Source of the DNA: Photobacterium sp. Ph5
GTDB taxonomy: Bacteria; Pseudomonadota; Gammaproteobacteria; Enterobacterales; Vibrionaceae
DNA length: 64,000 bases
Assembly: GCF_022129445.1 (NCBI RefSeq)
Contig: NZ_JADQAQ010000002.1
Span: 62,001 to 126,000 of the forward strand
Direction of reading: 5' to 3'
Under the pieces are notes generated by a model. That model saw nothing but the letters and a program-made list of their open reading frames with translations, was not told the DNA's origin and searched no databases. Below, in pieces: positions 1 through 64,000 of the stretch; positions within the stretch are counted from its first letter, which is position 1; every line of letters begins with the position of its first letter. Both the position numbers and the translations under genes were made by a program.

Positions 1-2819
1 TTAAAAAATCATATCTATTATGATAGTTCAAATCTTAAACTCAGAGAGGAAATTGCTTCTTTTGAACAGTCAGCTGAGTTTAAAGATAAACTTTCACTCC
101 TAACTAAAAATATAAATAAATTTGATATTAATTCTGATTATTGGAATGAACTATTTAATGGAATATCAAGCTTTAGTTTTTTAAAAAAAATAAGCTTAGA
201 TAAAATTAACAACTATGGTGTTATTTCAAATACAACAGAATCAAAAAATATTAAAACAGAAACTAATGAATTCATTAGAATGCCTATTGAGCTTCATATT
301 TGCTCAATGATATGGTCTATAAAGGTCGGTTATACTTTAGAAAAAAAATGCATATAAAACCATATGCGAATAGAATAAATTTAAAATGTAAATTTAATGA
401 TGACACTAAGCCTGATGAAGATGGATCTTTTTATATTCCTTACTTCAATCAATACCAGAAATGGAGGGATAACTCTATTTCTGAAGCAAAGAAATTACTT
501 TCAAACAATAAAGATGTATTGATTTTCTCTCTTGACATTAAAAATTATTATAATTCAGCAAGAATTAATTTATCCAATCTTAACTCGGATATAGGTTTTA
601 GTGATCTTAAGTATGAACCAATCAGAAAAATTTTCATTGAAATACATAAAAAATATACATCTCACTTAAATAAAAAGTTAGATTTAAATATTGAAGATGG
701 TATTTCAATTATTCCTATTGGTCTTGTATCTTCTGGTATATTATCAAACTTTTATCTAAACGAGTTAGATAAAGACATTGATCTTAAACTAAATCCAGAT
801 TTTTATGCTAGGTATGTTGATGATATAATGATTGTTAAATCATGCCATAAAAAATAACAATTAGATGAAGTGATAAATAAATATTTAATTAATAATAGTA
901 TTTTTAAAAAAGAAGAAGATGAGTTAATTTCTTGCAATTCTAAATATAGTGAAATAAGGATTAAAAATGAAAAGATGAAGATATTACATTTTTCATCTAA
1001 TAAATCAACAGCTCTTTTAGATAAATTTGTTTCAGATCTGAAAAAAAACAGTAGCGAATATAGACTACTACCTGATTCTGATAATATGGACAATAATTTT
1101 TACTCATCAGCATTTTATTTCGATTATCTTGGTGATAAAAGTAAAATAAGAAACATTAGTGATATTAGAGAAGATAAGTTTGGAATATCTAAATTTTTAG
1201 CAAAACAAATATTTTTATCATTACAAACTGATATTCATAATAACTCTAATAATATAAATGAACTTGTATCATTTTTCACTTCAGAAAGTTCAATAGAACT
1301 TTTTTCCTTATGGGAAAAATTATATACATTTATTGTTGTAGATGGTAATAGTATTTCAAAAATTCCTTATTTAACTAAAGGTATTATATTTAACATAAAT
1401 AAAATGATTAAATGTGATAATATTATTGATAGTATTAATTTAATTGCTGAATGTAAAAATTATTTGCTTATTTCAATTGCAATGGCTATTTCTTTAAAGC
1501 CATCAATATTACTAGATAAAATTATTGTCAATAACTTATGTTCTTGCTTTAATAATTCTAATACTGAGTTTGAATTAAGAAGAATAGTAAATTCTATTAG
1601 ATTTTCAAATCTATGTAGACATAATTACATATTACAACCATTGTTAAATTATAAAAGATTACCAGATTATCATGATCTGGAGGGCTATCATGATTTAGTT
1701 TCTTCTCCTCATAAGAATCAAAAACTTGAAGATTTAGATAGTCACTTATGTTTGTTTACACCAAGGTATATTAAATTCCACGAAGTACTATTAAAAAATA
1801 TAATTAATAATGTTTATTCTAATGAAAAAAGCAGAAAGAATGACATATTAAAACATTCATTTAATGAATATGAGAGCATCAATAAATTATCAGGCTTGCC
1901 ATTGCCATTTAATGTTATTGATAATAATGAGTCTAATATTCTTAGAACAGTTGATTTATCGAAATCAACAACAAATAAGACGAAAATAAATATTGGAATT
2001 GTTAATATATCAACACCAGAAAAAACATTTAAACACTCTTATTTAAGAAATCCAGTTTTAGATAAATATAGAGTGAAAAAGATAAATAACATTTTAAATC
2101 AAGCAGAAATTGAAAAGGTTGATTTGTTAATTCTTCCTGAGGTTAGCATTCCAATATCATTATTAAAAACAATATCTAACTTCTCATTAAAGAATAAAAT
2201 AGGTATTATTTTTGGATTGGAACATATCATTTCAGATGATTATGCTTACAACTATATTGTTACATTACTTCCAGTAGAGAATGATGGCGTTGATTCATTA
2301 ATTGTTGATTTAAGGCTTAAAAATTATTACTCTCCATCAGAGATTAGCATGTTAAATGGATATGGATATAAAATACCAGTTGAAAGACAACCATTTTATA
2401 ATATTTTTAAATGGAGAGGCTGTAGATTTTCTATCTTTAATTGTTTTGAATTAAGTAATATAGAGCATAGAGCAAAATTAAAATCGAAAATAGATCTATT
2501 AATTGCATCTGAATACAATAAAGATATTGGTTATTTTTCAAATATAATTGAATCATCCTCTAGAGATCTCCACTGTTATGTAGCTCAAGTTAATGATTCA
2601 AAATATGGCGATAGTAGAATATGCCAACCAACATCATCAAACAATAAAGATATAGTAAAAGTAAAAGGTGGAGATAACTCTGTTATTATTTCATCTGAAA
2701 TAGATCTTAGCTCATTAAGAGAGTTTCAAATAAAAGAATATTCATATCAAATCCTTAATAAGGAATATAAGCCAACACCACCAGACTTCAATAAAAGTAG
2801 TATAATGGATCTATTATGA
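1..2819 (+). pseudogene. DRT type 1 reverse transcriptase-nitrilase, interrupted, 5' end outside window
   Basis: Reads as one RT-nitrilase protein broken twice. Frame 1 is open from base 1 to a stop at 355-357 and contains MPIELH followed by IWSIKVGYTLEKK. The protein continues in frame 3 from the A8 run (341-348): one extra A would join LEKK to MHIKPYANRI. Frame 3 then gives RT motif A (SLDIKNYY), motif B (IPIGLVSSGILSN) and the catalytic YVDD (YARYVDDIM), and meets TAA at 855-857. The same frame reopens at once (QLDEVINKYL) and runs through a nitrilase domain to 2819. RT fused to nitrilase is the known architecture of DRT type 1 (UG1) anti-phage proteins. Two independent lesions suggest decay, but all motifs remain intact, so the damage is recent or bypassed by recoding. 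The A8 lesion could also be a sequencing error in a homopolymer. Base composition is much more AT-rich than the rest of the window, as expected for a transferred defence gene. Confidence 0.8.
870..2819 (+). CDS. Open 3' part of the DRT1 gene: end of RT plus nitrilase domain
   Basis: 649 codons remain open after the TAA at 855-857, in the same frame as the RT. GTG 870 is only the first possible start and has no convincing ribosome binding site, so this is probably not an independent gene. The first roughly 350 residues are the RT C-terminal (thumb-like) and linker region. Residues about 370-620 form a carbon-nitrogen hydrolase (nitrilase) domain with its Glu-Lys-Cys triad visible: E424 in LILPEVSIP, K484 in RLKNYYSPSE and C525 in FNCFEL. 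The intact triad means the enzymatic domain could still be active if translated. In this family the nitrilase is thought to act with the RT in phage defence; the substrate is unknown. The end overlaps the start of the next gene by 4 bases (ATGA), which implies translational coupling. Confidence 0.6.
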   Translation: MINKYLINNSIFKKEEDELISCNSKYSEIRIKNEKMKILHFSSNKSTALLDKFVSDLKKNSSEYRLLPDSDNMDNNFYSSAFYFDYLGDKSKIRNISDIREDKFGISKFLAKQIFLSLQTDIHNNSNNINELVSFFTSESSIELFSLWEKLYTFIVVDGNSISKIPYLTKGIIFNINKMIKCDNIIDSINLIAECKNYLLISIAMAISLKPSILLDKIIVNNLCSCFNNSNTEFELRRIVNSIRFSNLCRHNYILQPLLNYKRLPDYHDLEGYHDLVSSPHKNQKLEDLDSHLCLFTPRYIKFHEVLLKNIINNVYSNEKSRKNDILKHSFNEYESINKLSGLPLPFNVIDNNESNILRTVDLSKSTTNKTKINIGIVNISTPEKTFKHSYLRNPVLDKYRVKKINNILNQAEIEKVDLLILPEVSIPISLLKTISNFSLKNKIGIIFGLEHIISDDYAYNYIVTLLPVENDGVDSLIVDLRLKNYYSPSEISMLNGYGYKIPVERQPFYNIFKWRGCRFSIFNCFELSNIEHRAKLKSKIDLLIASEYNKDIGYFSNIIESSSRDLHCYVAQVNDSKYGDSRICQPTSSNNKDIVKVKGGDNSVIISSEIDLSSLREFQIKEYSYQILNKEYKPTPPDFNKSSIMDLL

Positions 2820-3595
2820 ATCAATATTTAGATAATATTTTAATTTCCTCTGGGATTTTTACAGTGGCTTTTTCAACTATTGCATTTATTGGGAGTGTTG
2901 TATTTAAGTCAGTTATTAGCTATCTTAATAAGATAGCCACATCTAATCATAAAAAAGATATTGATTTAGAGATTGAAAAATATAAAAGTGAACTTTCAAT
3001 TTCAGTTGAAAAATATAAGTCAGTTCTAAGTTTAGAAGTTGATAATATTAAGTCAAAAGAGTTAGAAATTGGTCGGTGGTGTAATATAATGCTTTCCTCC
3101 TCTAATGGTCTCTATGGAAGAATTTGTGATATAAAAAAAAAGAAAGAATTTGAAGTTGGATTGGAGTTTGATGAATATTATAATTTATCAACAAAATATT
3201 ATATTTCTAGATTTCTAGCTTTTAATGAGATTTTTAGAAGAACAAGAGATTCAATTATTTTCTCACCTGTTAAAGATGAAATGGAAATATATGAACTACT
3301 TAAAAATATATCTATTTCATTTAGAAATGATAATTTTAATGGGAATATAATAAGATCTCTTGAGCAGATGTATATTGCTGAATCTATGTTTAGCAAACCA
3401 GATGACAACTATTTTTGTATTGGATATAAGGAGTTTATATCTAATAATGATATAGTAAATTACGAACCATTATCTGATTTTGTTGAATATCTTCTTAATG
3501 AAGATAGCGTTGATCGAATTGATGATATAGTTAAAAACATAAATGCTCTTAGAACAGCTTTCTTAGAAATTTTAAATCGCCAATCCAACCTATAA
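2816..3595 (+). CDS. Membrane-anchored coiled-coil protein, probable DRT1 partner
   Basis: 259-residue protein starting in an ATGA overlap with the RT-nitrilase gene, so it is co-translated with it. Residues about 8-40 form one or two hydrophobic segments (ISSGIFTVAFSTIAFIGSVV). Residues about 45-85 are Lys/Glu-rich with a heptad-like pattern (EKYKSELSISVEKYKSVL), probably a coiled coil. The remaining 170 residues are soluble and predicted helical, with no motif I recognise. DRT type 1 systems contain a second gene beside the RT-nitrilase, and this is the natural candidate (drt1b-like). A membrane-attached partner would fit an effector or sensor role, but that is inference. The reading frame is intact, unlike the RT. 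Confidence 0.65.
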   Translation: MNQYLDNILISSGIFTVAFSTIAFIGSVVFKSVISYLNKIATSNHKKDIDLEIEKYKSELSISVEKYKSVLSLEVDNIKSKELEIGRWCNIMLSSSNGLYGRICDIKKKKEFEVGLEFDEYYNLSTKYYISRFLAFNEIFRRTRDSIIFSPVKDEMEIYELLKNISISFRNDNFNGNIIRSLEQMYIAESMFSKPDDNYFCIGYKEFISNNDIVNYEPLSDFVEYLLNEDSVDRIDDIVKNINALRTAFLEILNRQSNL

Positions 3596-3605
3596 ATCAA
3601 TATAT

Positions 3606-3637
3606 AAAAACACTCTTAAATATCTAGGAGTGTTTTT
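3606..3637 (+). terminator. Intrinsic terminator of the DRT1 operon
   Basis: Perfect 10-bp stem (AAAAACACTC at 3606-3615 with GAGTGTTTTT at 3628-3637), 12-base loop, T-rich 3' arm. It lies 10 bases after the stop of the membrane protein gene and closes the AT-rich cassette. Confidence 0.8.
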
Positions 3638-3761
3638 ATTGATTATAAATAACATGAACACCAGTAAAAAATTAGTAAATTATAGATTTTTAATTGAATA
3701 GCCCACATAATGATTAATATATAGATTAACCATTACATTAAAATATCTTTAAATAGTATTT

Positions 3762-3899
3762 TTAGACTAATGTATGGCAATCACATTTGTTCTTAACACA
3801 CTTAGGACAAATGTTGGTTAGTCGAATAATTAACCCATCGTGATCACCGACTTGCTTAAAAAACCAATAACAGGTAGAAATACGCACAGCGATTTTCAT
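3762..3899 (-). CDS. Possible 45-residue Cys-rich small protein
   Basis: Short reading frame on the minus strand from ATG 3899 to TAA 3762, ending TNICPKCVKNKCDCHTLV. Four clustered cysteines in CPKC-x4-CDC, with a nearby His, could form a small metal-binding knuckle. It starts MKIAVRISTCYWFFKQ. No good ribosome binding site is visible upstream of the ATG, and it runs divergently from the nitroreductase gene with only 21 bases between starts. It sits exactly in the transition from the AT-rich defence cassette to normal chromosomal composition. It may be a real small gene, a remnant, or chance; I do not recognise a family. Confidence 0.3.
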   Translation of the reverse strand: MKIAVRISTCYWFFKQVGDHDGLIIRLTNICPKCVKNKCDCHTLV

Positions 3900-3920
3900 C
3901 TTACATAGGTTGTTTACAGC

Positions 3921-4712
3921 ATGATCGATACACCTGAAAAAGAACGCACTGCGTCTAGTTCACCATCCTCTTCACCATTAACAACATCTTCTAAAGCCGA
4001 GCAATATGCCGAGTTGGTGCATAGCCGTCGTTCGGTACGTAAATATGATGCAGACAGTGCTTTTGATCATGAAGCAGTAACCCGTGCACTTAACCTCGCA
4101 ACCTTGTCCCCTAACAGTTCGAACATGCAATTGTGGCAATTTCATCGTGTCGTCAGTGATGATAAACGCGAGCAACTGGAAAAACTGTGTATGGGGCAAA
4201 ATGCGGCAAAAACGGCACGCGAGTTAATTGTTATCACCACTACGCCTTATAAGTGGAAACAACGTGCAAAAATGAATGCCGCACAAATTCGTGATGCCTT
4301 TAATGGCCGTGAAGATGCTACGTCTAAACGCGCTGTTAAATACTATGAAAAGTTAATCCCGTTTTTATACCGTAACGATCGCTTTGGCATCATGGGCGCT
4401 ATTCGTAAGGTGATTGTGGCGTATTTAGGGCGTAAAAAGCCGATGGTACGTGAAGTAAGTAAGGCGGATTTACGTGTGTGTTTACATAAAAGCACATCCC
4501 TTGCGGCAATGACTTTTATGACGGCAATGCGCGCGGAAGGTTACGATACCTGCCCAATGGAAGGTTTTGATTCTAAGCGCGTTAAACAACTGCTTGGTTT
4601 AAATCCTAAAGATGAAATCACTATGATTATTGGTTGTGGCCCTCGCGCTGAAGATGGCATTTATGGCGACCGCCATCGTGTAGACAACAGCGAAGTGATT
4701 ATTAAGCACTGA
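3921..4712 (+). CDS. Nitroreductase family protein
   Basis: FMN-dependent nitroreductase-fold protein of 263 residues. After a low-complexity Ser/Thr-rich N-terminus (residues 8-24), the family signature appears: SRRSVRKYD (residues about 35-43) for FMN phosphate contact, then ATLSPNSSNMQLWQFHRV, and a C-terminal MIIGCGPRAEDGIYGDR. A central insertion with basic and aromatic residues (TTPYKWKQRAK) departs from the shortest NfsB-like enzymes. Such enzymes reduce nitro groups, quinones or flavins with NAD(P)H; the substrate cannot be told from sequence. ATG 3921 has only a distant AGG upstream, so the start is not certain. Appears monocistronic, followed by a strong hairpin. Confidence 0.85.
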   Translation: MIDTPEKERTASSSPSSSPLTTSSKAEQYAELVHSRRSVRKYDADSAFDHEAVTRALNLATLSPNSSNMQLWQFHRVVSDDKREQLEKLCMGQNAAKTARELIVITTTPYKWKQRAKMNAAQIRDAFNGREDATSKRAVKYYEKLIPFLYRNDRFGIMGAIRKVIVAYLGRKKPMVREVSKADLRVCLHKSTSLAAMTFMTAMRAEGYDTCPMEGFDSKRVKQLLGLNPKDEITMIIGCGPRAEDGIYGDRHRVDNSEVIIKH

Positions 4713-4728
4713 TCCCTTGCCTAGCAAT

Positions 4729-4756
4729 ATGGCGGAACGAATGAGTCTTCCGCCAT
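4729..4756 (+). terminator. Terminator after nitroreductase gene
   Basis: 9-bp perfect stem ATGGCGGAA (4729-4737) / TTCCGCCAT (4748-4756), 10-base loop, 16 bases after the nitroreductase stop. The T-rich tail is weak. Confidence 0.6.
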
Positions 4757-4988
4757 TTATCCCCACCTTTTGCTCTTCCTCATCGCAATAATTACTTGCT
4801 ATACACCACAAAGAATCACGCCTACCGGTAAGGGCATACATTTAGGCGATGTCTTATCTGGGGTTAAGCTACAAGCTGACAGAAATAAGCAAGGTATGAG
4901 TAGTAATGATTTCACTATTAATGACCGCTTTTTGTTATTCAATCCGCAAGTAGCCAAGGTACAGAAAACACAGGCATCAACAGCATTT

Positions 4989-5627
4989 TTATTTAAACGG
5001 CGTGAGATCGATACCTTCTATTTCACACACGGCTTTAATGCTTGGGTTATCACAAAGGTTCGTTAGGTACTTTGCAAGATATGGAAATGTCAGTGGTGAT
5101 TGTTTTATTGGTAACGACCACTCTGCCAACATAAACAAGAAATAATCACAGGCGGTTAGGCTGTCACCAAGCAAATATGTATTGTGTTTAAGTTGGTTAT
5201 TAATAATCGAGAGTGCATCGGCAATTCTGTCATCTTGCGCGGCAACAACATTCGCAATCGTCGCGGCATCATTGGTATGACGATGTGGGTAATAACGTAC
5301 CATTAACTCAGCTTGTAAGGTGTTATTTAGAAAGGCTAACCACTGATAAAACATCGGGCGTAAAGGATTGCCGATTGCTGGCATTAACCCTGACTGTGGA
5401 TGGAGTTCGCAAAGATGAATACAAATAGCAGAGCTTTCAAAAATAGCTTGATCCCCTATCACCAATGTCGGTATGCGCCCTGCTGGATTGAGTTTCAGGT
5501 AATCGGCTGACTTCTGAACGTTAGACTTTTTATCCACCAGCAATAATTGGTAATCCGCCTTTACATGGTGAAGTAGAAAATGTGGCGCTAAACTCGCGTT
5601 ATTGGGGTAATAGTAAAGCTTGAACAA
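4989..5627 (-). CDS. Glutathione S-transferase family protein
   Basis: 212 residues. N-terminal thioredoxin-like domain (residues 1-80) starts MFKLYYYPNNASLAPHFLLHH and contains the cis-Pro glutathione-binding loop (NPAGRIPTLV) followed by the FESSAICIHL segment that contacts the glutathione gamma-glutamyl group. The C-terminal all-helical domain includes LGDSLTACDYFLF, the conserved N-capping/hydrophobic staple region. Ser or Tyr near residue 10 would activate glutathione in this class (beta/theta-like). Cytosolic detoxification or stress role likely; substrate unknown. Convergent with the nitroreductase gene and divergent from the His-rich protein gene. Confidence 0.9.
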   Translation of the reverse strand: MFKLYYYPNNASLAPHFLLHHVKADYQLLLVDKKSNVQKSADYLKLNPAGRIPTLVIGDQAIFESSAICIHLCELHPQSGLMPAIGNPLRPMFYQWLAFLNNTLQAELMVRYYPHRHTNDAATIANVVAAQDDRIADALSIINNQLKHNTYLLGDSLTACDYFLFMLAEWSLPIKQSPLTFPYLAKYLTNLCDNPSIKAVCEIEGIDLTPFK

Positions 5628-5712
5628 TCTTGGCTCCTTGCCTGTAAAACAGATGAATTATTCGTTTTAAAAATCACACATCTATCTTACTAAATAATGC
5701 ATGAATTTAATG

Positions 5713-5724
5713 AAACGATCGTTT
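5713..5724. promoter_or_regulatory. Palindrome AAACGATCGTTT, possible operator
   Basis: A perfect 12-bp palindrome in the divergent spacer between the GST gene and the His-rich protein gene. It resembles a dimeric repressor site (for example TetR family) but no regulator gene is adjacent and 12-mers of this kind can arise by chance. Confidence 0.3.
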
Positions 5725-5837
5725 TATAACCCGTTGTAACCCGTGAGATAAGTCGCATTTCTACATATCTGTCATAAACATAAAAGATTGATTGCATAGC
5801 ATTAAAGGGCACTTATCGATTAAAAGGAGATTGGATA

Positions 5838-6173
5838 ATGTCTTGTTTACACACTCATTCACACGAAGATCATACCCATGGCCCTGATTGTGGTCATACT
5901 GCTATCCGTCATGATGGTCATGTCGATTATTTAGTTAATGGTAAATTACACCATCCACATGGCGATCACTGTGATGAACATGTCATCGAATTTGATGATG
6001 CTCATCCTAATGAATGTAATCATAGCCATGCATGTGGCGATCATGTTCACGGCCCTGATTGTGGTCATGAGGCTATCCAACATGGTGATCATATTGATTA
6101 CATTGTAAATAGTAGGCTACATCATCAACATGGCGATCACTGTGATGATCACGGCCCTGTTGAGTTAGTATAA
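5838..6173 (+). CDS. Internally duplicated His-rich metal-binding protein
   Basis: 111 residues made of two near-identical units of about 50 residues. Each contains H-x-HGPDCGH-x-A-I-x-HxxHxDYxVNxxLHHxHGDHCDxH. Histidine, aspartate and cysteine dominate, with no signal peptide or membrane segment, so it is a soluble cytoplasmic protein with strong potential to bind Zn, Ni, Co or Cu. A strong ribosome binding site (AAAGGAGA, 8 bases before ATG) indicates good expression. Similar duplicated His-rich proteins occur near cation transporters, but none is adjacent here. Function is unproven: metal storage, buffering or delivery are possibilities. Repeat units are also visible at DNA level (CATGGCGATCACTGTGATGA occurs in both). 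Confidence 0.75.
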   Translation: MSCLHTHSHEDHTHGPDCGHTAIRHDGHVDYLVNGKLHHPHGDHCDEHVIEFDDAHPNECNHSHACGDHVHGPDCGHEAIQHGDHIDYIVNSRLHHQHGDHCDDHGPVELV

Positions 6174-6273
6174 GGTATGATATTTTAGATTATTGAATTG
6201 CCAACAATAGCTATATTGCGTTTACTATTCTCTTCATTTACGACGCATCGTGCTGAAAAAACTCAGGCATAAA

Positions 6274-6302
6274 AAACGTGCTGTCACTATCACGGCACGT
6301 TT
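6274..6302. terminator. Bidirectional terminator between His-rich and Ivy genes
   Basis: Stem AAACGTGCTGT (6274-6284) / ACGGCACGTTT (6292-6302) with one G-U pair and a 7-base loop, A-tract before and T-tract after. It serves two convergent genes. Confidence 0.8.
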
Positions 6303-6335
6303 ATCATTCCTACTTCAAACGTTGACTAAATATAT

Positions 6336-6800
6336 TTATTTCCAATTAGGATTTTGTAGTAACGCTTGCTGTAATAAACCTTTCATGTTTTTGTCTGGAT
6401 TACCAACAAATTGGTAAGTCGCATATTCACTTGGTTTTGTGATTGCACCATCGGTATCTTTTACATGCACAATCATAGAATAATCTTTGTTATCTTTACC
6501 GGTTAAAGTGATCATAAAATCACCAGCACAATTATGCGGCTTACAATAAGAAACGGCTTTGTAAGTTTCATCACCATCTACAATATTATCGAGTGGCGCC
6601 GTTACTTTATTTTCTGATACCCATTTAGGCAGCTTTTGCGCTTCTGGCGCAACTACTTGTGTTTGCTCTACAACGGTTTCAGTTACCGCGACAGTTTGCG
6701 CTTGATCATTCGGCGCTTGCTCTTTAGGTGCTTGGTCATTACAACCAGCAAGTAACAAAACAATAGATGTTGCTAATAATAGCTTTTTCATTTTATTCAT
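6336..6800 (-). CDS. Ivy-family lysozyme inhibitor lipoprotein
   Basis: 154 residues. N-terminal lipoprotein signal MNKMKKLLLATSIVLLLAGC with lipobox LLAGC (Cys20), followed by a Gln/Ala/Pro-rich linker to about residue 55. The folded domain contains LPKWVSENK and YCKPHNCAGDF. CKPHxC is the protruding loop that enters the active site of C-type lysozymes in Ivy (inhibitor of vertebrate lysozyme), held by the disulfide between its two cysteines. E. coli Ivy is periplasmic and soluble; this one is predicted to be membrane-anchored. Likely role: protection of peptidoglycan from host or endogenous lysozyme-like enzymes. Single gene with convergent neighbour. Assignment rests on the motif and size; an alignment would settle it. 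Confidence 0.75.
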   Translation of the reverse strand: MNKMKKLLLATSIVLLLAGCNDQAPKEQAPNDQAQTVAVTETVVEQTQVVAPEAQKLPKWVSENKVTAPLDNIVDGDETYKAVSYCKPHNCAGDFMITLTGKDNKDYSMIVHVKDTDGAITKPSEYATYQFVGNPDKNMKGLLQQALLQNPNWK

Positions 6801-7055
6801 TCCTAAATTTAAGTACCGCTCAAGTCACTTATGCCTGCGGCACTAATACTTTTACAAGATAACGCTTATCTGGCTTACACCCTATCCAATATAAGAGCAA
6901 AAAGTATCTATAATTTGGCAAACATTATAAAGAAAGCGTAATACTGACATTACACTTACATATGTGAGTGTTTTTCATTCAATTAATTGAATTAACATAC
7001 CTTCTTTACCGTAATTAAGTTAAGGTGTAACCAATTAAATAAAAGAAGCGAAAAT

Positions 7056-7577
7056 ATGCACGTTATTACAGAAAAACTGATTACTTTAAAAAACGCTTGG
7101 ATGGCAAGCCATATTACCGATGCTGAGTTTCCAACACCGCTAAGTGAAAAGGGATTAGAACTGTATCAGCTGTCTCAAACAGCCCTAACGACGCACAGTA
7201 TTGATACTTCTTTATCTACACCTGAATCCTCTTTATCTTTCTACCCTGTTGATTGCCACCCTCTTACTATTCGTTATTCTTTAGTTCGTGCATCTCAGTG
7301 GGAAAATGAACAAGAAAAAGAAGCGGTTATTGAGTATTTAACTCAGACTATGTTTGAACCAAATGCAGAAGCGACGCTTTATGTTGGCTTTTTCAAAGGT
7401 AAACCCGCAGCATGTGGCATGATTTACACACATGCAGAAGACGGTAAGCAACATAGCCTTGTTTCTGATGTATATGCACTACCGTTACCAAATCAGCAAC
7501 AATTAATAACGGAGATGGAAAATCACCTTATCCATTCAGCGCAGCAATCCTCACAAACTGTCCTTATTCAAAAATAA
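7056..7577 (+). CDS. Uncharacterised protein, GNAT-like
   Basis: 173 residues, soluble, no signal peptide. The segment from about residue 60 resembles part of a GNAT acetyltransferase fold (TLYVGFFKGKPAACGMIYTH then LVSDVYALPLP), but the acetyl-CoA loop RxxGxG is not visible, so the enzyme could be inactive or the resemblance superficial. The start follows AAAAGAAG at a fitting distance. Monocistronic, with a terminator 6 bases after the stop. I do not recognise an established family name. Confidence 0.6.
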   Translation: MHVITEKLITLKNAWMASHITDAEFPTPLSEKGLELYQLSQTALTTHSIDTSLSTPESSLSFYPVDCHPLTIRYSLVRASQWENEQEKEAVIEYLTQTMFEPNAEATLYVGFFKGKPAACGMIYTHAEDGKQHSLVSDVYALPLPNQQQLITEMENHLIHSAQQSSQTVLIQK

Positions 7578-7583
7578 ATACTG

Positions 7584-7616
7584 TCACGAAGCTGACGATA
7601 GGCTTCGTGATTTACC
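7584..7616 (+). terminator. Terminator after the GNAT-like gene
   Basis: Stem TCACGAAGC (7584-7592) / GCTTCGTGA (7602-7610), 9-base loop, then TTTACCTCTTT. Confidence 0.7.
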
Positions 7617-7740
7617 TCTTTCTTCAACAACTAACCTGTTGTTTTTGACGAACCTTCAATCTCTGCCATACTAAGTTACAGACTATAATTCTTTCATTGA
7701 AGCGCTTAAAGTCAGTATCTAGATTACATCGGAGAAGAGT

Positions 7741-8277
7741 ATGAAAGGGATCATTTTTACTGAATTTCTCGATATTGTTGAACGTACTTTCGATCTTGAA
7801 GTATGCCAGTCAATGCTAGATTTGGCTGATGATCCTGGGGTTTATACCGCAGTAGGCAGTTATGAGCACCAACGCTTAGTTAAATTGATCATCTGCCTAC
7901 ATAAAATTACTGGCGTTTCAGCTGAAAACCTTCAACAAACATTTGGTCGTGCTGTTTTCCCCCGCTTACTCACTTTATTACCGAACTATCATTTTTCCGA
8001 TTCCAACACCTTTGATTTTATTCGCAGCGTTGAATCATACATACATCAAGAAGTAAAAAAGCTTTATCCCGATACGACTCCCCCTCGCTTTGAATTCTCA
8101 AATGAAACCGAAACAACCCTGACCATGGAATATCATTCAGCACGTTGTATGGGTTATGTTTGTTTAGGGTTGCTAGAGGGGTGTGCCGATTATTTTGAGC
8201 AACGTCTTGATATCGCACTTGAACCAACAACAAGCAAACACTGTGTCCGCTTTCATTTGTCATTGAGTAATAATTAA
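7741..8277 (+). CDS. hnoX: H-NOX haem nitric-oxide sensor
   Basis: 178-residue haem-NO/oxygen-binding protein. The proximal haem ligand is H102 (SYIHQEVKKLY) and the propionate-binding YxSxR motif is Y131-S133-R135 (MEYHSARCM), the same numbering as Thermoanaerobacter H-NOX. Aligning that segment puts Val at position 140, where O2-binding H-NOX proteins have a Tyr hydrogen-bond donor; its absence predicts selective NO binding. Five to six cysteines, including C136 and C141, could add thiol or zinc sensing. The stop overlaps the start of the downstream hybrid kinase by one base (TAATG), so the two are co-translated. In related marine bacteria such pairs control biofilm, quorum sensing or symbiosis in response to NO. 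Confidence 0.95.
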   Translation: MKGIIFTEFLDIVERTFDLEVCQSMLDLADDPGVYTAVGSYEHQRLVKLIICLHKITGVSAENLQQTFGRAVFPRLLTLLPNYHFSDSNTFDFIRSVESYIHQEVKKLYPDTTPPRFEFSNETETTLTMEYHSARCMGYVCLGLLEGCADYFEQRLDIALEPTTSKHCVRFHLSLSNN

Positions 8278-10007
8278 TGATCGATCCTGAAAAGCATATT
8301 GCTCTATTAAAGCAAAAATTCGAGCGTGAACATGCATCAAGATTAGCCGCTGAAAAATTATTAGAGGCAAAAAGTCATGAGCTTTACAATGCAAATCAAA
8401 TGCTTACTGAGTCTTATGAAAAATTACAACTGCAGGCGAAATTTGATTCTGAACTTTTAACTTATCAGAACAAAATGGAGAATCTATTACTGCGTTATGC
8501 GCGGTTATTTTTAAAACACAGTGCGACAAAAGAAAGTATTCAGCAATTATTAGACAGCCTAGTTGATGGTAATTATATCTCAGGTTGCCATATCAACATT
8601 TATCCTGCTGATAATATTAATATATCAGGTTGTTACTACAGTGGCCGTTTACAGCAATGGACGCCTCCAGCAGAGATAGAATCGACCAGTTCACTATGGG
8701 ATCAAGATAACTATACCCTTTGGATCTCTATTATTAATAACAGAGGGAAAATGGGTATATTAGCTGTCAGAGTCGCCTGTAAGGAAGATCGTTTACCAGC
8801 GATTCAAAAACATATGGCACTATTTTGTGAATTGTTTCGATCGGTAATTGGCAGGCAAATGACATTTAACCAAGCCATTGATGCCAAAAAGCGAGCAGAA
8901 GATTCAGAGCAATCAACCCGCGATTTTCTCGCGATGATCAACCATGAATTACGCACACCACTTAATGGCTTACTGGGTTCTGCGGAATTATTGCAAGATA
9001 CGCCACTTAATAACGATCAACAAAAACTCTTAACCACACTTAATCACTCCGGCGAATTACTACGAGCAATCATAAATGACTTACTCGATTACAGTAAGAT
9101 AAATTCCGGTATGTTAGAACTTATTGAAAAGCCATTTGATTGCCACTTATTGGCGGTAAAACTTGAAGATATTTTCACCCATCGTTCCCACGAAAAAAGA
9201 TTAGATTTTAATATTTACTATTCCTCTGACTTACCAAAAGTTTTAATTGGTGATGAGGATAGAATTAAACAAATTTTTGTTAATTTGATCTCTAACGCAA
9301 TTAAATTCACCCCTGAAGGATTTGTTCACGCGAAGCTTTGGTGGCAAAACAAACAGCTGCAATTTACGGTAAAAGACAGTGGTTGTGGTATTGATCACTC
9401 CGACCAACACAAGTTGTTCAAACCTTTTAGCCAGGTCGATATTACCAGCAAACGAAGCCATGAAGGTACTGGGTTAGGGCTAGTGATCTGTAAGCAACTT
9501 TGTGAGCAAATGGGCGGAGCAATTCGGGTTGAAAGCTCACTCGGTCGTGGTGCATCTTTTCATGTTTCACTCCCACTAGCGATTAGTGAGCATACCCACT
9601 TTGATGCCAAAGTTAGGCAACCAGATAAGACGCCAATTAAACATTTAAAAGTATTAGTAGTTGAAGATTTAAAGACCAATCAAATGATCATAAAACTAAT
9701 GCTAAATAAAGTTCATATCGAGCCGACGATTGTTGATAATGGGCAAAAGGCACTAGATATATTAAATATTGAGTCGTTTGATGTGGTGTTTATGGATTGC
9801 AGAATGCCTGTTATGGATGGCTACACCGCAACCAAAGAATTGAGAAAACAACACTATTCCAAACCTATTATAGCGTTAACGGCTGGCACAACGAGTGCTG
9901 AACGTGAATCCTGCATTCAAGCAGGTATGAATGACATTTTATGTAAACCCTATTTAGCTTCTGAGCTTCATGATATTTTGACGATTTGGGGCTGCAAGCT
10001 TGAATAA
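8277..10007 (+). CDS. H-NOX-associated hybrid histidine kinase
   Basis: 576 residues, soluble. Residues 1-60 form a coiled coil (EHASRLAAEKLLEAKSHEL); about 60-205 a divergent sensor region likely to contact H-NOX; about 215-280 HisKA with phospho-acceptor H223 in NHELRTPLNGLLGS; about 325-445 HATPase with N box (NLISNAIKFTPEG), G1 box (DSGCGI) and G2 box (GTGLGLVI). A receiver domain occupies 460-576 with phospho-acceptor D507 in VFMDCRMPVMDG and conserved KPY near the end. As no HPt domain is present, an external phosphotransfer protein (LuxU-like in vibrios) is needed. Likely output: NO-bound H-NOX inhibits autophosphorylation and changes quorum or biofilm signalling; known for homologues, inferred here. 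Confidence 0.93.
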   Translation: MIDPEKHIALLKQKFEREHASRLAAEKLLEAKSHELYNANQMLTESYEKLQLQAKFDSELLTYQNKMENLLLRYARLFLKHSATKESIQQLLDSLVDGNYISGCHINIYPADNINISGCYYSGRLQQWTPPAEIESTSSLWDQDNYTLWISIINNRGKMGILAVRVACKEDRLPAIQKHMALFCELFRSVIGRQMTFNQAIDAKKRAEDSEQSTRDFLAMINHELRTPLNGLLGSAELLQDTPLNNDQQKLLTTLNHSGELLRAIINDLLDYSKINSGMLELIEKPFDCHLLAVKLEDIFTHRSHEKRLDFNIYYSSDLPKVLIGDEDRIKQIFVNLISNAIKFTPEGFVHAKLWWQNKQLQFTVKDSGCGIDHSDQHKLFKPFSQVDITSKRSHEGTGLGLVICKQLCEQMGGAIRVESSLGRGASFHVSLPLAISEHTHFDAKVRQPDKTPIKHLKVLVVEDLKTNQMIIKLMLNKVHIEPTIVDNGQKALDILNIESFDVVFMDCRMPVMDGYTATKELRKQHYSKPIIALTAGTTSAERESCIQAGMNDILCKPYLASELHDILTIWGCKLE

Positions 10008-10043
10008 ACCTTTCACTTAAGCAGTCACAAGTATAAATACTAA

Positions 10044-10067
10044 AAAAGGCCACCGAAGTGACCTTTT
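10044..10067. terminator. Bidirectional terminator between kinase and PBP2 genes
   Basis: A-tract, stem AAAAGGCCAC / GTGACCTTTT with one mismatch around a CGAA loop, T-tract. Shared by convergent genes. Confidence 0.65.
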
Positions 10068-10099
10068 ATATATTTTAAATCAATGAGCGTTTACCACAA

Positions 10100-12085
10100 C
10101 TAACTCACCTTCACATTTGCTGTTTTTGATACGTCTACCGCTGTATCTGCTTTCGTTTCATCACTTTTAGCTTGCTTTTGTGTTTTAGGATCTAGGGTTG
10201 GTTTTACTAACACATAATCCATGATCTTACGGGCAAGTGGTGCTGCGTTACGTCCCCATCCACCGTGTTCTAAAATAACAGACACTAGGACTTTCGGATC
10301 ATGTAACGGCGCAAAACCAGTAAACAATGCGTGGTCACGTAAATGCTCAGCAATTTCATTTGCATCGTAGTTTTCAGTATCAGACATAGTATAAACCTGA
10401 CTGGTACCTGTTTTACCTGCGGCTTCATACCCTAAGTTTTGAAACTCTTTACGTGCTGTACCCTTAGTGGTAACTAAATGCATGCCTTCTTGAGCAATTT
10501 GCCAATCTTTTAATGGCACAGGTTCGACTTTTGGAAAGTTTTTAAACTTAACAATATCTTCTTTGTTGCCATCAATAATGGCATATAACAAGTGCGGACG
10601 ATGAACAACACCTGAATTAGCCACTACAGAGGTCGCTTTAGCTATCTGCATTGGGGTTGCCGTCCAATACCCCTGACCAATACCTATCGGGATGGTGTCG
10701 CCTTGATACCACGGCTGTTTAGTATGTGCGAGTTTCCACTGTCGTGTTGGCATATTACCGGATGTTTCCTCTCGAATATCAATGCCAGTAAGTTCGCCGT
10801 AACCAAACTTATTCATCCACGTCGATAATCGATCAATACCCATGTCATAAGCAACTTGGTAGAAGAAGGTATCTACTGATTGTTCAATCGCCTTATACAC
10901 ATCAACATTACCGTGTCCCCAACGCACATCATCACGGAATTTACGGCTTTTAGAGTTAGGAATACGCCACCAGCCAGGGTTATTACGTACTGTATTCGGT
11001 GTGATCACTCCTGTTGCTAATGCCGCTACCGCAATTTGTGGTTTCACAGTTGAACCCGGTGGGTATACCCCTAATGTGGTTCGGTTTACCAGCGGGTGCG
11101 CAGGACTATTCAGTAACTTACTGTATTCTTTGGAAGATATACCATGCACAAACAAGTTAGGATCATAACTAGGGCTTGATACCATCGCTAATATGCCATT
11201 ATCCTGCGGATTTAAAACCACAATAGCACCACGACGAGTTTTAGTGACTATTTTGCCTGTTGTTGGATCTTTTACATCTTCGGTTAATAGCTTATTGGCA
11301 TACAACTGCAAGTTTAGATCAATGGTGAGCTTGATATCTTTACCTGAAATAGGTGGCACATATTCTAAGGTGCGAATAATGCGACCACGGTTATTTACTT
11401 CGACTTTTTCATAACCCGATTGACCATGAAGTAAATCTTCATAGTAACGCTCAACACCTAACTTACCAATCGTGCGCGTGGCTTTATAGTTGCTATAAAT
11501 ACCCTGTTCTTTTAATGATTTAATATCACGATCATTAATTTTAGCCACATAGCCTAAGGTATGTGTTAATGCTGAGCCATAAGGGTAATAGCGCTCTAAA
11601 TGGGCATCAACATCAACACCTGGATAATGAAATTCATTAACTGAAAACTCAGCGACTTGCTTTTCCGTCATCTGATCAATCAATGTCACTGGCATAAAAT
11701 TACGGGTGTGCTTCTTATCCTTCATAAAAGAAGCTATTTCATCATCCGTCACACCGAGTAAAGTTTTTAAACTATCGAGTGTTTCAGTGAGGTGTGCAAC
11801 TTTTTCTGGAATAATTTCTAAAGAATAAACAGGTATATTCTCCGCAAGAATAACGCCATTTCGATCGTAAATACGGCCTCGATTAGGTGCAACAGGAATA
11901 ATTTTAATGCGGTTATCATTCGAGCGGGCTTTATATTCGCTGTAATCTTGCACTTCTAAGTGATACAAATTACCGATTAATACAAATGATAAAATGATAA
12001 TCCCAATAAACCCAGCAATCGCTCGACGCTGAAATAGCGACATTTCGGCTTGGTGATCACGAAATTGACTTCTTTCTTTCTTCAT
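10100..12085 (-). CDS. mrdA: Penicillin-binding protein 2 (transpeptidase), stand-alone copy
   Basis: Monofunctional class B PBP of the elongasome. With the start at ATG 12085 (MKKERSQFRDHQAEMSLF, matching E. coli PBP2 MKLQNSFRDYTAESALF) it has 661 residues; the longer frame would need a TTG at 12106. One membrane anchor (residues about 21-43), a dimerisation domain (NRGRIYDRNG), then the transpeptidase with S345-TVK in YPPGSTVKP, an SVD motif (EQSVDTFFYQ) and K558-TG in AAGKTGTSQ. All catalytic residues are present. In most gammaproteobacteria mrdA sits in an operon with rodA, rlpA and rlmH; here neither neighbour is present, so this is probably a second, paralogous PBP2. Confidence 0.93.
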   Translation of the reverse strand: MKKERSQFRDHQAEMSLFQRRAIAGFIGIIILSFVLIGNLYHLEVQDYSEYKARSNDNRIKIIPVAPNRGRIYDRNGVILAENIPVYSLEIIPEKVAHLTETLDSLKTLLGVTDDEIASFMKDKKHTRNFMPVTLIDQMTEKQVAEFSVNEFHYPGVDVDAHLERYYPYGSALTHTLGYVAKINDRDIKSLKEQGIYSNYKATRTIGKLGVERYYEDLLHGQSGYEKVEVNNRGRIIRTLEYVPPISGKDIKLTIDLNLQLYANKLLTEDVKDPTTGKIVTKTRRGAIVVLNPQDNGILAMVSSPSYDPNLFVHGISSKEYSKLLNSPAHPLVNRTTLGVYPPGSTVKPQIAVAALATGVITPNTVRNNPGWWRIPNSKSRKFRDDVRWGHGNVDVYKAIEQSVDTFFYQVAYDMGIDRLSTWMNKFGYGELTGIDIREETSGNMPTRQWKLAHTKQPWYQGDTIPIGIGQGYWTATPMQIAKATSVVANSGVVHRPHLLYAIIDGNKEDIVKFKNFPKVEPVPLKDWQIAQEGMHLVTTKGTARKEFQNLGYEAAGKTGTSQVYTMSDTENYDANEIAEHLRDHALFTGFAPLHDPKVLVSVILEHGGWGRNAAPLARKIMDYVLVKPTLDPKTQKQAKSDETKADTAVDVSKTANVKVS

Positions 12086-12305
12086 AGAATGCTTATGAGA
12101 TCTCAATGGCTATATGTGCCGTCGTTAACAGAGAATTTTATTTATGCCTCATTCGTATAATGCGTGATCTCTCGGTAGAATGTAATAACTGGTTGCTCGT
12201 TTGACGATAATTTAACCTTTGTTGTAGCGATATAATGCGTATGAAGAGTTTACAAGCCTTCTACGACCATTAAAATGACTGTCTTCTCTCTCTATAGGCT
12301 TTACC

Positions 12306-12929
12306 ATGACCCTTTCTCGCTCCGCTGACAGCGTGGTTGTTCTCGATTTCGAAACAACTGGTTTATCCCCCAATCAAGGCGATCGTGCCATCGAAATTGG
12401 TGCTGTTAAATTAGTTAATGGTGAAATTGTTGATCAATTCCAACAACTAATGAATCCTGGTTTTCGTGTGAGTAGCTTTATTGAAGGTTATACGGGGATC
12501 AGCAATAACATGTTACGTAGTGCGCCACCTTGCCATGAGGTTATGGACGCATTTACTGATTTCATTGGTGATGCCAATCTTGTTGCACATAATGCTTCTT
12601 TTGACCAACGCTTTTTAGACGCAGAACTTGCAGGTATTGGCAGGCACTATACAGGTACGTTTACCTGTTCAATGCTAATTGCGCGTCGTTTATATCAACA
12701 CGCACCGAACCATAAATTAGGCACGTTAGTGGATTATAAACACATTGAGCACAATGGCGTATTTCACCGCGCGTTAGCCGATTCCGAAATGACTGCACGT
12801 TTATGGTTAATAATGCTGGAAGATATTAAGCAGCAGTTTGGTATCCAAAATATTCCATTTGAATTGATGCGTAAACTAACAAAAACCCCGAAAGCAAAAA
12901 TGGAAACCTTGTTTCACCGCTACGCTTAA
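12306..12929 (+). CDS. DnaQ-like 3'-5' exonuclease
   Basis: 207 residues of the DEDDh exonuclease superfamily (DNA polymerase III epsilon-like). Exo I: VLDFETTG (Asp and Glu). Exo [14 protein letters not shown]. Exo [14 protein letters not shown] with the His and Asp of the DEDDh set. It lacks the clamp-binding and polymerase-binding tail of replicative DnaQ, and the C-terminal 40 residues are unique, so it is one of the accessory exonucleases often named PolC-like rather than the proofreading subunit. Likely role in repair or degradation of short DNA or RNA ends. Probably transcribed with the EEP nuclease gene 78 bases downstream. Confidence 0.88.
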
Positions 12930-13007
12930 TATTAAGTCGTATATTCATCGTCGTAAGTATGCTAAAACAACGATATAGTTTTTAATAACTTCACTGAGAA
13001 TTCGATT

Positions 13008-14063
13008 TTGCAACAGCTAGATACTGAACATTTCCCCCTAGTGCCTATCGCTCAGTCGGAGATAAAAATCGCAAGTTTTAATCTATTGAATTATCTTGCT
13101 CCCCCTAATGCCTATTATGATTTTGAAAATATTTATAGCTACGAACAATGGCATAAAAAACAGCATTGGCTAACATCGATTTTAGAAGCGCAACAACCGG
13201 ATATTATTGGTTTTCAAGAAGTGTTTAGTGCTGAGAATCTGCAAGCATTATTACTAGATATTGGCTACCCCTATTTTGCGGTCGTTGATGAACCTAAAGT
13301 TGAAAGCGATTTTATTTATCGCAGTCCTGTCGTCGCTATCGCTTCCAAATTTCCTATTACAGAAGTGATCGCAGTAGAGGCTGATAATGAAGCGGCGCAA
13401 TTAATGGGCTGGGCTGAATTCTCATTTAGTCGTAAGCCACTGCGAGCGACGGTTGATATTCCTCATATTGGCGCAACAGATTGCTATGTCACTCATTTAA
13501 AATCCAAACGTTCATTATTTGACGACCCTCTTCCTGAGACAATCGCGAAGTCAGGCAGTGCGCTGGCTTCTTTTCTTAGTCAACGTTTAGGAAATTGGGG
13601 ATCATCCATGCTACGGGGAACGGAAGCGGCGTTACTGCAACTTGCGATGGTAAAACGACGCGAGCAAACCAGTAATCCGATGGTACTGTGTGGCGATTAT
13701 AACGATGTAATTTCGAGTAGTTGTTTAGAAGAATTAACGGCAAACCGTGTTTACGGAATGTCGGAAAGTGAAACGGAGCGCTTAATTAACTTCTATTGCC
13801 TTTACGATGGGTGGCAGCTTTATACTCAAGTCAATCCACAAGATGAGAAAATTCGCCCTGCTACCCATTACTACAATGGCAAAGGATCGGTATTGGACTA
13901 TATTCTGCTATCACAGGAGTTCAATGCGAATTATTTGGGCTCATTATTTGAAGTTAGCCATTATCACACTGAAGATAAACATTTGGTCAATTCAAGCTTT
14001 GATATTGACGGCTACAGTACTGATCACGCAATTCCTATTGTGACCTTGTCACTGAGATCCTAG
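13008..14063 (+). CDS. Endonuclease/exonuclease/phosphatase family protein
   Basis: 351 residues of the EEP superfamily. Visible catalytic motifs: IASFNLLNY near residue 25 (metal-binding Asn), IIGFQEVF (catalytic Glu), LCGDYND (Asp/Asn) and STDHAIP (Asp-His pair) near the C-terminus. No signal peptide, so cytoplasmic. The family includes DNase I-like nucleases, sphingomyelinases and inositol phosphatases; substrate cannot be assigned, although partnership with the exonuclease gene just upstream suggests a nucleic-acid substrate. The start is TTG 13008 with TGAGAA upstream; no better ATG precedes the first conserved strand. Followed by a strong bidirectional terminator. Confidence 0.85.
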   Translation: MQQLDTEHFPLVPIAQSEIKIASFNLLNYLAPPNAYYDFENIYSYEQWHKKQHWLTSILEAQQPDIIGFQEVFSAENLQALLLDIGYPYFAVVDEPKVESDFIYRSPVVAIASKFPITEVIAVEADNEAAQLMGWAEFSFSRKPLRATVDIPHIGATDCYVTHLKSKRSLFDDPLPETIAKSGSALASFLSQRLGNWGSSMLRGTEAALLQLAMVKRREQTSNPMVLCGDYNDVISSSCLEELTANRVYGMSESETERLINFYCLYDGWQLYTQVNPQDEKIRPATHYYNGKGSVLDYILLSQEFNANYLGSLFEVSHYHTEDKHLVNSSFDIDGYSTDHAIPIVTLSLRS

Positions 14064-14130
14064 TACCAACCTAGCTTTCAGTTAACTGATAACCGCTGAT
14101 AACCACGGTTTGATAAAATAAGCACATAAA

Positions 14131-14178
14131 AAAACGACTGATATATCCTTTTCGCAAAAGATATTTATCAGTCGTTTT
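14131..14178. terminator. Bidirectional terminator, EEP gene / rhlE
   Basis: 13-bp perfect outer stem AAAACGACTGATA (14131-14143) / TATCAGTCGTTTT (14166-14178), with an inner stem (CTTTT/AAAAG) in the loop and A/T tracts on both sides. It lies between two convergent genes. Confidence 0.88.
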
Positions 14179-14198
14179 TCTTTACGTATTAAACGTTA

Positions 14199-15701
14199 TT
14201 ACGCTGTTGCTTTTGGTGCACGACTACGCTGTGGAGAGCGACGACGACCATCTGATTTCGGCTTTTCATCGTTGAAACGACGACGAGGCTGATCACCATT
14301 TGATTGTGGTTTCGCATCTGTATTGCGTGGCTTACGTGCAGGTCTTGCACCTTGCTCTGAACGCTTCTCGTTGTTTGCAGTATCAGTAGACTGACCCTGT
14401 GGACGGCGAGAGGCAGGTTTACGCTTTGCGCCACCGTTATTATTGTTTGCGCTACGCTTTTCACCTGTCGCTGCACCTTCACGTGCAACAAACGTTTTCG
14501 GCTTCTTAGGCTTCTTAGGCTTCTTCGGCTTAATCGGGCGTGTATCTAGCTTAGATTGTGGCAATGCGTTAGTGGGTTTAAAACCTTCAATAATTTCACG
14601 TTCAAACACTTGCTGTGTCAAACGCTCGATTGCAGCAAGATCTTTCGCTTCTTCTGCCGACACTAATGAAATTGCTTCACCCACACAACCAGCACGACCT
14701 GTACGGCCAATACGGTGTACATAATCTTCAGCTACGTGTGGTAAATCAAAGTTAACAACTTGTGGTAGTTGTTCAATATCTAAGCCACGAGCAGCAATAT
14801 CTGTCGCAACAAGTACACGAATATCACCAGACTTAAAGTTAGCAAGTGCCTTAGTACGCGCACCTTGGCTCTTATTACCGTGGATAGCTGCCGCAGAAAT
14901 TCCGCGACTTTCTAAATGGGTAGCAAGCTTATTAGCGCCGTGCTTCGTTTTGGTGAAAACAAGGACTTGTTTCCAGTTACGCTCATTAAGCAGCTTAGTT
15001 AATAAGTTAGGTTTCTTTTTTTGATCAACAGGGCAAATCCACTGCTTCACAGTACGCGCTGTTTGGTTACGTGGGTTAACATCAATCTCTACTGGATTAT
15101 TCACTAATCCTTTTGCAAGCTCACGAATTTCATCAGAAAACGTTGCAGAAAATAGTAAGTTTTGACGCTCTTTTGGTAGTAACGCTAAAATTTTACGGAT
15201 ATCGCGGATGAAACCCATATCTAACATACGGTCAGCTTCATCAAGAACCAAAATTTCAACATCACGGAATTTCACAGCGTTCTGGCTATGAAGATCCATT
15301 AAACGCCCCGGTGTTGCCACCAATACGTCAGCACCTTTACGCATACGCAGCATTTGTGGATTTACTTTAACACCACCAAAAACAACTGCAGAGCTTAAAC
15401 GTAAATTTTTACCATAAGTCGCAACACTCTCACCCACCTGAGCGGCTAGCTCACGCGTTGGGGTTAATACAAGTGCACGTACGTGATTTGAACGAGCAGG
15501 TCGACCATTCGCTAAACGTTCTAGCAAAGGTAAGGTAAAGCCTGCTGTTTTGCCTGTACCAGTTTGGGCCGCCGCCATTACATCTTTACCCGCAAGAATA
15601 GCTGGGATCGCTTGCTCTTGGATTGGTGATGGTTTTTCGTAGCCTTGCTTTGCAACAGCTTCAAGAATTGGGGCAGATAGGCCTAAAGAGGCAAAACTCA
15701 T
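14199..15701 (-). CDS. rhlE: ATP-dependent RNA helicase RhlE
   Basis: 500-residue DEAD-box helicase. In order: Q motif and [14 protein letters not shown], motif I AQTGTGKT, Ia PTRELA, Ib [22 protein letters not shown], then the second RecA domain with [26 protein letters not shown] and [12 protein letters not shown]. The C-terminal 120 residues are Lys/Arg/Pro/Gln-rich ([13 protein letters not shown] then [11 protein letters not shown]), a basic tail that tethers the helicase to RNA. RhlE acts in ribosome assembly and RNA decay, especially at low temperature. This is one of two RhlE-group helicases in the window (the other at 41.3 kb). Own terminator overlaps the end region. Confidence 0.92.
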
Positions 15702-15793
15702 AGCATCTCTCTTTTATATAAAACGCCAATTTGGCGATAGTAGTGGCTAATTTAAGCCAGCTATTGAACAAACGTGCTGTTCAATGAGAATAA

Positions 15794-15824
15794 AACAGGG
15801 AAGGTAATGCTTACCTTCCCTGTT
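15794..15824 (-). terminator. Terminator of the DUF2986 gene
   Basis: Perfect 14-bp stem AACAGGGAAGGTAA (15794-15807) / TTACCTTCCCTGTT (15811-15824) with a 3-base loop; on the minus strand it is followed by TTTTATTC. Confidence 0.88.
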
Positions 15825-15848
15825 GAAAATTTACTGATAAGTACGTAA

Positions 15849-16055
15849 CTATGAAACCGTTGTTTCTGTACTCATAGTTTCAGATTCTGATGGTGAAATG
15901 GTTTCTTCCGCAGACACTTGTTGTGTCGCTTCAGCGTCTAACTTGGCACGTTCCGCTTTAGAGATATAACGAGGCTTATTACTTTTATGTAACTTAGCAT
16001 TTGCCTTTTTCATTCTCTTTTTAAGCGTTTCGTTAATTTTCTTTTTTCTATTCAT
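15849..16055 (-). CDS. Small basic protein, DUF2986 family
   Basis: 68 residues from ATG 16055 (MNRKKKINETLKKRMKKANAK). Lys/Arg-rich N-terminal 40 residues with the conserved KANAKLHKSNKPRYISKAERAKL segment, then a Ser/Thr/Glu-rich acidic tail. This pattern matches DUF2986, a small family common in Vibrionaceae and relatives, of unknown function. The basic half could bind RNA or ribosomes, but that is only a guess from composition. An in-frame upstream extension to 16127 exists; the family normally starts at MNRKKK. No clear ribosome binding site was found for either start. Confidence 0.7.
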   Translation of the reverse strand: MNRKKKINETLKKRMKKANAKLHKSNKPRYISKAERAKLDAEATQQVSAEETISPSESETMSTETTVS

Positions 16056-16230
16056 AATCGCGCCAGCTGATATTTTCATCATTTTTAAACAAGGCGCTGA
16101 TTGTAATGGTTCAGCGCTGAATAACAAGCTTTATCCATCAACAGGTCTCGAAAAGCATCTCAATATCGGACAAATGGTTCCGAAATCTTAGCTATGCTAA
16201 TCGTTAATAGGTATACAATAGGCGATAACA

Positions 16231-16848
16231 ATGAAAACACCACAAATTGTCACACTATTGTTGTTTGATAATTTTCAACTGCTTGACGCTTTTGGACCAT
16301 TACAGATGTTTGGCTTATTACCCGACATTTATCATACTCAAACAGTGTCCGTGGATGGAAAAACAGTCATCAGCCAGCAGCATATATCCATTACACCACA
16401 GTTAAGTTTTAACGATACGTTTAGCTCTGATATTTTACTCATTCCTGGTGGGAGTGGAATTAAGTCCGTAATTAACGATCCCAAAGTATTATTTTGGTTA
16501 AAGCGCATCGCGTCCACGCAAAGATTAATCTGCTCTGTTTGTACAGGCTCAGCCTTATTAGCGAATGCTGGATTACTCAACTATTGCCAAGCAACAACAA
16601 ATAAAAAACAATTTCATTGGGTTAAAGAACTAGGAAACCATGTTGACTGGCAATCATCTGCTCGGTGGGTACGAGACAGCAACATTTTTACGGCCTCTGG
16701 CTGCTCGTCAGGTTTAGATATGGCATTAGCGATTATTGCCTACCAATTTGGTGACAATGTTGCACGAAAAGTCGCTATTGAGGCGGAGTATTTATGGCAA
16801 AACGATCCTGACGACGATCCTTTTGCCCCACTACATATTGTTCAATAG
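16231..16848 (+). CDS. DJ-1/PfpI family protein (isonitrile hydratase-like)
   Basis: 205 residues of the class I glutamine amidotransferase-like fold. It starts MKTPQIVTLLLFDNFQLLDAFGP, the usual first strand and the acidic residue that partners the catalytic Cys. The nucleophile elbow is ICSVCTGSALLANAG; ASGCSSGLDMALAI follows, as in isonitrile hydratases and GlxA-type sensor domains. It lacks an AraC-type DNA-binding domain, so it is an enzyme or chaperone and not a regulator. The substrate is unknown. It converges on the DUF1840 gene with only 4 bases between stops and no terminator in between. Confidence 0.85.
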   Translation: MKTPQIVTLLLFDNFQLLDAFGPLQMFGLLPDIYHTQTVSVDGKTVISQQHISITPQLSFNDTFSSDILLIPGGSGIKSVINDPKVLFWLKRIASTQRLICSVCTGSALLANAGLLNYCQATTNKKQFHWVKELGNHVDWQSSARWVRDSNIFTASGCSSGLDMALAIIAYQFGDNVARKVAIEAEYLWQNDPDDDPFAPLHIVQ

Positions 16849-16852
16849 TTCC

Positions 16853-17200
16853 CTATTCCCACATTACATAACTTTTTTCATTTAGTGCTGATTCTAATAG
16901 TGTGATTAATGGCATTGCACGCACTGATAAGCAAATTTCAGGCTCAAATTCATCATCATCTAAATCAGCATCAAGTGGATTTGATTCTAATGAACTATCC
17001 GCAGTCATATCATCCTGCTTAGTCTCTTGTTTAGCCTTAGTAATATCATCTTTTAGATTGGTCAGCGCTTGTGCAATATCTTCTTCACGAATAGCACCAG
17101 GCACTGTTTCACAAAAACCCATCATATGAATAAGCTGCTGAGCGATATCACCAAACATTGTGATATCGCTACTTCCTTTGCTATGAAATGTAATTAGCAT
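16853..17200 (-). CDS. DUF1840 domain protein
   Basis: 115 residues. The N-terminus MLITFHSKGSSDITMFGDIA and the following short helices match DUF1840, a family of unknown function found in many proteobacteria. The central part (residues 50-85) is Asp/Glu-rich and probably disordered; the C-terminal helix (VRAMPLITLLESALNEKSYVMWE) is conserved in the family. A strong ribosome binding site (GAAGGAGATG) is 6 bases from the ATG. Downstream of, and on the same strand as, the rhomboid gene with 49 bases between, so possibly one operon. Confidence 0.82.
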   Translation of the reverse strand: MLITFHSKGSSDITMFGDIAQQLIHMMGFCETVPGAIREEDIAQALTNLKDDITKAKQETKQDDMTADSSLESNPLDADLDDDEFEPEICLSVRAMPLITLLESALNEKSYVMWE

Positions 17201-17249
17201 AAATCATCTCCTTCTTTAATTGTGATAATAATTAGACCATTATTTTTTA

Positions 17250-17843
17250 CTAGGGTTTCCGATCGAAACGGCAATTTAATTTTTCACCATCTTTTTTTCC
17301 TAAAAAGTAACCGATAGAACCGCCAGCTATAGCACCAAATAAATGACTTTCAAAGCTCACTAAGTAATTAAACGGAAAGACTCCCCAAATCATCGAGCTA
17401 AAATAAACCATGACTAAAAATGTAATGATTAATGACGTGATACTTCTTAAAACTAATCCATAGATAAGTAAGTATCCCCAAATACCATAAATGATCCCAC
17501 TTAACCCTACATGATAGCTGATTCGTCCAAACAGCCATACGCTGATACTGCCAAATAACCAGCACAATAAAATAACATTAATTAACCGAGCAACACCATT
17601 AACCCCGACGCCAAGAGCCAATATTGTGAAAGAAGTGAGATTAAAAATTAAATGAGACCAACTCCCGTGAATAAAAGGATAGATCACAATGTTGCTGAGA
17701 TGACTAACGTGTCGAGGTAATAAACCATAGCTATTTAATGCCCCATTTAGAATGTGATTAATGACAAAAGCTGTAAACGAAAGACCCCAGAACAATAGAA
17801 TTACCAAGAAAACATCTCGCCATTCTTTTTTTAAGTCAAACAT
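17250..17843 (-). CDS. Rhomboid family intramembrane serine protease
   Basis: 197 residues with six hydrophobic segments. All four rhomboid landmark residues are visible: H64 and N68 in WSHLIFNLT (oxyanion helix), nucleophile S115 in GLSGIIYG, and H166 in ESHLFGA. A catalytic Ser-His dyad within the membrane is therefore expected. The start is taken at ATG 17843 because GGTGAG lies 6-7 bases upstream; the ATG at 17870 has no such site. The C-terminus ends in a short basic tail (KKDGEKLNCRFDRKP). Substrate unknown; the nearby predicted secreted or lipoprotein genes at 18-20 kb are neighbours but no link is shown. Confidence 0.88.
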   Translation of the reverse strand: MFDLKKEWRDVFLVILLFWGLSFTAFVINHILNGALNSYGLLPRHVSHLSNIVIYPFIHGSWSHLIFNLTSFTILALGVGVNGVARLINVILLCWLFGSISVWLFGRISYHVGLSGIIYGIWGYLLIYGLVLRSITSLIITFLVMVYFSSMIWGVFPFNYLVSFESHLFGAIAGGSIGYFLGKKDGEKLNCRFDRKP

Positions 17844-18020
17844 AACAAACTCACCACACACTAAAAACATTATAATAACGCAATATCACCTTTACTATTA
17901 TAGCTAACTATATTATTTATGATTTATAGCTAAAATAACCCGAACTTTATATACCTCTCTTTAAGTATAAAATATTACAAGGTAGAATAGCGCACACTTG
18001 AAAATTAACACTGAAGCATC

Positions 18021-19460
18021 ATGAATAAATTTCGTTATTTTTTTATAATATCGATCATTGCTATCACCTCAGCTTGTGATGTTGAAAGAAAAATTGACTT
18101 TGAATCATTTTCAATCTTACATAATGAGAATCTATCTCATGATATTCATGGCTTTATTATTACTGAAAGCAGTAATCCGTTAAAAGTCCCTTCATCATTT
18201 AATAATATTAACCAGCTTTCGAATACTTTAATTCATAGCAATTGGTTATCTTCTAAAGATTATCTTTCTAATATCAACGAACTTGTATACGCATTTGAAG
18301 AAACTCAATTACAAGAATCTCAAGTCTTCATTAATGCTCTCAAACAAGCCCAAAAAAATTATACACAGAATATCTTACGTATTAATGCTTATGCACAAAC
18401 ACTACAATATTCTTACGATAAGACTTTAGCGCGTTATACTATAGAAGCTAATGATTATAGAAAGAAAATCACATTGCTTGAACAACCTAATGACTACTAT
18501 TTGGAGAATATTACACGAGTAGAAAACGAACTTGAACTCCAACGAGAGAAATACTTTAAGTCGAAAAAGTTATTTATTGACAGATTAAATGTAGTGCTTA
18601 ACGATCCTACGACAGCTTTTAATATCAATGATAACTTGAACTTTAAAATCCGACAGAAAACTAAACCACAATGCGAAAAATTTTGGGGTGATTACGAAAG
18701 TATCAAGACTAAAAACAGCAATAATTGTGTCTATATCAATATTGACTATTTAATTAGTAATGTATCAATCAATAATAAAAATGCTGTTCACCAAATAATT
18801 AAAAATAACGCTGTAAATCTGTGGAATGAATTAACGCTTTTAAATGGATTTTATGATACAAAGACAAATAAAACACATTTTAAAAATAACTTACGAAGCC
18901 AATTAGCAAATCTTAAAAATGATTATTTACAACGCAAACAATTATGTGCTCATACCTGTCCTTCTGTGCCTATGTTAAAGCAACAGTTAGTATCATTGAA
19001 AGAAGAAAAGAATAAGATAATAGAGCCTTCTATTTTAGATAAAAATAATAAAATAGATATTCATTCCCGCGCTTTTAACAGAATGCTAACTCACAGTTTG
19101 CTATCCCATGATTTAGAGATAACAAATCCACTCAATGCTTTCATTGCGTTATATGATAACCCAAAAGTTGTCGATACTTTTACATCTGAATACGCTCATA
19201 AAATAATTATTAATTACCCTAAAGAATTTACTATTTCAATTGATCGTAGAGGCAACTTTATTAAGCCTAAAATTCCAACAAAGCACTATAGCTTGTATGT
19301 TGATGTAGGTTCAACATGCAGTATTATTTATCAACCTAATCATCAAGGTTTACTACCTAAGGTTATTTCGGCTGACTCTTTGAATGTAAAAACGAAGAAT
19401 TGTGGTTTAGCGGAGCTAATAAAACATAATTTGGAACAACAATGGTTCCACTATGCGTAA
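18021..19460 (+). CDS. Uncharacterised coiled-coil lipoprotein
   Basis: 479 residues. N-terminal signal with a lipobox-like ITSAC (Cys19), so probably a lipoprotein. Long helical, charged segments (residues about 100-200 and 330-350, e.g. KKITLLEQPNDYYLENITRVENELELQREKYF broken into heptads) suggest coiled coils. Four Cys residues lie in two pairs (CAHTC near residue 310, others near 230-240), consistent with periplasmic disulfides. The last 90 residues look beta-rich (TISIDRRGNFIKPKIP). I do not recognise a family. Base composition is lower in GC than the flanking genes, suggesting an accessory gene. Monocistronic; divergent from the rhomboid gene. Confidence 0.7.
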   Translation: MNKFRYFFIISIIAITSACDVERKIDFESFSILHNENLSHDIHGFIITESSNPLKVPSSFNNINQLSNTLIHSNWLSSKDYLSNINELVYAFEETQLQESQVFINALKQAQKNYTQNILRINAYAQTLQYSYDKTLARYTIEANDYRKKITLLEQPNDYYLENITRVENELELQREKYFKSKKLFIDRLNVVLNDPTTAFNINDNLNFKIRQKTKPQCEKFWGDYESIKTKNSNNCVYINIDYLISNVSINNKNAVHQIIKNNAVNLWNELTLLNGFYDTKTNKTHFKNNLRSQLANLKNDYLQRKQLCAHTCPSVPMLKQQLVSLKEEKNKIIEPSILDKNNKIDIHSRAFNRMLTHSLLSHDLEITNPLNAFIALYDNPKVVDTFTSEYAHKIIINYPKEFTISIDRRGNFIKPKIPTKHYSLYVDVGSTCSIIYQPNHQGLLPKVISADSLNVKTKNCGLAELIKHNLEQQWFHYA

Positions 19461-19539
19461 AATTACATACCATTTCAAGTCACTTAGTCATACATAAGCT
19501 TCTTCACATTTTTTTAAATGAACGATAAAGGTATTATCA

Positions 19540-20016
19540 CTAGTGATATCCGAAAGCTGTTGCGACTTGTAACCAATTCTGTTGTGTTTGTTTAGCGTGT
19601 TGTAATGAGGGTAAAAACTCTACAACATGGATTATTGAGGCATTGTATCCTTTACTACATTGAGAACTATAGTGATTCAATTCAGCACTAAAAATCGGCA
19701 TAGTGTTTTGTTTGTTTACACACCAATTACCTACAATTTTTCCGCCTTGTTCCACACAGTAACTTAATACTAGATGTATAAATTGACGCTGATAATTGCT
19801 TTTTGCATCGCAGAAAATATTTTCATAAGCGGCATAACCGTATGTTGGATGGTAGACAGTCACCCCATGTTGCTGTGCTTGTTGCATTCCATAACTATCA
19901 ACTGTTTCAATCAAACTTGTTGTTCGCAATATTGGTTTTGAAACAATTTCAGCTTGCACAGTTAATGAAATAAATACAAATAATCCGCATACCATGCTTA
20001 ATATTAAATTCTTCAT
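19540..20016 (-). CDS. Uncharacterised secreted protein
   Basis: 158 residues from ATG 20016 (MKNLILSMVCGLFVFISLTVQAEIV), which has AGGA 8 bases upstream; the ORF could extend 3 codons further. A typical Sec signal peptide ends at VQA. The mature protein has four cysteines (IFCDA, LSYC, NWCVN, SQCSKG), probably two disulfides, and aromatic-rich segments (YHPTYGYAAYENI). Periplasmic or secreted. No family recognised. Convergent with the lipoprotein gene at 18021 with no clear terminator between. Confidence 0.7.
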   Translation of the reverse strand: MKNLILSMVCGLFVFISLTVQAEIVSKPILRTTSLIETVDSYGMQQAQQHGVTVYHPTYGYAAYENIFCDAKSNYQRQFIHLVLSYCVEQGGKIVGNWCVNKQNTMPIFSAELNHYSSQCSKGYNASIIHVVEFLPSLQHAKQTQQNWLQVATAFGYH

Positions 20017-20295
20017 ACACACCATCCTATTTCTTTTTGGTATACATGTTTTAATGAATATCTACCATATCACTGTATATTGTTATAGCAGATATTTTTA
20101 TAAGCATTTAAATTTAATAATATTTTTCATATTTAGATAGATACAAGAGTGTAAATAAATCTATACATCATAAAAGTAGCTATAATTACAATATTCACTT
20201 TAGCTATATTTCTTACTATTAAGACAATAAATCCACACTAAATAAGATACAGTATTCATATACGGAGATCACATATATTTGTTTGGAGTCGATAT

Positions 20296-20484
20296 ATGGA
20301 AGATAAAACCCTCATTGCGGATACTCATGGAATTCTTGAAGCCTTTATTGAAAATGGGTTACATCGTACATACCCTATTTATTGCCAGTTCCCTCACTGC
20401 GAAAGCCTGATAGAAAAACACCAATACGATGAAAGCTATGATATTGAATTTAATGATGGTTATCGTCATCAGAATGAGAAATAA
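20296..20484 (+). CDS. Small acidic hypothetical protein
   Basis: 62 residues, acidic, with two cysteines and several histidines (YCQFPHCESLIEKH). GGAG lies 7 bases before the ATG, which supports translation. No signal or membrane segment. The upstream 270 bases are very AT-rich and show no other gene. Possibly regulatory or metal-binding; no family recognised. Confidence 0.6.
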   Translation: MEDKTLIADTHGILEAFIENGLHRTYPIYCQFPHCESLIEKHQYDESYDIEFNDGYRHQNEK

Positions 20485-20533
20485 TTTTAATCCTAAATTT
20501 TATGAATATACCTTAGGTATAAAAAGACATAAA

Positions 20534-20561
20534 AAAACCGACGCTTATAAACGTCGGTTTT
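20534..20561. terminator. Bidirectional terminator, small ORF / aroG
   Basis: Stem AAAACCGACG (20534-20543) / CGTCGGTTTT (20552-20561), 8-base loop, A-tract and T-tract on the two sides. Confidence 0.85.
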
Positions 20562-20578
20562 CATTAACTCACTTGTAA

Positions 20579-21631
20579 TTACCCTTGGCGACGTTTTTGT
20601 ACATCTGCAGCTAATTGACGAAGTACTTTTTCAGTGTCTCCCCAACCAATACATGCATCTGTAATACTTTGACCATAAGTCGGTTCAACACCATCAACAA
20701 TATCTTGACGACCTTCAACAAGATGACTTTCAATCATTACACCAAAGATAGACTTGTTACCACTCGCTATTTGCTCACCAACATCTTGTGATACTAGAGG
20801 CTGACGCTCAAATTTTTTCAAGCTATTTGCATGACTAAAATCAATCATCACTTTAGAACGGTGTCCGGCAGCTTCAAGTTGATCGGTTACTGCTTTAACA
20901 TGCTCAGCACTATAATTTGGCTCTTTGCCGCCACGAAGAATAATATGACAATCTTCATTACCTGCCGTTGATACGATCGCAGAATGACCATATTTAGTCA
21001 CTGATAGGAAATGGTGAGGTGCACTTGCCGAACCAACAGCATCGGTCGCAATTTTGATATTGCCATCAGTGCCGTTTTTAAAACCAACTGGACATGACAA
21101 ACCTGATGCAAGCTCACGGTGAACCTGAGATTCTGTTGTACGCGCACCAATTGCGCCCCAACTGATCAAGTCTCCCATGTACTGAGGGGTGATCATATCA
21201 AGAAATTCGCCAGCCGTTGGTAGGCCAGATTCAGTTAAATCAAGAAGTAATTTACGACCAATGCGTAAACCATCATTTAATTGGAAGCTGTTATCCATGT
21301 AAGGGTCATTAACTAACCCTTTCCAGCCTACTGTTGTGCGTGGTTTTTCAAAATAAACACGCATAACAATTTCTAAATCAGCGCTAAGCTCATCACGTAG
21401 CGTTTTTAGCTTTTTTCCGTACTCAATTGCCGCATCAGTATCATGTATAGAACAAGGGCCTACAATCACAAGAAGACGGTCATCTTCATCATTTAAGATA
21501 TTATGAATGGCATTTCGAGCTTGATATACTGTTTCAGAGGCTGCTTCAGAAGCTGAAAATTTTTCTAATATTGCAACTGGTGGTAATAGTTCTTTGATCT
21601 CGCTAATGCGGACATCATCTGTTTTATGCAT
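20579..21631 (-). CDS. aroG: 3-deoxy-7-phosphoheptulonate synthase (DAHP synthase)
   Basis: 350 residues, full length for class I alpha DAHP synthases. It condenses phosphoenolpyruvate and erythrose 4-phosphate, the first step of the shikimate pathway. Near-identical to AroG signatures: GPCSIHD, RVYFEKPRTTVGWKGL, AGEFLDMITPQY, WGAIGARTTESQVHRELASGL, MIDFSHANS, and metal ligands in these blocks. The sequence from the start (RISEIKELLPPVAILEKF) resembles the Phe-sensitive AroG more than AroF or AroH. GGGAAG lies about 7 bases before the ATG. Feedback type and TyrR regulation cannot be settled by eye. Confidence 0.93.
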   Translation of the reverse strand: MHKTDDVRISEIKELLPPVAILEKFSASEAASETVYQARNAIHNILNDEDDRLLVIVGPCSIHDTDAAIEYGKKLKTLRDELSADLEIVMRVYFEKPRTTVGWKGLVNDPYMDNSFQLNDGLRIGRKLLLDLTESGLPTAGEFLDMITPQYMGDLISWGAIGARTTESQVHRELASGLSCPVGFKNGTDGNIKIATDAVGSASAPHHFLSVTKYGHSAIVSTAGNEDCHIILRGGKEPNYSAEHVKAVTDQLEAAGHRSKVMIDFSHANSLKKFERQPLVSQDVGEQIASGNKSIFGVMIESHLVEGRQDIVDGVEPTYGQSITDACIGWGDTEKVLRQLAADVQKRRQG

Positions 21632-22084
21632 GCTTATACTTCCCGTATCGCTACACTACTTCCATGTCGGTCAATCGATGTAGTGTACTTATCTCCAAAT
21701 AGTTATTTCTTAACTTATCGCCTTAACCCTTTTTGTGCAATGGGTTATTGACAGTAAAGTCGACATTTTTTAACCATTTCACTTCATTAATAACAATAAT
21801 GTGTATCGCATGTCATAACAAAATAGTTACACTCCGTCTAATTTACCTCATAAAACAACTGCTTTTATGATATATATCGCTATGAACCTTCTAAATAAAC
21901 GGGTAATAATCACGCATACAGACCCACATTATTGATCTAAATGATGACATCTAAAGATTAAAAGTTCATTGTTATATAATGTTGAAATAATTAATTATTT
22001 TTAATAGGTAAAAGCTATTGTATCAATACAGAGGTGTTTATTCTGTATTGTGAAAAGCTACTAATTTATGAGTCGAGGTACGTC
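21632..22084. other. Divergent intergenic region, aroG and amino-acid ABC transporter
   Basis: About 450 bases, no gene. It must hold the aroG promoter (minus) and the transporter promoter (plus). One small stem, ACACTAC / GTAGTGT, with about 20 bases between the arms lies near 21650-21680 in the aroG leader. I looked for a TyrR box (TGTAAA-N6-TTTACA) and saw no convincing match. Confidence 0.5.
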
Positions 22085-22825
22085 TTGTTGGCTAAAGACG
22101 AAATAATAGCATTCCACCATGTAAATAAATGGTATGGCGATTTCCATGCATTAAAAGACATTAACTTAACCATTCATAAAGGTGAACGGTTAGTGATTTG
22201 TGGCCCTTCCGGCTCAGGTAAATCGACACTTATTCGTTGTATTAATGGCCTTGAGCAGTATGATTCAGGTGAGATTATAGTAAGAGATCACTTATTAGAT
22301 CCTAAAAGCCTACATGTTGTTCGCGGCAAAGTAGGTATGGTTTTTCAACACTTTAATCTTTTCCCGCATATGACAGTATTGGATAATTTAACCTTAGCTC
22401 CCCGACGCACATTGGGCATGTCAAAAGCTGATGCTGAAACGTTAGCGAAGCAATATCTAGCCCGTGTTCATATCGAGCATCAAGCCGATAAATTTCCAGG
22501 TCAATTATCAGGAGGACAACAACAGCGTGTAGCGATTGCGCGTTCGCTTTGTATGAAACCTGATATTCTTTTATTTGATGAACCCACTTCTGCTTTAGAT
22601 CCTGAAATGATCCATGAAGTTCTTGATGTCATGAAAGAACTAGCAGATGAAGGTATCACAATGGTATGCGTGACCCATGAAATGGGTTTTGCACGTAAAG
22701 TAGCAGATCGGGTTGTATTTATGGATGAAGGTGAAATTGTTGAAATTGCACCACCTGCACATCTATTTGATCAGCCACAAAACCTTCGTACACAATCATT
22801 CCTTAAAAAAATTCTAAGTTACTGA
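22085..22825 (+). CDS. Polar amino-acid ABC transporter, ATP-binding protein
   Basis: ATPase subunit (about 246 residues) of a PAAT-family uptake system. Walker [11 protein letters not shown]-loop [11 protein letters not shown], signature [15 protein letters not shown], Walker [14 protein letters not shown], and the switch His in VTHEMGFA are all present. An upstream GTG at 22034 opens the frame, but the ribosome binding site GAGG at 22075-22078 points to TTG 22085 or TTG 22088, just before [11 protein letters not shown], where the family normally begins. First gene of a four-gene operon in the order ATPase, permease, binding protein, permease. Confidence 0.9.
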
Positions 22826-22832
22826 GGTAAAT

Positions 22833-23651
22833 ATGATAGCTAAACCTCAGTCGCCATCGATTATCATCAAAATACTAAAACCTGTGATCAGTGGGTTATT
22901 ACAAATATCCGTCATTAGTTTCGCTATTATATGGTTACTAAATAGCGGTGCGGATGCAATGAACTATAACTGGCAATGGTATCGTATTCCCCAATATTTA
23001 TTTTTTAAAGAAGACGGTGAGTGGTTTTCTGCAGAGCTTATTGATGGCTTACTTATCACACTTAAAATATCAGCCATTAGCCTGATATTTACTATCATGT
23101 TTGGCTTAATTGCCGCGCTATTACGCTTATCTCATTCTATTGTCGGTCGAGGCCTAGCGCGTGGATACATTGAACTCATTCGTAATACACCGTTACTGGT
23201 ACAAATTTATCTACTGTACTTTGTTTTTGGTCCTGTATTAGGGCTAGAGCGTTTTACAACAGCAGTGCTGGCATTATCTTTATTTCAAGGGGCATATACT
23301 GCAGAAATCTTCCGTTCTGGCTTAATCAATATACCTAAAGGTCAATTTGAAGCAGCTGAAAGCCTTGGATTAAGTAAAATAGATAGTTATCGCTATATTA
23401 TTTTACCGCAAATGTTACGTCGTATCTTACCGCCTTTAACTAATGAGGCCGTCTCTTTGGTTAAAAACTCCTCTATAGTCAGTATCATGGCTATATTTGA
23501 TCTTACAACACAAGGACGAGATATTGTTGCGGATACAGCCATGCCATTTGAAATTTGGTTTACTATCGCGGCAATGTATTTATGTATAACTTTAGTTTTA
23601 TCTGCTTTTGCAACACTACTAGAGCACAAACTAGCTACACCTACTCATTGA
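22833..23651 (+). CDS. Polar amino-acid ABC transporter, permease 1
   Basis: 272 residues with about five to six membrane spans. It contains the HisM/GlnP-type EAA motif (EAAESLGLSKIDSYRYIILPQM) that docks on the ATPase, and GYIELIRNTPLLVQIYL, the conserved loop of PAAT permeases. The N-terminal 70 residues form an extra membrane-proximal extension (NYNWQWYRIPQYLF) that is shared in kind with permease 2. Seven bases separate it from the ATPase gene. Forms the translocation pore with permease 2. Confidence 0.9.
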   Translation: MIAKPQSPSIIIKILKPVISGLLQISVISFAIIWLLNSGADAMNYNWQWYRIPQYLFFKEDGEWFSAELIDGLLITLKISAISLIFTIMFGLIAALLRLSHSIVGRGLARGYIELIRNTPLLVQIYLLYFVFGPVLGLERFTTAVLALSLFQGAYTAEIFRSGLINIPKGQFEAAESLGLSKIDSYRYIILPQMLRRILPPLTNEAVSLVKNSSIVSIMAIFDLTTQGRDIVADTAMPFEIWFTIAAMYLCITLVLSAFATLLEHKLATPTH

Positions 23652-23679
23652 TGATTTTTAACGATATGGAGAATATGTA

Positions 23680-24492
23680 ATGAAGCGTTTTTTTGCGGTA
23701 TTTGTTACCGCACTCAGTCTTTTTTTAACAACAAGTCATGCATTTGCTGCCGATAAAAGCACCCTTGAACAAATTAAAGAACGTGGCACATTACGTGTAG
23801 GTTTATCAACATTTGTGCCTTGGGCTATGCGTGATAAACAAGGTGAACTAATCGGCTTTGAAGTTGATGTCGCTAAACGTGTCGCTAAAGATGCAGGTGT
23901 AAAAGTAGAGTTTATTCCTACAGCATGGGACGGTATTATCCCAGCCCTTCTTGCAGGTAAATTTGATGTTATCATTGGCGGAATGTCGATAACACCGCAA
24001 CGAAATCTGAGTGTTCTTTTTACAACACCCTACTCTCATTCAGGTATTCAACTTGCAGCCAATAAAGAGTTAGCTGGCGATAAGCTCACAATTGCTGATT
24101 ACAATAAACGTAGCGTGACGCTCGCTGTTCGTCGTGGCGCTGTAACAGTACAAGCTGCGAAGAAGTATTTCCCGAAAGCGAAATTACGTCAATTTGATGA
24201 TGAAGCACAAGCATTCCAAGAAGTCTTAAATGGCAATGCGCAAGCCGTATTAGCATCAACACCAAAGCCAGAGCAAATGACGCTGCAATACAAAGACAAA
24301 CTATTCTTGCCATTTAAAGAACGTTTAAGCCAAGGCTCTGAAGGCTTTGCGATCCGTCAAGGTGATTTCAACTTGTTAAACTTCTTTAATAACTGGATTT
24401 TACTTCGAACTCAAGATGGTTGGTTACAAGAACGTTATAACTATTGGTTCACAACTGTTGATTGGCAGAACCAGGTAAAAGAAGGTCAATAA
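23680..24492 (+). CDS. Polar amino-acid ABC transporter, periplasmic binding protein
   Basis: 270 residues with a Sec signal peptide (cleavage after SHAFA). Mature protein is a class II periplasmic binding protein, family SBP_bac_3: GTLRVGLSTFVPWAM, GFEVDVAKRVA, WDGIIPALLAGKFDVIIGGMSITPQRN and SEGFAIRQGD. GKFDVIIGGMSIT and the Arg in TPQR bind the amino-acid alpha-carboxylate and alpha-amino group. The side-chain specificity cannot be read reliably; the family covers His, Arg, Gln, Glu and Cys. Lies between the two permease genes, so all four are probably one transcript. Confidence 0.92.
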   Translation: MKRFFAVFVTALSLFLTTSHAFAADKSTLEQIKERGTLRVGLSTFVPWAMRDKQGELIGFEVDVAKRVAKDAGVKVEFIPTAWDGIIPALLAGKFDVIIGGMSITPQRNLSVLFTTPYSHSGIQLAANKELAGDKLTIADYNKRSVTLAVRRGAVTVQAAKKYFPKAKLRQFDDEAQAFQEVLNGNAQAVLASTPKPEQMTLQYKDKLFLPFKERLSQGSEGFAIRQGDFNLLNFFNNWILLRTQDGWLQERYNYWFTTVDWQNQVKEGQ

Positions 24493-24496
24493 GTAA

Positions 24497-25432
24497 ATGT
24501 CTTCTTGCTCAACTGCAAAGAAAACACTCACGCAGCCAGAAAAGACACTGGCTGCTAAGTTTTCTTTAAAAAACCTTCAACCGCTTGATTATATTCTCTT
24601 AGTGATAATGGGCTGTTTTATTGGCTGGTTATATTACCGCTCATCTGTTGGCATTAATTACCATTGGCAATGGCATAAAGCCTTTGATTTGGTTTTTACA
24701 CCTGGTCAAAACGGAGAACTTCCTTATTTCTTTCAAGGTATTATCAGTACTATTCGATTAAGTCTGTGGGGAATGCTATTTGCTGCGTTATTAGGGCTAC
24801 TTTTAGCTTTAGGACGTCGTTCTTCTTTTATCTTTTTCCGGCTGCCAGCGAATGCTTATATTCAATTAGTCAGAAATATCCCGCCACTGGTTTTTGTTTT
24901 CATTTTCTATTTCTTTATATCTAGCCAATTAGTTCCATTACTAGGACTCGATAATCTTTTTCGTAATTACCATGGTAGCGAGAGTCTTTTGCAAGATATC
25001 CTCTTTGGTAATAGTCAGTTATGGGAAAACCTTTTTTCTGGAGTTCTGTGCGTTGGTTTAATTGCAGCGGCTTATATAGCTGAGGTCATTCGTTCAGGTC
25101 TTGATGCTATAGATAAAGGGCAATGGGAGGCTGCCAGTTCTCTTGGACTTTCTCGTCTTGACGGCTTTCGTTTTGTTATCTTTCCTCAAGCCATCGCAAG
25201 CATCGTCCCTGCACTTGCTGGTCAATTTATCTCTATCGTGAAAGATTCATCCATTATTTCATTAATTTCTATACAGGAGATAACCTTCGTCGGCAGTGAA
25301 ATGGCAAACTCATCGGGGTTAATCTTTGAAATTTGGTTACTTGTCGGCGCTGTATACTTTATTTTGTGCTTATCTTTATCTTTATTATTCAATAAATTAG
25401 AGAAACGTAGTTTACGCCATCTTTCTCGATAA
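24497..25432 (+). CDS. Polar amino-acid ABC transporter, permease 2
   Basis: 311 residues with about six membrane spans. EAA motif: WEAASSLGLSRLDGFRFVIFPQA; PAAT loop: AYIQLVRNIPPLVFVFIFYF. A longer N-terminus (NYHWQWHKAFDLVF) and an inserted periplasmic stretch (GSESLLQDILFGNSQ) distinguish it from permease 1. The start lies 4 bases after the binding-protein stop, which implies coupling. Ends the operon, followed by a hairpin shared with the convergent metalloprotease-like gene. Confidence 0.9.
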   Translation: MSSCSTAKKTLTQPEKTLAAKFSLKNLQPLDYILLVIMGCFIGWLYYRSSVGINYHWQWHKAFDLVFTPGQNGELPYFFQGIISTIRLSLWGMLFAALLGLLLALGRRSSFIFFRLPANAYIQLVRNIPPLVFVFIFYFFISSQLVPLLGLDNLFRNYHGSESLLQDILFGNSQLWENLFSGVLCVGLIAAAYIAEVIRSGLDAIDKGQWEAASSLGLSRLDGFRFVIFPQAIASIVPALAGQFISIVKDSSIISLISIQEITFVGSEMANSSGLIFEIWLLVGAVYFILCLSLSLLFNKLEKRSLRHLSR

Positions 25433-25436
25433 ATAT

Positions 25437-25475
25437 GAAGCGGCTTAAGTATTCTATATTTACTTAAGCCACTTC
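25437..25475. terminator. Hairpin between permease 2 and peptidase-like gene
   Basis: Stem GGCTTAAGTA (25442-25451) / TACTTAAGCC (25461-25470), extended by GAAG/CTTC after a mismatch. No strong T-tract, so terminator activity is likely but not certain. Confidence 0.6.
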
Positions 25476-25487
25476 ATTAACGATGGA

Positions 25488-26702
25488 TTAAAGATACTTA
25501 TTTTTTATCTCATTCCAACGCTGCTTACCTATCTTATTTGTAATAATTGCCACAAATGTTGGCGATAGCTTATAACCATTAATGACATCAATAGACTTAA
25601 TAATCTGATCTAAATTACTGCCTTTATTCTGTAATGCTGTATCTACTTCGTACCAAAACGCAGGTCCCTTAAAATAGAATAGTGGGTAATATTGATATTC
25701 TTTCTTTTCATCGACATTTTTATTTGCTTCAACAAGACCTGTTGACGAAAAAGGGTATTTTTCAGCAAAATCATTCCAACGCTGGATTGGGGTTTTAAAT
25801 GCAAAGGAAGTATTTTCCATTGATTTTAATGCGTAGTATTCTGCTAAACTCTCTCCTGTCCACCCATTAGCTGGTAATTTATTTTGCAGCAAATGTAAAG
25901 ATTCATGTGCTGATATCTTTAATAGCCATTGTAATGACTCATTAGTTACAACTCCCTTATCCGTCCAAACATTCACAAAAATATTCGGTACACCGGAAGA
26001 GCCACTAATACGCCTCTCAGCTTTATCTTTTGCAAAAAAAGTAATACCCCAGTTATGTAACTCTTTATCAGGAAATACTTTTAATAAATCATTAAGTTGA
26101 TTTGCTAATGTGGGTAACCATAATTCCTTTTCCTCTATAAGTTGAGGTAAATCAGAATGAATAACTACTTGCTTACCAGCTAGATCTACGACAGTTTTAG
26201 GCATTCCCCAAACCATAAAAAATGGAGGTTGAGATGTTGTTGGCATCAATGCACAGTCTTTTTCAGGTGAACAGACTTGGATCTGATCCTGCTCTTTGAT
26301 ACGAGGTAACGTATTCCATTCCGTCAGTACATACCATCCCTGCTTTGAGTTATGAGCATTATATTGATCTGATGGAGAATAACTGGATGGCTCTACATTT
26401 TTAGTTGTTACTTCCCATGTAACTTTACTACAAGCAATAGGTTGACCATAAACGATTATTGAAGAGGTTCCATCACGCTTTAAACATGTTAATTGAGGGG
26501 CAAACTCATTATCTCGATATTGACGTGGTTTAACCCATGTTAACGCCTGATTACCATTGGTCTTTGTATCAACTTTAATTATATCAGGCTGATTACTATC
26601 AGCTTTTACATTATATGTAACAGGTGTTTCTGCTAGTGCAGAGCCACTTCCAAACGAGAGAAATAACAAAGTTCCATAGCTTGTTATTATATTTTTAAAC
26701 AT
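25488..26702 (-). CDS. Secreted HExxH metallopeptidase-like protein
   Basis: 404 residues with a Sec signal peptide (cleavage after ALA near residue 24). The C-terminal half contains HESLH (H266, E267, H270), and 18 residues on GESLAEYYAL offers E284 or E288 as third zinc ligand: a gluzincin arrangement. Four cysteines (TCLKR, IACSK, VCSPEKDC) probably form disulfides in the N-terminal beta-rich domain. No closer family recognised. A secreted or periplasmic zinc peptidase acting on protein or peptidoglycan is plausible. Codon use is more AT-rich than the neighbouring transporter, hinting at an accessory gene. Confidence 0.7.
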   Translation of the reverse strand: MFKNIITSYGTLLFLSFGSGSALAETPVTYNVKADSNQPDIIKVDTKTNGNQALTWVKPRQYRDNEFAPQLTCLKRDGTSSIIVYGQPIACSKVTWEVTTKNVEPSSYSPSDQYNAHNSKQGWYVLTEWNTLPRIKEQDQIQVCSPEKDCALMPTTSQPPFFMVWGMPKTVVDLAGKQVVIHSDLPQLIEEKELWLPTLANQLNDLLKVFPDKELHNWGITFFAKDKAERRISGSSGVPNIFVNVWTDKGVVTNESLQWLLKISAHESLHLLQNKLPANGWTGESLAEYYALKSMENTSFAFKTPIQRWNDFAEKYPFSSTGLVEANKNVDEKKEYQYYPLFYFKGPAFWYEVDTALQNKGSNLDQIIKSIDVINGYKLSPTFVAIITNKIGKQRWNEIKNKYL

Positions 26703-26899
26703 TTAACCATCCATTATTTTACATTTTATCCATTTATAGACTTATATATTAGCAACTCGTTCAAAAAACATAGAAAATATTTTAAATTGCTACAATAATT
26801 GTTACTCGCTAGTAAGAATGATTTGTATAAATACCACTAGGAAAAACGTGCTCTTTGACACTAAAATGCGCGTCTCTTATTTAATGGTAGATAATCGTA

Positions 26900-27253
26900 A
26901 TGTTTAAACTATTAACATCTATGCCCCCTTTTTTAGCTTTATCTATTGCCATTGTGTTTGAAGTGATCGCAACGTCTTTCATTCCAAAAGCTGAGCAATT
27001 TACTAAACTAGTTCCAAGTGCGGTTGTACTTGTCGGTTACGCTGTCGCTTTTTTCCTATTATCTGTCACCGTTAAAACTATGCCTGTTGGTATTGTTTAT
27101 GCGATTTGGAGTGGTGCAGGTATTGTCCTAGTTGCAACGATTAGCTTTTTTATTTATGGACAACGCTTAGATTTACCTGCAATTGTAGGTATTGGTTTTA
27201 TTATTGTGGGTGTTTTAATTGTTAATCTATTGTCGAAAACTGTTGGCCATTAA
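26900..27253 (+). CDS. Small multidrug resistance (SMR) transporter
   Basis: Four-helix EmrE/Gdx-family exporter. Conserved Glu in IVFEVIATS is the proton/substrate coupling residue; GIVYAIWSGAGIV and GQRLDLPAIVGIGFIIVGVLIVN complete helices 3 and 4. If translation starts at ATG 26921 instead of 26900, the protein is 110 residues and the Glu is E14, exactly as in EmrE; neither start has a good ribosome binding site. The spacing of Trp and Gly residues fits either quaternary-cation efflux (EmrE) or guanidinium export (Gdx). I found no guanidine riboswitch motif upstream. Confidence 0.9.
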   Translation: MFKLLTSMPPFLALSIAIVFEVIATSFIPKAEQFTKLVPSAVVLVGYAVAFFLLSVTVKTMPVGIVYAIWSGAGIVLVATISFFIYGQRLDLPAIVGIGFIIVGVLIVNLLSKTVGH

Positions 27254-27270
27254 CAAATCACTTCAATAAA

Positions 27271-27305
27271 AAAGGCAGTAATCATCTCGTAGATTACTGC
27301 CATTT
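27271..27305 (+). terminator. Terminator, SMR gene / acetyltransferase gene
   Basis: Stem GGCAGTAATC (27274-27283) / GATTACTGCC (27292-27301) with flanking A- and T-tracts, between convergent genes. Confidence 0.85.
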
Positions 27306-27327
27306 TACATTTCCGCATTTATCTAAA

Positions 27328-27831
27328 TTATGCAGTGTATGTGCGTAGCCTCGCCATATGGTATACATCGACGTACTCGCCATTACGAAACGCAAAGTTT
27401 TTCGCCTCGCCTTCAATTTCAAAACCATGTTTTTGATAAAGTTTCATTGCAGCAATGTTATCTGTATACACTTCTAACTCAATACGTTGTACATTGAGCC
27501 ATTTATCTGCCAACATCAATGCCGACTGTAACAATTGCCCACCAACACCTTTACCTTGAAATGTATCTTTCACACCCATACCAAAGCTCGCAACATGCCT
27601 GCGTCTTGGGTTATCACAAACCGAAAGTCCGAGCTGCCCGACAATTTCTCCCTCATATTCCGCTACCAAGCTATAGCACCCTTGAGGTAAATTCGACAAT
27701 CGAGACGTCCAACGATCGAGTGAAGGAAATGGGAGTTGAAGTGTACCACCATAGGCAATTTCAGATTCATAAATAGCTTTAACACCCGAAATATCTTTAT
27801 CTTCACTATGTCGAATAATGATATTTTCCAT
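27328..27831 (-). CDS. GNAT acetyltransferase, YhhY-like
   Basis: 167 residues from ATG 27831 (MENIIIRHSEDKD), with AAAGGAG 8 bases upstream; the longer frame to 27852 is less likely. Complete GNAT fold: acetyl-CoA loop QGKGVGGQLL, RIELEVYTDNIAAMKLYQKHGF and FAFRNGEYVDVYHMARL. The series RRRHVASFGMGV and NGEYVDVYHMAR is very close to E. coli YhhY, an amino-acid N-acetyltransferase, so an acetyl transfer to an amino acid or related amine is the best guess. Separated by 26 bases from the upstream SDR gene on the same strand, likely one operon. Confidence 0.88.
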   Translation of the reverse strand: MENIIIRHSEDKDISGVKAIYESEIAYGGTLQLPFPSLDRWTSRLSNLPQGCYSLVAEYEGEIVGQLGLSVCDNPRRRHVASFGMGVKDTFQGKGVGGQLLQSALMLADKWLNVQRIELEVYTDNIAAMKLYQKHGFEIEGEAKNFAFRNGEYVDVYHMARLRTYTA

Positions 27832-27857
27832 AAGTACACTCCTTTTTTTCAATCACA

Positions 27858-28547
27858 TTACCACGCGATACGTTTTCCGTCGTAGTTAATAAACTCCCCT
27901 GAATGGTTTACGGAACTGTGTTCAATAACTTCAAATAACCCTTTGGCTGATGTTGTTGTATCGATAAGCGCATTAGGCCCGCCCATCTCTGTTTGTACCC
28001 AGCCAGGATGTAAAGCAATTACCGTAAACCCCTCGTCACGAAGATCATTACTTAAACTTTTTACTACAGAATTAAGTGCTGCTTTTGATGATCGATAAAT
28101 ATAACCACCACCTGAAGTATTTTCTGCCATGCTGCCAACTTTTGAAGACATGCAGGCTATTTTTTTTGTAGTCCCATTTTTGAGTAATGGGTACAAGCTT
28201 TCTATTAACTTTAAGGGTGCAATCGTATTTATTTCAAATACACGACGCCATTCTTCAACATCTGTCTGACCAAAGCCGTAGCCTTTTGGGCCATAATAAC
28301 CAGCATTATTTATCACAAGATCGAGGCTTGGTAATTGAGTGGCTAGCTGATTAAGCTGCTCATAGTTGGTTACGTCTAATGAGTGAATAATGAGATCTGC
28401 ATTACCACTAGCAAGATCTTTCAGATCTAATGCTGTATCAAGTGATCTCGAGGTAGCATGAACTAACCAACCTTGCGATAAGTACTGTTTCACTAACCCT
28501 AGCCCAATGCCCCGATTAGCTCCTGTTATCAATACACTTTTTTTCAT
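27858..28547 (-). CDS. Short-chain dehydrogenase/reductase
   Basis: 229 residues, classical SDR. Cofactor loop TGANRGIGLG near residue 8, NNAGYYG (NAG motif), catalytic Ser in CMSSKVGSM and YRSSK (Tyr-x-x-x-Lys). SRSLD after the second strand favours NADP(H). It resembles the carbonyl-reductase-like C-factor/sniffer group. Strong ribosome binding site (GGGGGAGG) before ATG 28547. Substrate unknown. Probably co-transcribed with the acetyltransferase gene downstream. Confidence 0.9.
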   Translation of the reverse strand: MKKSVLITGANRGIGLGLVKQYLSQGWLVHATSRSLDTALDLKDLASGNADLIIHSLDVTNYEQLNQLATQLPSLDLVINNAGYYGPKGYGFGQTDVEEWRRVFEINTIAPLKLIESLYPLLKNGTTKKIACMSSKVGSMAENTSGGGYIYRSSKAALNSVVKSLSNDLRDEGFTVIALHPGWVQTEMGGPNALIDTTTSAKGLFEVIEHSSVNHSGEFINYDGKRIAW

Positions 28548-28655
28548 CGCCTCCCCCTAACTCGTCAACAATAAATACTATTAGTTATCAATCCAATATA
28601 CCGATTGAACATGTATAAACAACCTTGAGAGAGGATAAAAGCAAAAAAACACCTT

Positions 28656-28674
28656 ATTGATAATAATTATCAAT
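28656..28674. promoter_or_regulatory. Fur box upstream of sitABCD
   Basis: ATTGATAATAATTATCAAT is a perfect 19-bp palindrome (9-1-9) containing the exact 7-1-7 Fur core TGATAAT-A-ATTATCA. It lies 70 bases upstream of the sitA ATG, in the right place to overlap the promoter. Repression by Fe(II)-Fur is the expected behaviour; a manganese regulator could also act on the operon. Confidence 0.88.
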
Positions 28675-28743
28675 TGCATTTGGTTTTTGTGTTTGTTATA
28701 ACGTTGAGGAATATATGTTACTTTCTTTATAGGGATAAAAAGG

Positions 28744-29655
28744 ATGAACTTTCATCAAAAGCGACGATTACGATACGTAACAAATACTGTACTGCTATCT
28801 ATTGGCCTGTTGATGAGTACAGTCAGCCATGCTAATGACAAATTTAAAGTAATAACAACATTTACAATCATTGCTGACATGGCAAAAAATGTCGCTGGTG
28901 ACGCTGCTATTGTTGAATCCATTACTAAACCCAATGCGGAAATTCATAATTATCAAGTAACACCTGGTGATCTTAAACGGGCACAAGGTGCTGATTTAAT
29001 TCTTTATAACGGTTTAAACTTAGAGCTTTGGTTTAATAAGTTTTTCAAAAACCTCCACGATGTTCCTTCTGTAACGGTAACTGAAAATATCACGCCGTTA
29101 AGTATTACTCAGGGTCCTTATAACGGTAAACCCAATCCTCATGCTTGGATGTCACCTGAAAACGGTATTATTTATGTAGAAAATATTCGCCAAGCACTGG
29201 TTAAGCATGATCCTAAAAATGCAGATATTTATAATAAAAACGCTCAACAATATACCCAAGAAATTAAGCAAACAATTGCACCTATTCGTAATCAGATTAA
29301 TACCATACCGGTAGATAAGCGTTGGCTTGTTACGAGTGAAGGGGCTTTTAGTTATCTTGCTCGTGATTTTGGACTAAAAGAACTGTATTTATGGCCTATT
29401 AATGCTGATGCCCAAGGAACGCCTCAACAAGTTCGTCAACTTATCGATGCTGTTCGTCAACATCAAATTCATGCGGTTTTCAGTGAAAGTACTGTTTCAG
29501 CAAAACCGGCTCAACAAGTCGCACGAGAAACAGGCGCTAACTATGCAGGCGTGCTTTATGTTGACTCGTTGAGTGCTAATAACGGTCCTGTTCCTACCTA
29601 TCTAGCGCTAATTAAAGTGACCTCTCAAACCATCGCTAAAGGGCTGAGTTTATAA
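28744..29655 (+). CDS. sitA: Metal ABC transporter substrate-binding protein
   Basis: 303 residues, cluster A-I (SitA/YfeA/PsaA-type) binding protein. Sec signal with cleavage near VSHA. All four metal ligands are visible: H68 (AEIHNYQ), H133 (PNPHAWMSP), E199 (TSEGAF) and D274 (YVDSLS). This His2-Glu-Asp set binds Mn(II)/Fe(II) rather than Zn(II), and the absence of a His-rich loop argues the same way. Binds metal in the periplasm and delivers it to SitCD. Its stop overlaps the sitB start by one base. Confidence 0.92.
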
Positions 29656-30515
29656 TGATAGGATTAGATATAAACAATATTACGGTGACATACCGTAACG
29701 GACATACCGCTCTGCACAATGCGACATTTAGCGTTCCTCAAGGTTCTATCGCAGCCCTAGTCGGGATGAATGGCAGCGGGAAGTCCACGCTTTTTAAAGC
29801 CATTATGGGATTTGTATCCACCAGCCAAGGTAGTGTGAAAATCCTTAATAATACAGTCAAAAACGCGCTAAAAAGTAATGTGGTCGCCTATGTTCCGCAA
29901 AGTGAAGATATAGACTGGAACTTCCCTGTTCTGGTTGAAGATGTCGTCATGATGGGTCGTTATGGTTACATGAATATGTTGCGTATCCCAAAAAAAATAG
30001 ATCATGAAAAAGTGAATATCGCTCTCGAACGGGTCAATATGACTAACTTTCGTAAACGTCAAATCGGAGAACTTTCTGGTGGGCAACGTAAACGGGTATT
30101 TCTTGCTCGTGCACTCGCGCAAGAAAGTCAGGTGATATTACTCGATGAGCCCTTTACAGGCGTTGATGTTCAAACAGAAGATCAAATCATGGCATTGTTA
30201 CGTGAGCTTCGTGATGAAGGCAAAGTCATGCTTGTCTCCACCCATAATCTTGGCAGTATTCCTGACTTTTGTGACCGCACAATTTTAATTAATAAAACCA
30301 TTTTGGCATCAGGAGAAACAACCGAGATTTTCACACCGGAAAATTTAAAGCTCGCATTCGGTGGTGTATTACGACACTTCATTTTATCAGGGAAAGATCT
30401 TCACGAAGACGACGATAGCCGTAAATTATCGGTTATTTCCGATCATGAGCGTCCTGTTGTTATGTATGGTGAGAACGGTGAACAGCAATCTCGCTCCCTT
30501 TCCCGTCAGCAATAA
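29655..30515 (+). CDS. sitB: Metal ABC transporter ATP-binding protein
   Basis: 286 residues. Walker [11 protein letters not shown]-loop [12 protein letters not shown] (the DWxFP form typical of manganese/iron uptake ATPases), signature [15 protein letters not shown], Walker [12 protein letters not shown], switch His in STHNLG. A 50-residue C-terminal extension ([18 protein letters not shown]) is charged and probably unstructured or regulatory. Coupled to sitA by TAATG. Confidence 0.93.
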
Positions 30516-30529
30516 AAGGAGTGATAATC

Positions 30530-31420
30530 GTGGACCAATTACTTGAGCCGTTTTTATATAGCTATATGCTCAACGCCATGTGGGTTAGTGCATTAATCGG
30601 TGGCGTTTGTGCTTTTCTTTCGTGTTATTTAATGCTGAAAGGCTGGTCACTGATTGGTGACGCGCTATCACATTCTATCGTACCCGGTGTTGCTGGCGCT
30701 TATATGGTAGGCCTCCCCTTTTCTTTTGGTGCCTTTTTTTCTGGCGGTTTAGCTGCTGCTGGCATGTTATTTTTAAGCCAACGCAGTAAATTAAAAGAAG
30801 ACGCTGTGATTGGCTTAATTTTTACTGCTTTCTTCGGGCTCGGTTTATTTCTTGTCTCGCTCTATCCAAGCGCCGTTAATATTCAGACTATTGTAATGGG
30901 AAATATTCTCGCAATAACCCCAGTAGATACATTACAAATCGTCATCATTGGCTGCCTTTCTCTTTTAATTTTATGCGTAAAATGGCGTGATTTCATGGTT
31001 GTTTTCTTTGATGAAAACCATGCTAAAACCATTGGGTTATCGCCAACATTTTTAAAAATTGTATTTTTTAGTATTTTAAGTGCCTCTACCGTTGCCGCAT
31101 TGCAAACTGTAGGCGCCTTTTTAGTTATTGCTATGGTTGTGATCCCTGGTGCAACTGCTTATTTTCTGTCTGATCGTTTCTCGATAGTCATTATCTACAG
31201 TGTAATTATTGGTGTGATCAGCGCTTTTCTTGGTGCTTACTTTAGTTATTTTATCAATGGTGCAACAGGCGGGATCATCGTGTTATTACAAACTGTTTTC
31301 TTTGCTTTAGCTTTTGTATTTGCGCCTAAATATGGTCGATTGGCAACTCATAGAAAAACAAAACAAGCGTTAAAACAAGCCCAAAACTTAAAGCAAACGA
31401 AAGGAATTCAACATGGCTAA
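30530..31420 (+). CDS. sitC: Metal ABC transporter permease
   Basis: About 296 residues, eight or more hydrophobic segments, ABC-3 family permease. Start taken at GTG 30530 (VDQLLEPFLYS) because AAGGAG lies 8 bases upstream; the GTG at 30521 would overlap that site. Conserved MLKGWSLIGDALSHSIVPGV and the C-terminal block GATAYFLSDRF are the family's signatures. Overlaps the sitD start by 8 bases, so the two permeases are translationally coupled and probably heterodimerise. Confidence 0.92.
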   Translation: MDQLLEPFLYSYMLNAMWVSALIGGVCAFLSCYLMLKGWSLIGDALSHSIVPGVAGAYMVGLPFSFGAFFSGGLAAAGMLFLSQRSKLKEDAVIGLIFTAFFGLGLFLVSLYPSAVNIQTIVMGNILAITPVDTLQIVIIGCLSLLILCVKWRDFMVVFFDENHAKTIGLSPTFLKIVFFSILSASTVAALQTVGAFLVIAMVVIPGATAYFLSDRFSIVIIYSVIIGVISAFLGAYFSYFINGATGGIIVLLQTVFFALAFVFAPKYGRLATHRKTKQALKQAQNLKQTKGIQHG

Positions 31421-32270
31421 TCTATTAACGACAGTGTTATCGCCTTTTGAATTTATTTTTATGCAGCAAGCTTTTCTGATTGTTTTTTTTATCGCGATAC
31501 CAACCGCATTACTATCTTGTTTTTTAATTCTCAAAGGTTGGTCTTTAATGGGTGATGCCATTTCCCATGCTGTTTTACCGGGGATTGTTATTGCTTATGT
31601 CTTATCGATTCCATTTACGATTGGTGCTTTTATCGCAGGTATGTTTTGTGCGTTAACCTCTGGGTATTTAAAAGAAAATAGCAGAATTAAAGAAGATACA
31701 ATTATGGGTGTTGTATTTTCAGCTATGTTCGCGCTCGGCATTGTGATGATGACGAAAATTCACACAGATATTCACTTAGACCACATTCTATTTGGTGATC
31801 CTCTTGGTGCGAGTTGGCGTGATATTATAGAAGCAGGCGCAATTGCACTCATTGTTGGATCACTGTGTATTATTAAAGGTAAAGATTTACTCTTACTTAT
31901 TTTCGATCATCAACATGCACAAGCTATTGGACTTCCGACCAAACTATTACATTACGGATTGCTTGCGCTACTCTCGTTCGCGATTGTTACTGCACTCAAA
32001 GCTGTTGGCATGATATTAGTGATTTCAATGCTGATTGCGCCGGGTGCGACAGCCTTTATGCTCACCCGCCGTTTTCAAACCATGATGGTAATAGCGGTAT
32101 TCATTTCTATTATAAATTGCTTCTTAGGCGTTTATCTTAGTTTCTTTATCGATAGTGCTCCCGCACCAACGATTATCTTATTACTGACAATAAACTTTAT
32201 TGCGGTGTTTACTTACCATGCAATAAAACAACGAGCCGTCGTAAAACAAACGCCCGTAAGTTTATTATAA
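31413..32270 (+). CDS. sitD: Metal ABC transporter permease
   Basis: 285 residues, second ABC-3 permease, paralogous to SitC (LKGWSLMGDAISHAVLPGIVIAY and APGATAFMLTRRF). AAAGGA precedes the ATG. Ends the sit operon; the gene order A-B-C-D is the canonical Mn/Fe uptake arrangement under the Fur box. Confidence 0.92.
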   Translation: MANLLTTVLSPFEFIFMQQAFLIVFFIAIPTALLSCFLILKGWSLMGDAISHAVLPGIVIAYVLSIPFTIGAFIAGMFCALTSGYLKENSRIKEDTIMGVVFSAMFALGIVMMTKIHTDIHLDHILFGDPLGASWRDIIEAGAIALIVGSLCIIKGKDLLLLIFDHQHAQAIGLPTKLLHYGLLALLSFAIVTALKAVGMILVISMLIAPGATAFMLTRRFQTMMVIAVFISIINCFLGVYLSFFIDSAPAPTIILLLTINFIAVFTYHAIKQRAVVKQTPVSLL

Positions 32271-32294
32271 TTTCTACTACACTGTTATATTAAA

Positions 32295-32322
32295 TAATGG
32301 CTATCAAATCTGGTAGCCATTA
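32295..32322 (+). terminator. Hairpin after sitD
   Basis: Stem TAATGGCTATC / GGTAGCCATTA with one imperfect pair and a short loop. The downstream tail is not T-rich, so termination may be partial. Confidence 0.5.
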
Positions 32323-32391
32323 TACCCAAGAGATCTCAGAATCATTTCACCGTTTAGCGTAGCCTTTTTCTAATTGAATGTATTAACAGTA

Positions 32392-32757
32392 CTACATTTG
32401 TTTCGCGCGAATAATTTTTTGTTGGTGTAAAGCTGAAATAGGTAAGCGTTTAAAAGGGCTTACATTACTTCCCCCTGTATTTCCTTCAGGCACAAGACCC
32501 ACAGCAGTTTTAGTTAATGCGCCAAAGACTCTTAATAACTGCCCTCTTAGCTCTTGGCTATCACCATTGCGTCGTGCCCAATACAGCATATGGCAATGGA
32601 TTTTAGTATGCCAGTAAGTAGAATGTTGTCCCAAAACGTGAGCGTTTTCTAAATGACTGAACTCTAATACCACATCTTTATTACGTCTCGCTTTCCTTGC
32701 TAAAGACAATTCTTTTATTACGGCATAAGAGATATTTTGTGAAAATCGATTGAGCAT
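32392..32757 (-). CDS. DUF3703 family protein
   Basis: 121 residues from ATG 32757 (MLNRFSQN), preceded by GGAGAG at 6 bases; the longer frame to 32769 overlaps that site. Contains the family pattern HLENAHVLGQHSTYWHTKIHCHMLYWARR followed by GLVPEGNTGGSNVSPFKRLPI. His-rich helices resemble a metal-binding bundle, but the function of DUF3703 is unknown. Single gene between convergent sitD and divergent DUF2797 genes. Confidence 0.8.
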   Translation of the reverse strand: MLNRFSQNISYAVIKELSLARKARRNKDVVLEFSHLENAHVLGQHSTYWHTKIHCHMLYWARRNGDSQELRGQLLRVFGALTKTAVGLVPEGNTGGSNVSPFKRLPISALHQQKIIRAKQM

Positions 32758-33030
32758 AACTCTCTCCATGATGATGCTTGATATCTATCTCTGACATTAG
32801 AACACTCTAATAAATACACCAGTGTTTATCGCTTCCCTCTAGGTAATGATCACTTTTTACTTTATGGCATTTACATATTTCACCCATAAAGGCTGATTGT
32901 TTTGCTTATTGTCTCTTCGATTTAAAACTTCGAAGAGGGAATTCATATTTTTCCATTGCACTTATATAGCCGCTTCCCTCTTCCACCTGCTAAAATCACC
33001 GCACTATAAAAACAAACGAATGAGCAATGT

Positions 33031-33843
33031 ATGCAAGGAACATTAAGTAAAATGAAGTCAACCTTAAATGATGTTGTTGACTATCATCTCCCTATCGGTG
33101 ATCAACAACTGCATTTAAATCCTTTGATCGGTAAGTCACTTAAATTGACCTATACAGGTAATATCTTTTGCCAATCGTGTGGAAAAAAAACCAAGAAAAG
33201 TTACTCTCAAGGTCATTGCTTCCCTTGTATGAAAAAGTTAGCGTCATGCGATATGTGCATTATGAAACCTGAAACTTGTCACTACGACAAAGGCACATGC
33301 CGTGAGCCACAATGGGGTGAAGAAAACTGCATGGTGCCGCACTATGTTTATCTATCAAATACCTCGGGGTTAAAAGTCGGTATTACTCGACACACCCAAC
33401 TACCTACACGCTGGATTGATCAAGGTGCAACACAAGCACTTGCTGTGCTTAAAGTAAAAACACGTCAAATTTCAGGTTTAGTGGAAGTGGCTATTGCTGA
33501 GCTTGTCGCAGATAAAACCAACTGGCGTGCAATGCTCAAAGGTGACAATGCTGAGATCGATTTAACAGAAAAAGCCTCAGTTTTATTACCAGAAGTAAAA
33601 GCTCGTCTTGCAGAAATCACTGCCGAATATGGTGAGGATGCGATTGAATATCTTGATAACGATATTGTTGATATTCATTTTCCTGTTGATGCCTTCCCAA
33701 CCAAGATTAGCTCACACAACTTTGATAAAGAGCCTGTGGTTGAAGGCATTTTGCAAGGCATTAAAGGTCAATATCTGATCTTTGATACTGGTGTGATTAA
33801 CATTCGTAAGTTCACCAGTTACGAAGTGATTGCTGAAGCATAA
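33031..33843 (+). CDS. DUF2797 family protein (Cys-rich)
   Basis: 270 residues. The N-terminal third carries many cysteines in zinc-ribbon style: CQSCGKK, CFPCMKKLASCDMC, TCHYDKGTCRE and NCMVPHYVYL. The following HYVYLSNTSGLKVGITRHTQLPTRWIDQGA resembles a GIY-YIG-type core, a match often noted for this family, but catalysis is unproven. Soluble, with AGCAATG start context lacking a strong ribosome binding site. Function unknown. Confidence 0.82.
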   Translation: MQGTLSKMKSTLNDVVDYHLPIGDQQLHLNPLIGKSLKLTYTGNIFCQSCGKKTKKSYSQGHCFPCMKKLASCDMCIMKPETCHYDKGTCREPQWGEENCMVPHYVYLSNTSGLKVGITRHTQLPTRWIDQGATQALAVLKVKTRQISGLVEVAIAELVADKTNWRAMLKGDNAEIDLTEKASVLLPEVKARLAEITAEYGEDAIEYLDNDIVDIHFPVDAFPTKISSHNFDKEPVVEGILQGIKGQYLIFDTGVINIRKFTSYEVIAEA

Positions 33844-33851
33844 TTAATCAT

Positions 33852-33898
33852 AAAAGCGAAGTCGCTCGAATAAGAATAGAGTTTAAGCTTCGCTTTTA
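33852..33898. terminator. Bidirectional terminator, DUF2797 / retropepsin-like gene
   Basis: Stem AAAAGCGAAG (33852-33861) / CTTCGCTTTT (33888-33897). The stem reaches into the stop codon of the minus-strand gene. A-tract and T-tract on the sides. Confidence 0.75.
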
Positions 33899-34531
33899 TT
33901 TCTTTACTCGCCCCTGAATATAATCATATTTTCTATTTTGTATCGCGAGATCACGTAAAAAGTTCTCACCTAATACAATACCGTTACCGCCATTGATCAG
34001 CACATATTCAATTTCTTCATTAATGTCACCAAGCTTGGTTCTTAACTTTACAACTGGTAAAGATTTATCGCTTTTTTCTGGTACTTTAACTTTTTCAAGA
34101 ATGGCAAATTTATATTCTTTATCAAGCAGTTTAAACTTAACCCAGTCTTTTCCATCACGCTCAAATTCAACTAAATCCTTCACACCGATGCGTGAATTTT
34201 CTGATACAGGATCAATATAAGCGGAAAAATACTGTGTTGATGATGCAAGTAGGATCCACTCATGCAGACCTAAAATAAACAACCCATCTTGTGTTTCTTT
34301 CTTTACTGATGAATTCGCTGATTTTGTACTTTTATGCGCAAGGATTAAATCGCTTGAAGTATTAAACTGAGTATCACTGGTATCAGGGAGAAAAAGATCA
34401 GAAGGCTGACTCAAAGGATCTGGGATAGAAGAAACAGGAAACTTAGATGATGTAACATGATTATCAGCCATAGATTGATAACTGGCTAACAGTAAAACAA
34501 ACGCAGAGACTCGACTTACTTTATTCATCAT
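33896..34531 (-). CDS. RimB/retropepsin-like secreted protein lacking the catalytic DTG
   Basis: 211 residues with a signal peptide (cleavage near SMA, residue 22) and a Ser/Asp-rich linker to about residue 75. The C-terminal 120 residues match the putative ATP-dependent zinc protease (retropepsin-like, PF05618) fold: GLHEWILLASSTQYFSAYIDP, LVEFERDGKDWVKFKL and GIVLGENFLRDLAIQ. Active members have D-T-G-A where this protein has D-P-V-S (residues about 106-109), so the aspartic-protease motif is lost. The domain may now be a binding or inhibitory scaffold. Assignment is by pattern; structure prediction would confirm it. Confidence 0.6.
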   Translation of the reverse strand: MMNKVSRVSAFVLLLASYQSMADNHVTSSKFPVSSIPDPLSQPSDLFLPDTSDTQFNTSSDLILAHKSTKSANSSVKKETQDGLFILGLHEWILLASSTQYFSAYIDPVSENSRIGVKDLVEFERDGKDWVKFKLLDKEYKFAILEKVKVPEKSDKSLPVVKLRTKLGDINEEIEYVLINGGNGIVLGENFLRDLAIQNRKYDYIQGRVKK

Positions 34532-34618
34532 AAGTTAACCTTTTCGTTCTTCTTTTATACCCATACCTTACAAAACATAATACTGACAAAGGGAAATAGG
34601 CAACTATTTCCCTCAAAC

Positions 34619-35515
34619 TCATTGCATACTCATGGCTGCTTCAAACTTATTAAACTTATTTGCTAACCAATTTTCATCATACCAGCCCATGTTACGACTA
34701 TGTTTAGCATCATCCCACAAACTAAAGAAATGACGTCGTGCTTCAAAGCCATCATCTAACTGGCGTTTTTCAATATAACGTTCAGCGATATGCGTATCAC
34801 CACGCACATCAAATAGGTGAATGACATCGAGTTCACGGTGCTTAAAGCCGCTATCACAAGGATCAAGCAATCCTGCAACTTTAAAAGTTTCAGGATCAAA
34901 TAATACATTCGCTAAATGGCAATCATCATGAACAAAAGAAGATGCTTCATGAGCAATAGGTGCTAATATTTCTCTACGACGTTCCCATAGCTCAGTATAT
35001 TGATCTTTGATCTTTGAACTAAATGGCGATGCTGAACAGGAAAGGTATTTGTATACATCTTTCATCCAGTCATCGAACGCATTATTAAAATCACCATCAA
35101 ACCCACCATTATTTAATTCAAAGCCCTGTGGATGATGATGTTCATGTAATGCGAGTAAAATATCAGTGTAATCTTCTCGGAATGTCTCTATAGCGAATTT
35201 ATTATTGGGTAATTCATTCGCAGGCCGACCTTCGAGCCAATCTAGCACGATATAGTCATACCCCTCTTCTCGACCAAATAAATAGATCTGCGGTACAGGA
35301 CAACTCACAATAGAGCGTAACTTCTGTAAACACGCAACTTCTTTACTTATTCGACCCACTTCTCGTGAAAACTTAACAACAATCTTTGCCTTCCCTGTGG
35401 CAAGAAATACAACCCAACCATAAAAGGTTTCCTGAATATCACATACATCAGCTTTTTGTCGGAACATTGCGAAAAACGATTTTTCAGCAATATTTTTTAG
35501 CTGGGCTCTATTCAT
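34619..35515 (-). CDS. Aminoglycoside phosphotransferase-family kinase
   Basis: 298 residues with the APH/choline kinase fold. Nucleotide-binding lobe at residues 30-90 (GWVVFLATGKAKIVVKFSREVGR), hinge YIVLDWLEG, catalytic Brenner motif VHDDCHLANVLFD (HxD...N) and metal-binding LLDPCDSGFKHRELD. No resistance-specific feature is visible, and such enzymes phosphorylate many small molecules (fructosamines, choline, macrolides), so substrate is unassigned. Single gene, soluble. Confidence 0.82.
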   Translation of the reverse strand: MNRAQLKNIAEKSFFAMFRQKADVCDIQETFYGWVVFLATGKAKIVVKFSREVGRISKEVACLQKLRSIVSCPVPQIYLFGREEGYDYIVLDWLEGRPANELPNNKFAIETFREDYTDILLALHEHHHPQGFELNNGGFDGDFNNAFDDWMKDVYKYLSCSASPFSSKIKDQYTELWERRREILAPIAHEASSFVHDDCHLANVLFDPETFKVAGLLDPCDSGFKHRELDVIHLFDVRGDTHIAERYIEKRQLDDGFEARRHFFSLWDDAKHSRNMGWYDENWLANKFNKFEAAMSMQ

Positions 35516-35892
35516 ATTTTGTACCTTGGATGTTATCTAGCAACTGTAACCAATAAATACCATTTAGGCATAACCAACTGGTTTTATTGGCTTTTTAATC
35601 TTTATTATGAGTTAAGAATGCAACATAACAGCCAATATGACCAGTAGATACAGTAAATAAAACTTAAAATGTTTTACTTTTGGTTACATTTAATTTTTTT
35701 CAGAGCTTTACCTCAGTACACTAGCTAAAAATTAGCGGATAAAACTCTTTTTTAGCAATAAATAAAAAGTGTGCTCTAATTCACCAAATACAAGCAAAAT
35801 AAAAAATCATACAGAGAGGAATGTGATCTATAGCTTATTATTCCAAATAAGACTAATGCGAAATAGTATCAATTAATAATAACGTTATCCGG
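35516..35892. other. Intergenic, no gene seen
   Basis: About 375 AT-rich bases between two minus-strand genes. I find no reading frame with a ribosome binding site, no strong hairpin and no RNA gene. Confidence 0.4.
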
Positions 35893-36366
35893 CTACCTTA
35901 AAATGTCATGATACATAATTTCTTGTGGCCCAAATAGACCTCCAAGATAACACTCACCTGTAAAAGCGAAACCAGCCGTTTCATAACAACGCTTTGCCAC
36001 TGTATTTTTGCAATTGACTGTTAAATAAAGCCTTTGATAATTTGAGTAGTTTTTCGCTAAATAAGTAAATAACGCCATTAATGCTTGTTTACCAATACCC
36101 TTGCCTTGTAATTTTTGGTCTATGACAAAGGTTCGCAAACCAATACAATTTTCAGAGCAAAAATCCACATCACGAAAGTAAGCAATATCTATTTTAAAGA
36201 AACCTACAATATGGCCATCCTGCTTAATCACATGAAGATGCATTGTTGCAGATTCACTTTCTAAAAAGTCATCTGCTGTCGCGGCAAATAGGATTTGCTC
36301 ATCAAATAAAGACACCGCTTTCACATCCTCTTTATCCTTCTCTGCATACCTCGAAATTACAAGCAT
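35893..36366 (-). CDS. GNAT family acetyltransferase
   Basis: 157 residues. Acetyl-CoA pyrophosphate loop QGKGIGKQAL, beta strand LYLTVNCKNTVAKRCYETAGF and the preceding GLRTFVIDQK mark a complete GNAT domain. The start is MLVISRYAEKDKEDVK. The target is unknown. Monocistronic. Confidence 0.85.
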   Translation of the reverse strand: MLVISRYAEKDKEDVKAVSLFDEQILFAATADDFLESESATMHLHVIKQDGHIVGFFKIDIAYFRDVDFCSENCIGLRTFVIDQKLQGKGIGKQALMALFTYLAKNYSNYQRLYLTVNCKNTVAKRCYETAGFAFTGECYLGGLFGPQEIMYHDILR

Positions 36367-36450
36367 ATTAGGTCCTATCAGATGAATTTTAAGTAAGCAT
36401 TATTTCGATAATAACTATACTCTAAACCGCATAAAAGTTAATCAATGTAA

Positions 36451-36642
36451 AATAATGCTGTTGTGATCCCAGAGCAATCTCGTCGTTTTGTTGAAGCGGC
36501 AAAGAAAGCAGGAAAAGATGTGCAGTATTGGGAGATGAATAACGTTGGTCATCATTATGGCACTCCTACACAAACAAGGAAACTTGCGAGAAAAGTTGAT
36601 AATTTCTTAAGCCAATGTATTGGTGGTCGCTCAGCAGGCTAA
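36451..36642 (+). pseudogene. C-terminal remnant of an S9-type alpha/beta hydrolase
   Basis: 63 codons open in frame up to TAA 36642, with no start codon or upstream continuation. Translation includes VIPEQSRRFVEAAKKAGKDV, YWEMNNVGHHYG and TRKLARKVDNFLSQ, which matches the end of prolyl oligopeptidase/dipeptidyl peptidase-type hydrolases (catalytic His in GHHYG). The catalytic Ser and Asp domains are absent, so this is a 3' fragment left after a deletion. A terminator still follows it at 36658. Confidence 0.75.
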
Positions 36643-36657
36643 CTATTAATAATTAAC

Positions 36658-36690
36658 GGTGTCATCTCCTTTCGGATGGCACCACGTTTT
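36658..36690 (+). terminator. Terminator after the peptidase remnant
   Basis: Stem GGTGTCATC (36658-36666) / GATGGCACC (36675-36683) with one G-U pair, then ACGTTTTTCC. Retained from the lost peptidase gene. Confidence 0.75.
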
Positions 36691-36878
36691 TCCTTTTTTA
36701 CATTATTGTTCAAACTGATTTTCAAATAGCGACAACATAACCAAAATAAAACAAAAAACACCCAACTATTTGACATATGTTCTGTATTACTAAATTACAG
36801 ATTCTTACAACTCATTATTTAACCATTTCGAATTTATCTCATTATAATCAGTGCAGTTTTTACTTGTGAGATTTCTTT

Positions 36879-37256
36879 ATGAAACTAAAAGCGACAATGG
36901 CTGCTGCAATCATGCTTTCTACGATGGCATTTTCAACAACAGCGTCAGCTGATACATTTACATTAGGTCGTACTATTCTTCTTGAAGCTAAAAATAGTCA
37001 CGCTAAGATCCCTGTACCACTTTGTCGTAATACTAAATCGATTCAGATTAAAGCTGAACGTGATGTGTTTTTAACAAAAGTCGTCTTTAAATTTCAAAAT
37101 GGTTCTTCGCGCGTATTCCAGTTTCAACGCAAATTAGATAAAAACGAAAAAACAGACTGGCGTCGATTCTCTTATGAGCGCTGCGTAACAGATATTCAAG
37201 TGCATGGCCGTGCTGAAGATGGCAGCGCTGGTATTAAAGTTCTCGGTCGTCGATAA
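36879..37256 (+). CDS. Secreted DUF2541 protein (YaaI-like)
   Basis: 125 residues. Sec signal peptide with cleavage near ASA (residue 24). Mature part is small and basic, with two cysteines (PLCRNTKS, YERCVTD) that likely form a disulfide and alternating beta strands (FLTKVVFKFQNGSSRVFQFQRKL). It matches DUF2541, represented by E. coli YaaI. Periplasmic, function unknown. Monocistronic. Confidence 0.82.
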   Translation: MKLKATMAAAIMLSTMAFSTTASADTFTLGRTILLEAKNSHAKIPVPLCRNTKSIQIKAERDVFLTKVVFKFQNGSSRVFQFQRKLDKNEKTDWRRFSYERCVTDIQVHGRAEDGSAGIKVLGRR

Positions 37257-37274
37257 GCAAATTTATTTCAAGAT

Positions 37275-37305
37275 AAGAGCGCTATTAATAGCGCTCTTGT
37301 TTTTT
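37275..37305. terminator. Terminator after DUF2541 gene
   Basis: 24-bp perfect palindrome (37275-37298, AAGAGCGCTATT and its complement), followed by GTTTTTTAT. Convergent with the GGCT-like gene. Confidence 0.85.
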
Positions 37306-37332
37306 ATATTTCTATAATATTGCCTGAACAAC

Positions 37333-37698
37333 TTACATTTCACTTGGACTTAAACGATACACAAATGCGGATTGTTCAGAGCCATCGTCAAGAATAACGG
37401 TGATAACTACACGGTCATCCCCCTCGCCTTCGAAGTCATCAATACGCTTCCAATACGCTGTCAATTCATCAGATGTAAAGAGTAAGCCTTGAACACGTTC
37501 CCCTTCTGATTGCGGTACAAACGCAGGATAACCTAATGCCGCTCCTTTACCGTTTGGGTAAATAAATCCAGTTGCGCTCGCTTTTTGCCAAAAAACTTTC
37601 AAATCAGAAAGTACGTAGGCATTAGATTGTTCTGGCGCTAAAGTGCCATAAACGAATAGTGTATTAAGCACGAATGATGAATCCTCACTACAAGTCAC
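37333..37698 (-). CDS. Gamma-glutamylcyclotransferase-like protein
   Basis: 121 residues. Substrate-binding FVYGTLAP near residue 12 and catalytic Glu in RIDDFEGEGDD identify the GGCT (AIG2-like) fold; GYPAFVPQSEGERVQGLLF completes it. It may cleave gamma-glutamyl peptides to 5-oxoproline, but family members vary. The first codon of the open frame is GTG 37698; GAGGA upstream of a second GTG (37668) suggests the start may be there. Confidence 0.8.
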   Translation of the reverse strand: MTCSEDSSFVLNTLFVYGTLAPEQSNAYVLSDLKVFWQKASATGFIYPNGKGAALGYPAFVPQSEGERVQGLLFTSDELTAYWKRIDDFEGEGDDRVVITVILDDGSEQSAFVYRLSPSEM

Positions 37699-37881
37699 AT
37701 CTTATTAACTAAACTATAAACCTAAGGACACGACACATTTAAAGCAATAATGAAAAAGCACTAATTATTGTGATCTCGTTTAAAGTTTACATGCTAACTA
37801 TCAGACTTTAGTGTAATATCCAGCCCCCGAACACACTAGATTCTCGGTGCTGTGCACCATAACGAACGATATCGAGGCGAT

Positions 37882-39528
37882 ATGCAATTACTCGAAGCCA
37901 AACTCCATAAAATTGACCGTCATAATTACCGCAGCTATACGAGTATGCGCGGTGAATACCACTTCGTTGATTTCGACTTTTATATTGATACCGTTCAATC
38001 GGATCCGTTTGCTCCGGCTTCTCGTGTACGTGCTCGTCGTGCATGGTCACTCACAGACTTAGAATGGCTACGTGAAAAATCTTCAGTCTATCAATGTGCA
38101 GCACGAGATTTTATTGCTCGCTTTTTTGCTGATTTATCACAACAAGATAATGCAGTACTTATTGATATGCCTGGACAGGTGATCCTTGACCGTACAGCAG
38201 TGGTATTTGATGACGAAGGTATCGAATTACGTTTTCGTGTAAACCTTCCGGCTGACGGTCGTACCATCATTGCTAAGCGTACAATGAATCTATTAACTTT
38301 CCACCTACCAAAAATGATCCGCCGTGCAACGATTGCACGCGAATTACCAATGGAAGAGTTAAAAGCTCATTGTGAAGCAGCAGAAGATCAAGTAGCACTA
38401 CGTGCACAATTAAAAGCACATAAATTATTAGCCTTTGTTGCTGATGGAAGTATTCTTCCTCGCCTTGCTGGTAATAGTGATTTACCCCTTCCGAATGCAG
38501 TACCTTTTACAAGCCCTGATAACCTTGCAGTAGAGCTTGAAGCACCACATAAAGGTAAAATCCGTGGTATGGGTATTCCTGAAGGCATTACCTTAATTGT
38601 TGGTGGTGGTTTTCATGGTAAATCAACGCTATTAAGTGCCATTGAGCGTTCTGTTTACGATCATATCCCTGGTGATGGTCGTGAGTACGTTGTAACCAAT
38701 TACAATGCCGCTAAGATACGCGCTGAAGATGGTCGTTGTGTTCATAATGTTGATCTATCGCCGTACATCAGCAACTTACCTATGGGTAAAGACACCACAG
38801 CTTTTACTAGCCAAAATGCATCAGGATCAACCTCACAAGCTTCTTGGTTACAAGAATCGATTGAAGCTGGCGCTGAAGCATTATTGATTGATGAAGATAC
38901 TTCTGCATCAAACTTTATGATCCGTGATGAGCGCATGCAGGCACTGATTTGTAAAGATGATGAGCCAATTACGCCACTTGTTGACCGTATAGCTTTACTT
39001 CGCGATCAGCATGATATCTCAGTAATGCTTGTTATGGGGGGCTCAGGTGACTATTTAGATGTTGCCGATACTGTTATTCAGATGCATAACTATGAAGCAG
39101 TAGATGTAACAGATAAAGCACGTGAAGTTGTTGCTTCTCACCCTACCCGACGTAAAGCGGAAGGAACAGAAGTGATTGTTCGTCCTCGTACACGTCAAAT
39201 CAACCGTAGCGCGCTACAAGCATTACTTGAAGAAGGAAAATTCCGTATTCAAGTAAAAGATAAAACATCGTTACGCTTTGGTCGTGAATACGTTGATTTG
39301 CAAGCGTTAGAACAAGTGGCTCATCCTAGTCAGTTACTTGCTATTGGCTACTTATGGTTCCAACTGGCACAACTTAAAGGTTGGGAAAAAGTCCCTGCGC
39401 GTGCATTTGCTAACATGCTACATGATAATTGGGCTGATATGATGCCTAAATATGGCGAAATGTCGAAGCCTCGCGTAATTGAGGTAATGGCTGTACTTAA
39501 CCGTATGCGCAAAGCTGAATTTAAATAA
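37882..39528 (+). CDS. Predicted ABC-class ATPase (COG3044)
   Basis: 548 residues from ATG 37882 (MQLLEAKLHKIDRHNYRSYTS), with GAGG 5 bases before; a GTG start at 37852 is less likely. Soluble, no transmembrane domain. Walker A GGGFHGKSTLL near residue 245, the signature-like region SGSTSQASWLQESIEAGAEALLIDEDTSASNFM (Walker B LLIDEDT) and DRIALLRDQHDISVMLVMGGSGDY. COG3044 proteins are soluble ABC ATPases of unknown role, conserved in many bacteria. No neighbour suggests a pathway. Confidence 0.85.
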   Translation: MQLLEAKLHKIDRHNYRSYTSMRGEYHFVDFDFYIDTVQSDPFAPASRVRARRAWSLTDLEWLREKSSVYQCAARDFIARFFADLSQQDNAVLIDMPGQVILDRTAVVFDDEGIELRFRVNLPADGRTIIAKRTMNLLTFHLPKMIRRATIARELPMEELKAHCEAAEDQVALRAQLKAHKLLAFVADGSILPRLAGNSDLPLPNAVPFTSPDNLAVELEAPHKGKIRGMGIPEGITLIVGGGFHGKSTLLSAIERSVYDHIPGDGREYVVTNYNAAKIRAEDGRCVHNVDLSPYISNLPMGKDTTAFTSQNASGSTSQASWLQESIEAGAEALLIDEDTSASNFMIRDERMQALICKDDEPITPLVDRIALLRDQHDISVMLVMGGSGDYLDVADTVIQMHNYEAVDVTDKAREVVASHPTRRKAEGTEVIVRPRTRQINRSALQALLEEGKFRIQVKDKTSLRFGREYVDLQALEQVAHPSQLLAIGYLWFQLAQLKGWEKVPARAFANMLHDNWADMMPKYGEMSKPRVIEVMAVLNRMRKAEFK

Positions 39529-39552
39529 TAGCTATTATCTAATTATGGACAA

Positions 39553-39595
39553 AAAGCCTGCGGATAATGTGAGATAGACATTATCCGCAGGCTTT
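39553..39595. terminator. Bidirectional terminator, COG3044 / EAL genes
   Basis: Perfect 18-bp stem (39553-39570 with 39578-39595; AAAGCCTGCGGATAATGT), 7-base loop, flanking A- and T-tracts. Confidence 0.92.
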
Positions 39596-39599
39596 CTTT

Positions 39600-41072
39600 T
39601 TACGATTTTGCGTGGTGCGTAAAATCCGTAACAGACATCGGCCGACTAAAGTAATAACCCTGCACTAGATCAATAGAAAGGTGCTTAACTTTACTTAGCT
39701 CTTCTTCTGTTTCAACACCTTCCATAATAATAGGAAGCTTCCATGTATCTAATAGTTCGATAATTTTAGTCAGAATGTCACATGAAATAATGTCATTTTT
39801 AGATGAGATAAACATCCGATCTACTTTGATAATGTCGATAGGTAATTCATGCATTGTCAAGAAATTAGAATATCCCGTACCAAAATCATCCAACGCCCAC
39901 TTAACACTGTGTGAATGTAGTAAACACATCGCTTCTTTAACATCCGCTATATAATCAAAACGTTTATCACGCTCTGTTAATTCAAACGTTAAGCGATTCT
40001 GTAAGCATGGGTTTTGCTCAATGAAATAAATTACACTGTTAACAAAGTCATTATCTAACAGCATATTAATCGTGACATTCACAGAGAAATACATATTAGG
40101 ATTAATACTATCCAACAATATTTTATCTTTTGCTAATTGGCCTAATAAACCTAAAGTAACATCATTAATTTGACCAGAATCTTCTAAGATATTAATAAAA
40201 CTTCCAGGAGAGAGAATCTTTTGTTTTTTATAATCCCATCTACACAGTAATTCTGCACCAACAAAACGTTCTTCTTCAATAGAATATATCCCCTGATAGA
40301 AAGGAATAAATTCTTTATTTTTAATACCTGAACGAATATCAATAGAAAAGTTATTTTGCTTTATTTGAATTTTTTTAATCGTTGAAAAAATAAACCAAAT
40401 TGAAATTAAAACAGGAATAAAGGCAATAATATAAATATACAAAAAACTCGTTAATGATATTCCTGTAATAACGCTAATACTCAAACCATGCAGCGTATTC
40501 TCTGCAATAGTAAACATGGTTTTTTGATCTCCGGATAAAACAGTATGATCAATATTACTCACAACATAAGAGCTAAATAAGTTATTTGGTGTTGGTGCAA
40601 TCGCTTCTTTATAGAATATCATTTGATAGAAGCCACTACCGAACTTAAACATATAGATAAAAGCAGGTGAGCCATAGATGTCTTTTTTATCTATATAAAA
40701 ATATACTGCATTATTCTTAAATTCATTGACCTTATTTGAAAGATCAGTAACCACATTTTTATCAATAGTTACATCTCGATCAGAATAAATATACTTACCG
40801 TCTTTGATATAAAATATCCCTTTCAAATCCTTATTATCCACAACAATTTGTTCTAGCATCGCTTTTCGCTGAGCTTTAGGAATTTGATAATAATGACTGC
40901 GTATTACTTTTTCTTCAGGTTCATGAACTGCATTATACGTTTTATACGCAACTGATTCATTCACAGTATGACCCACAAAGAAGCAATACAGAAACGAAAC
41001 GATTAAGGTTACGATCAAACTAAGCACAAGTATGATGTACCTTTTTTTTCTGGTTTTTTTTAAGGCTGACAT
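39600..41072 (-). CDS. Cyclic di-GMP phosphodiesterase, EAL domain
   Basis: 490 residues. Two membrane spans (about 10-30 and 205-235) enclose a periplasmic sensory domain of about 175 residues. The C-terminal EAL domain has GAELLCRW (signature EAL variant ELL, catalytic Glu retained), NVT..N, LTFELTERD, ALDDFGTGYSN (DDFGTG loop), KVDRMF and EGVETEEE, all required for Mg-dependent c-di-GMP hydrolysis. Predicted to be active. It lowers c-di-GMP and favours motility over biofilm. Confidence 0.9.
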   Translation of the reverse strand: MSALKKTRKKRYIILVLSLIVTLIVSFLYCFFVGHTVNESVAYKTYNAVHEPEEKVIRSHYYQIPKAQRKAMLEQIVVDNKDLKGIFYIKDGKYIYSDRDVTIDKNVVTDLSNKVNEFKNNAVYFYIDKKDIYGSPAFIYMFKFGSGFYQMIFYKEAIAPTPNNLFSSYVVSNIDHTVLSGDQKTMFTIAENTLHGLSISVITGISLTSFLYIYIIAFIPVLISIWFIFSTIKKIQIKQNNFSIDIRSGIKNKEFIPFYQGIYSIEEERFVGAELLCRWDYKKQKILSPGSFINILEDSGQINDVTLGLLGQLAKDKILLDSINPNMYFSVNVTINMLLDNDFVNSVIYFIEQNPCLQNRLTFELTERDKRFDYIADVKEAMCLLHSHSVKWALDDFGTGYSNFLTMHELPIDIIKVDRMFISSKNDIISCDILTKIIELLDTWKLPIIMEGVETEEELSKVKHLSIDLVQGYYFSRPMSVTDFTHHAKS

Positions 41073-41269
41073 GTAATTTTAAAATATTGTATTTATTATA
41101 CAATAATACCTTAAAGGTATATTTTGCTCATAAAAAGATCCTTATCGACATGATAAGTAATACTAATGAATACATATTATGAAGCAAAATTAATCGTCTA
41201 TTACGTTAAGATAGCGAATTAATCTACAATCGACTATAATACGCGACCATTTTAGCGGCAAGATGATTG

Positions 41270-41314
41270 CATTCATAAGCAACTGAGTTTATGAATGTAA
41301 TCGGCTTTAGCCGA
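41270..41314 (+). promoter_or_regulatory. Two tandem hairpins in the leader of the 41.3-kb helicase gene
   Basis: Stem 1 CATTCATAA (41270-41278) / TTATGAATG (41289-41297); stem 2 TCGGCT-TT-AGCCGA (41301-41314). The second ends 6 bases before the ribosome binding site AGGA (41321). Cold-controlled helicase genes often have structured leaders; control here is inferred. Confidence 0.4.
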
Positions 41315-41331
41315 CAGTTTAGGAACAAAGC

Positions 41332-42630
41332 ATGTCATTCTTATCACAAGGTTTTTCTCAAGATTTAGTTAAAGCATTAACTGAGATCGGTTATGAAAAA
41401 CTAACGCCAGTGCAACAAAAAGCAATCCCTCAAGCACGTCGAGGTGCTGACATTCTTGCTCTAGCACAAACAGGCACAGGCAAAACTGCCGCTTTTTCAC
41501 TGCCAATTATCCAAAAATTAATTGACAAACCAAAATCAAAAAGTCGCTTTAATGTTCGTGCATTAATTCTGGCACCGACTCGTGAGTTAGCAGAGCAAAT
41601 CGCTAACAACATCAATGAGTATGCAAAATATACTGACATCAACTGTACTGCTATTTTTGGTGGTAAGAAAATGTCAACACAAGAAAAACGTTTAGAGCAA
41701 GGCGTTGATATTCTTGTAGCTACACCTGGTCGTTTGATCGAGCATATGGAACTGAACAATGTTTCGCTAGCAAATCTAGAATTCTTAGTATTTGATGAAG
41801 CAGACCGTATGCTTGATATGGGCTTTATTGGCGCCATTCGCGTTATTCTTGATGATATTCGCACCAAGCCACAAACCATGTTGTTCTCAGCAACATCATC
41901 AGCACAAATGAATTCATTAGCGTCTGATATTCTTCATAAACCACAACGTATTACAGTAACACCTGAAAACAGTACTGCTGATACTATTGCTCACGTGGTT
42001 TACCCTGTTGATGAAGATCGCAAGCGTGAAATGCTGTCTGAATTAATTGGTAAAAAGAACTGGAAACAAGTGCTAGTTTTCGTTAATTACAAAGAAACAG
42101 CAAATCAACTAGTTAAAGAATTAAAACTCGACGGTATTAAAGCAGTACTTTGCCACGGTGATAAAGCACAAAGTGCTCGTCGTCGTGCATTAGAAGAGTT
42201 TAAAGAAGGTAAAGCTCGTGTAATGGTTGCAACAGAAGTTGCTGCTCGTGGTCTTGATATTCAGAACTTACCTTATGTAGTTAACTACGACATGCCTTTC
42301 CTTGCAGAAGACTATGTTCACCGCATTGGTCGTACAGGCCGTGCAGGACAAAAAGGTAATGCAATTTCTTTTGTTAGCCGTGAAGAAGAATTAACATTAG
42401 TGCAAATTGAACGCTTGATCGGTCAACGTATTCACCGTGTTCAATTAATTGGCTATGAACCCAAAAGCCGCGATGCTCTACTTGAGCGTATGCACTCAAA
42501 GCCAGCTTTCTCGCAGCGTGAAGGCCGTAAGAATAACCCTACGCAGGATCAATCTGCAGCAGAGCGTCGCGCACGTTTACGTCGTGCTATCAATATTAAA
42601 GCGACGAAGATCACAACACTTAAAAAGTAA
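41332..42630 (+). CDS. DEAD-box RNA helicase, RhlE group
   Basis: 432 residues. Motif set: [90 protein letters not shown] short basic tail (about 50 residues, RRARLRRAINIK) replaces the long one of the rhlE at 14.2 kb, so the two are paralogues. RNA remodelling in cold growth or ribosome assembly is the likely role. AGGA lies 7 bases before the ATG. Confidence 0.92.
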   Translation: MSFLSQGFSQDLVKALTEIGYEKLTPVQQKAIPQARRGADILALAQTGTGKTAAFSLPIIQKLIDKPKSKSRFNVRALILAPTRELAEQIANNINEYAKYTDINCTAIFGGKKMSTQEKRLEQGVDILVATPGRLIEHMELNNVSLANLEFLVFDEADRMLDMGFIGAIRVILDDIRTKPQTMLFSATSSAQMNSLASDILHKPQRITVTPENSTADTIAHVVYPVDEDRKREMLSELIGKKNWKQVLVFVNYKETANQLVKELKLDGIKAVLCHGDKAQSARRRALEEFKEGKARVMVATEVAARGLDIQNLPYVVNYDMPFLAEDYVHRIGRTGRAGQKGNAISFVSREEELTLVQIERLIGQRIHRVQLIGYEPKSRDALLERMHSKPAFSQREGRKNNPTQDQSAAERRARLRRAINIKATKITTLKK

Positions 42631-42668
42631 GTTTTTACTTAGTGTTTGATTATAAATAGGGTGTTCAA

Positions 42669-42700
42669 AAAAGCCGAGCATATCATTATGCTCGGCTTTT
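42669..42700. terminator. Bidirectional terminator, helicase / HAD phosphatase genes
   Basis: Perfect 14-bp stem AAAAGCCGAGCATA (42669-42682) / TATGCTCGGCTTTT (42687-42700), 4-base loop. Confidence 0.9.
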
Positions 42701-42706
42701 CTTATT

Positions 42707-43729
42707 TTAGGGCAATACACGCTGCTGTGATTGAGTTGGATAGATCTGACACCAATCATTCTTCATGTCGACGACTTGCCATTTATTCTGTTTCGCCGCT
42801 TCCATCAGCGCTGGTGTAAACTTACCCTCAAACGAGTCTGCGCCATACTTCCACTCACGCTTTTCATCAGTGTGATGAATTAGCATCCCAAGACTTGTGC
42901 CTTGTTGTGACGTTGTCCATTTCAACATCGCTTTATCACCTGTCGAATTACCAATTGCTAAAATTGGACGTTTTCCGATAATCGTTTCAATATTAATCGC
43001 TTTTTGCGGTCCGTCATTGATATAAACAAGTTTATTATTTTTTTCTAATTCACCATTGCTATAGCTATAACCAAAGGTAGTACCAATGACGTTTTGCGCT
43101 GGAATATGGTATATCGCTTCACTCCAAGGCTTTACAAACGCGCTACCGGCTCCTGTAACAATGAACACATCAAATTGGTGAGCATGTAAATAATCAATCA
43201 ATTCAATCATTGGCTGAAAAACAAGCGCAGTATAAGGACGTTTAAAACGTGGCGATTGATTATGTTTAAGCCAGTTAATGACATCTTCGCTATATTGCGC
43301 TGGCGTCATCCCTGATTGCGAAGTTTCCAAAATAGGCAATAACGCAGCCCAACCTTTTTTAAAAATCTCATCAGTATTGTTATTTAAAACCCAACTATAT
43401 GGTGGTGTTGTTTTCCACTCAGGATGCTTCATACTTTTCTTTTTTATTTGATCAAAGGCAAATAAAAACTGAGTATAGGTTGGTTTTTCCGACCACAATG
43501 TGCCGTCATTATCAATCACAGCAATACGATCAATGGGTTTTACATAATCCTTACTACCCTCTGTAGTTACTTTTTCAACAAAACGCAATAATGCACTTCT
43601 TGGTTGGCTCTTTGCCCATAACGGCAACGAGGACGTACTCTGCTGACATTCGACACTGAAAGCTGGTAAGGTAAACAGTGATAACACTACACCCACAAGC
43701 CCTATTAATATTGCTTTATTCTTATTCAC
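42707..43729 (-). CDS. Periplasmic HAD-family phosphatase
   Basis: 340 residues with a Sec signal (cleavage near AFS, residue 25). HAD motif I VIDNDGTLW (nucleophile Asp and acid/base Asp), motif II VFIVTGAGS, motif III Lys in KLVYINDGPQK, and motif IV AIGNSTGDKAML. The IB-like cap around residues 100-190 and the secretion signal resemble periplasmic phosphoserine phosphatase-like proteins. Substrate unknown. Confidence 0.85.
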   Translation of the reverse strand: MNKNKAILIGLVGVVLSLFTLPAFSVECQQSTSSLPLWAKSQPRSALLRFVEKVTTEGSKDYVKPIDRIAVIDNDGTLWSEKPTYTQFLFAFDQIKKKSMKHPEWKTTPPYSWVLNNNTDEIFKKGWAALLPILETSQSGMTPAQYSEDVINWLKHNQSPRFKRPYTALVFQPMIELIDYLHAHQFDVFIVTGAGSAFVKPWSEAIYHIPAQNVIGTTFGYSYSNGELEKNNKLVYINDGPQKAINIETIIGKRPILAIGNSTGDKAMLKWTTSQQGTSLGMLIHHTDEKREWKYGADSFEGKFTPALMEAAKQNKWQVVDMKNDWCQIYPTQSQQRVLP

Positions 43730-43803
43730 ACTGATATTCCAGTTATTAAAAAGGGTAAGTCAAATAATAACTTACCCTTGTATAATTGCGAGAAATATAC
43801 CTT

Positions 43804-45654
43804 TTAACTATAATCTGAATATGGATTGATCTTGCTTAACTCAATTGCTTGCTCAAATTCAGATAAACATAGGCTATCTTGTGTCATGGTGATTGAGTTC
43901 TCATCCATGACTGTTTCACCAAAGTGATAACGGATAGTTTCTTTGCCGTAACAAGCATCTTTATCATTAGCACATGATGTATCGGAAATAGCTTGGTTAG
44001 TCTGATAATAACGTTCCATTACATTATCACCGTATTTGGACGTTAACATCGCCAGTGTTTGCTTAGGCGATAGAACAAGACCTGAAGCATTATTTCCACC
44101 AAACCCTTTTGCATTTAAAATTACCGCTTTATAGTCTTGTCCCATTTCACCGGCAAATTGATGATCCATTAATATATTCAGATTTGAGTGATGAACATCA
44201 TCTGCAATATGGTCAATGGTTTTAATTCCCGGGATCCAACCGTGCTGCCATACGCCAAGTGATGCAACTAGCTGATCACCGGCAGCCGCGCTCATTGAAT
44301 GTCCAACGTAGGATTTGATTGCAGTTACAGGCCAATTATCAATGTTAAACGTTTTAGCCACTTCATTAAGAATATGGCTCTCTGTTATACGGTTTTGTGG
44401 CGTCCCTGTACCATGTGCTTGAACAAAGGTTTGCTTCACGCCTTCTTCACCCAAAATAGCTTTAGCTAGTGCTGCAGCTTTTGCAACGGTGACATAGTTA
44501 CCTACACCGGGTGCTGAAATAGACTTTTTATTAGCGTCTGCATTTACGAAGACATCTGCCACTGAACCGTAAATATTAGCCCCTAGCTTAAGCGCTAGTT
44601 CATCATCCATTAGCACAACAAACTGTGCTGATTCAGCCATCGTAAACCCCGCATTGGCAGAAAATGGACGACATGCACGGCGATTATCAACCTCATCACT
44701 GTTATCAAGTGTTTTTAATTGAACATCTTCTGCCAGTGCGCCCATAACACGGAAGCCTTCCATAATTTCAGGCACCACTGGTGCTTCAGCATTACCAACA
44801 ATCACTACTTTCGATTTACCATGCTGAATATCATACATACCTTGGCGGAGGTTATACAAAAATGTCGCACAAGCCCCCATGTTAGTGCCCGTAGTTCCAA
44901 TGCTATTAATCACGTAACCATTGATAAAATCAGCAGGCATTTCAGCAAGTGACAATGCCATCATTTTAGAACTAACACGCCCACCAGTAAGCGGGGCTGC
45001 AAGCATACCACCAAGCGAATTATCATCAATTTGTGCCAAACCGCTACCCGCATAAACCGACACTTCATCGGGTTTGATATACTTTAGGATTTCGTCCCAC
45101 TCAATACCCAATGAATTTAATGCATCTGACGCGCCATAAATAGTTAAACTAAGACCACGAGGATGAAAACGTGAGTTGTATAAAGAAGCAGGATTGAAAC
45201 CAGTAGGAATATTTCCACCACTGGTAACAGGGAAAGCTACACGATCTTCAATCAATGCATCAAGATTACCATTAACCGTGATATGTACTTTGCTCCCATC
45301 CTCTACGACTTCCCAGTTATCAGGAATTTTAGTCGGCAACTTAGACTTACGTAAGGTAAAACAGATCTTATCGTTGTCCGTATTTAAATTAGCTTTGTAT
45401 TGATACAGTAAATTATCAGGGTCAAAAGAGTCGATACGACGAACAAAGGTACCTGCCTTAATCGCATCAATAACTTCTGCTGTAACGTTATTATCCGTTT
45501 CTAATCCCATACGATATGCGAGATCTTGCCATGTTAATTGCATCACATCGGCTGAGAGAACATCAGCAACCATCAATTTATAGCTATGAAAGCCTGAGCT
45601 ACGACCAGCAGCATTAATACCACCTAAACCTACAATTAACGGTAACTTTGCCAT
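43804..45654 (-). CDS. fabY: Beta-ketoacyl-ACP synthase, FabY type
   Basis: 616 residues, far longer than FabB/FabF (about 410) but right for FabY. Thiolase fold with the Cys-His-His triad visible: C262 (MGACATFL), H414 (VQAHGTGTP) and H452 (KSYVGHSM); GFGGNNASGL closes the active-site region. FabY of Pseudomonas starts fatty-acid synthesis by condensing acetyl-CoA with malonyl-ACP; the role here may be similar or in a specialised lipid pathway. Not in a fatty-acid cluster. A nested palindrome lies just upstream. Confidence 0.85.
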   Translation of the reverse strand: MAKLPLIVGLGGINAAGRSSGFHSYKLMVADVLSADVMQLTWQDLAYRMGLETDNNVTAEVIDAIKAGTFVRRIDSFDPDNLLYQYKANLNTDNDKICFTLRKSKLPTKIPDNWEVVEDGSKVHITVNGNLDALIEDRVAFPVTSGGNIPTGFNPASLYNSRFHPRGLSLTIYGASDALNSLGIEWDEILKYIKPDEVSVYAGSGLAQIDDNSLGGMLAAPLTGGRVSSKMMALSLAEMPADFINGYVINSIGTTGTNMGACATFLYNLRQGMYDIQHGKSKVVIVGNAEAPVVPEIMEGFRVMGALAEDVQLKTLDNSDEVDNRRACRPFSANAGFTMAESAQFVVLMDDELALKLGANIYGSVADVFVNADANKKSISAPGVGNYVTVAKAAALAKAILGEEGVKQTFVQAHGTGTPQNRITESHILNEVAKTFNIDNWPVTAIKSYVGHSMSAAAGDQLVASLGVWQHGWIPGIKTIDHIADDVHHSNLNILMDHQFAGEMGQDYKAVILNAKGFGGNNASGLVLSPKQTLAMLTSKYGDNVMERYYQTNQAISDTSCANDKDACYGKETIRYHFGETVMDENSITMTQDSLCLSEFEQAIELSKINPYSDYS

Positions 45655-45666
45655 TTAAAATCCCTG

Positions 45667-45704
45667 ACTGTTATTTAAACACTGTTTTAAAACAGAATAA
45701 CAGT
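45667..45704. promoter_or_regulatory. Nested palindrome upstream of fabY
   Basis: Outer arms ACTGTTATT (45667-45675) / AATAACAGT (45696-45704); inner perfect 14-bp palindrome CTGTTTTAAAACAG (45682-45695). All arms repeat CTGTT/AACAG. It starts 13 bases upstream of the fabY ATG, where a repressor would block the promoter or early elongation. No known operator matched. Confidence 0.5.
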
Positions 45705-45809
45705 ATTAGATTGTTTATCACCTTATATATATGCCAAAATAACTGACATATGCGCCAAACATAAAAATAATAGGCAACATAATTAATACGTTAATCTCGT
45801 AGGAAAAGT

Positions 45810-46787
45810 ATGAAGATCGGATTTGTGCTCTATCATCGCGCCTTGATCACAGGAATATCACTGAGTGCTGAAATGCTTACCAGTGCTGCAAGTCTTCGTG
45901 ATCGAAAAAGCCAAAAAGCTCACCCTTTTGAAATAAAGGTGATTGCTCCCAGTCTAATATCACCCAAATTAACTGCAGGAATCCGTATTCAACCTGATAT
46001 TACATTTGATAATGATGACACGTTTGATGTCATTATATTACCGCCTATGTGGGGGAACCCATTAGCTTCACTCACCAAACACCCTGAAATTCCTCATTGG
46101 CTCATTAAACAATACCAAAACGGTGCTAAGATTATTGCAACCGGAACTGGAGTTGTTTGGCTTGCTGAGACTGGATTATTAAATGATCAAACTGCAACAA
46201 CTCACTGGTATTTTTACCAGAAATTCTCTCAATTGTATCCAAAAGTAAAACTCAATAAGCAGGCATCAATAACCTCTGCTAATGGCCTTTATTGTACTGA
46301 AAGTATTAACTCTCAAACCGAAATGGTGTTGTATTTCATTACTAATAATTTTGGTCAAAAGATAGCTAAAACAATAGAGACACATTACGGACATGAGATC
46401 AGTAAATCCGATCATCAACCATTTTATGAAATTGGGGGGCAAGTACAATTTGATGAATCAATTGCTTTAGCGCAAGACTGGATCAGACTCAATATGAGTA
46501 AGTCGATCACTGCAAAAAGTATCGCAGAGCATTGTCAATTACCCTTACGCACTTTCAATCGTAAATTCAAAGATCAGGTAGGACTGGCTCCTCATCAATA
46601 CCTTCAAAAGATGCGAATGACTACCGCAAAAGAACTCCTGCGCGATTTTGGAATGACAATCAATGATGTTTCAGAACAAGTGGGTTATAAAGATACCTAT
46701 CATTTCTCGACCATCTTTAAAAAAGAATTCGATGTTACTCCAAATCAATACCGTAAAATGGTAAGAGCAAAAGCTTATAATGCCTAA
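45810..46787 (+). CDS. GlxA-type transcriptional regulator (DJ-1/PfpI + AraC HTH)
   Basis: 325 residues. N-terminal DJ-1/PfpI-like sensor (MKIGFVLYHRALITG to about residue 190, with VIILPPMWGNPL and TGTGVVWLAETGLL, where the elbow Cys is replaced by Gly/Thr), then a C-terminal AraC-type double helix-turn-helix (SIAEHCQLPLRTFNRKFK and INDVSEQVGYKDTYHFSTIFKKEFDVTPNQYRK). Such regulators often control nearby catabolic genes; divergent orientation to fabY makes fabY a candidate target. Confidence 0.88.
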   Translation: MKIGFVLYHRALITGISLSAEMLTSAASLRDRKSQKAHPFEIKVIAPSLISPKLTAGIRIQPDITFDNDDTFDVIILPPMWGNPLASLTKHPEIPHWLIKQYQNGAKIIATGTGVVWLAETGLLNDQTATTHWYFYQKFSQLYPKVKLNKQASITSANGLYCTESINSQTEMVLYFITNNFGQKIAKTIETHYGHEISKSDHQPFYEIGGQVQFDESIALAQDWIRLNMSKSITAKSIAEHCQLPLRTFNRKFKDQVGLAPHQYLQKMRMTTAKELLRDFGMTINDVSEQVGYKDTYHFSTIFKKEFDVTPNQYRKMVRAKAYNA

Positions 46788-46823
46788 ACACATTTTAGGA
46801 CGGGATAATAGACACAAAAATGT

Positions 46824-46835
46824 ATGGTCCGCCTC
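46824..46835. repeat. Sub-terminal inverted repeat of the IS (transposase 3' side)
   Basis: ATGGTCCGCCTC, exact reverse complement of 48111-48122. Confidence 0.85.
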
Positions 46836-47048
46836 GTTATTGCAAATGCAAATTTCGATAACGAGGTTGGTTTGCGCTAATGTATTCGGAGTTTAATTGA
46901 AGTTAACTTACTTAAACTTCATCTCCACGATAAGCTCCGCGCCAGATAATCCTTAAAAAGCCGAAAGTGTATAATCACTGTTTTTTGTGTCAGGTCCTTT
47001 ATCTGGTGGTTTAACCGTTCTGTTATCTCTCTACACATGCAAATCTGA
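46836..47048 (-). ncRNA. Candidate bridge RNA / seekRNA of the IS
   Basis: Non-coding region after the transposase stop, on the same strand. On the minus strand it contains a hairpin at 46996-46951: outer CCT/AGG pair, internal loop with GACACAAAAAA on the 5' side and TCGGCTTTTT on the 3' side, and inner stem AGTG/CACT around ATTATA. The two loop strands match the two host flanks (see findings). A second stem, CCTCGTTAT (46832-46840) / ATAACGAGG (46858-46866), lies at the far end. IS1111 elements are known to carry their guide RNA downstream of the transposase gene. Exact ends of the RNA are unknown. Confidence 0.65.
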
Positions 47049-48061
47049 TTAATTCATTTTTCTAAATGGCAATCCAGTTACCATTACTGACCAAGCGATC
47101 CTTGCTAACTTATTTGCTAAGGCTACAACTACAACGTTAAATGGTTTTCGTTTTAATAATTCTGTTATCCAATCCCAAAAAATAGCTTCAGCTATTTTTG
47201 GCCTTGAAATCAGGGCCCTCGCCCCGTGAATAAATAATGTCCTTAATGACTTATTCCCTCGTTTACTGATACCCAATAGTGTGGATTTTCCTCCTGTTGA
47301 ATATTAACGAGGAACTAAACCCATCCATGCCGCTAGATGTCGTCCATTTTTAAAATCTTTTGGTGATGGTACTTCTGATAAACATGCACTCGCAATCATC
47401 GGTCCAATACCTGGGATAGTTTGTAATAATTCACCCATTTCTGATTCTTTCAAAACTGCTTTTATCTTTTTATCTTGCTCAGCAATCTTTTGATGTAAAT
47501 ATTGATAATGTTCATAAATAACAGCTAATTCTTGGAGCAAAAGCGGTGGTAAGGTGTAATTTTTATCGGCAAGCCACTGAAATAATTTCCCCATAGCCGC
47601 ATGCCCACGAGGAAAAGTGATACCAAACTCAAGTAGTAGTGCACCAATGCGACACATCGTTGCTGTTTGTTCTTTAATAAACCCAGAACGGATACGTTGT
47701 ACTGCAGATAAAATTTGGGATTCTTCAGTTTTGACACTAACAAAACGCATTGAAAGTCGAGTTGAAGCTTCAGCGATAGCATCTGCATCAATGTAGTCAT
47801 TCTTATTAGTTTTTACATAGGGTTTAACGTATTGAGGAGGGATTAGTTTGGTGTTATGTCCGAACTGTTGGCATTTTCTTGCTAGCCAGTGAGATCCGGC
47901 ACAAGATTCCATTGCCACAGTAGTTTTATCAAGTTGGAGCAATATTTTTAATAGTTGAGTACGGTTACATTTTTGCGATATACCTCACGGCCCGCATGAT
48001 CGTGTCCAATTAAATGAAATGAAGTTTTGCCTAAATCAATACCAAGTACTTTAATTAACAT
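47049..48061 (-). pseudogene. IS110-family transposase (DEDD), frameshifted and with internal stop
   Basis: Start ATG 48061 with AGGAGG 9 bases upstream. N-terminal RuvC-like catalytic domain: LGIDLGKTSF (first Asp), VAMESCAG (Glu), NKNDYIDADAIAEA (Asp pair). Transposase_20 domain: LLQTIPGIGPMIASACLSEV and HLAAWMGLVPR. Two lesions: an A5 run (minus-strand CGCAAAAATG, near 47971-47975) needs one more A to join VYRKK to the TQLLKILLQ frame, and TAA replaces a Gln codon between GLVPR and YSTGGKS at about 47305. The stop removes the C-terminal part with the serine nucleophile of the family. Unable to transpose by itself, though it could be moved by another copy. Confidence 0.85.
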
Positions 48062-48110
48062 GATGGTTCGCCTCCTAATACTCACAACTAAAGCCTAGCG
48101 GCTTTAGAGT

Positions 48111-48122
48111 GAGGCGGACCAT
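48111..48122. repeat. Sub-terminal inverted repeat of the IS (transposase 5' side)
   Basis: GAGGCGGACCAT, exact reverse complement of 46824-46835; lies about 50 bases upstream of the transposase start. Confidence 0.85.
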
Positions 48123-48128
48123 CTAATT

Positions 48129-48152
48129 AAGCCGAGTTAATTAACTCGGCTT
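48129..48152. terminator. deaD terminator hairpin, separated from its T-tract by the IS
   Basis: 24-bp perfect palindrome (AAGCCGAGTTAA and its complement TTAACTCGGCTT). In the plus direction it still has TTTTATTT. In the minus (deaD) direction it is now followed by AATTAG and the IS instead of T7; that tract is found on the other side of the element at 46816-46820. Confidence 0.8.
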
Positions 48153-48181
48153 TTATTTAGCAATCTAATTTAATAAATAAA

Positions 48182-50089
48182 TTATGCTTCTGTGCGAGGC
48201 TTACGATCTGTGCGAGGTGCACCATCGCGGTTGCCACGGTAACCACCACGTGTATCATTACCACGGTTACGGTCAAAACGACGTTCACCACCACGCTCAC
48301 CACCACGATTACCTTCACGATTACCACGGTAGCCACCACGGTTGCCGTCACGATTACCATCACGGTTGCCGCTACGAGGACGATGTTCACGAAGAACTTC
48401 GCCTTCAACAACTACTGCTTTAACATCATTTTGGCGAATGCGTAGTTTCTTAAGCTGAGAAGCCACTTCTGCTGTCATCTTCTTAGGAAGTTGAACAAAA
48501 GTATGTGTTGGAGCAAGTTTGATTGCACCAATGAACTCTTTGCTTAGACCTAGTTCGTTCGCGATTGCACCAACGATATCTTTAACCTGAACACCTTGCT
48601 CACGACCAACTTGTAACTGGTAAGTATCCCAGTCAGCATTGTTGTATGAACGACGTTCACCGCGCTCACCACCGCGCTCACGACGGTCGCCACGCTCACC
48701 GCGGTCACGATCGTTACCACGACGCTCACGGCGTTGTGATTCACGTTCGATAGCAGCGATCATTGGGTCTGGACCTTTATAGAATAAAGGACGGTTACCT
48801 TGCTGACGCTGAAGAAGCATTGCTGCAAGTGTTGCTGCATCAACATCGATTGACTCTTGTAGTTTTTCTACAAGTTCAACAAACGCTTCTACACTTGTTT
48901 GTTCTTTTTGTGCTGCTAGCTCTTCACCTAAACGGTTTAAACGAGATGCAGCAACTAAATCACGTAGAGGAAGTTGAATTTCTTCCATGCGAGACTTAGT
49001 AACACGCTCGATAGTACGAAGCATACGGATTTGGTTTGTGCGAACTAATAGAATCGCTTTACCAGCACGTCCTGCACGACCTGTACGACCGATACGGTGA
49101 ATATAAGATTCAACATCGAACGGAATATCGTAGTTAAATACGTGTGTAATACGTGGAACATCAAGACCACGTGCTACAACGTCAGTTGCAACTAGAATAT
49201 CAATAACACCACGTTTGATGTGATCAACAGTACGCTCACGTAGCGACTGTGGGATATCACCGTGAAGTGCCGCAGCTTTAAAGCCACGAGATGATAACCA
49301 ATCAGCTAGACGCTCAGTATCTTGACGAGTACGAACGAATACGATTGATGCATCTGTATCTTCAGTTTCAAGTAGACGACTCATTGCTTCGTCTTTCTCT
49401 ACGCCTTTAACAACCCAGAACTGCTGCTCTACTTTAGAAACAGTACGGTTTTCACCAGCAACGTCAATGCGTGCAGGGTTACGTAGGAAACGATCAACGA
49501 TTTCTTTAACGATTGGAGGCATAGTTGCAGAGAAAAGCACACGCTGTGCTGTTTCTGGTGCTTGTTCCATGATCCAAGTTACATCGTCAACGAAGCCCAT
49601 CTTCAACATTTCATCAGCTTCATCAAGAACAAAAGTATGTACTTCGTCTAGTTGAAGTTGCTTACGTGAGATAAGGTCTTTAACACGACCAGGTGTACCA
49701 ACAACGATGTGAGCACCGTTTTTAAGTGCACGCATTTGATCAACGATTGAAGCACCGCCGTAAATTTCAAGAACCTTTAGGCCTTTGATATTTTGACCAA
49801 GTACTTTAATTTCCGCAGCAACCTGAATTGCAAGCTCACGCGTTGGAGCCATAACAATTGCTTGTGGTTTGTGCTGAGATAAGTCAACTTTGTTTAGTAC
49901 AGGCAGTGAGAATGCTGCTGTTTTACCAGTACCTGTCTGCGCTTTACCAAGGGCATCAGTACCAGTTAGTAGTAGAGGTATAGACGCTGCCTGAATCGGC
50001 GTTGGCGCTACAAAGCCCATGTTGTCTAGTGCAGATAGAAGTGTGTCGGCCAAGTCTAGTTGGCGAAATTCTGTTACAGTTTCTTGCAT
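48182..50089 (-). CDS. deaD: ATP-dependent RNA helicase DeaD (CsdA)
   Basis: 635 residues from ATG 50089 (MQETVTEFRQLDLADTLLSAL), where the family begins; the open frame extends 26 codons further without support. Core: [80 protein letters not shown]. Residues about 470-560 form the DbpA-like RNA-binding domain (RREQGVQVKDIVGAIANELGLS region), and the tail is a Gly/Arg/Asn/Asp repeat (RGGYRGNREGNRGGERGG). DeaD helps 50S assembly and mRNA decay in the cold. The transcript ends at the hairpin split by the IS. Confidence 0.94.
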   Translation of the reverse strand: MQETVTEFRQLDLADTLLSALDNMGFVAPTPIQAASIPLLLTGTDALGKAQTGTGKTAAFSLPVLNKVDLSQHKPQAIVMAPTRELAIQVAAEIKVLGQNIKGLKVLEIYGGASIVDQMRALKNGAHIVVGTPGRVKDLISRKQLQLDEVHTFVLDEADEMLKMGFVDDVTWIMEQAPETAQRVLFSATMPPIVKEIVDRFLRNPARIDVAGENRTVSKVEQQFWVVKGVEKDEAMSRLLETEDTDASIVFVRTRQDTERLADWLSSRGFKAAALHGDIPQSLRERTVDHIKRGVIDILVATDVVARGLDVPRITHVFNYDIPFDVESYIHRIGRTGRAGRAGKAILLVRTNQIRMLRTIERVTKSRMEEIQLPLRDLVAASRLNRLGEELAAQKEQTSVEAFVELVEKLQESIDVDAATLAAMLLQRQQGNRPLFYKGPDPMIAAIERESQRRERRGNDRDRGERGDRRERGGERGERRSYNNADWDTYQLQVGREQGVQVKDIVGAIANELGLSKEFIGAIKLAPTHTFVQLPKKMTAEVASQLKKLRIRQNDVKAVVVEGEVLREHRPRSGNRDGNRDGNRGGYRGNREGNRGGERGGERRFDRNRGNDTRGGYRGNRDGAPRTDRKPRTEA

Positions 50090-50101
50090 TGGGATCCCAA
50101 T
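50088..50101 (-). promoter_or_regulatory. Palindrome covering the deaD ribosome binding site and start
   Basis: ATTGGGATCCCAAT is a perfect 14-bp palindrome ending in the AT of the deaD ATG. As RNA it can form a 5-bp stem with a GAUC loop that hides GGGAU and part of the start codon. An in-frame transcription-terminator-like GGGGCCCCGTTTTT lies just upstream (50115-50128, minus). Possible translational control. Confidence 0.4.
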
Positions 50102-50829
50102 ATATGAACGACTTAAAAACGGGGCCCCTTTGCTACATACGGGTTCTGCAACAGCAACCTCAAGCACGGGCCTCGACTAATAGGGGGCGTATTGTGAGGT
50201 AATACTTGATAAAAAGCCAGAAAAAATTGAGGAATGTCACAAAATAAGTCTCAAATTACTATTTCTTGAACAATTAGAACATCAGATAAACATAAATATT
50301 CATAAGGCAGTTATTATTTAACCTATCTTACTGTTAATACTTTAAATATACGGAGTAAAGTAACCAGAATAGTGAATCACCCTGCATTACTTGCCAATAC
50401 TTTCTTATCTTATAAATAGATTTTCAAATACCTTCTCTTTACCTTTCTTTTTTAAAAAATGATTGATTTACAGCCTGCAACACAGATTAACTAAACAGTG
50501 AAAGAATAACGCATAAATAATTGATAATTAAATATTTAAATAGCCATCACAATTTAAGGATAAGAACATCTAATACTAATGAAAATAAAAAACATTATAA
50601 AGTTTGTGTTAACACCTATTTCTTCCCCCTGTGCTTTATTTTTATTAACTTAGCATTTCACCAAATACTCTTTTCCCTAAAATGTTTCAGTTGCAACATA
50701 AGATATGTTCCGTTTTATATGAAATCCTACTAATGAAATGCACATTTAACGAAAATATCTTGCTCAAATATTGGTTTTATCAACCCAAAAAAGTATAGTG
50801 TCAACGTCAATAATCTGAGACCAGGTATA
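50102..50829. other. Long divergent intergenic region, deaD / rnb
   Basis: About 730 bases without a convincing gene; a 70-codon frame at 50521-50733 has no ribosome binding site. It should hold the rnb promoter and, on the minus strand, a long structured deaD leader (E. coli deaD also has one of several hundred bases). A GC-rich stretch at 50115-50190 contrasts with the AT-rich rest. Confidence 0.5.
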
Positions 50830-52854
50830 ATGTTTCAAGATAATCCGCTGTTAGCACAGCTTAAAAAGCAAATTCAAGAAACACTTCCTAAAAAGGAAGG
50901 TTATATCAAAGCAACTGATCGTGGCTTTGGCTTTCTAGAAACTGATAACAAAGAAAGCTTTTTTGTTCCGCCACTGTATATGAAAAATGTTATGCACGGT
51001 GATCGTGTTATGGCAGTTATTCGCACAGAAAAGGAACGTGAAGTAGCTGAACCACAAGAGCTAATTGAACAATCAATGACGCGCTTTATTGGTCGAGTAA
51101 AGCTAATTCGTGATCGTTTGCACGTTGTGCCTGATCATCCTCAGCTTAAAGATGCAATTAAAGCAAAAGCAGTTAAAGGATTGAATCCTGAAACGCTTAA
51201 AGAAGGTGATTGGGTTGTTGCAACACTAACTCGCCACCCTCTTGTAGATAATAACAAAACATTCTTCTGTGATATTACAGAGAAAATCACTGATAGTAAT
51301 GACAAAATTGCACCGTGGTGGGTTACGTTAGCACGCCACGAACTACCCAATGCAGAGCCAGCACCACAAGAAAGCTGGACGATGCTAGATGAAACACTTG
51401 AACGCCAAGATCTCACTGATTTACCTTTTATTACCATTGATGGTGAATCAACTAAAGATATGGATGATGCCATCTACACAATTGCAAATGCTGATGGTAG
51501 TTTTGATATTACTATTGCGATAGCAGATCCAACCTCTTACATTGCTGTTGGCGATAAGATGGATGATGAAGCACGTGAGCGTGGTTTTACTATTTATTTA
51601 CCGGGTCGCAATATCCCAATGCTTCCTCGTGAATTAAGTGATGAGCTTTGTTCATTAATTGAAAACGAGCAGCGCCCTACTCTCTGTTGCCGAGTAACTG
51701 TCGATAAAGATGGTGTTATCCAAGATAATATTACTTTCTTCGCAGCATGGATAAAATCGCAAGGCAGACTATCTTACGATAACGTTTCTGATTTCCTAGA
51801 AAATGGCAGTTGTGAAAATTGGATGCCAAACACTGAGATCGAACAACAAGTTCGTGCATTACAAGCGTTTGCTGACGCACGTACTAAATGGCGTAAAGAG
51901 AACGCTGTTGTATTTCCAGATCGTCCAGATTACCGTTTTGAATTAAGTGAAGATAACGATGTTGTAGCTATTCATACCGATGCGCGTCGTACAGCAAATC
52001 GTATGATTGAAGAAGCAATGATCACAGCTAATATTTGTGCTGGTCGTGCGCTTCAAGAAAAGTTCGGCACTGGTGTATTTAACGTTCATAGCGGCTTTAA
52101 CCCTGAAAAGTTAGATACTGCAATGGAGTTTTTAACCAATGCTGAAGCACCTTTTGAAAAAGAGCAATTGCTTGAATTAAATGGGTTTAGTGCTTTACGT
52201 CGTTGGTTAAATACACTTAATAGCACTTATTTAGATAATCGCTTACGTAAATTCCAAGCGTACAGTGAAGTGGCAAATACACCTGCTCCTCACTACGCAA
52301 TGGGCTTAGATGTTTACGCAACTTGGACATCGCCTATCCGTAAGTACGGCGATATGATTAACCACCGCTTATTAAAAGCGCTAATCACAGGTAATGAGCC
52401 AAGCCAAACCCCTGATGATAATGTTGGTGATGAAATAGCCTTACATCGTCGTCGCCACCGCATGGCAGAGCGTGATGTTTCAGATTGGCTATATGTTCGA
52501 TTACTAAAAGACGCCGTTAAAAATGCGACCGTCTTTAATGCTGAAGTATTCGATATTAATCGTGCAGGTATGCGTGTGCGCCTATTAGAAAATGGCGCTG
52601 CCGCGTTTATTCCTAGCTCATTAATTCTAGATAATAAAGAACGTATTAGCTGTAGCGGTGAACTCGGTATTATTACCATTGATGGCGTGAAAGAATATCA
52701 ATTGGGCGATACCTTTGAAGTAACACTTGCTGAGATACGAAGCGCAACTCGTCAACTTATTGCTAAACCAGTAAAACAATTCCCTGCGCCCGAAAAGCCA
52801 GAGAATACTGAATCTGCAATAGCTGAAGAAAATAAAGAAGAAGTTAAAGCGTAA
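50830..52854 (+). CDS. rnb: Exoribonuclease II
   Basis: 674 residues; E. coli RNase II is 644 and starts with the same [12 protein letters not shown]. Two cold-shock domains (residues 20-180; [14 protein letters not shown]), RNB catalytic domain with [15 protein letters not shown] (metal-binding Asp residues), [21 protein letters not shown] and [17 protein letters not shown], then an S1 domain ([19 protein letters not shown]). A 20-residue acidic tail is extra. Hydrolyses single-stranded RNA 3' to 5', a main mRNA-decay enzyme. Divergent from deaD. Confidence 0.96.
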
Positions 52855-52872
52855 ATCTTCTGTTATCACTTC

Positions 52873-52900
52873 AAAAAGGTCAGCCTTTGCTGGCCTTTTT
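52873..52900 (+). terminator. rnb terminator
   Basis: Stem AAAAAGGTCAG / CTGGCCTTTTT with one G-U pair, loop of 6, then TTAT, 18 bases after the rnb stop. Confidence 0.85.
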
Positions 52901-52929
52901 TATAACTAAAATTATTGGAAAGTCAGTCT

Positions 52930-53508
52930 ATGAAGTCAACAATCGCCAAAAATGATCAAACGCTTAATGATATTGAGCAAAGTGTTCAGCAATGGCTCAA
53001 TGATGTTGTGATTGGTTTAAACCTTTGCCCTTTTGCTGCTAAGCCTCAACGTAACAAACAAATTAAAATTCATGTAAGCAGTGACAAGACTGAAAACGAC
53101 CTGCTTGAGTCTATTTATTTGCAGCTTAAAGAACTCGATGAAACACCACCCCAAGAGTTAGAAACGACACTTGTTGTCGCACCTTATTTACTTGAGGATT
53201 TCGACGATTACAATCAATTCCTTGATTTAGTCGAAGGGCTTGTCGTCCAACTGGGTAAAAGTGGTATATATCAAATCGCTAGTTTTCACCCAGATTATTG
53301 CTTTTATGGCACAGAGCCTGAGGATGCTGAAAATCTAACGAACCGCTCACCCTATCCTATTTTTCATTTGATCCGTGAAGAAAGTATGGAGAAGGTACTC
53401 AAGCATTACCCTGATCCTGAAGCTATCCCTGAACGAAATATTGACTGTGTTGAGAATTTAACACCAGTGCAAATTCAACAACTGTTCCCATACCTAGAAA
53501 AGAAATAG
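52930..53508 (+). CDS. DUF1415 family protein
   Basis: 192 residues from ATG 52930 (MKSTIAKNDQTLND), preceded by GGAAAG; the frame can extend 5 codons upstream. Family pattern: WLNDVVIGLNLCPFAAKP, TLVVAPYLLEDFDDYNQFL, GIYQIASFHPDYCFYGT and NRSPYPIFHLIREES. DUF1415 is widespread in gammaproteobacteria with no known function. Cytoplasmic. Its conserved Cys/His/Asp residues suggest a metal or catalytic site. Confidence 0.88.
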   Translation: MKSTIAKNDQTLNDIEQSVQQWLNDVVIGLNLCPFAAKPQRNKQIKIHVSSDKTENDLLESIYLQLKELDETPPQELETTLVVAPYLLEDFDDYNQFLDLVEGLVVQLGKSGIYQIASFHPDYCFYGTEPEDAENLTNRSPYPIFHLIREESMEKVLKHYPDPEAIPERNIDCVENLTPVQIQQLFPYLEKK

Positions 53509-53649
53509 ATAATTTAAGTTATTGATGTGTTAGCCGATATAGCTAAAATAGTCGCCACGGCTAACATATTCATGGAAGAGAATAAATACGATTAATTATT
53601 AGGCTCGTATTAGCTCATAAACAGACGTATTTATTTAAGGTTAATATTA

Positions 53650-54891
53650 ATGCACCCTTTTTCACACTTTCGTTCAGCAGGTATGCGGTTAATGATCCCG
53701 CTAACGATAGCAATCTTAATGTTAATAGCATTACCTTTTTCCGCAGTATCATTGGCAAACTATCAAGATCTTCTTGTTAATATTCCCTATATTCTATTTG
53801 CAGTTGTTATTTTTCTAAGCCAACCGTTTAATCAAGGTAGAACCGGTTTTGTTGCACTAATAATGTTAGTTTCATATCTGATCATCATTCATTACCTTCA
53901 AACGCCTTTGACAAATGACAACGTCAAACTCATTTTTAGCTTACTTGCAAGCTTACTCCCCTTTAATCTTCTCCAAGTACATATCATGCCTGATAAGCGC
54001 TTATTTTCTCGTTTTGGTGCATTATTTGCTGTTTTTCTGCTATTACAAGTGGGATGGGCTGCTTTAGTGTATAAACACTTTTACGCTACGGATCTTACTT
54101 CATGGTGGGATACTTATCTTTTTTCTTATCGAAATGTATCACTCTTACCTCTTGTTTTACTGTTGTTAAATCTCGCATTAGTTTGTAGTAGCGCATCAAC
54201 ACTCTTAAAGCGTAACCATAGTTCAGATCAAACAGTCTTTATCTGTTTACTGTTTACTTTTGTAACCTTTATCTTTTTTCATTACCCATTCATTTCCAGT
54301 GTTGCATTTAGTATTGTCGCACTATTACTACTCATTAACATAATCAGCTGTAGTCATGAATTAGCTTTTATCGATCAACTTACAGAGATTCCGGGACGCC
54401 GTGCTTTAGACAACGAACTTAAACATTTGGGAAGAACCTATACCTTGGCAATGATTGATGTTGATCATTTTAAGAAATTTAATGATAAGTATGGTCATGA
54501 TACTGGTGATGATGTGCTTAAATTAGTTGCTACTCTTATCAAAGATATTGATGGCGGTGGTAATGCCTACCGTTATGGTGGGGAAGAGTTCACAATTTTA
54601 TTCAAAGGGAAAAGTATCCACGAATGTTTACCTTTTCTTGAAGAATTAAGAGAAAAAATTGAAAAATATAAAATGATTATTCGTGATCATGATAAGCGTC
54701 CCACCAGTAATCGAGCAGGATCTAAAGCCCGTGGACAAGATCAAACATCAAAATCAGTGAAAGTAACAGTCAGTATTGGCGTTGCAGAAAACTATTTAGA
54801 ACAAGAACCAGAAGATGTTTTAAAACAAGCTGATAACGCATTATATCAAGCAAAAGAAGCGGGGAGAAATCGTGTGCAATACGCACAGTAA
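53650..54891 (+). CDS. Diguanylate cyclase, GGDEF domain
   Basis: 413 residues. About six membrane spans in residues 15-235, then a GGDEF domain: FIDQLTEIPGRRALDNEL, MIDVDHFKKFNDKYGHDTGDDVLK and the active-site YRYGGEEF (G310-G311-E312-E313-F314). KVTVSIGVAE and ALYQAKEAGRNRV complete it. No RxxD inhibitory site lies upstream of GGEEF, so product inhibition may be weak. Makes c-di-GMP, opposing the EAL protein at 39.6 kb. A 30-residue insertion (DHDKRPTSNRAGSKARGQ) lies before the last strand. Confidence 0.92.
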   Translation: MHPFSHFRSAGMRLMIPLTIAILMLIALPFSAVSLANYQDLLVNIPYILFAVVIFLSQPFNQGRTGFVALIMLVSYLIIIHYLQTPLTNDNVKLIFSLLASLLPFNLLQVHIMPDKRLFSRFGALFAVFLLLQVGWAALVYKHFYATDLTSWWDTYLFSYRNVSLLPLVLLLLNLALVCSSASTLLKRNHSSDQTVFICLLFTFVTFIFFHYPFISSVAFSIVALLLLINIISCSHELAFIDQLTEIPGRRALDNELKHLGRTYTLAMIDVDHFKKFNDKYGHDTGDDVLKLVATLIKDIDGGGNAYRYGGEEFTILFKGKSIHECLPFLEELREKIEKYKMIIRDHDKRPTSNRAGSKARGQDQTSKSVKVTVSIGVAENYLEQEPEDVLKQADNALYQAKEAGRNRVQYAQ

Positions 54892-54928
54892 CCAAAATTT
54901 TTATCTTCACGCTAGTAATATAAAAAAT

Positions 54929-54952
54929 AAGCCCGATGTACACATCGGGCTT
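54929..54952. terminator. Hairpin after the GGDEF gene
   Basis: Stem AAGCCCGATGT / ACATCGGGCTT with a 2-base spacer. A-tract upstream but no T-tract downstream, so it looks better on the minus strand; termination of the GGDEF gene is likely but uncertain. Confidence 0.55.
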
Positions 54953-54955
54953 AAT

Positions 54956-55364
54956 ACGTCATGTACTTATATAACTAAAGAACAACCAATCCAGTATTGA
55001 TAATCAGCGGCCAAACTTTATTCAATACTATTTTTGAAGAACATCCACAAACTCTTGATTCATTTATAGCCTCAGATTATTCACAATCTGCTTGTTTTTA
55101 TCTTTATAAAACTATCAACAAATCAAACATATCACACAATATTTACAATTGACCACTTTATTTAACCAGGTAGCAGAATAGGTCGTTTACCGATGCAAAA
55201 TGACTATTTTTATGAACATAATGCTTCTTTGATTCATTTTATTACTGAAAAAGTACAGGTTGTTAATCCATTGTTATATATTTTTAGTATAAAATTATAA
55301 GGTCAATCTCAATTGGCAATTATTCATCGTGGCATATGATAATGATATAGATGGAGGACTGAAC
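54956..55364. other. Intergenic, no gene seen
   Basis: About 410 AT-rich bases. One 35-codon frame (55193-55300) has no ribosome binding site and I do not call it. No RNA gene or repeat recognised. Confidence 0.4.
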
Positions 55365-55550
55365 ATGAATAACCAAGATAGAATTGAAGATATCGAACAA
55401 AAAATATCTATTGCCTATCAAGAAGGTCATTTTGATCAGGCCAGGACCCTAGAGAAGCAATTAAAGAAAATGAGGGGGCACCATAATTTATATGACCAAA
55501 ATGACCCTTACTCGCTAGAGGGACGTTTTTATTATGATGATCACGACTAA
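55365..55550 (+). CDS. Small helical hypothetical protein
   Basis: 61 residues from ATG 55365 (MNNQDRIEDIEQKIS), with GGAGG 7 bases before; the frame can extend 12 codons upstream. Residues 3-37 form a charged amphipathic helix (IEDIEQKISIAYQEGHFDQARTLEKQLKKM split by GH), resembling small UvrB/UvrC-like helical hairpins; the tail is Asp/Tyr/His-rich. Cytoplasmic. No family recognised. Confidence 0.7.
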   Translation: MNNQDRIEDIEQKISIAYQEGHFDQARTLEKQLKKMRGHHNLYDQNDPYSLEGRFYYDDHD

Positions 55551-55571
55551 ATAAGTAATCATTTAATATCA

Positions 55572-55597
55572 GGCGATGATTATTCATCGCCGTTTTT
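55572..55597. terminator. Terminator after the small helical protein
   Basis: Stem GGCGATGA (55572-55579) / TCATCGCC (55584-55591), 4-base loop, then GTTTTTG. Between convergent genes. Confidence 0.82.
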
Positions 55598-55604
55598 GTA
55601 TTGC

Positions 55605-55889
55605 TTAATACAACTGCTCTTGCATGATATCACCAGTATAGAGATCCATTTCAATTTCAACACGATGACCATCTTTATTTAAGGCGTCGACTTCTATCTC
55701 ATTATATTCTCGAACTACCTTAATTTTTCGAAAATCATAATAACCACCTTTTTCAAGAATTTTCATTGCCTTAGGGATGCTAATTACGTCTGAAGACTTT
55801 TCTATCGGATCGGCGTAACCTATTGACATAAAAAACAAACCCATAGTGCTGAGTGATAGCACAAATAGCTTAAATTTCATCTTTTTCAT
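55605..55889 (-). CDS. Periplasmic PepSY domain protein
   Basis: 94 residues. Sec signal with cleavage after YA (residue 26). One PepSY domain: ISIPKAMKILEKGGYYDFRKIKVVREYNE then IEVDALNKDGHRVEIEMDLYTGDIM, the usual helix-strand-strand pattern. Small periplasmic PepSY proteins are often controlled by two-component systems and may inhibit proteases; function here unknown. Either ATG 55889 or ATG 55880 could be the start; GGAT is better placed for the second. Confidence 0.85.
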   Translation of the reverse strand: MKKMKFKLFVLSLSTMGLFFMSIGYADPIEKSSDVISIPKAMKILEKGGYYDFRKIKVVREYNEIEVDALNKDGHRVEIEMDLYTGDIMQEQLY

Positions 55890-56340
55890 CCATCTGAGCT
55901 GCCGTATTTATCAATAGCCTGAAACAATTCAAGCTATTATTAACCAAAAAAATTAGATGTCGCTATCATCAACGACCCCATGTTATTTATATATAACTAT
56001 TATCTCTTCCCTGCTTTTATTTCATTTAAGTGTAACGAATTAATCAATATTGAGACTCTCGATTTAGAGAATATGTAATAGAGTAAGGCAATGTTAATTT
56101 CCTTTATCTTAATCAACTATAACCAGTCTTACTTCCATTTGTACATATGTTACATTCTTACATCACTTCTATCTTATTCTTTATTAAAAAGATTTTTATG
56201 TATATCACAATGTAAAAAAACACCCATCAATTTCGTATACAATTGTTAGCATTAGGAAAGATTTGCTAGTACAAGCTTGCTCCTTATTCATTCAAGGGGT
56301 ATAAATTAAAGCATATTTCATCGTTTAAAGAGCGTTATCA
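55890..56340. other. Intergenic, no gene seen
   Basis: About 450 AT-rich bases between divergent genes; it should contain the promoters of the PepSY protein and of the lipoprotein at 56341. No recognisable operator, hairpin or small gene. Confidence 0.4.
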
Positions 56341-56832
56341 ATGAAAAAGTTTGTTTTAGCGGCAGCCATTGCATCATCATTATTACTTGCTGGATGCAGT
56401 GATAAAGTTGACGAATCAACAATCAGTAATGTTGTACAATCAAGCCAATACGAGCAACCAAATCTTGGTATTACGGCTGACACAACTCCGTTTGAAGTTA
56501 AGAATCTAAAGATTGATAAAGTATTACTTGATACAAAAACTGATTACAAAGCAAAAGTAACTTACGATCTTGTTGCAACAAAGAGTCTTGATCAATTCAA
56601 AGAGTCAATGCGTAAAGTTGCAGAGCAACCAGCTAAAGAAAATAATGCCGCAGATCAAACCAAAAACGATTTAGGTTCAGCATTAACTAGCCTTAAGAAC
56701 AACCTATCTTCAGAAGTTATGGTTGTAGCTTACGGAGCAAAATACGGCGATTTCAAAGCAGGTCAAGTTGTCGATACAATTTCAGAAGAAGTTGCACTGA
56801 AGAAAGTTAATGATCAATGGGTTAAAGATTAA
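56341..56832 (+). CDS. Uncharacterised lipoprotein
   Basis: 163 residues. Lipoprotein signal with lipobox LLAGC (Cys19). Mature part has short beta strands (FEVKNLKIDKVLL, YKAKVTYDLVATKSL) and a helical, Lys/Asn-rich middle, ending in EEVALKKVNDQWVKD, a motif seen at the end of small NTF2-like or DUF domains. Envelope-associated. Single gene with its own terminator. No family recognised. Confidence 0.75.
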   Translation: MKKFVLAAAIASSLLLAGCSDKVDESTISNVVQSSQYEQPNLGITADTTPFEVKNLKIDKVLLDTKTDYKAKVTYDLVATKSLDQFKESMRKVAEQPAKENNAADQTKNDLGSALTSLKNNLSSEVMVVAYGAKYGDFKAGQVVDTISEEVALKKVNDQWVKD

Positions 56833-56847
56833 TTAGACCTATAATTT

Positions 56848-56889
56848 AAAACGCCTATTTTCAGCTTAAATGCTATGAATAGGCGTTTT
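56848..56889 (+). terminator. Bidirectional terminator, lipoprotein / amidohydrolase genes
   Basis: Stem AAAACGCCTATT (56848-56859) / AATAGGCGTTTT (56878-56889), 18-base loop, then TATTGC. Confidence 0.85.
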
Positions 56890-56907
56890 TATTGCTTTTA
56901 CAGTCTG

Positions 56908-58647
56908 TTACTTATCAATTGGAAATAACTTACCTTCAAATACGGTACCGTAAATTGGCAGATCTTTAAGTGTCTTAATATCCACTTTATATGGGTCTTG
57001 CTCTAGGATGGTAAAATTAGCTATTTTACCTGTTTTAATACTACCCAGAGTTTCTTCTTCACCCCACGAATAAGCCGCCTCAATCGTGATACCGCGCAGA
57101 GCTGCATCTCGCGATAATGCTAAATCAGGACGAATAACATTACCTTCATTCGTCATACGTGTTGCTGCACTCCATGCTAGTAATAATGGATCTGATGGCG
57201 CCATTGGTGCATCAGAGTGAAGTGATACTGGAATACCCTCTTTCTCAATCGTTGCCAAGCGAACCATTGAATGCGCACGCTCTTTACCTAAACCAACTTC
57301 ACCAAACTTTTCACTAAAGCCAGTCACGTAATAAGGATTTACACTAATGATTGCGCCTAGTGATTTTAGCTTCTCGACTTGCTCATCTGTAGAGTTTGCA
57401 AAGTGGATAATGGTAAAACGATGATCTTCACGTGGATATTCAGCTTGTCGCTTTTCTAAAATCTTAATTAGCTTCTCAACGCCAAGATCACCATTTACAT
57501 GTACCAAGATTTGATAATCATTTTCCCAGAAAATCTTGGTGATCGCTTCAACATCCTCAGGCGTTTGGATCCATTCACCATGGTGCCCATCAATATACCC
57601 ATCTTTCATCTTCATCAACTGAGAGATGATCGCACCATCAAACAACAACTTAACTTGTTTATCAAAGAAACGAACCTTGCCTTCTTCTGGTAAAGTCGTT
57701 GTGATGCGTTCAACTTCCTTCAATACGCCTTCCTTACCTTTTGTGAAATATGGCGTTTTACTTTCTGGCGTAAAGAATGAATACATCGGCGTAGATTCAC
57801 CACCAAGGATCTCAAGATATGTATCGATCATATAATCAGGGATAAATGCTCCAGGCTCATTGTAAGCTGTTACCCCTTTTTGATGTAGCATGGTCACCAT
57901 CTGCTTTAATCCCGCAGAAAAGCGCTCTTTGTTACCTAATTCAGATGCAATTCGTGGTAATAAGTAAATTAATGCCCCGCCTTCTAAGAAGTGACCTTCA
58001 TCTAGATTTGCCTGATCAGCAACCTCTTTACCTAACTTATCAATATCATCTTGATTAAGACCAAATTTTTTAATAAATGCAGAGTTCACATAAAACTCAT
58101 GTGCTGAGCGATGCCACACACCAATTGGACGTGTGTTTGAAATTTTATCTAACTCTTGTCGTGAAAGTTCGCCATGAAAGAAATTGTTAAATCCCCATGT
58201 CCATAGCACTTCATTCGGATCTGTTAACGCTTTTTCTTGCGCCATCAAAGCTGCAATATAATCATCATGGTTCGTTACAGCAGGCCACGTTTTTGAAGGT
58301 AACTTCCACTCTTCTGGTGCAATAACCGGCATATTTAGTGTTAACGATGCTAAAAAAGGATGTAAGTGTTGCTCAATAAAACCAGGCATCAATACTTTAT
58401 CGTCTAAATCCACTTTTTTTGAATTTGGATATTGTTTCAAAGCATCTTTTTCTAAGCCGACATAAACAATTTTACCATATTTACTTGTTACAACCGCTTC
58501 TGCTCTTGGTTGTGCTTTTTCCATAGTGATCACAGAGCCACCGTAGAAAATCGTTGTTTGAGGATCTTTATTTTCATTTGCATGAGCGCTAAATGATGTA
58601 GATGCTAGCAGTAGCATTAATAAGGAAGAAAGCGTTGAATATTTCAT
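56908..58647 (-). CDS. Secreted amidohydrolase, YtcJ-like
   Basis: 579 residues with a Sec signal (cleavage after AHA, residue 24). TIM-barrel amidohydrolase of the amidohydrolase_3 family: GFIEQHLHPF (metal-binding HxH), KQVKLLFDGAI, YQILVHVNGDLG (His), FTIIHFANST (His), IPVSLHSDAPM (Asp) and the C-terminal composite beta domain (GSIKTGKIANFTILEQDPY). Probably a binuclear-metal hydrolase of C-N bonds in the periplasm; substrate unknown. A YtcJ relative but exported. Confidence 0.85.
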   Translation of the reverse strand: MKYSTLSSLLMLLLASTSFSAHANENKDPQTTIFYGGSVITMEKAQPRAEAVVTSKYGKIVYVGLEKDALKQYPNSKKVDLDDKVLMPGFIEQHLHPFLASLTLNMPVIAPEEWKLPSKTWPAVTNHDDYIAALMAQEKALTDPNEVLWTWGFNNFFHGELSRQELDKISNTRPIGVWHRSAHEFYVNSAFIKKFGLNQDDIDKLGKEVADQANLDEGHFLEGGALIYLLPRIASELGNKERFSAGLKQMVTMLHQKGVTAYNEPGAFIPDYMIDTYLEILGGESTPMYSFFTPESKTPYFTKGKEGVLKEVERITTTLPEEGKVRFFDKQVKLLFDGAIISQLMKMKDGYIDGHHGEWIQTPEDVEAITKIFWENDYQILVHVNGDLGVEKLIKILEKRQAEYPREDHRFTIIHFANSTDEQVEKLKSLGAIISVNPYYVTGFSEKFGEVGLGKERAHSMVRLATIEKEGIPVSLHSDAPMAPSDPLLLAWSAATRMTNEGNVIRPDLALSRDAALRGITIEAAYSWGEEETLGSIKTGKIANFTILEQDPYKVDIKTLKDLPIYGTVFEGKLFPIDK

Positions 58648-58871
58648 AAATCCCTTTATTTACAGTAATTATCTAGATATAACTTAAACAATCTAACCGT
58701 AATTACTATTTTTTCATTAAAAATAGATATATTAGTCACAAAAAAACACCACTCCCATCATCACTATATATATCAATACGTTAAGGAAATATTTGATAGA
58801 TTTAATTTTTATAGTGAAATACCGTCTTTTTCTGTAGAGTATAATTATCATCAATACGCAATGGAGATGAC

Positions 58872-59198
58872 ATGATGAGCATGACAAGCGTAACAATCAC
58901 AGTGCCAGCGCATTTAGTGCCTGGAGGTTTACCCATTCCTAATGTCAAAGCATTTGGCTTTAATGGCTTTGAGCGCAGCTTTGTTAATTCAGACAAAGAC
59001 GACTTAACAACCTTTGCTTTTTTTGCACCTGTCGCTAGTTGTACCGAGAGTCAATTTAATAAAGAGCTCGAAAAGTACTTTTGGTATTTTTCAAAGGGAA
59101 CGCCTTTTAACATGACAAAAGAGTTTGATGATCAGACTGCCAAACATCACCGCTGTAAGTACCTTCATGAACGACTCATTCAAGAAAGTATCGCTTAA
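58872..59198 (+). CDS. Hypothetical protein
   Basis: 108 residues, soluble. GGAG lies 5 bases before the ATG. The sequence starts with a beta strand (SVTITVPAHLVPGGLPIP) and ends in helices (FNKELEKYFWYFSKG, HERLIQESIA). Aromatic-rich. No family recognised; no signal peptide. Single gene. Confidence 0.7.
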   Translation: MMSMTSVTITVPAHLVPGGLPIPNVKAFGFNGFERSFVNSDKDDLTTFAFFAPVASCTESQFNKELEKYFWYFSKGTPFNMTKEFDDQTAKHHRCKYLHERLIQESIA

Positions 59199-59350
59199 TC
59201 TTTTCTGCTCTCTCTCAATACTTTCCGTTTACATTTATCTGTCGTAATCATGAATTAGTAAAAATTACATGGTTACGACACAAAAATGTCATGCTAGCTC
59301 CCTACCCTCATCAGCAATTTATCGTGATAACAACTAGTAAGGAATGAGAT

Positions 59351-60052
59351 TTGTCACTTAATCTTGAGCACAACATTCGCCCTTGTTTGGCCATTTTTGA
59401 TCTTGATGAAACACTTATCGCAGCAGATTCAGCGAGCCTTTGGACAACATTTCTCGTTAATAACCAACTAGCTTCTTCATCGTTAAAGCAACAAGAAGCT
59501 GAAATGATGCAAGCTTACAAAAAAGGTAAGCTTGATATGGAGAGCTATATGCATAAAACATTAGCTCCTTTAGTAGGAAAAACGGAACAAGAAATATCTG
59601 CACTTGTGACACGTTTTATTGAAGAAGACATTTTACCTGCCGTTTATTCTGATGGAATTAAAAGAATTGAATGGCATAGAAAACGTGGTGATGAAATCAT
59701 AATTATCTCGGCATCATCTGAACATCTCGTCAAACCAATTGCAAAGAAACTCGGCGTATCTCATTCTATTGCTATTAATTTAGAAACAATTAACGGTGTC
59801 TATACAGGGCAAACATCTGGTGTACTCAGCTATCGCGAAGGTAAAATTACGCGTCTTGAATCTTGGCTTGCAGAACAATCACAATATTTTCGTCACTATT
59901 ACGGCTATAGTGACTCTATCAACGACTTACCTTTGCTTCAATTCGTTCAGAAACCTTTTGCAGTTAACCCTGATCCTACTCTATCGCTTCATGCTCAAAT
60001 GAATGAGTGGACAATTATGGACTGGCGACACGATAACAATATCTTACGCTAA
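59351..60052 (+). CDS. HAD-IB phosphatase, SerB-like
   Basis: 233 residues. HAD motif I FDLDETLIAAD, motif II IIISASSEHLV, motif III Lys region (REGKITRLESW) and motif IV YSDSINDLPLL. The subclass IB cap between motifs I and II matches the YfhB/PSP-like HAD-IB group that hydrolyses phosphoserine, lysophosphatidic acid or related substrates. Start TTG 59351 with AAGGA 7 bases upstream. Cytoplasmic. Confidence 0.88.
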   Translation: MSLNLEHNIRPCLAIFDLDETLIAADSASLWTTFLVNNQLASSSLKQQEAEMMQAYKKGKLDMESYMHKTLAPLVGKTEQEISALVTRFIEEDILPAVYSDGIKRIEWHRKRGDEIIIISASSEHLVKPIAKKLGVSHSIAINLETINGVYTGQTSGVLSYREGKITRLESWLAEQSQYFRHYYGYSDSINDLPLLQFVQKPFAVNPDPTLSLHAQMNEWTIMDWRHDNNILR

Positions 60053-60406
60053 CATACGGAAACGTATATTATTGTTGCACCAACAGCATACTTTTGATTT
60101 TATGCTGTTTTCACTTGTCCCTGTATTGATATTTTACATTGCAGCCCTCATTTACAGATAGTAACAATAATCGCCGATATATTTTGTGGCGAAGAGTAGA
60201 TGTGTTACAACTTTCGTAATACATTATCTGTGCATTTTATTTAGATTTAAGCCTTGTATTAGTATATTCAGCTACGGTTCAAGTGAATAATGTGAATAAT
60301 GCAGTTAACGAACTAACCTATAAAGCAAGGTTGATTCTTTTTGATTTCAGAGTCAGCTACGCAATTAAGCTATCCCTGCACATAGGGTATTGAGAAGGTA
60401 AAAACC
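60053..60406. other. Intergenic, no gene seen
   Basis: About 350 bases between same-strand genes. It should hold the promoter of the DUF2076 gene; no clear hairpin, operator or small gene. Confidence 0.4.
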
Positions 60407-61165
60407 ATGACTCCACAAGAAAAAGATCTTATTCAAAGCGTTGCTACTAAGCTCAAACAAAGCCCAGAAAGCAAAAAAGATGCAGATGCTGAAAAATTCA
60501 TTGCCGATGAAATAGCCTCTCAACCTGATGCTATTTACAAACTTACTCAAGCAGTTCTTGTACAAGAAATGGCACTAAAACAGCTTAAAGAAAAGAACGA
60601 CTACTTAGAAAAAAATGCTGAGTACTATAAAGAAGAATCAAACCGTGGTTCATTAAGCCGTATGTTTGGTGGTTCTCGCCCTGCTCCTCAACCACCACAA
60701 CCACCTGTTCGCCAACCAAGTGCATTTGGTGGATTTATGCAAACAGCGGCAGGTGTTGCTGCAGGTATGGTTGCAGGTAGCGTAATTAGTAACATGCTAT
60801 TTGATCACGATCAGCCAGCAGATACAGCAGCGGCAGATCCAGCGCCAGCAGCAGATGCAACTGATACAACCCAAGATGCGGCACCTGATACAGCATCTGC
60901 AGATCAGGCTGTACCAGAAGCGGATGTTGCAAACCCAGCGTTTGATGACCAAGGTGGTAGCAGCTTCTTAGACGACACAGCTAATAACTTTAGCTCTGAT
61001 TACACCGGTGGATTTGGTAACTCAGGCTTTGATGATAACCAAGGATTTGGCGATTCTGGTTTTGGCGGTGATGACAGCGGCTTTGGTGACGACGATACAT
61101 TCGCTAACAATGGTTTTGGTGGTGGCGACGACAGTGGCTTTGGTGACTTCGACGACGACCTATAA
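60407..61165 (+). CDS. DUF2076 protein with Gly/Asp/Phe-rich repeat tail
   Basis: 252 residues. N-terminal helical domain (MTPQEKDLIQSVATKLKQ to about residue 80) and FGGFMQTAAGVAAGMVAGSVISNMLF, a Gly/Ala-rich segment that may insert in a membrane, match DUF2076. Next is an Ala/Asp/Pro-rich linker, then an acidic C-terminus with imperfect repeats of GFGDDDSGF type (GFGDSGFGGDDSGFGDDD). Low complexity suggests disorder. AGAAGG lies before ATG. Function unknown. Confidence 0.85.
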   Translation: MTPQEKDLIQSVATKLKQSPESKKDADAEKFIADEIASQPDAIYKLTQAVLVQEMALKQLKEKNDYLEKNAEYYKEESNRGSLSRMFGGSRPAPQPPQPPVRQPSAFGGFMQTAAGVAAGMVAGSVISNMLFDHDQPADTAAADPAPAADATDTTQDAAPDTASADQAVPEADVANPAFDDQGGSSFLDDTANNFSSDYTGGFGNSGFDDNQGFGDSGFGGDDSGFGDDDTFANNGFGGGDDSGFGDFDDDL

Positions 61166-61180
61166 TCGATTACTAAAACA

Positions 61181-61208
61181 AAAAAAGAGCGCATCAGCGC
61201 TCTTTTTT
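61181..61208. terminator. Bidirectional terminator, DUF2076 / membrane protein genes
   Basis: Perfect 12-bp stem AAAAAAGAGCGC / GCGCTCTTTTTT with an ATCA loop. Confidence 0.92.
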
Positions 61209-61225
61209 TATCTCTCTAAGATCAG

Positions 61226-61984
61226 CTATTCTACACTAGAAATTTCGGTTGCTTCTGAATTATCCATTAAAGCACGATAAGCCGTAGCTTCAACTGCTGC
61301 AATAATAAATGGAATTGCAATAACAATAACACCCCAAATAAACACATAAATAAATTTAAGGCTCATCGCAAAGTTAGGGTTAGCAAATAATAAGAAAATA
61401 GGTAAACCGATAAACAACATATACAACGCTACTGGCAAAAGTCCTGCTATCACAAAGGCATACAATCTTTTATGCTTAGTCAGCTCGAGAGCATCTTTAA
61501 ATGACGCTTTTTTACCTGCAGCAATAGCAGGTAAAACAAATGATAGAAGAGAAAAAATCACCCATCCAGCGCAACCTAAAAGCAGCAATAAAGTATATAA
61601 AATCCCGCTATTTACCCATTCATAATCTATTTGAAAAACAGCCCATATAGCATTTAGCAATCCAAATAATAAGAATAAATAAGCCGTATAGTGACGTTGA
61701 TGTGCATCAAAACTGATACCTTTCCAATTAGAAAAACGAGTATCATCTGTACCATGACTGTCTAATATTTGCTGTGTTCGTAGACAGATAATGGAAGATA
61801 CTAAGAAAATAGCTATATTGAGTACAAAAACTATAACTTCCTCATATAACTCACTACCGGCCATTGAAACTTTTAACGAACGTAATAAATACGTCACTAT
61901 GAATGGAATAAGTAACGCCTTTACTAACCGTATTTTATTTGAAAATACAGTTTGTGCTGACTGGTGAAGTGTTTCTAAAATCAT
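61226..61984 (-). CDS. Multi-pass membrane protein, unknown
   Basis: 252 residues from ATG 61984 (MILETLHQSAQTVF), with AAAGGA 7 bases before; the 5 codons upstream start at TTG. About six membrane spans, moderately charged loops. SFKDALELTKHKRLYAFVIAGLLPVALYM is the pattern seen in small inner-membrane families (DUF-type, YciC-like). No function can be given. Same strand and 30 bases or so from the RlpA-like gene, so possibly one operon. Confidence 0.7.
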   Translation of the reverse strand: MILETLHQSAQTVFSNKIRLVKALLIPFIVTYLLRSLKVSMAGSELYEEVIVFVLNIAIFLVSSIICLRTQQILDSHGTDDTRFSNWKGISFDAHQRHYTAYLFLLFGLLNAIWAVFQIDYEWVNSGILYTLLLLLGCAGWVIFSLLSFVLPAIAAGKKASFKDALELTKHKRLYAFVIAGLLPVALYMLFIGLPIFLLFANPNFAMSLKFIYVFIWGVIVIAIPFIIAAVEATAYRALMDNSEATEISSVE

Positions 61985-62028
61985 GTAATATCCTTTCAAT
62001 CATCGTCATGGCGATAAACTAATACAGG

Positions 62029-62448
62029 CTAATTTAAGGTCTCAACTTTTACTTTAAGCACACCAGATGCTGTATTTCCGATCGCGCTAAAAGCTGAGCG
62101 AGATAAATCAATCACTCGCCCTTTGGTAAATGGGCCTCGATCATTAACAGTCACAACAACACTTTTACTATTAGCTAAATTAGTTACTTTAACTTGCGTA
62201 CCAAAAGGTAGTGTTCGATGCGCTGCTGTGGGTTTATTTTGATCAAAACGCTGTCCACTGGCTGTTTTACGTCCTTGATATTTATTGGCGTAATATGACG
62301 CTTTACCGTATTCACCGTGATGCTGATGGCTAAAAACAGGTCGTGTTTTTGTTAATTCCTCATTACCTGAATTTACACACCCTCCTGCCGTTAATAAACA
62401 AGCCAGTAATAAAATATATTGTCGAGTAGCCATTTTCGGTAAAAACAT
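62029..62448 (-). CDS. RlpA-like lipoprotein (double-psi beta-barrel)
   Basis: 139 residues. Start ATG 62448 has AAGGAT 5 bases upstream. Signal ends in a lipobox-like LTAGGC (Cys24). The DPBB domain shows GKASYYANKYQGRKTASGQRFD, TAAHRTLPFGTQVKVTNLANSKSVVVTVNDRGPF and GRVIDLSRSAF. This is the catalytic core of RlpA-type lytic transglycosylases that act on peptide-free glycan at the septum, but the SPOR domain that targets RlpA is missing. So it is a short, septum-untargeted paralogue. Confidence 0.88.
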   Translation of the reverse strand: MFLPKMATRQYILLLACLLTAGGCVNSGNEELTKTRPVFSHQHHGEYGKASYYANKYQGRKTASGQRFDQNKPTAAHRTLPFGTQVKVTNLANSKSVVVTVNDRGPFTKGRVIDLSRSAFSAIGNTASGVLKVKVETLN

Positions 62449-62694
62449 CGTAATCCTTATAGATAACCATCAGAGCAATTAAACGCTATCATATAACTAT
62501 TTGATCTTCAGTATGTAAAGGTTATGTAAAAGTTATAACCTACAGATATACAAGCGCCAAATTTAATCTTCTGTTCATTATGTATTATTCATCCTATCTT
62601 TTTACTTCTGAGTACACGTCATTTCACAGTACTCACAATGAAAAGCTAGTGTTAAACTAATTACCTATTTTATTTAGTCGTTAAAGGCCATGTG

Positions 62695-62946
62695 ATGAAC
62701 CCTATTATTGCCCTGCTAAAAGAGAACAATATCAGCGATACTCAAATCAATGAGATTTTTCAGACATTGACGCAGAACCCTCTTGCAGCAATGACAACAA
62801 TTAGTCAGCTCGGCTTACCACAAGATAAGCTGCAACAATTGATGGCGCAGGTAATGCAGAATCCAGCGTTAATCAAAGAAGCAGTAGAAGAACTTGGTTT
62901 AGACTTTTCAAAAGTCGAAGAAGCAAAAGCACAATTGAATAAATAA
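62695..62946 (+). CDS. DUF2999 family small protein
   Basis: 83 residues from ATG 62695, with AAAGG 7 bases before; GTG 62692 is possible. All-helical: MNPIIALLKENNISDTQINEIF, then LGLPQDKLQQLMAQVMQNPALIKEAVEELGLDF. Matches DUF2999, a family largely restricted to Vibrionaceae and relatives, which supports the host assignment. Function unknown. Confidence 0.82.
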   Translation: MNPIIALLKENNISDTQINEIFQTLTQNPLAAMTTISQLGLPQDKLQQLMAQVMQNPALIKEAVEELGLDFSKVEEAKAQLNK

Positions 62947-62967
62947 CTGTGCGTTAACTTCTAGATC

Positions 62968-63006
62968 AAAAATGCCGTTAGTAGTTTTCCTACTAACGGC
63001 ATTTTT
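62968..63006. terminator. Bidirectional terminator, DUF2999 / nirD
   Basis: Perfect 17-bp stem (62968-62984 with 62990-63006; AAAAATGCCGTTAGTAG), 5-base loop, T-tract. Confidence 0.92.
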
Positions 63007-63045
63007 ATATTTAGACAAAAACGTACTGCAATAACGATAGGCTCA

Positions 63046-63417
63046 CTAACCTATATAAAGCCATAATTCGTTATTGTCCCAACGGGTTTTCCATGTACAA
63101 AGGGTATGCTCAGGCACTTCTAAGCACTTTCCTGTAGCCAGATCGTAATGTTGTTTCAATAATGGTGAGGCGACACATAACACACCATCTTGATCGCCAA
63201 CAATACCGCGACTCATAACATAAGCTTTTGCAATAGGATCCCAATTATCAACGGCATAGACCACGTTATTTTGTTTAGGCAAGTAATACAGTGCAATTTG
63301 TTGTTGATTCACTAAGGCGGCAATACCAGAGTTAGGAACTAAATCATCTTTATGGCAGATCTTAACCCAACGAAGATCTGATTTTATTGATTGAGGTATT
63401 TCCATCACATCACTCAT
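63046..63417 (-). CDS. nirD: Nitrite reductase small subunit
   Basis: 123 residues. Rieske-like fold of NirD without the 2Fe-2S ligands (CHKDDLVPNSGIAALVNQQQIALYYLP; MSRGIVGDQDGVLCVASPLLKQHYDLATGKCLE). Works with NirB to reduce nitrite to ammonia with NADH in the cytoplasm. Its start overlaps the nirB stop (ATGA-type overlap at 63414-63417), so it is translationally coupled. Confidence 0.93.
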   Translation of the reverse strand: MSDVMEIPQSIKSDLRWVKICHKDDLVPNSGIAALVNQQQIALYYLPKQNNVVYAVDNWDPIAKAYVMSRGIVGDQDGVLCVASPLLKQHYDLATGKCLEVPEHTLCTWKTRWDNNELWLYIG

Positions 63418-64000
63418 AATTCCTCCTTAATAGGGATACGCTGACCTCTAATACGTTGATATGGTAAAGAGATCTCTTCATCTTTGAGATTGACAAACTG
63501 ACGAAAGCGGTTCAGTTTTTGCTCTGATGATAAGGTTGTTTTCCATTCACATTGATAACTATTAATAACATGTTCCATTTGCTGTTCTAATGAGGTGTTG
63601 ATGGCAAGTTTATCTTCAATAACCACTTGTTTGAGATAATCGAGCCCACCTTCTAAACTTTCTAGCCACACTGATGTTCGTTGTAGACGATCAGCTGTTT
63701 TTACATAAAACATTAAAATTCTATCGATATAAGCAATCAAGGTGGGTTTATCTAAATCAACAGCAAATAGATCACCATGACGTGGACGCATACCACCATT
63801 ACCGCCAACATAGAGGTTCCAGCCCTGCTCTGTTGCAATAATGCCAATATCTTTACTTTGTGCTTCTGCGCATTCTCGGGTACAACCTGAGACAGCAAAT
63901 TTCAATTTGTGCGGTGAGCGTAACCCTTTATAACGATTTTCTAATTCAATCGAGAGTGCCATTGAATCATCAACCCCATAGCGGCACCACGTCGAACCCA
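63414..64000 (-). CDS. nirB: Nitrite reductase large subunit, C-terminal part, runs off the window
   Basis: The frame stays open to base 64000 (codons GSTWCRYGVDDS before residue MALSIELENRY), so this is the 3' end of nirB. The siroheme/4Fe-4S domain shows the conserved GSTWCRYG and KFAVSGCTRECAEAQSKDIG (C-x3-C cluster ligands), and WNLYVGGNGGMRPRHGDLF. NADH- and FAD-binding N-terminal domains lie outside the window. Cytoplasmic assimilatory/detoxifying NADH-nitrite reductase; in enterics regulated by FNR and NarL, not visible here. Confidence 0.95.
   Translation of the reverse strand, partial: GSTWCRYGVDDSMALSIELENRYKGLRSPHKLKFAVSGCTRECAEAQSKDIGIIATEQGWNLYVGGNGGMRPRHGDLFAVDLDKPTLIAYIDRILMFYVKTADRLQRTSVWLESLEGGLDYLKQVVIEDKLAINTSLEQQMEHVINSYQCEWKTTLSSEQKLNRFRQFVNLKDEEISLPYQRIRGQRIPIKEEL

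Follow-up and report, generated by a model that had tools for sequence, protein, structure and literature searches.

RNA-guided insertion by elements related to the one described here is already known, as far as the available text of PMC11187229 and PMC11208160 extends. For IS1111 of Coxiella burnetii, the founder of the group, the accessible part of PMC2104537 describes the chromosomal flanks as a target of stem-loop form that occurs at more than 50 places in the genome. A hairpin as target is therefore no novelty within the group. Settlement directly after rho-independent terminators is described for group IIC introns in the available text of PMC8919778. Among the matches listed for literature on IS110/IS1111 elements or transposases together with terminators, no title or abstract reported a terminator target, and the accessible parts of PMC9208149, PMC11187229, PMC12045711 and PMC2104537 do not call the target a terminator. 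It may tentatively be said that no terminator target has been reported, within a coverage that lacks most subscription work and ISfinder, and that perhaps no printed report identifies the target class as intrinsic terminators and explains it through the guide.

The window analysed here, a 64-kb stretch of DNA from Photobacterium sp. Ph5, contains a 1309-bp IS1111-group element at 46821-48129 on the minus strand. The main reading, to which a probability of about 0.9 is assigned, is that this insertion was guided by its own bridge RNA (seekRNA) into the U-tract of the deaD terminator, and that a guide spanning the border of stem and U-tract opens many terminators to such elements. Two convergent genes flank the element: an araC-type regulator, which ends at 46787 and has the Pfam domains HTH_18 and DJ-1, and a gene ending at 48182 that, judging from its sequence, we take to be the DEAD-box helicase deaD. 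It is the sole copy of its kind in its own genome. Its transposase gene (47049-48061, minus strand) is broken, with a frameshift of one base near 47970 and a TAA stop in frame at 47304-47306, and the copy is therefore probably immobile. The broken frame concerns activity and not kinship with the IS1111 group. Pfam PF01548 (DEDD_Tnp_IS110) and PF02371 (Transposase_20) were both found above cut-off on the transposase pieces, open-frame transposases are present among the relatives, and the transposase of an intact relative matches the solved IS621 and ISCro4 proteins by sequence. Two 12-bp subterminal inverted repeats, right (46824-46835) and left (48111-48122), are flanked on the minus strand by a 3-bp right-end extension, ACA (46821-46823), which fits the IS1111 rule given in the accessible part of PMC11187229, and by a 7-bp left-end extension, TAATTAG (48123-48129), placed by empty-site comparison. 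The non-coding ends measure 227 bp on the right, downstream of the transposase, and 61 bp on the left. Both domains, repeats in the expected range of ~11-13 bp, the 7/3-bp extensions and the long downstream non-coding region are those of the IS1111 group.

Empty sites were sought in 52 same-genus genomes, the element's own included, using the araC side as query; 20 loci were read, one of them its own. The uninterrupted locus in genome G048 reads ...CAATAGACACAAAAAAGCCGAGTTAATTAACTCGGCTTTTATTT and has GACACAAAAAAGCCGAG as the empty site within the deaD terminator, while G025 and G002 carry a slightly different empty site, AACACAAAAAAGCCGAG, before the same hairpin. Other sequence lies beside araC in the remaining 16 of the 19 relatives whose locus was read. 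The predicted empty site agrees at 16/16 bases in G048 and at 15/16 in both G025 and G002, and all three have six A's in the target. These sites fix the element ends at 46821 and 48129, without target duplication and with the six A's in the target. Insertion has split the deaD terminator hairpin, AGCCGAGTT-AATT-AACTCGGCT (48130-48151, minus strand; uninterrupted in the relatives), from its U-tract, the side of which remains as the host flank GACACAAAAA (46811-46820, plus strand). On the other side of the element, the host letters AGCCGA are found at 48130-48135. The preliminary description of this locus had joined the flanks into a junction with seven A's and had read the right flank as AAGCCGA at 48129-48135. 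Its junction matches the empty site apart from one A: the base at 48129 belongs to the element, and the rest of the right flank stands. Its further claim, that a terminator was the programmed target, agrees with the position of the empty site in the deaD terminator and with the hairpin detected at the junction.

The right end of the element contains a covarying RNA structure, the target loop of the guide RNA, at 46942-47006 on the minus strand. It is built from an outer stem (47006-46999/46949-46942), a CCU/AGG stem (46994-46992/46953-46951) and an inner stem (46979-46976/46969-46966). The focal right-end RNA folded alone gives this loop with a z of -1.6, so for a single sequence the fold is not by itself strong evidence. 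Across 17 sequences (the focal element and 16 relatives), however, 99.6% of cells are paired over 15 pairs, both sides have changed in 6 of these pairs, and covariation is 0.313, compared with 0.132 for shuffled controls and no more than 0.079 after sliding. The strands of the internal loop carry a first target guide, GACACAAAAAA (46981-46991, read 46991-46981), which matches the empty site at 11/11 positions, and a second, TCGGCTTTTT (46955-46964, read 46964-46955), which matches its opposite strand at 10/10; combined, they give GACACAAAAAAGCCGA, a site of 16 bp. An internal target loop in a structured RNA, together with two guides for opposite target strands, is what characterizes a bridge RNA or seekRNA. 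No Rfam family was matched at E up to 1 in a scan of 46300-48700, covering the element and its surroundings. The guide RNA would be transcribed and processed from the right end of the element. These results agree with much of the preliminary description: its IS1111-type assignment is borne out by the two Pfam domains, its guide sequences and left host flank (46811-46820) lie at the coordinates it gave, and its order and strands of the guides are those of a bridge RNA target loop. The hairpin that it drew at 46996-46951 is indeed the RNA target loop, but its extent was too short, the outer stem lying beyond it. It did not mention the broken transposase frame, the targeting common to multicopy relatives or the donor-like RNA segment.

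When the element was removed in silico and both strands of the window were scored with the focal guide pair, a 21/21 match was found once, at the insertion site; the next-best scores were 19 and 17, at one place each, in a scan that had no shuffled control. It could be argued that the agreement of loop and flanks is a coincidence of A/T-rich sequence, A-runs being common and the targets of the 83 other elements scored averaging 13.9/21 with the focal RNA. None of those targets reaches 21, and the single full match in 64 kb, the empty site found as predicted, the covariation of the loop and the own-target excess over 84 elements (a sample mostly from the best 80 of 571 relatives) make this reading highly improbable.

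The 84 elements were drawn from 130 loci, 80 of them from a public-genome scan by alignment of four transposases, from which the best 80 of 571 relatives were kept. The 130 loci comprised 118 with a repeat pair and 12 without; 24 with irregular ends, 9 duplicates and 1 with too short a flank were dropped. Within this best-80-of-571 sample, scored in a register taken from the focal element and with rows that are not independent (nine from genome G016 share nearly one RNA), the own target scored a mean of 16.5 compared with 13.4 for the targets of others, ranked outright first in 25/84 elements and had a median rank fraction of 0.024. The own target was not outright first in the other 59/84, partly because terminator targets resemble one another. 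The focal element gave the best fit and the only 21/21 in the same sample. Relatives with other loops were found at other, moderately matching targets (15-16/21; L066, L028 = L067, L097 and L099): L066 has the target GTACTC/TTTGACCC and the loop letters ACGGTCCAAA, and L067 has GCACTC/TTTGGGCC and GCACTCTTTT, the slash standing for the junction. The related elements L131-L152 match their own guides at 16-18/21, with guide and target both different from the focal ones; their target, TTTATT/TTCCGTTTTC, suggests that they are presumably of the transposon-end IS1111 kind, with the habit of IS4321/IS5075. On the right, nine of them (L131, L136, L137, L140, L142, L145, L146, L148 and L152) are flanked by a common sequence resembling TTCCGTTTTCTGAGACGACCCC, which we take to represent Tn21-like transposon ends.

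On the 3' side of the target loop, a conserved segment of the RNA holds the element's own 3-bp right extension and covaries with it across elements. In the focal element this proposed donor guide, GAATACATTAGCGC (46874-46887, minus strand), copies the right-end ACA. ATACAT accompanies ACA, ATAGAT accompanies AGA, ATATAT accompanies ATA and ATGTA accompanies GTA. For a motif chosen after viewing the sequences, 66 of 74 distinct RNAs contained it (8 did not) and 60 of these 66 matched their own 3-bp end; of the 6 that did not, 3 match at a second occurrence. Such behaviour is expected of a donor guide, and the segment probably pairs with the donor circle. Joining of the ends would also form a promoter-like TTGCAA-17-CATAAT, in which the -35-like hexamer TTGCAA (46840-46845, minus strand) meets CATAAT at 17-bp spacing only in the joined form.

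The two nearest copies found, both in genome G046, are 97-98% identical to the focal element over a 212-aa transposase piece, and each arm of their guides departs from the focal one at a single base. The first of the two lies at GGCT/TTTTTATA, with a score of 17/21 and no hairpin detected. The copy L025 (= L054), a 98% relative, scores 13/21 at its own target, with 70 of 83 other targets scoring as high or higher. Copies with the same loop at unrelated targets, which the preliminary description regarded as telling against it, are thus found in part, with guides one base off per arm. The junction of L054 falls where arm meets loop in a hairpin-like sequence, AAAAGGTC/TTTGTTATACAGACCTTTTT, a site for which its own guide does not account. 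The one-base differences in both G046 arms also raised the possibility of a change in the focal guide toward its own site. This idea was set aside because GACACAAAAAA is also present in the open-frame copies of Shewanella sp. (L108) and Alteromonas halophila (L098) and in three same-family genomes.

Terminators were scored with a detector that looks for a stem just 5' of the junction and T-rich sequence after it, with a loop limit of 12 (elements, own genome, three same-family genomes and focal window) or 14 (G316 background and tree). Its background was 21/6000 at random window positions, 10/4000 and 7/4000 in two other random sets, and 143/3000 at T-rich window positions. Insertion sites are enriched well above this: among the elements sampled from the best 80 of 571 relatives, the detector fired at 26/85 overall, at 12/23 in the close clade (at least 55% identity) and at 7/9 G016 copies. 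For the related multicopy element of the host's own genome, where 10 of 11 non-focal left ends were examined, a hairpin was found at 8/10 left ends, TTTTT starts 9/10 right ends, and a co-oriented reading frame precedes 10/10 left ends with its stop 36-63 bp upstream (52 bp for the focal element). The draft assembly breaks within this second IS1111-type element (L002-L021, mostly contig ends), and no assembled copy carrying its guide loop was found there. In three same-family genomes, 18/20 copies pass the detector and 19/20 follow a co-oriented frame within 110 bp; the pattern by which these copies were found includes the target part GGCTT, with up to 3 mismatches overall, and so favours GCT targets, not hairpins or gene direction. 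Copies L215 and L227 lie in the same terminator in genomes G316 and G168 with identical printed flanks, by shared descent or repeated insertion. The G316 copies L214-L225 differ in their second guide, TAGGCTTTTT or TGGGCTTTTT, so that guide variants coexist. A quick tree of 75 transposases, with one site per element and an imperfect detector, requires at least 18 changes of target class, which is only a hint that the class has changed repeatedly.

Whether guide matching accounts for this bias was examined in 400 kb of G316, where every position was scored with that genome's own guide, GACACAAAAAA/TGGGCTTTTT, which includes one of the two second-guide variants present. The scores of the 12 real insertions range over 17-20, and the detector fires at 11 of them; background positions are terminators in 19/24 cases at 17 or more, in 8/8 at 18 or more and in 29/88 at 16. 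Near-full pairing with a border-spanning guide therefore selects terminators without a hairpin rule, and matching to the guide can, as far as these scores indicate, largely explain the terminator bias. A recombinase or host factor might instead read the terminator hairpin itself, as folded DNA or RNA, with the guide match secondary. A hairpin does adjoin most copies in multicopy genomes, and the accessible part of PMC2104537 proposes a stem-loop as the recognition site of Coxiella IS1111. Loose matches in the focal window, scored with the focal guide, also seem to favour a required hairpin, scores of 14-16 being mostly non-terminator (3/18 terminators at 16, 3/3 at 17 or more), but the larger G316 background does not, since its sites scoring like real insertions are already terminators in 19/24 cases. 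Close relatives with other loops occupy non-terminator sites that fit those loops, and the copy L223 scores 18 with no hairpin detected. Hairpin reading is accordingly considered unlikely.

A slightly smaller chance still is given to the possibility that a short T-run is nearly enough for insertion and that selection against gene disruption leaves the survivors in intergenic terminators. In the G316 background, 43 of 112 sites scoring 16 or more are coding and non-terminator, and insertions there would tend to vanish. The 12 real insertions, however, score above most T-run sites, and targets differ as the guides predict: TTTTATTA follows the junction in G016 for the loop GATAATAAAAA, and TTTTTGT in the same-family genomes for the loop GACACAAAAAA. 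Selection against gene damage may nevertheless add to the terminator bias that the guide produces, and the data separate the two incompletely.

The left end carries a further structure. An inverted near-copy of the subterminal repeat (GAGGCGAACCAT, 48062-48074, minus strand) lies over the ribosome-binding site of the transposase, and a second hairpin (CTAAAGCC/GGCTTTAG) lies inside the left-end structure at 48062-48122 on the same strand. The transposase leader folds at -32 kcal/mol with a z of -5.5. Ten sequences were compared, the focal one and nine relatives picked from those sharing its repeat. Pairing holds in 90% of cells; a single position is unpaired throughout, another fails in 2/10, and no covariation was found. 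Read-through from the interrupted terminator would enter the transposase in its own direction, and the left-end hairpin could possibly shut off translation of the transposase from such transcripts. Protection of the transposase from outside transcription is a feature of IS10 and IS50.

In the proposed mechanism, a bridge RNA encoded downstream of the transposase would have held a two-part guide for the deaD terminator U-tract, its internal loop presenting GACACAAAAAA, which equals one target strand, and TCGGCTTTTT, which equals the other. A further segment, copying the element's own end, would probably pair with a donor circle. Such a circular intermediate, pairing of the RNA with donor and target, and catalysis by the DEDD recombinase would together complete the insertion. 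The guide spans the border of terminator stem and U-tract; in the host tested, nearly all near-full matches to a guide of this kind are intrinsic terminators, and because of this position one fixed guide would open many gene-sparing sites. Landing sites would mostly lie just after a gene, with the transposase in the same direction.

On balance, a wider reading is favoured for a clade of IS1111 elements from marine gammaproteobacteria, Vibrionaceae among them, with distinctly less confidence than the reading of the focal insertion. For this clade, terminators would be an RNA-guided target recognized by sequence alone, and a fixed border-spanning guide would offer a few hundred gene-sparing, co-oriented sites per genome, a figure extrapolated from 400 kb of one host, where 24 sites score highly. 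The hairpin of the left repeat with its near-copy over the ribosome-binding site would block read-through expression of the transposase, and the target class would have changed repeatedly in the wider family. In this natural case of a bridge-RNA element, the guide, the insertion site and the empty site are all legible. The case would add a generic, abundant and gene-sparing site to the REP sequences, attC sites and transposon ends already known as targets of the family, offer an explanation for at least 10 copies per genome without gene breakage, and point to a simple explanation of why the target of the founder IS1111 is a repeated stem-loop. The multicopy relatives, in which a single guide goes with varied sites, also form a data set on tolerance of guide mismatches.

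The closest described systems are the IS1111-group elements with a seekRNA, ISEc11, ISPa11 and ISKpn4. In the available text of PMC11187229 they share with the focal element a DEDD transposase, subterminal repeats, 7/3-bp extensions, a guide RNA downstream of the transposase, a promoter at the circle junction, and two guides that address opposite strands of the target, the match to the top strand lying upstream. Unlike them, as far as that text describes them, the focal element has an intrinsic terminator as its target, a broken transposase and an RNA predicted from its sequence. IS621 and its bridge RNA, in the accessible part of PMC11208160, resemble the focal element in an internal target loop that bears a left and a right guide, in the donor-matching RNA segment and in a recombinase homologous by sequence; members of the IS110 group differ in keeping the RNA upstream of the recombinase and in having no long subterminal repeats. 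Group IIC introns (PMC8919778, as far as available) are retroelement ribozymes, whereas the focal element would be a DNA recombinase with a bridge RNA, its frames holding only transposase domains and 46300-48700 giving no Rfam match; the resemblance would be at most a convergent strategy. Coxiella IS1111, compared by description only, has a stem-loop-type target like that of the focal element, which the accessible part of PMC2104537 presents without calling it a terminator and without considering a guide RNA.
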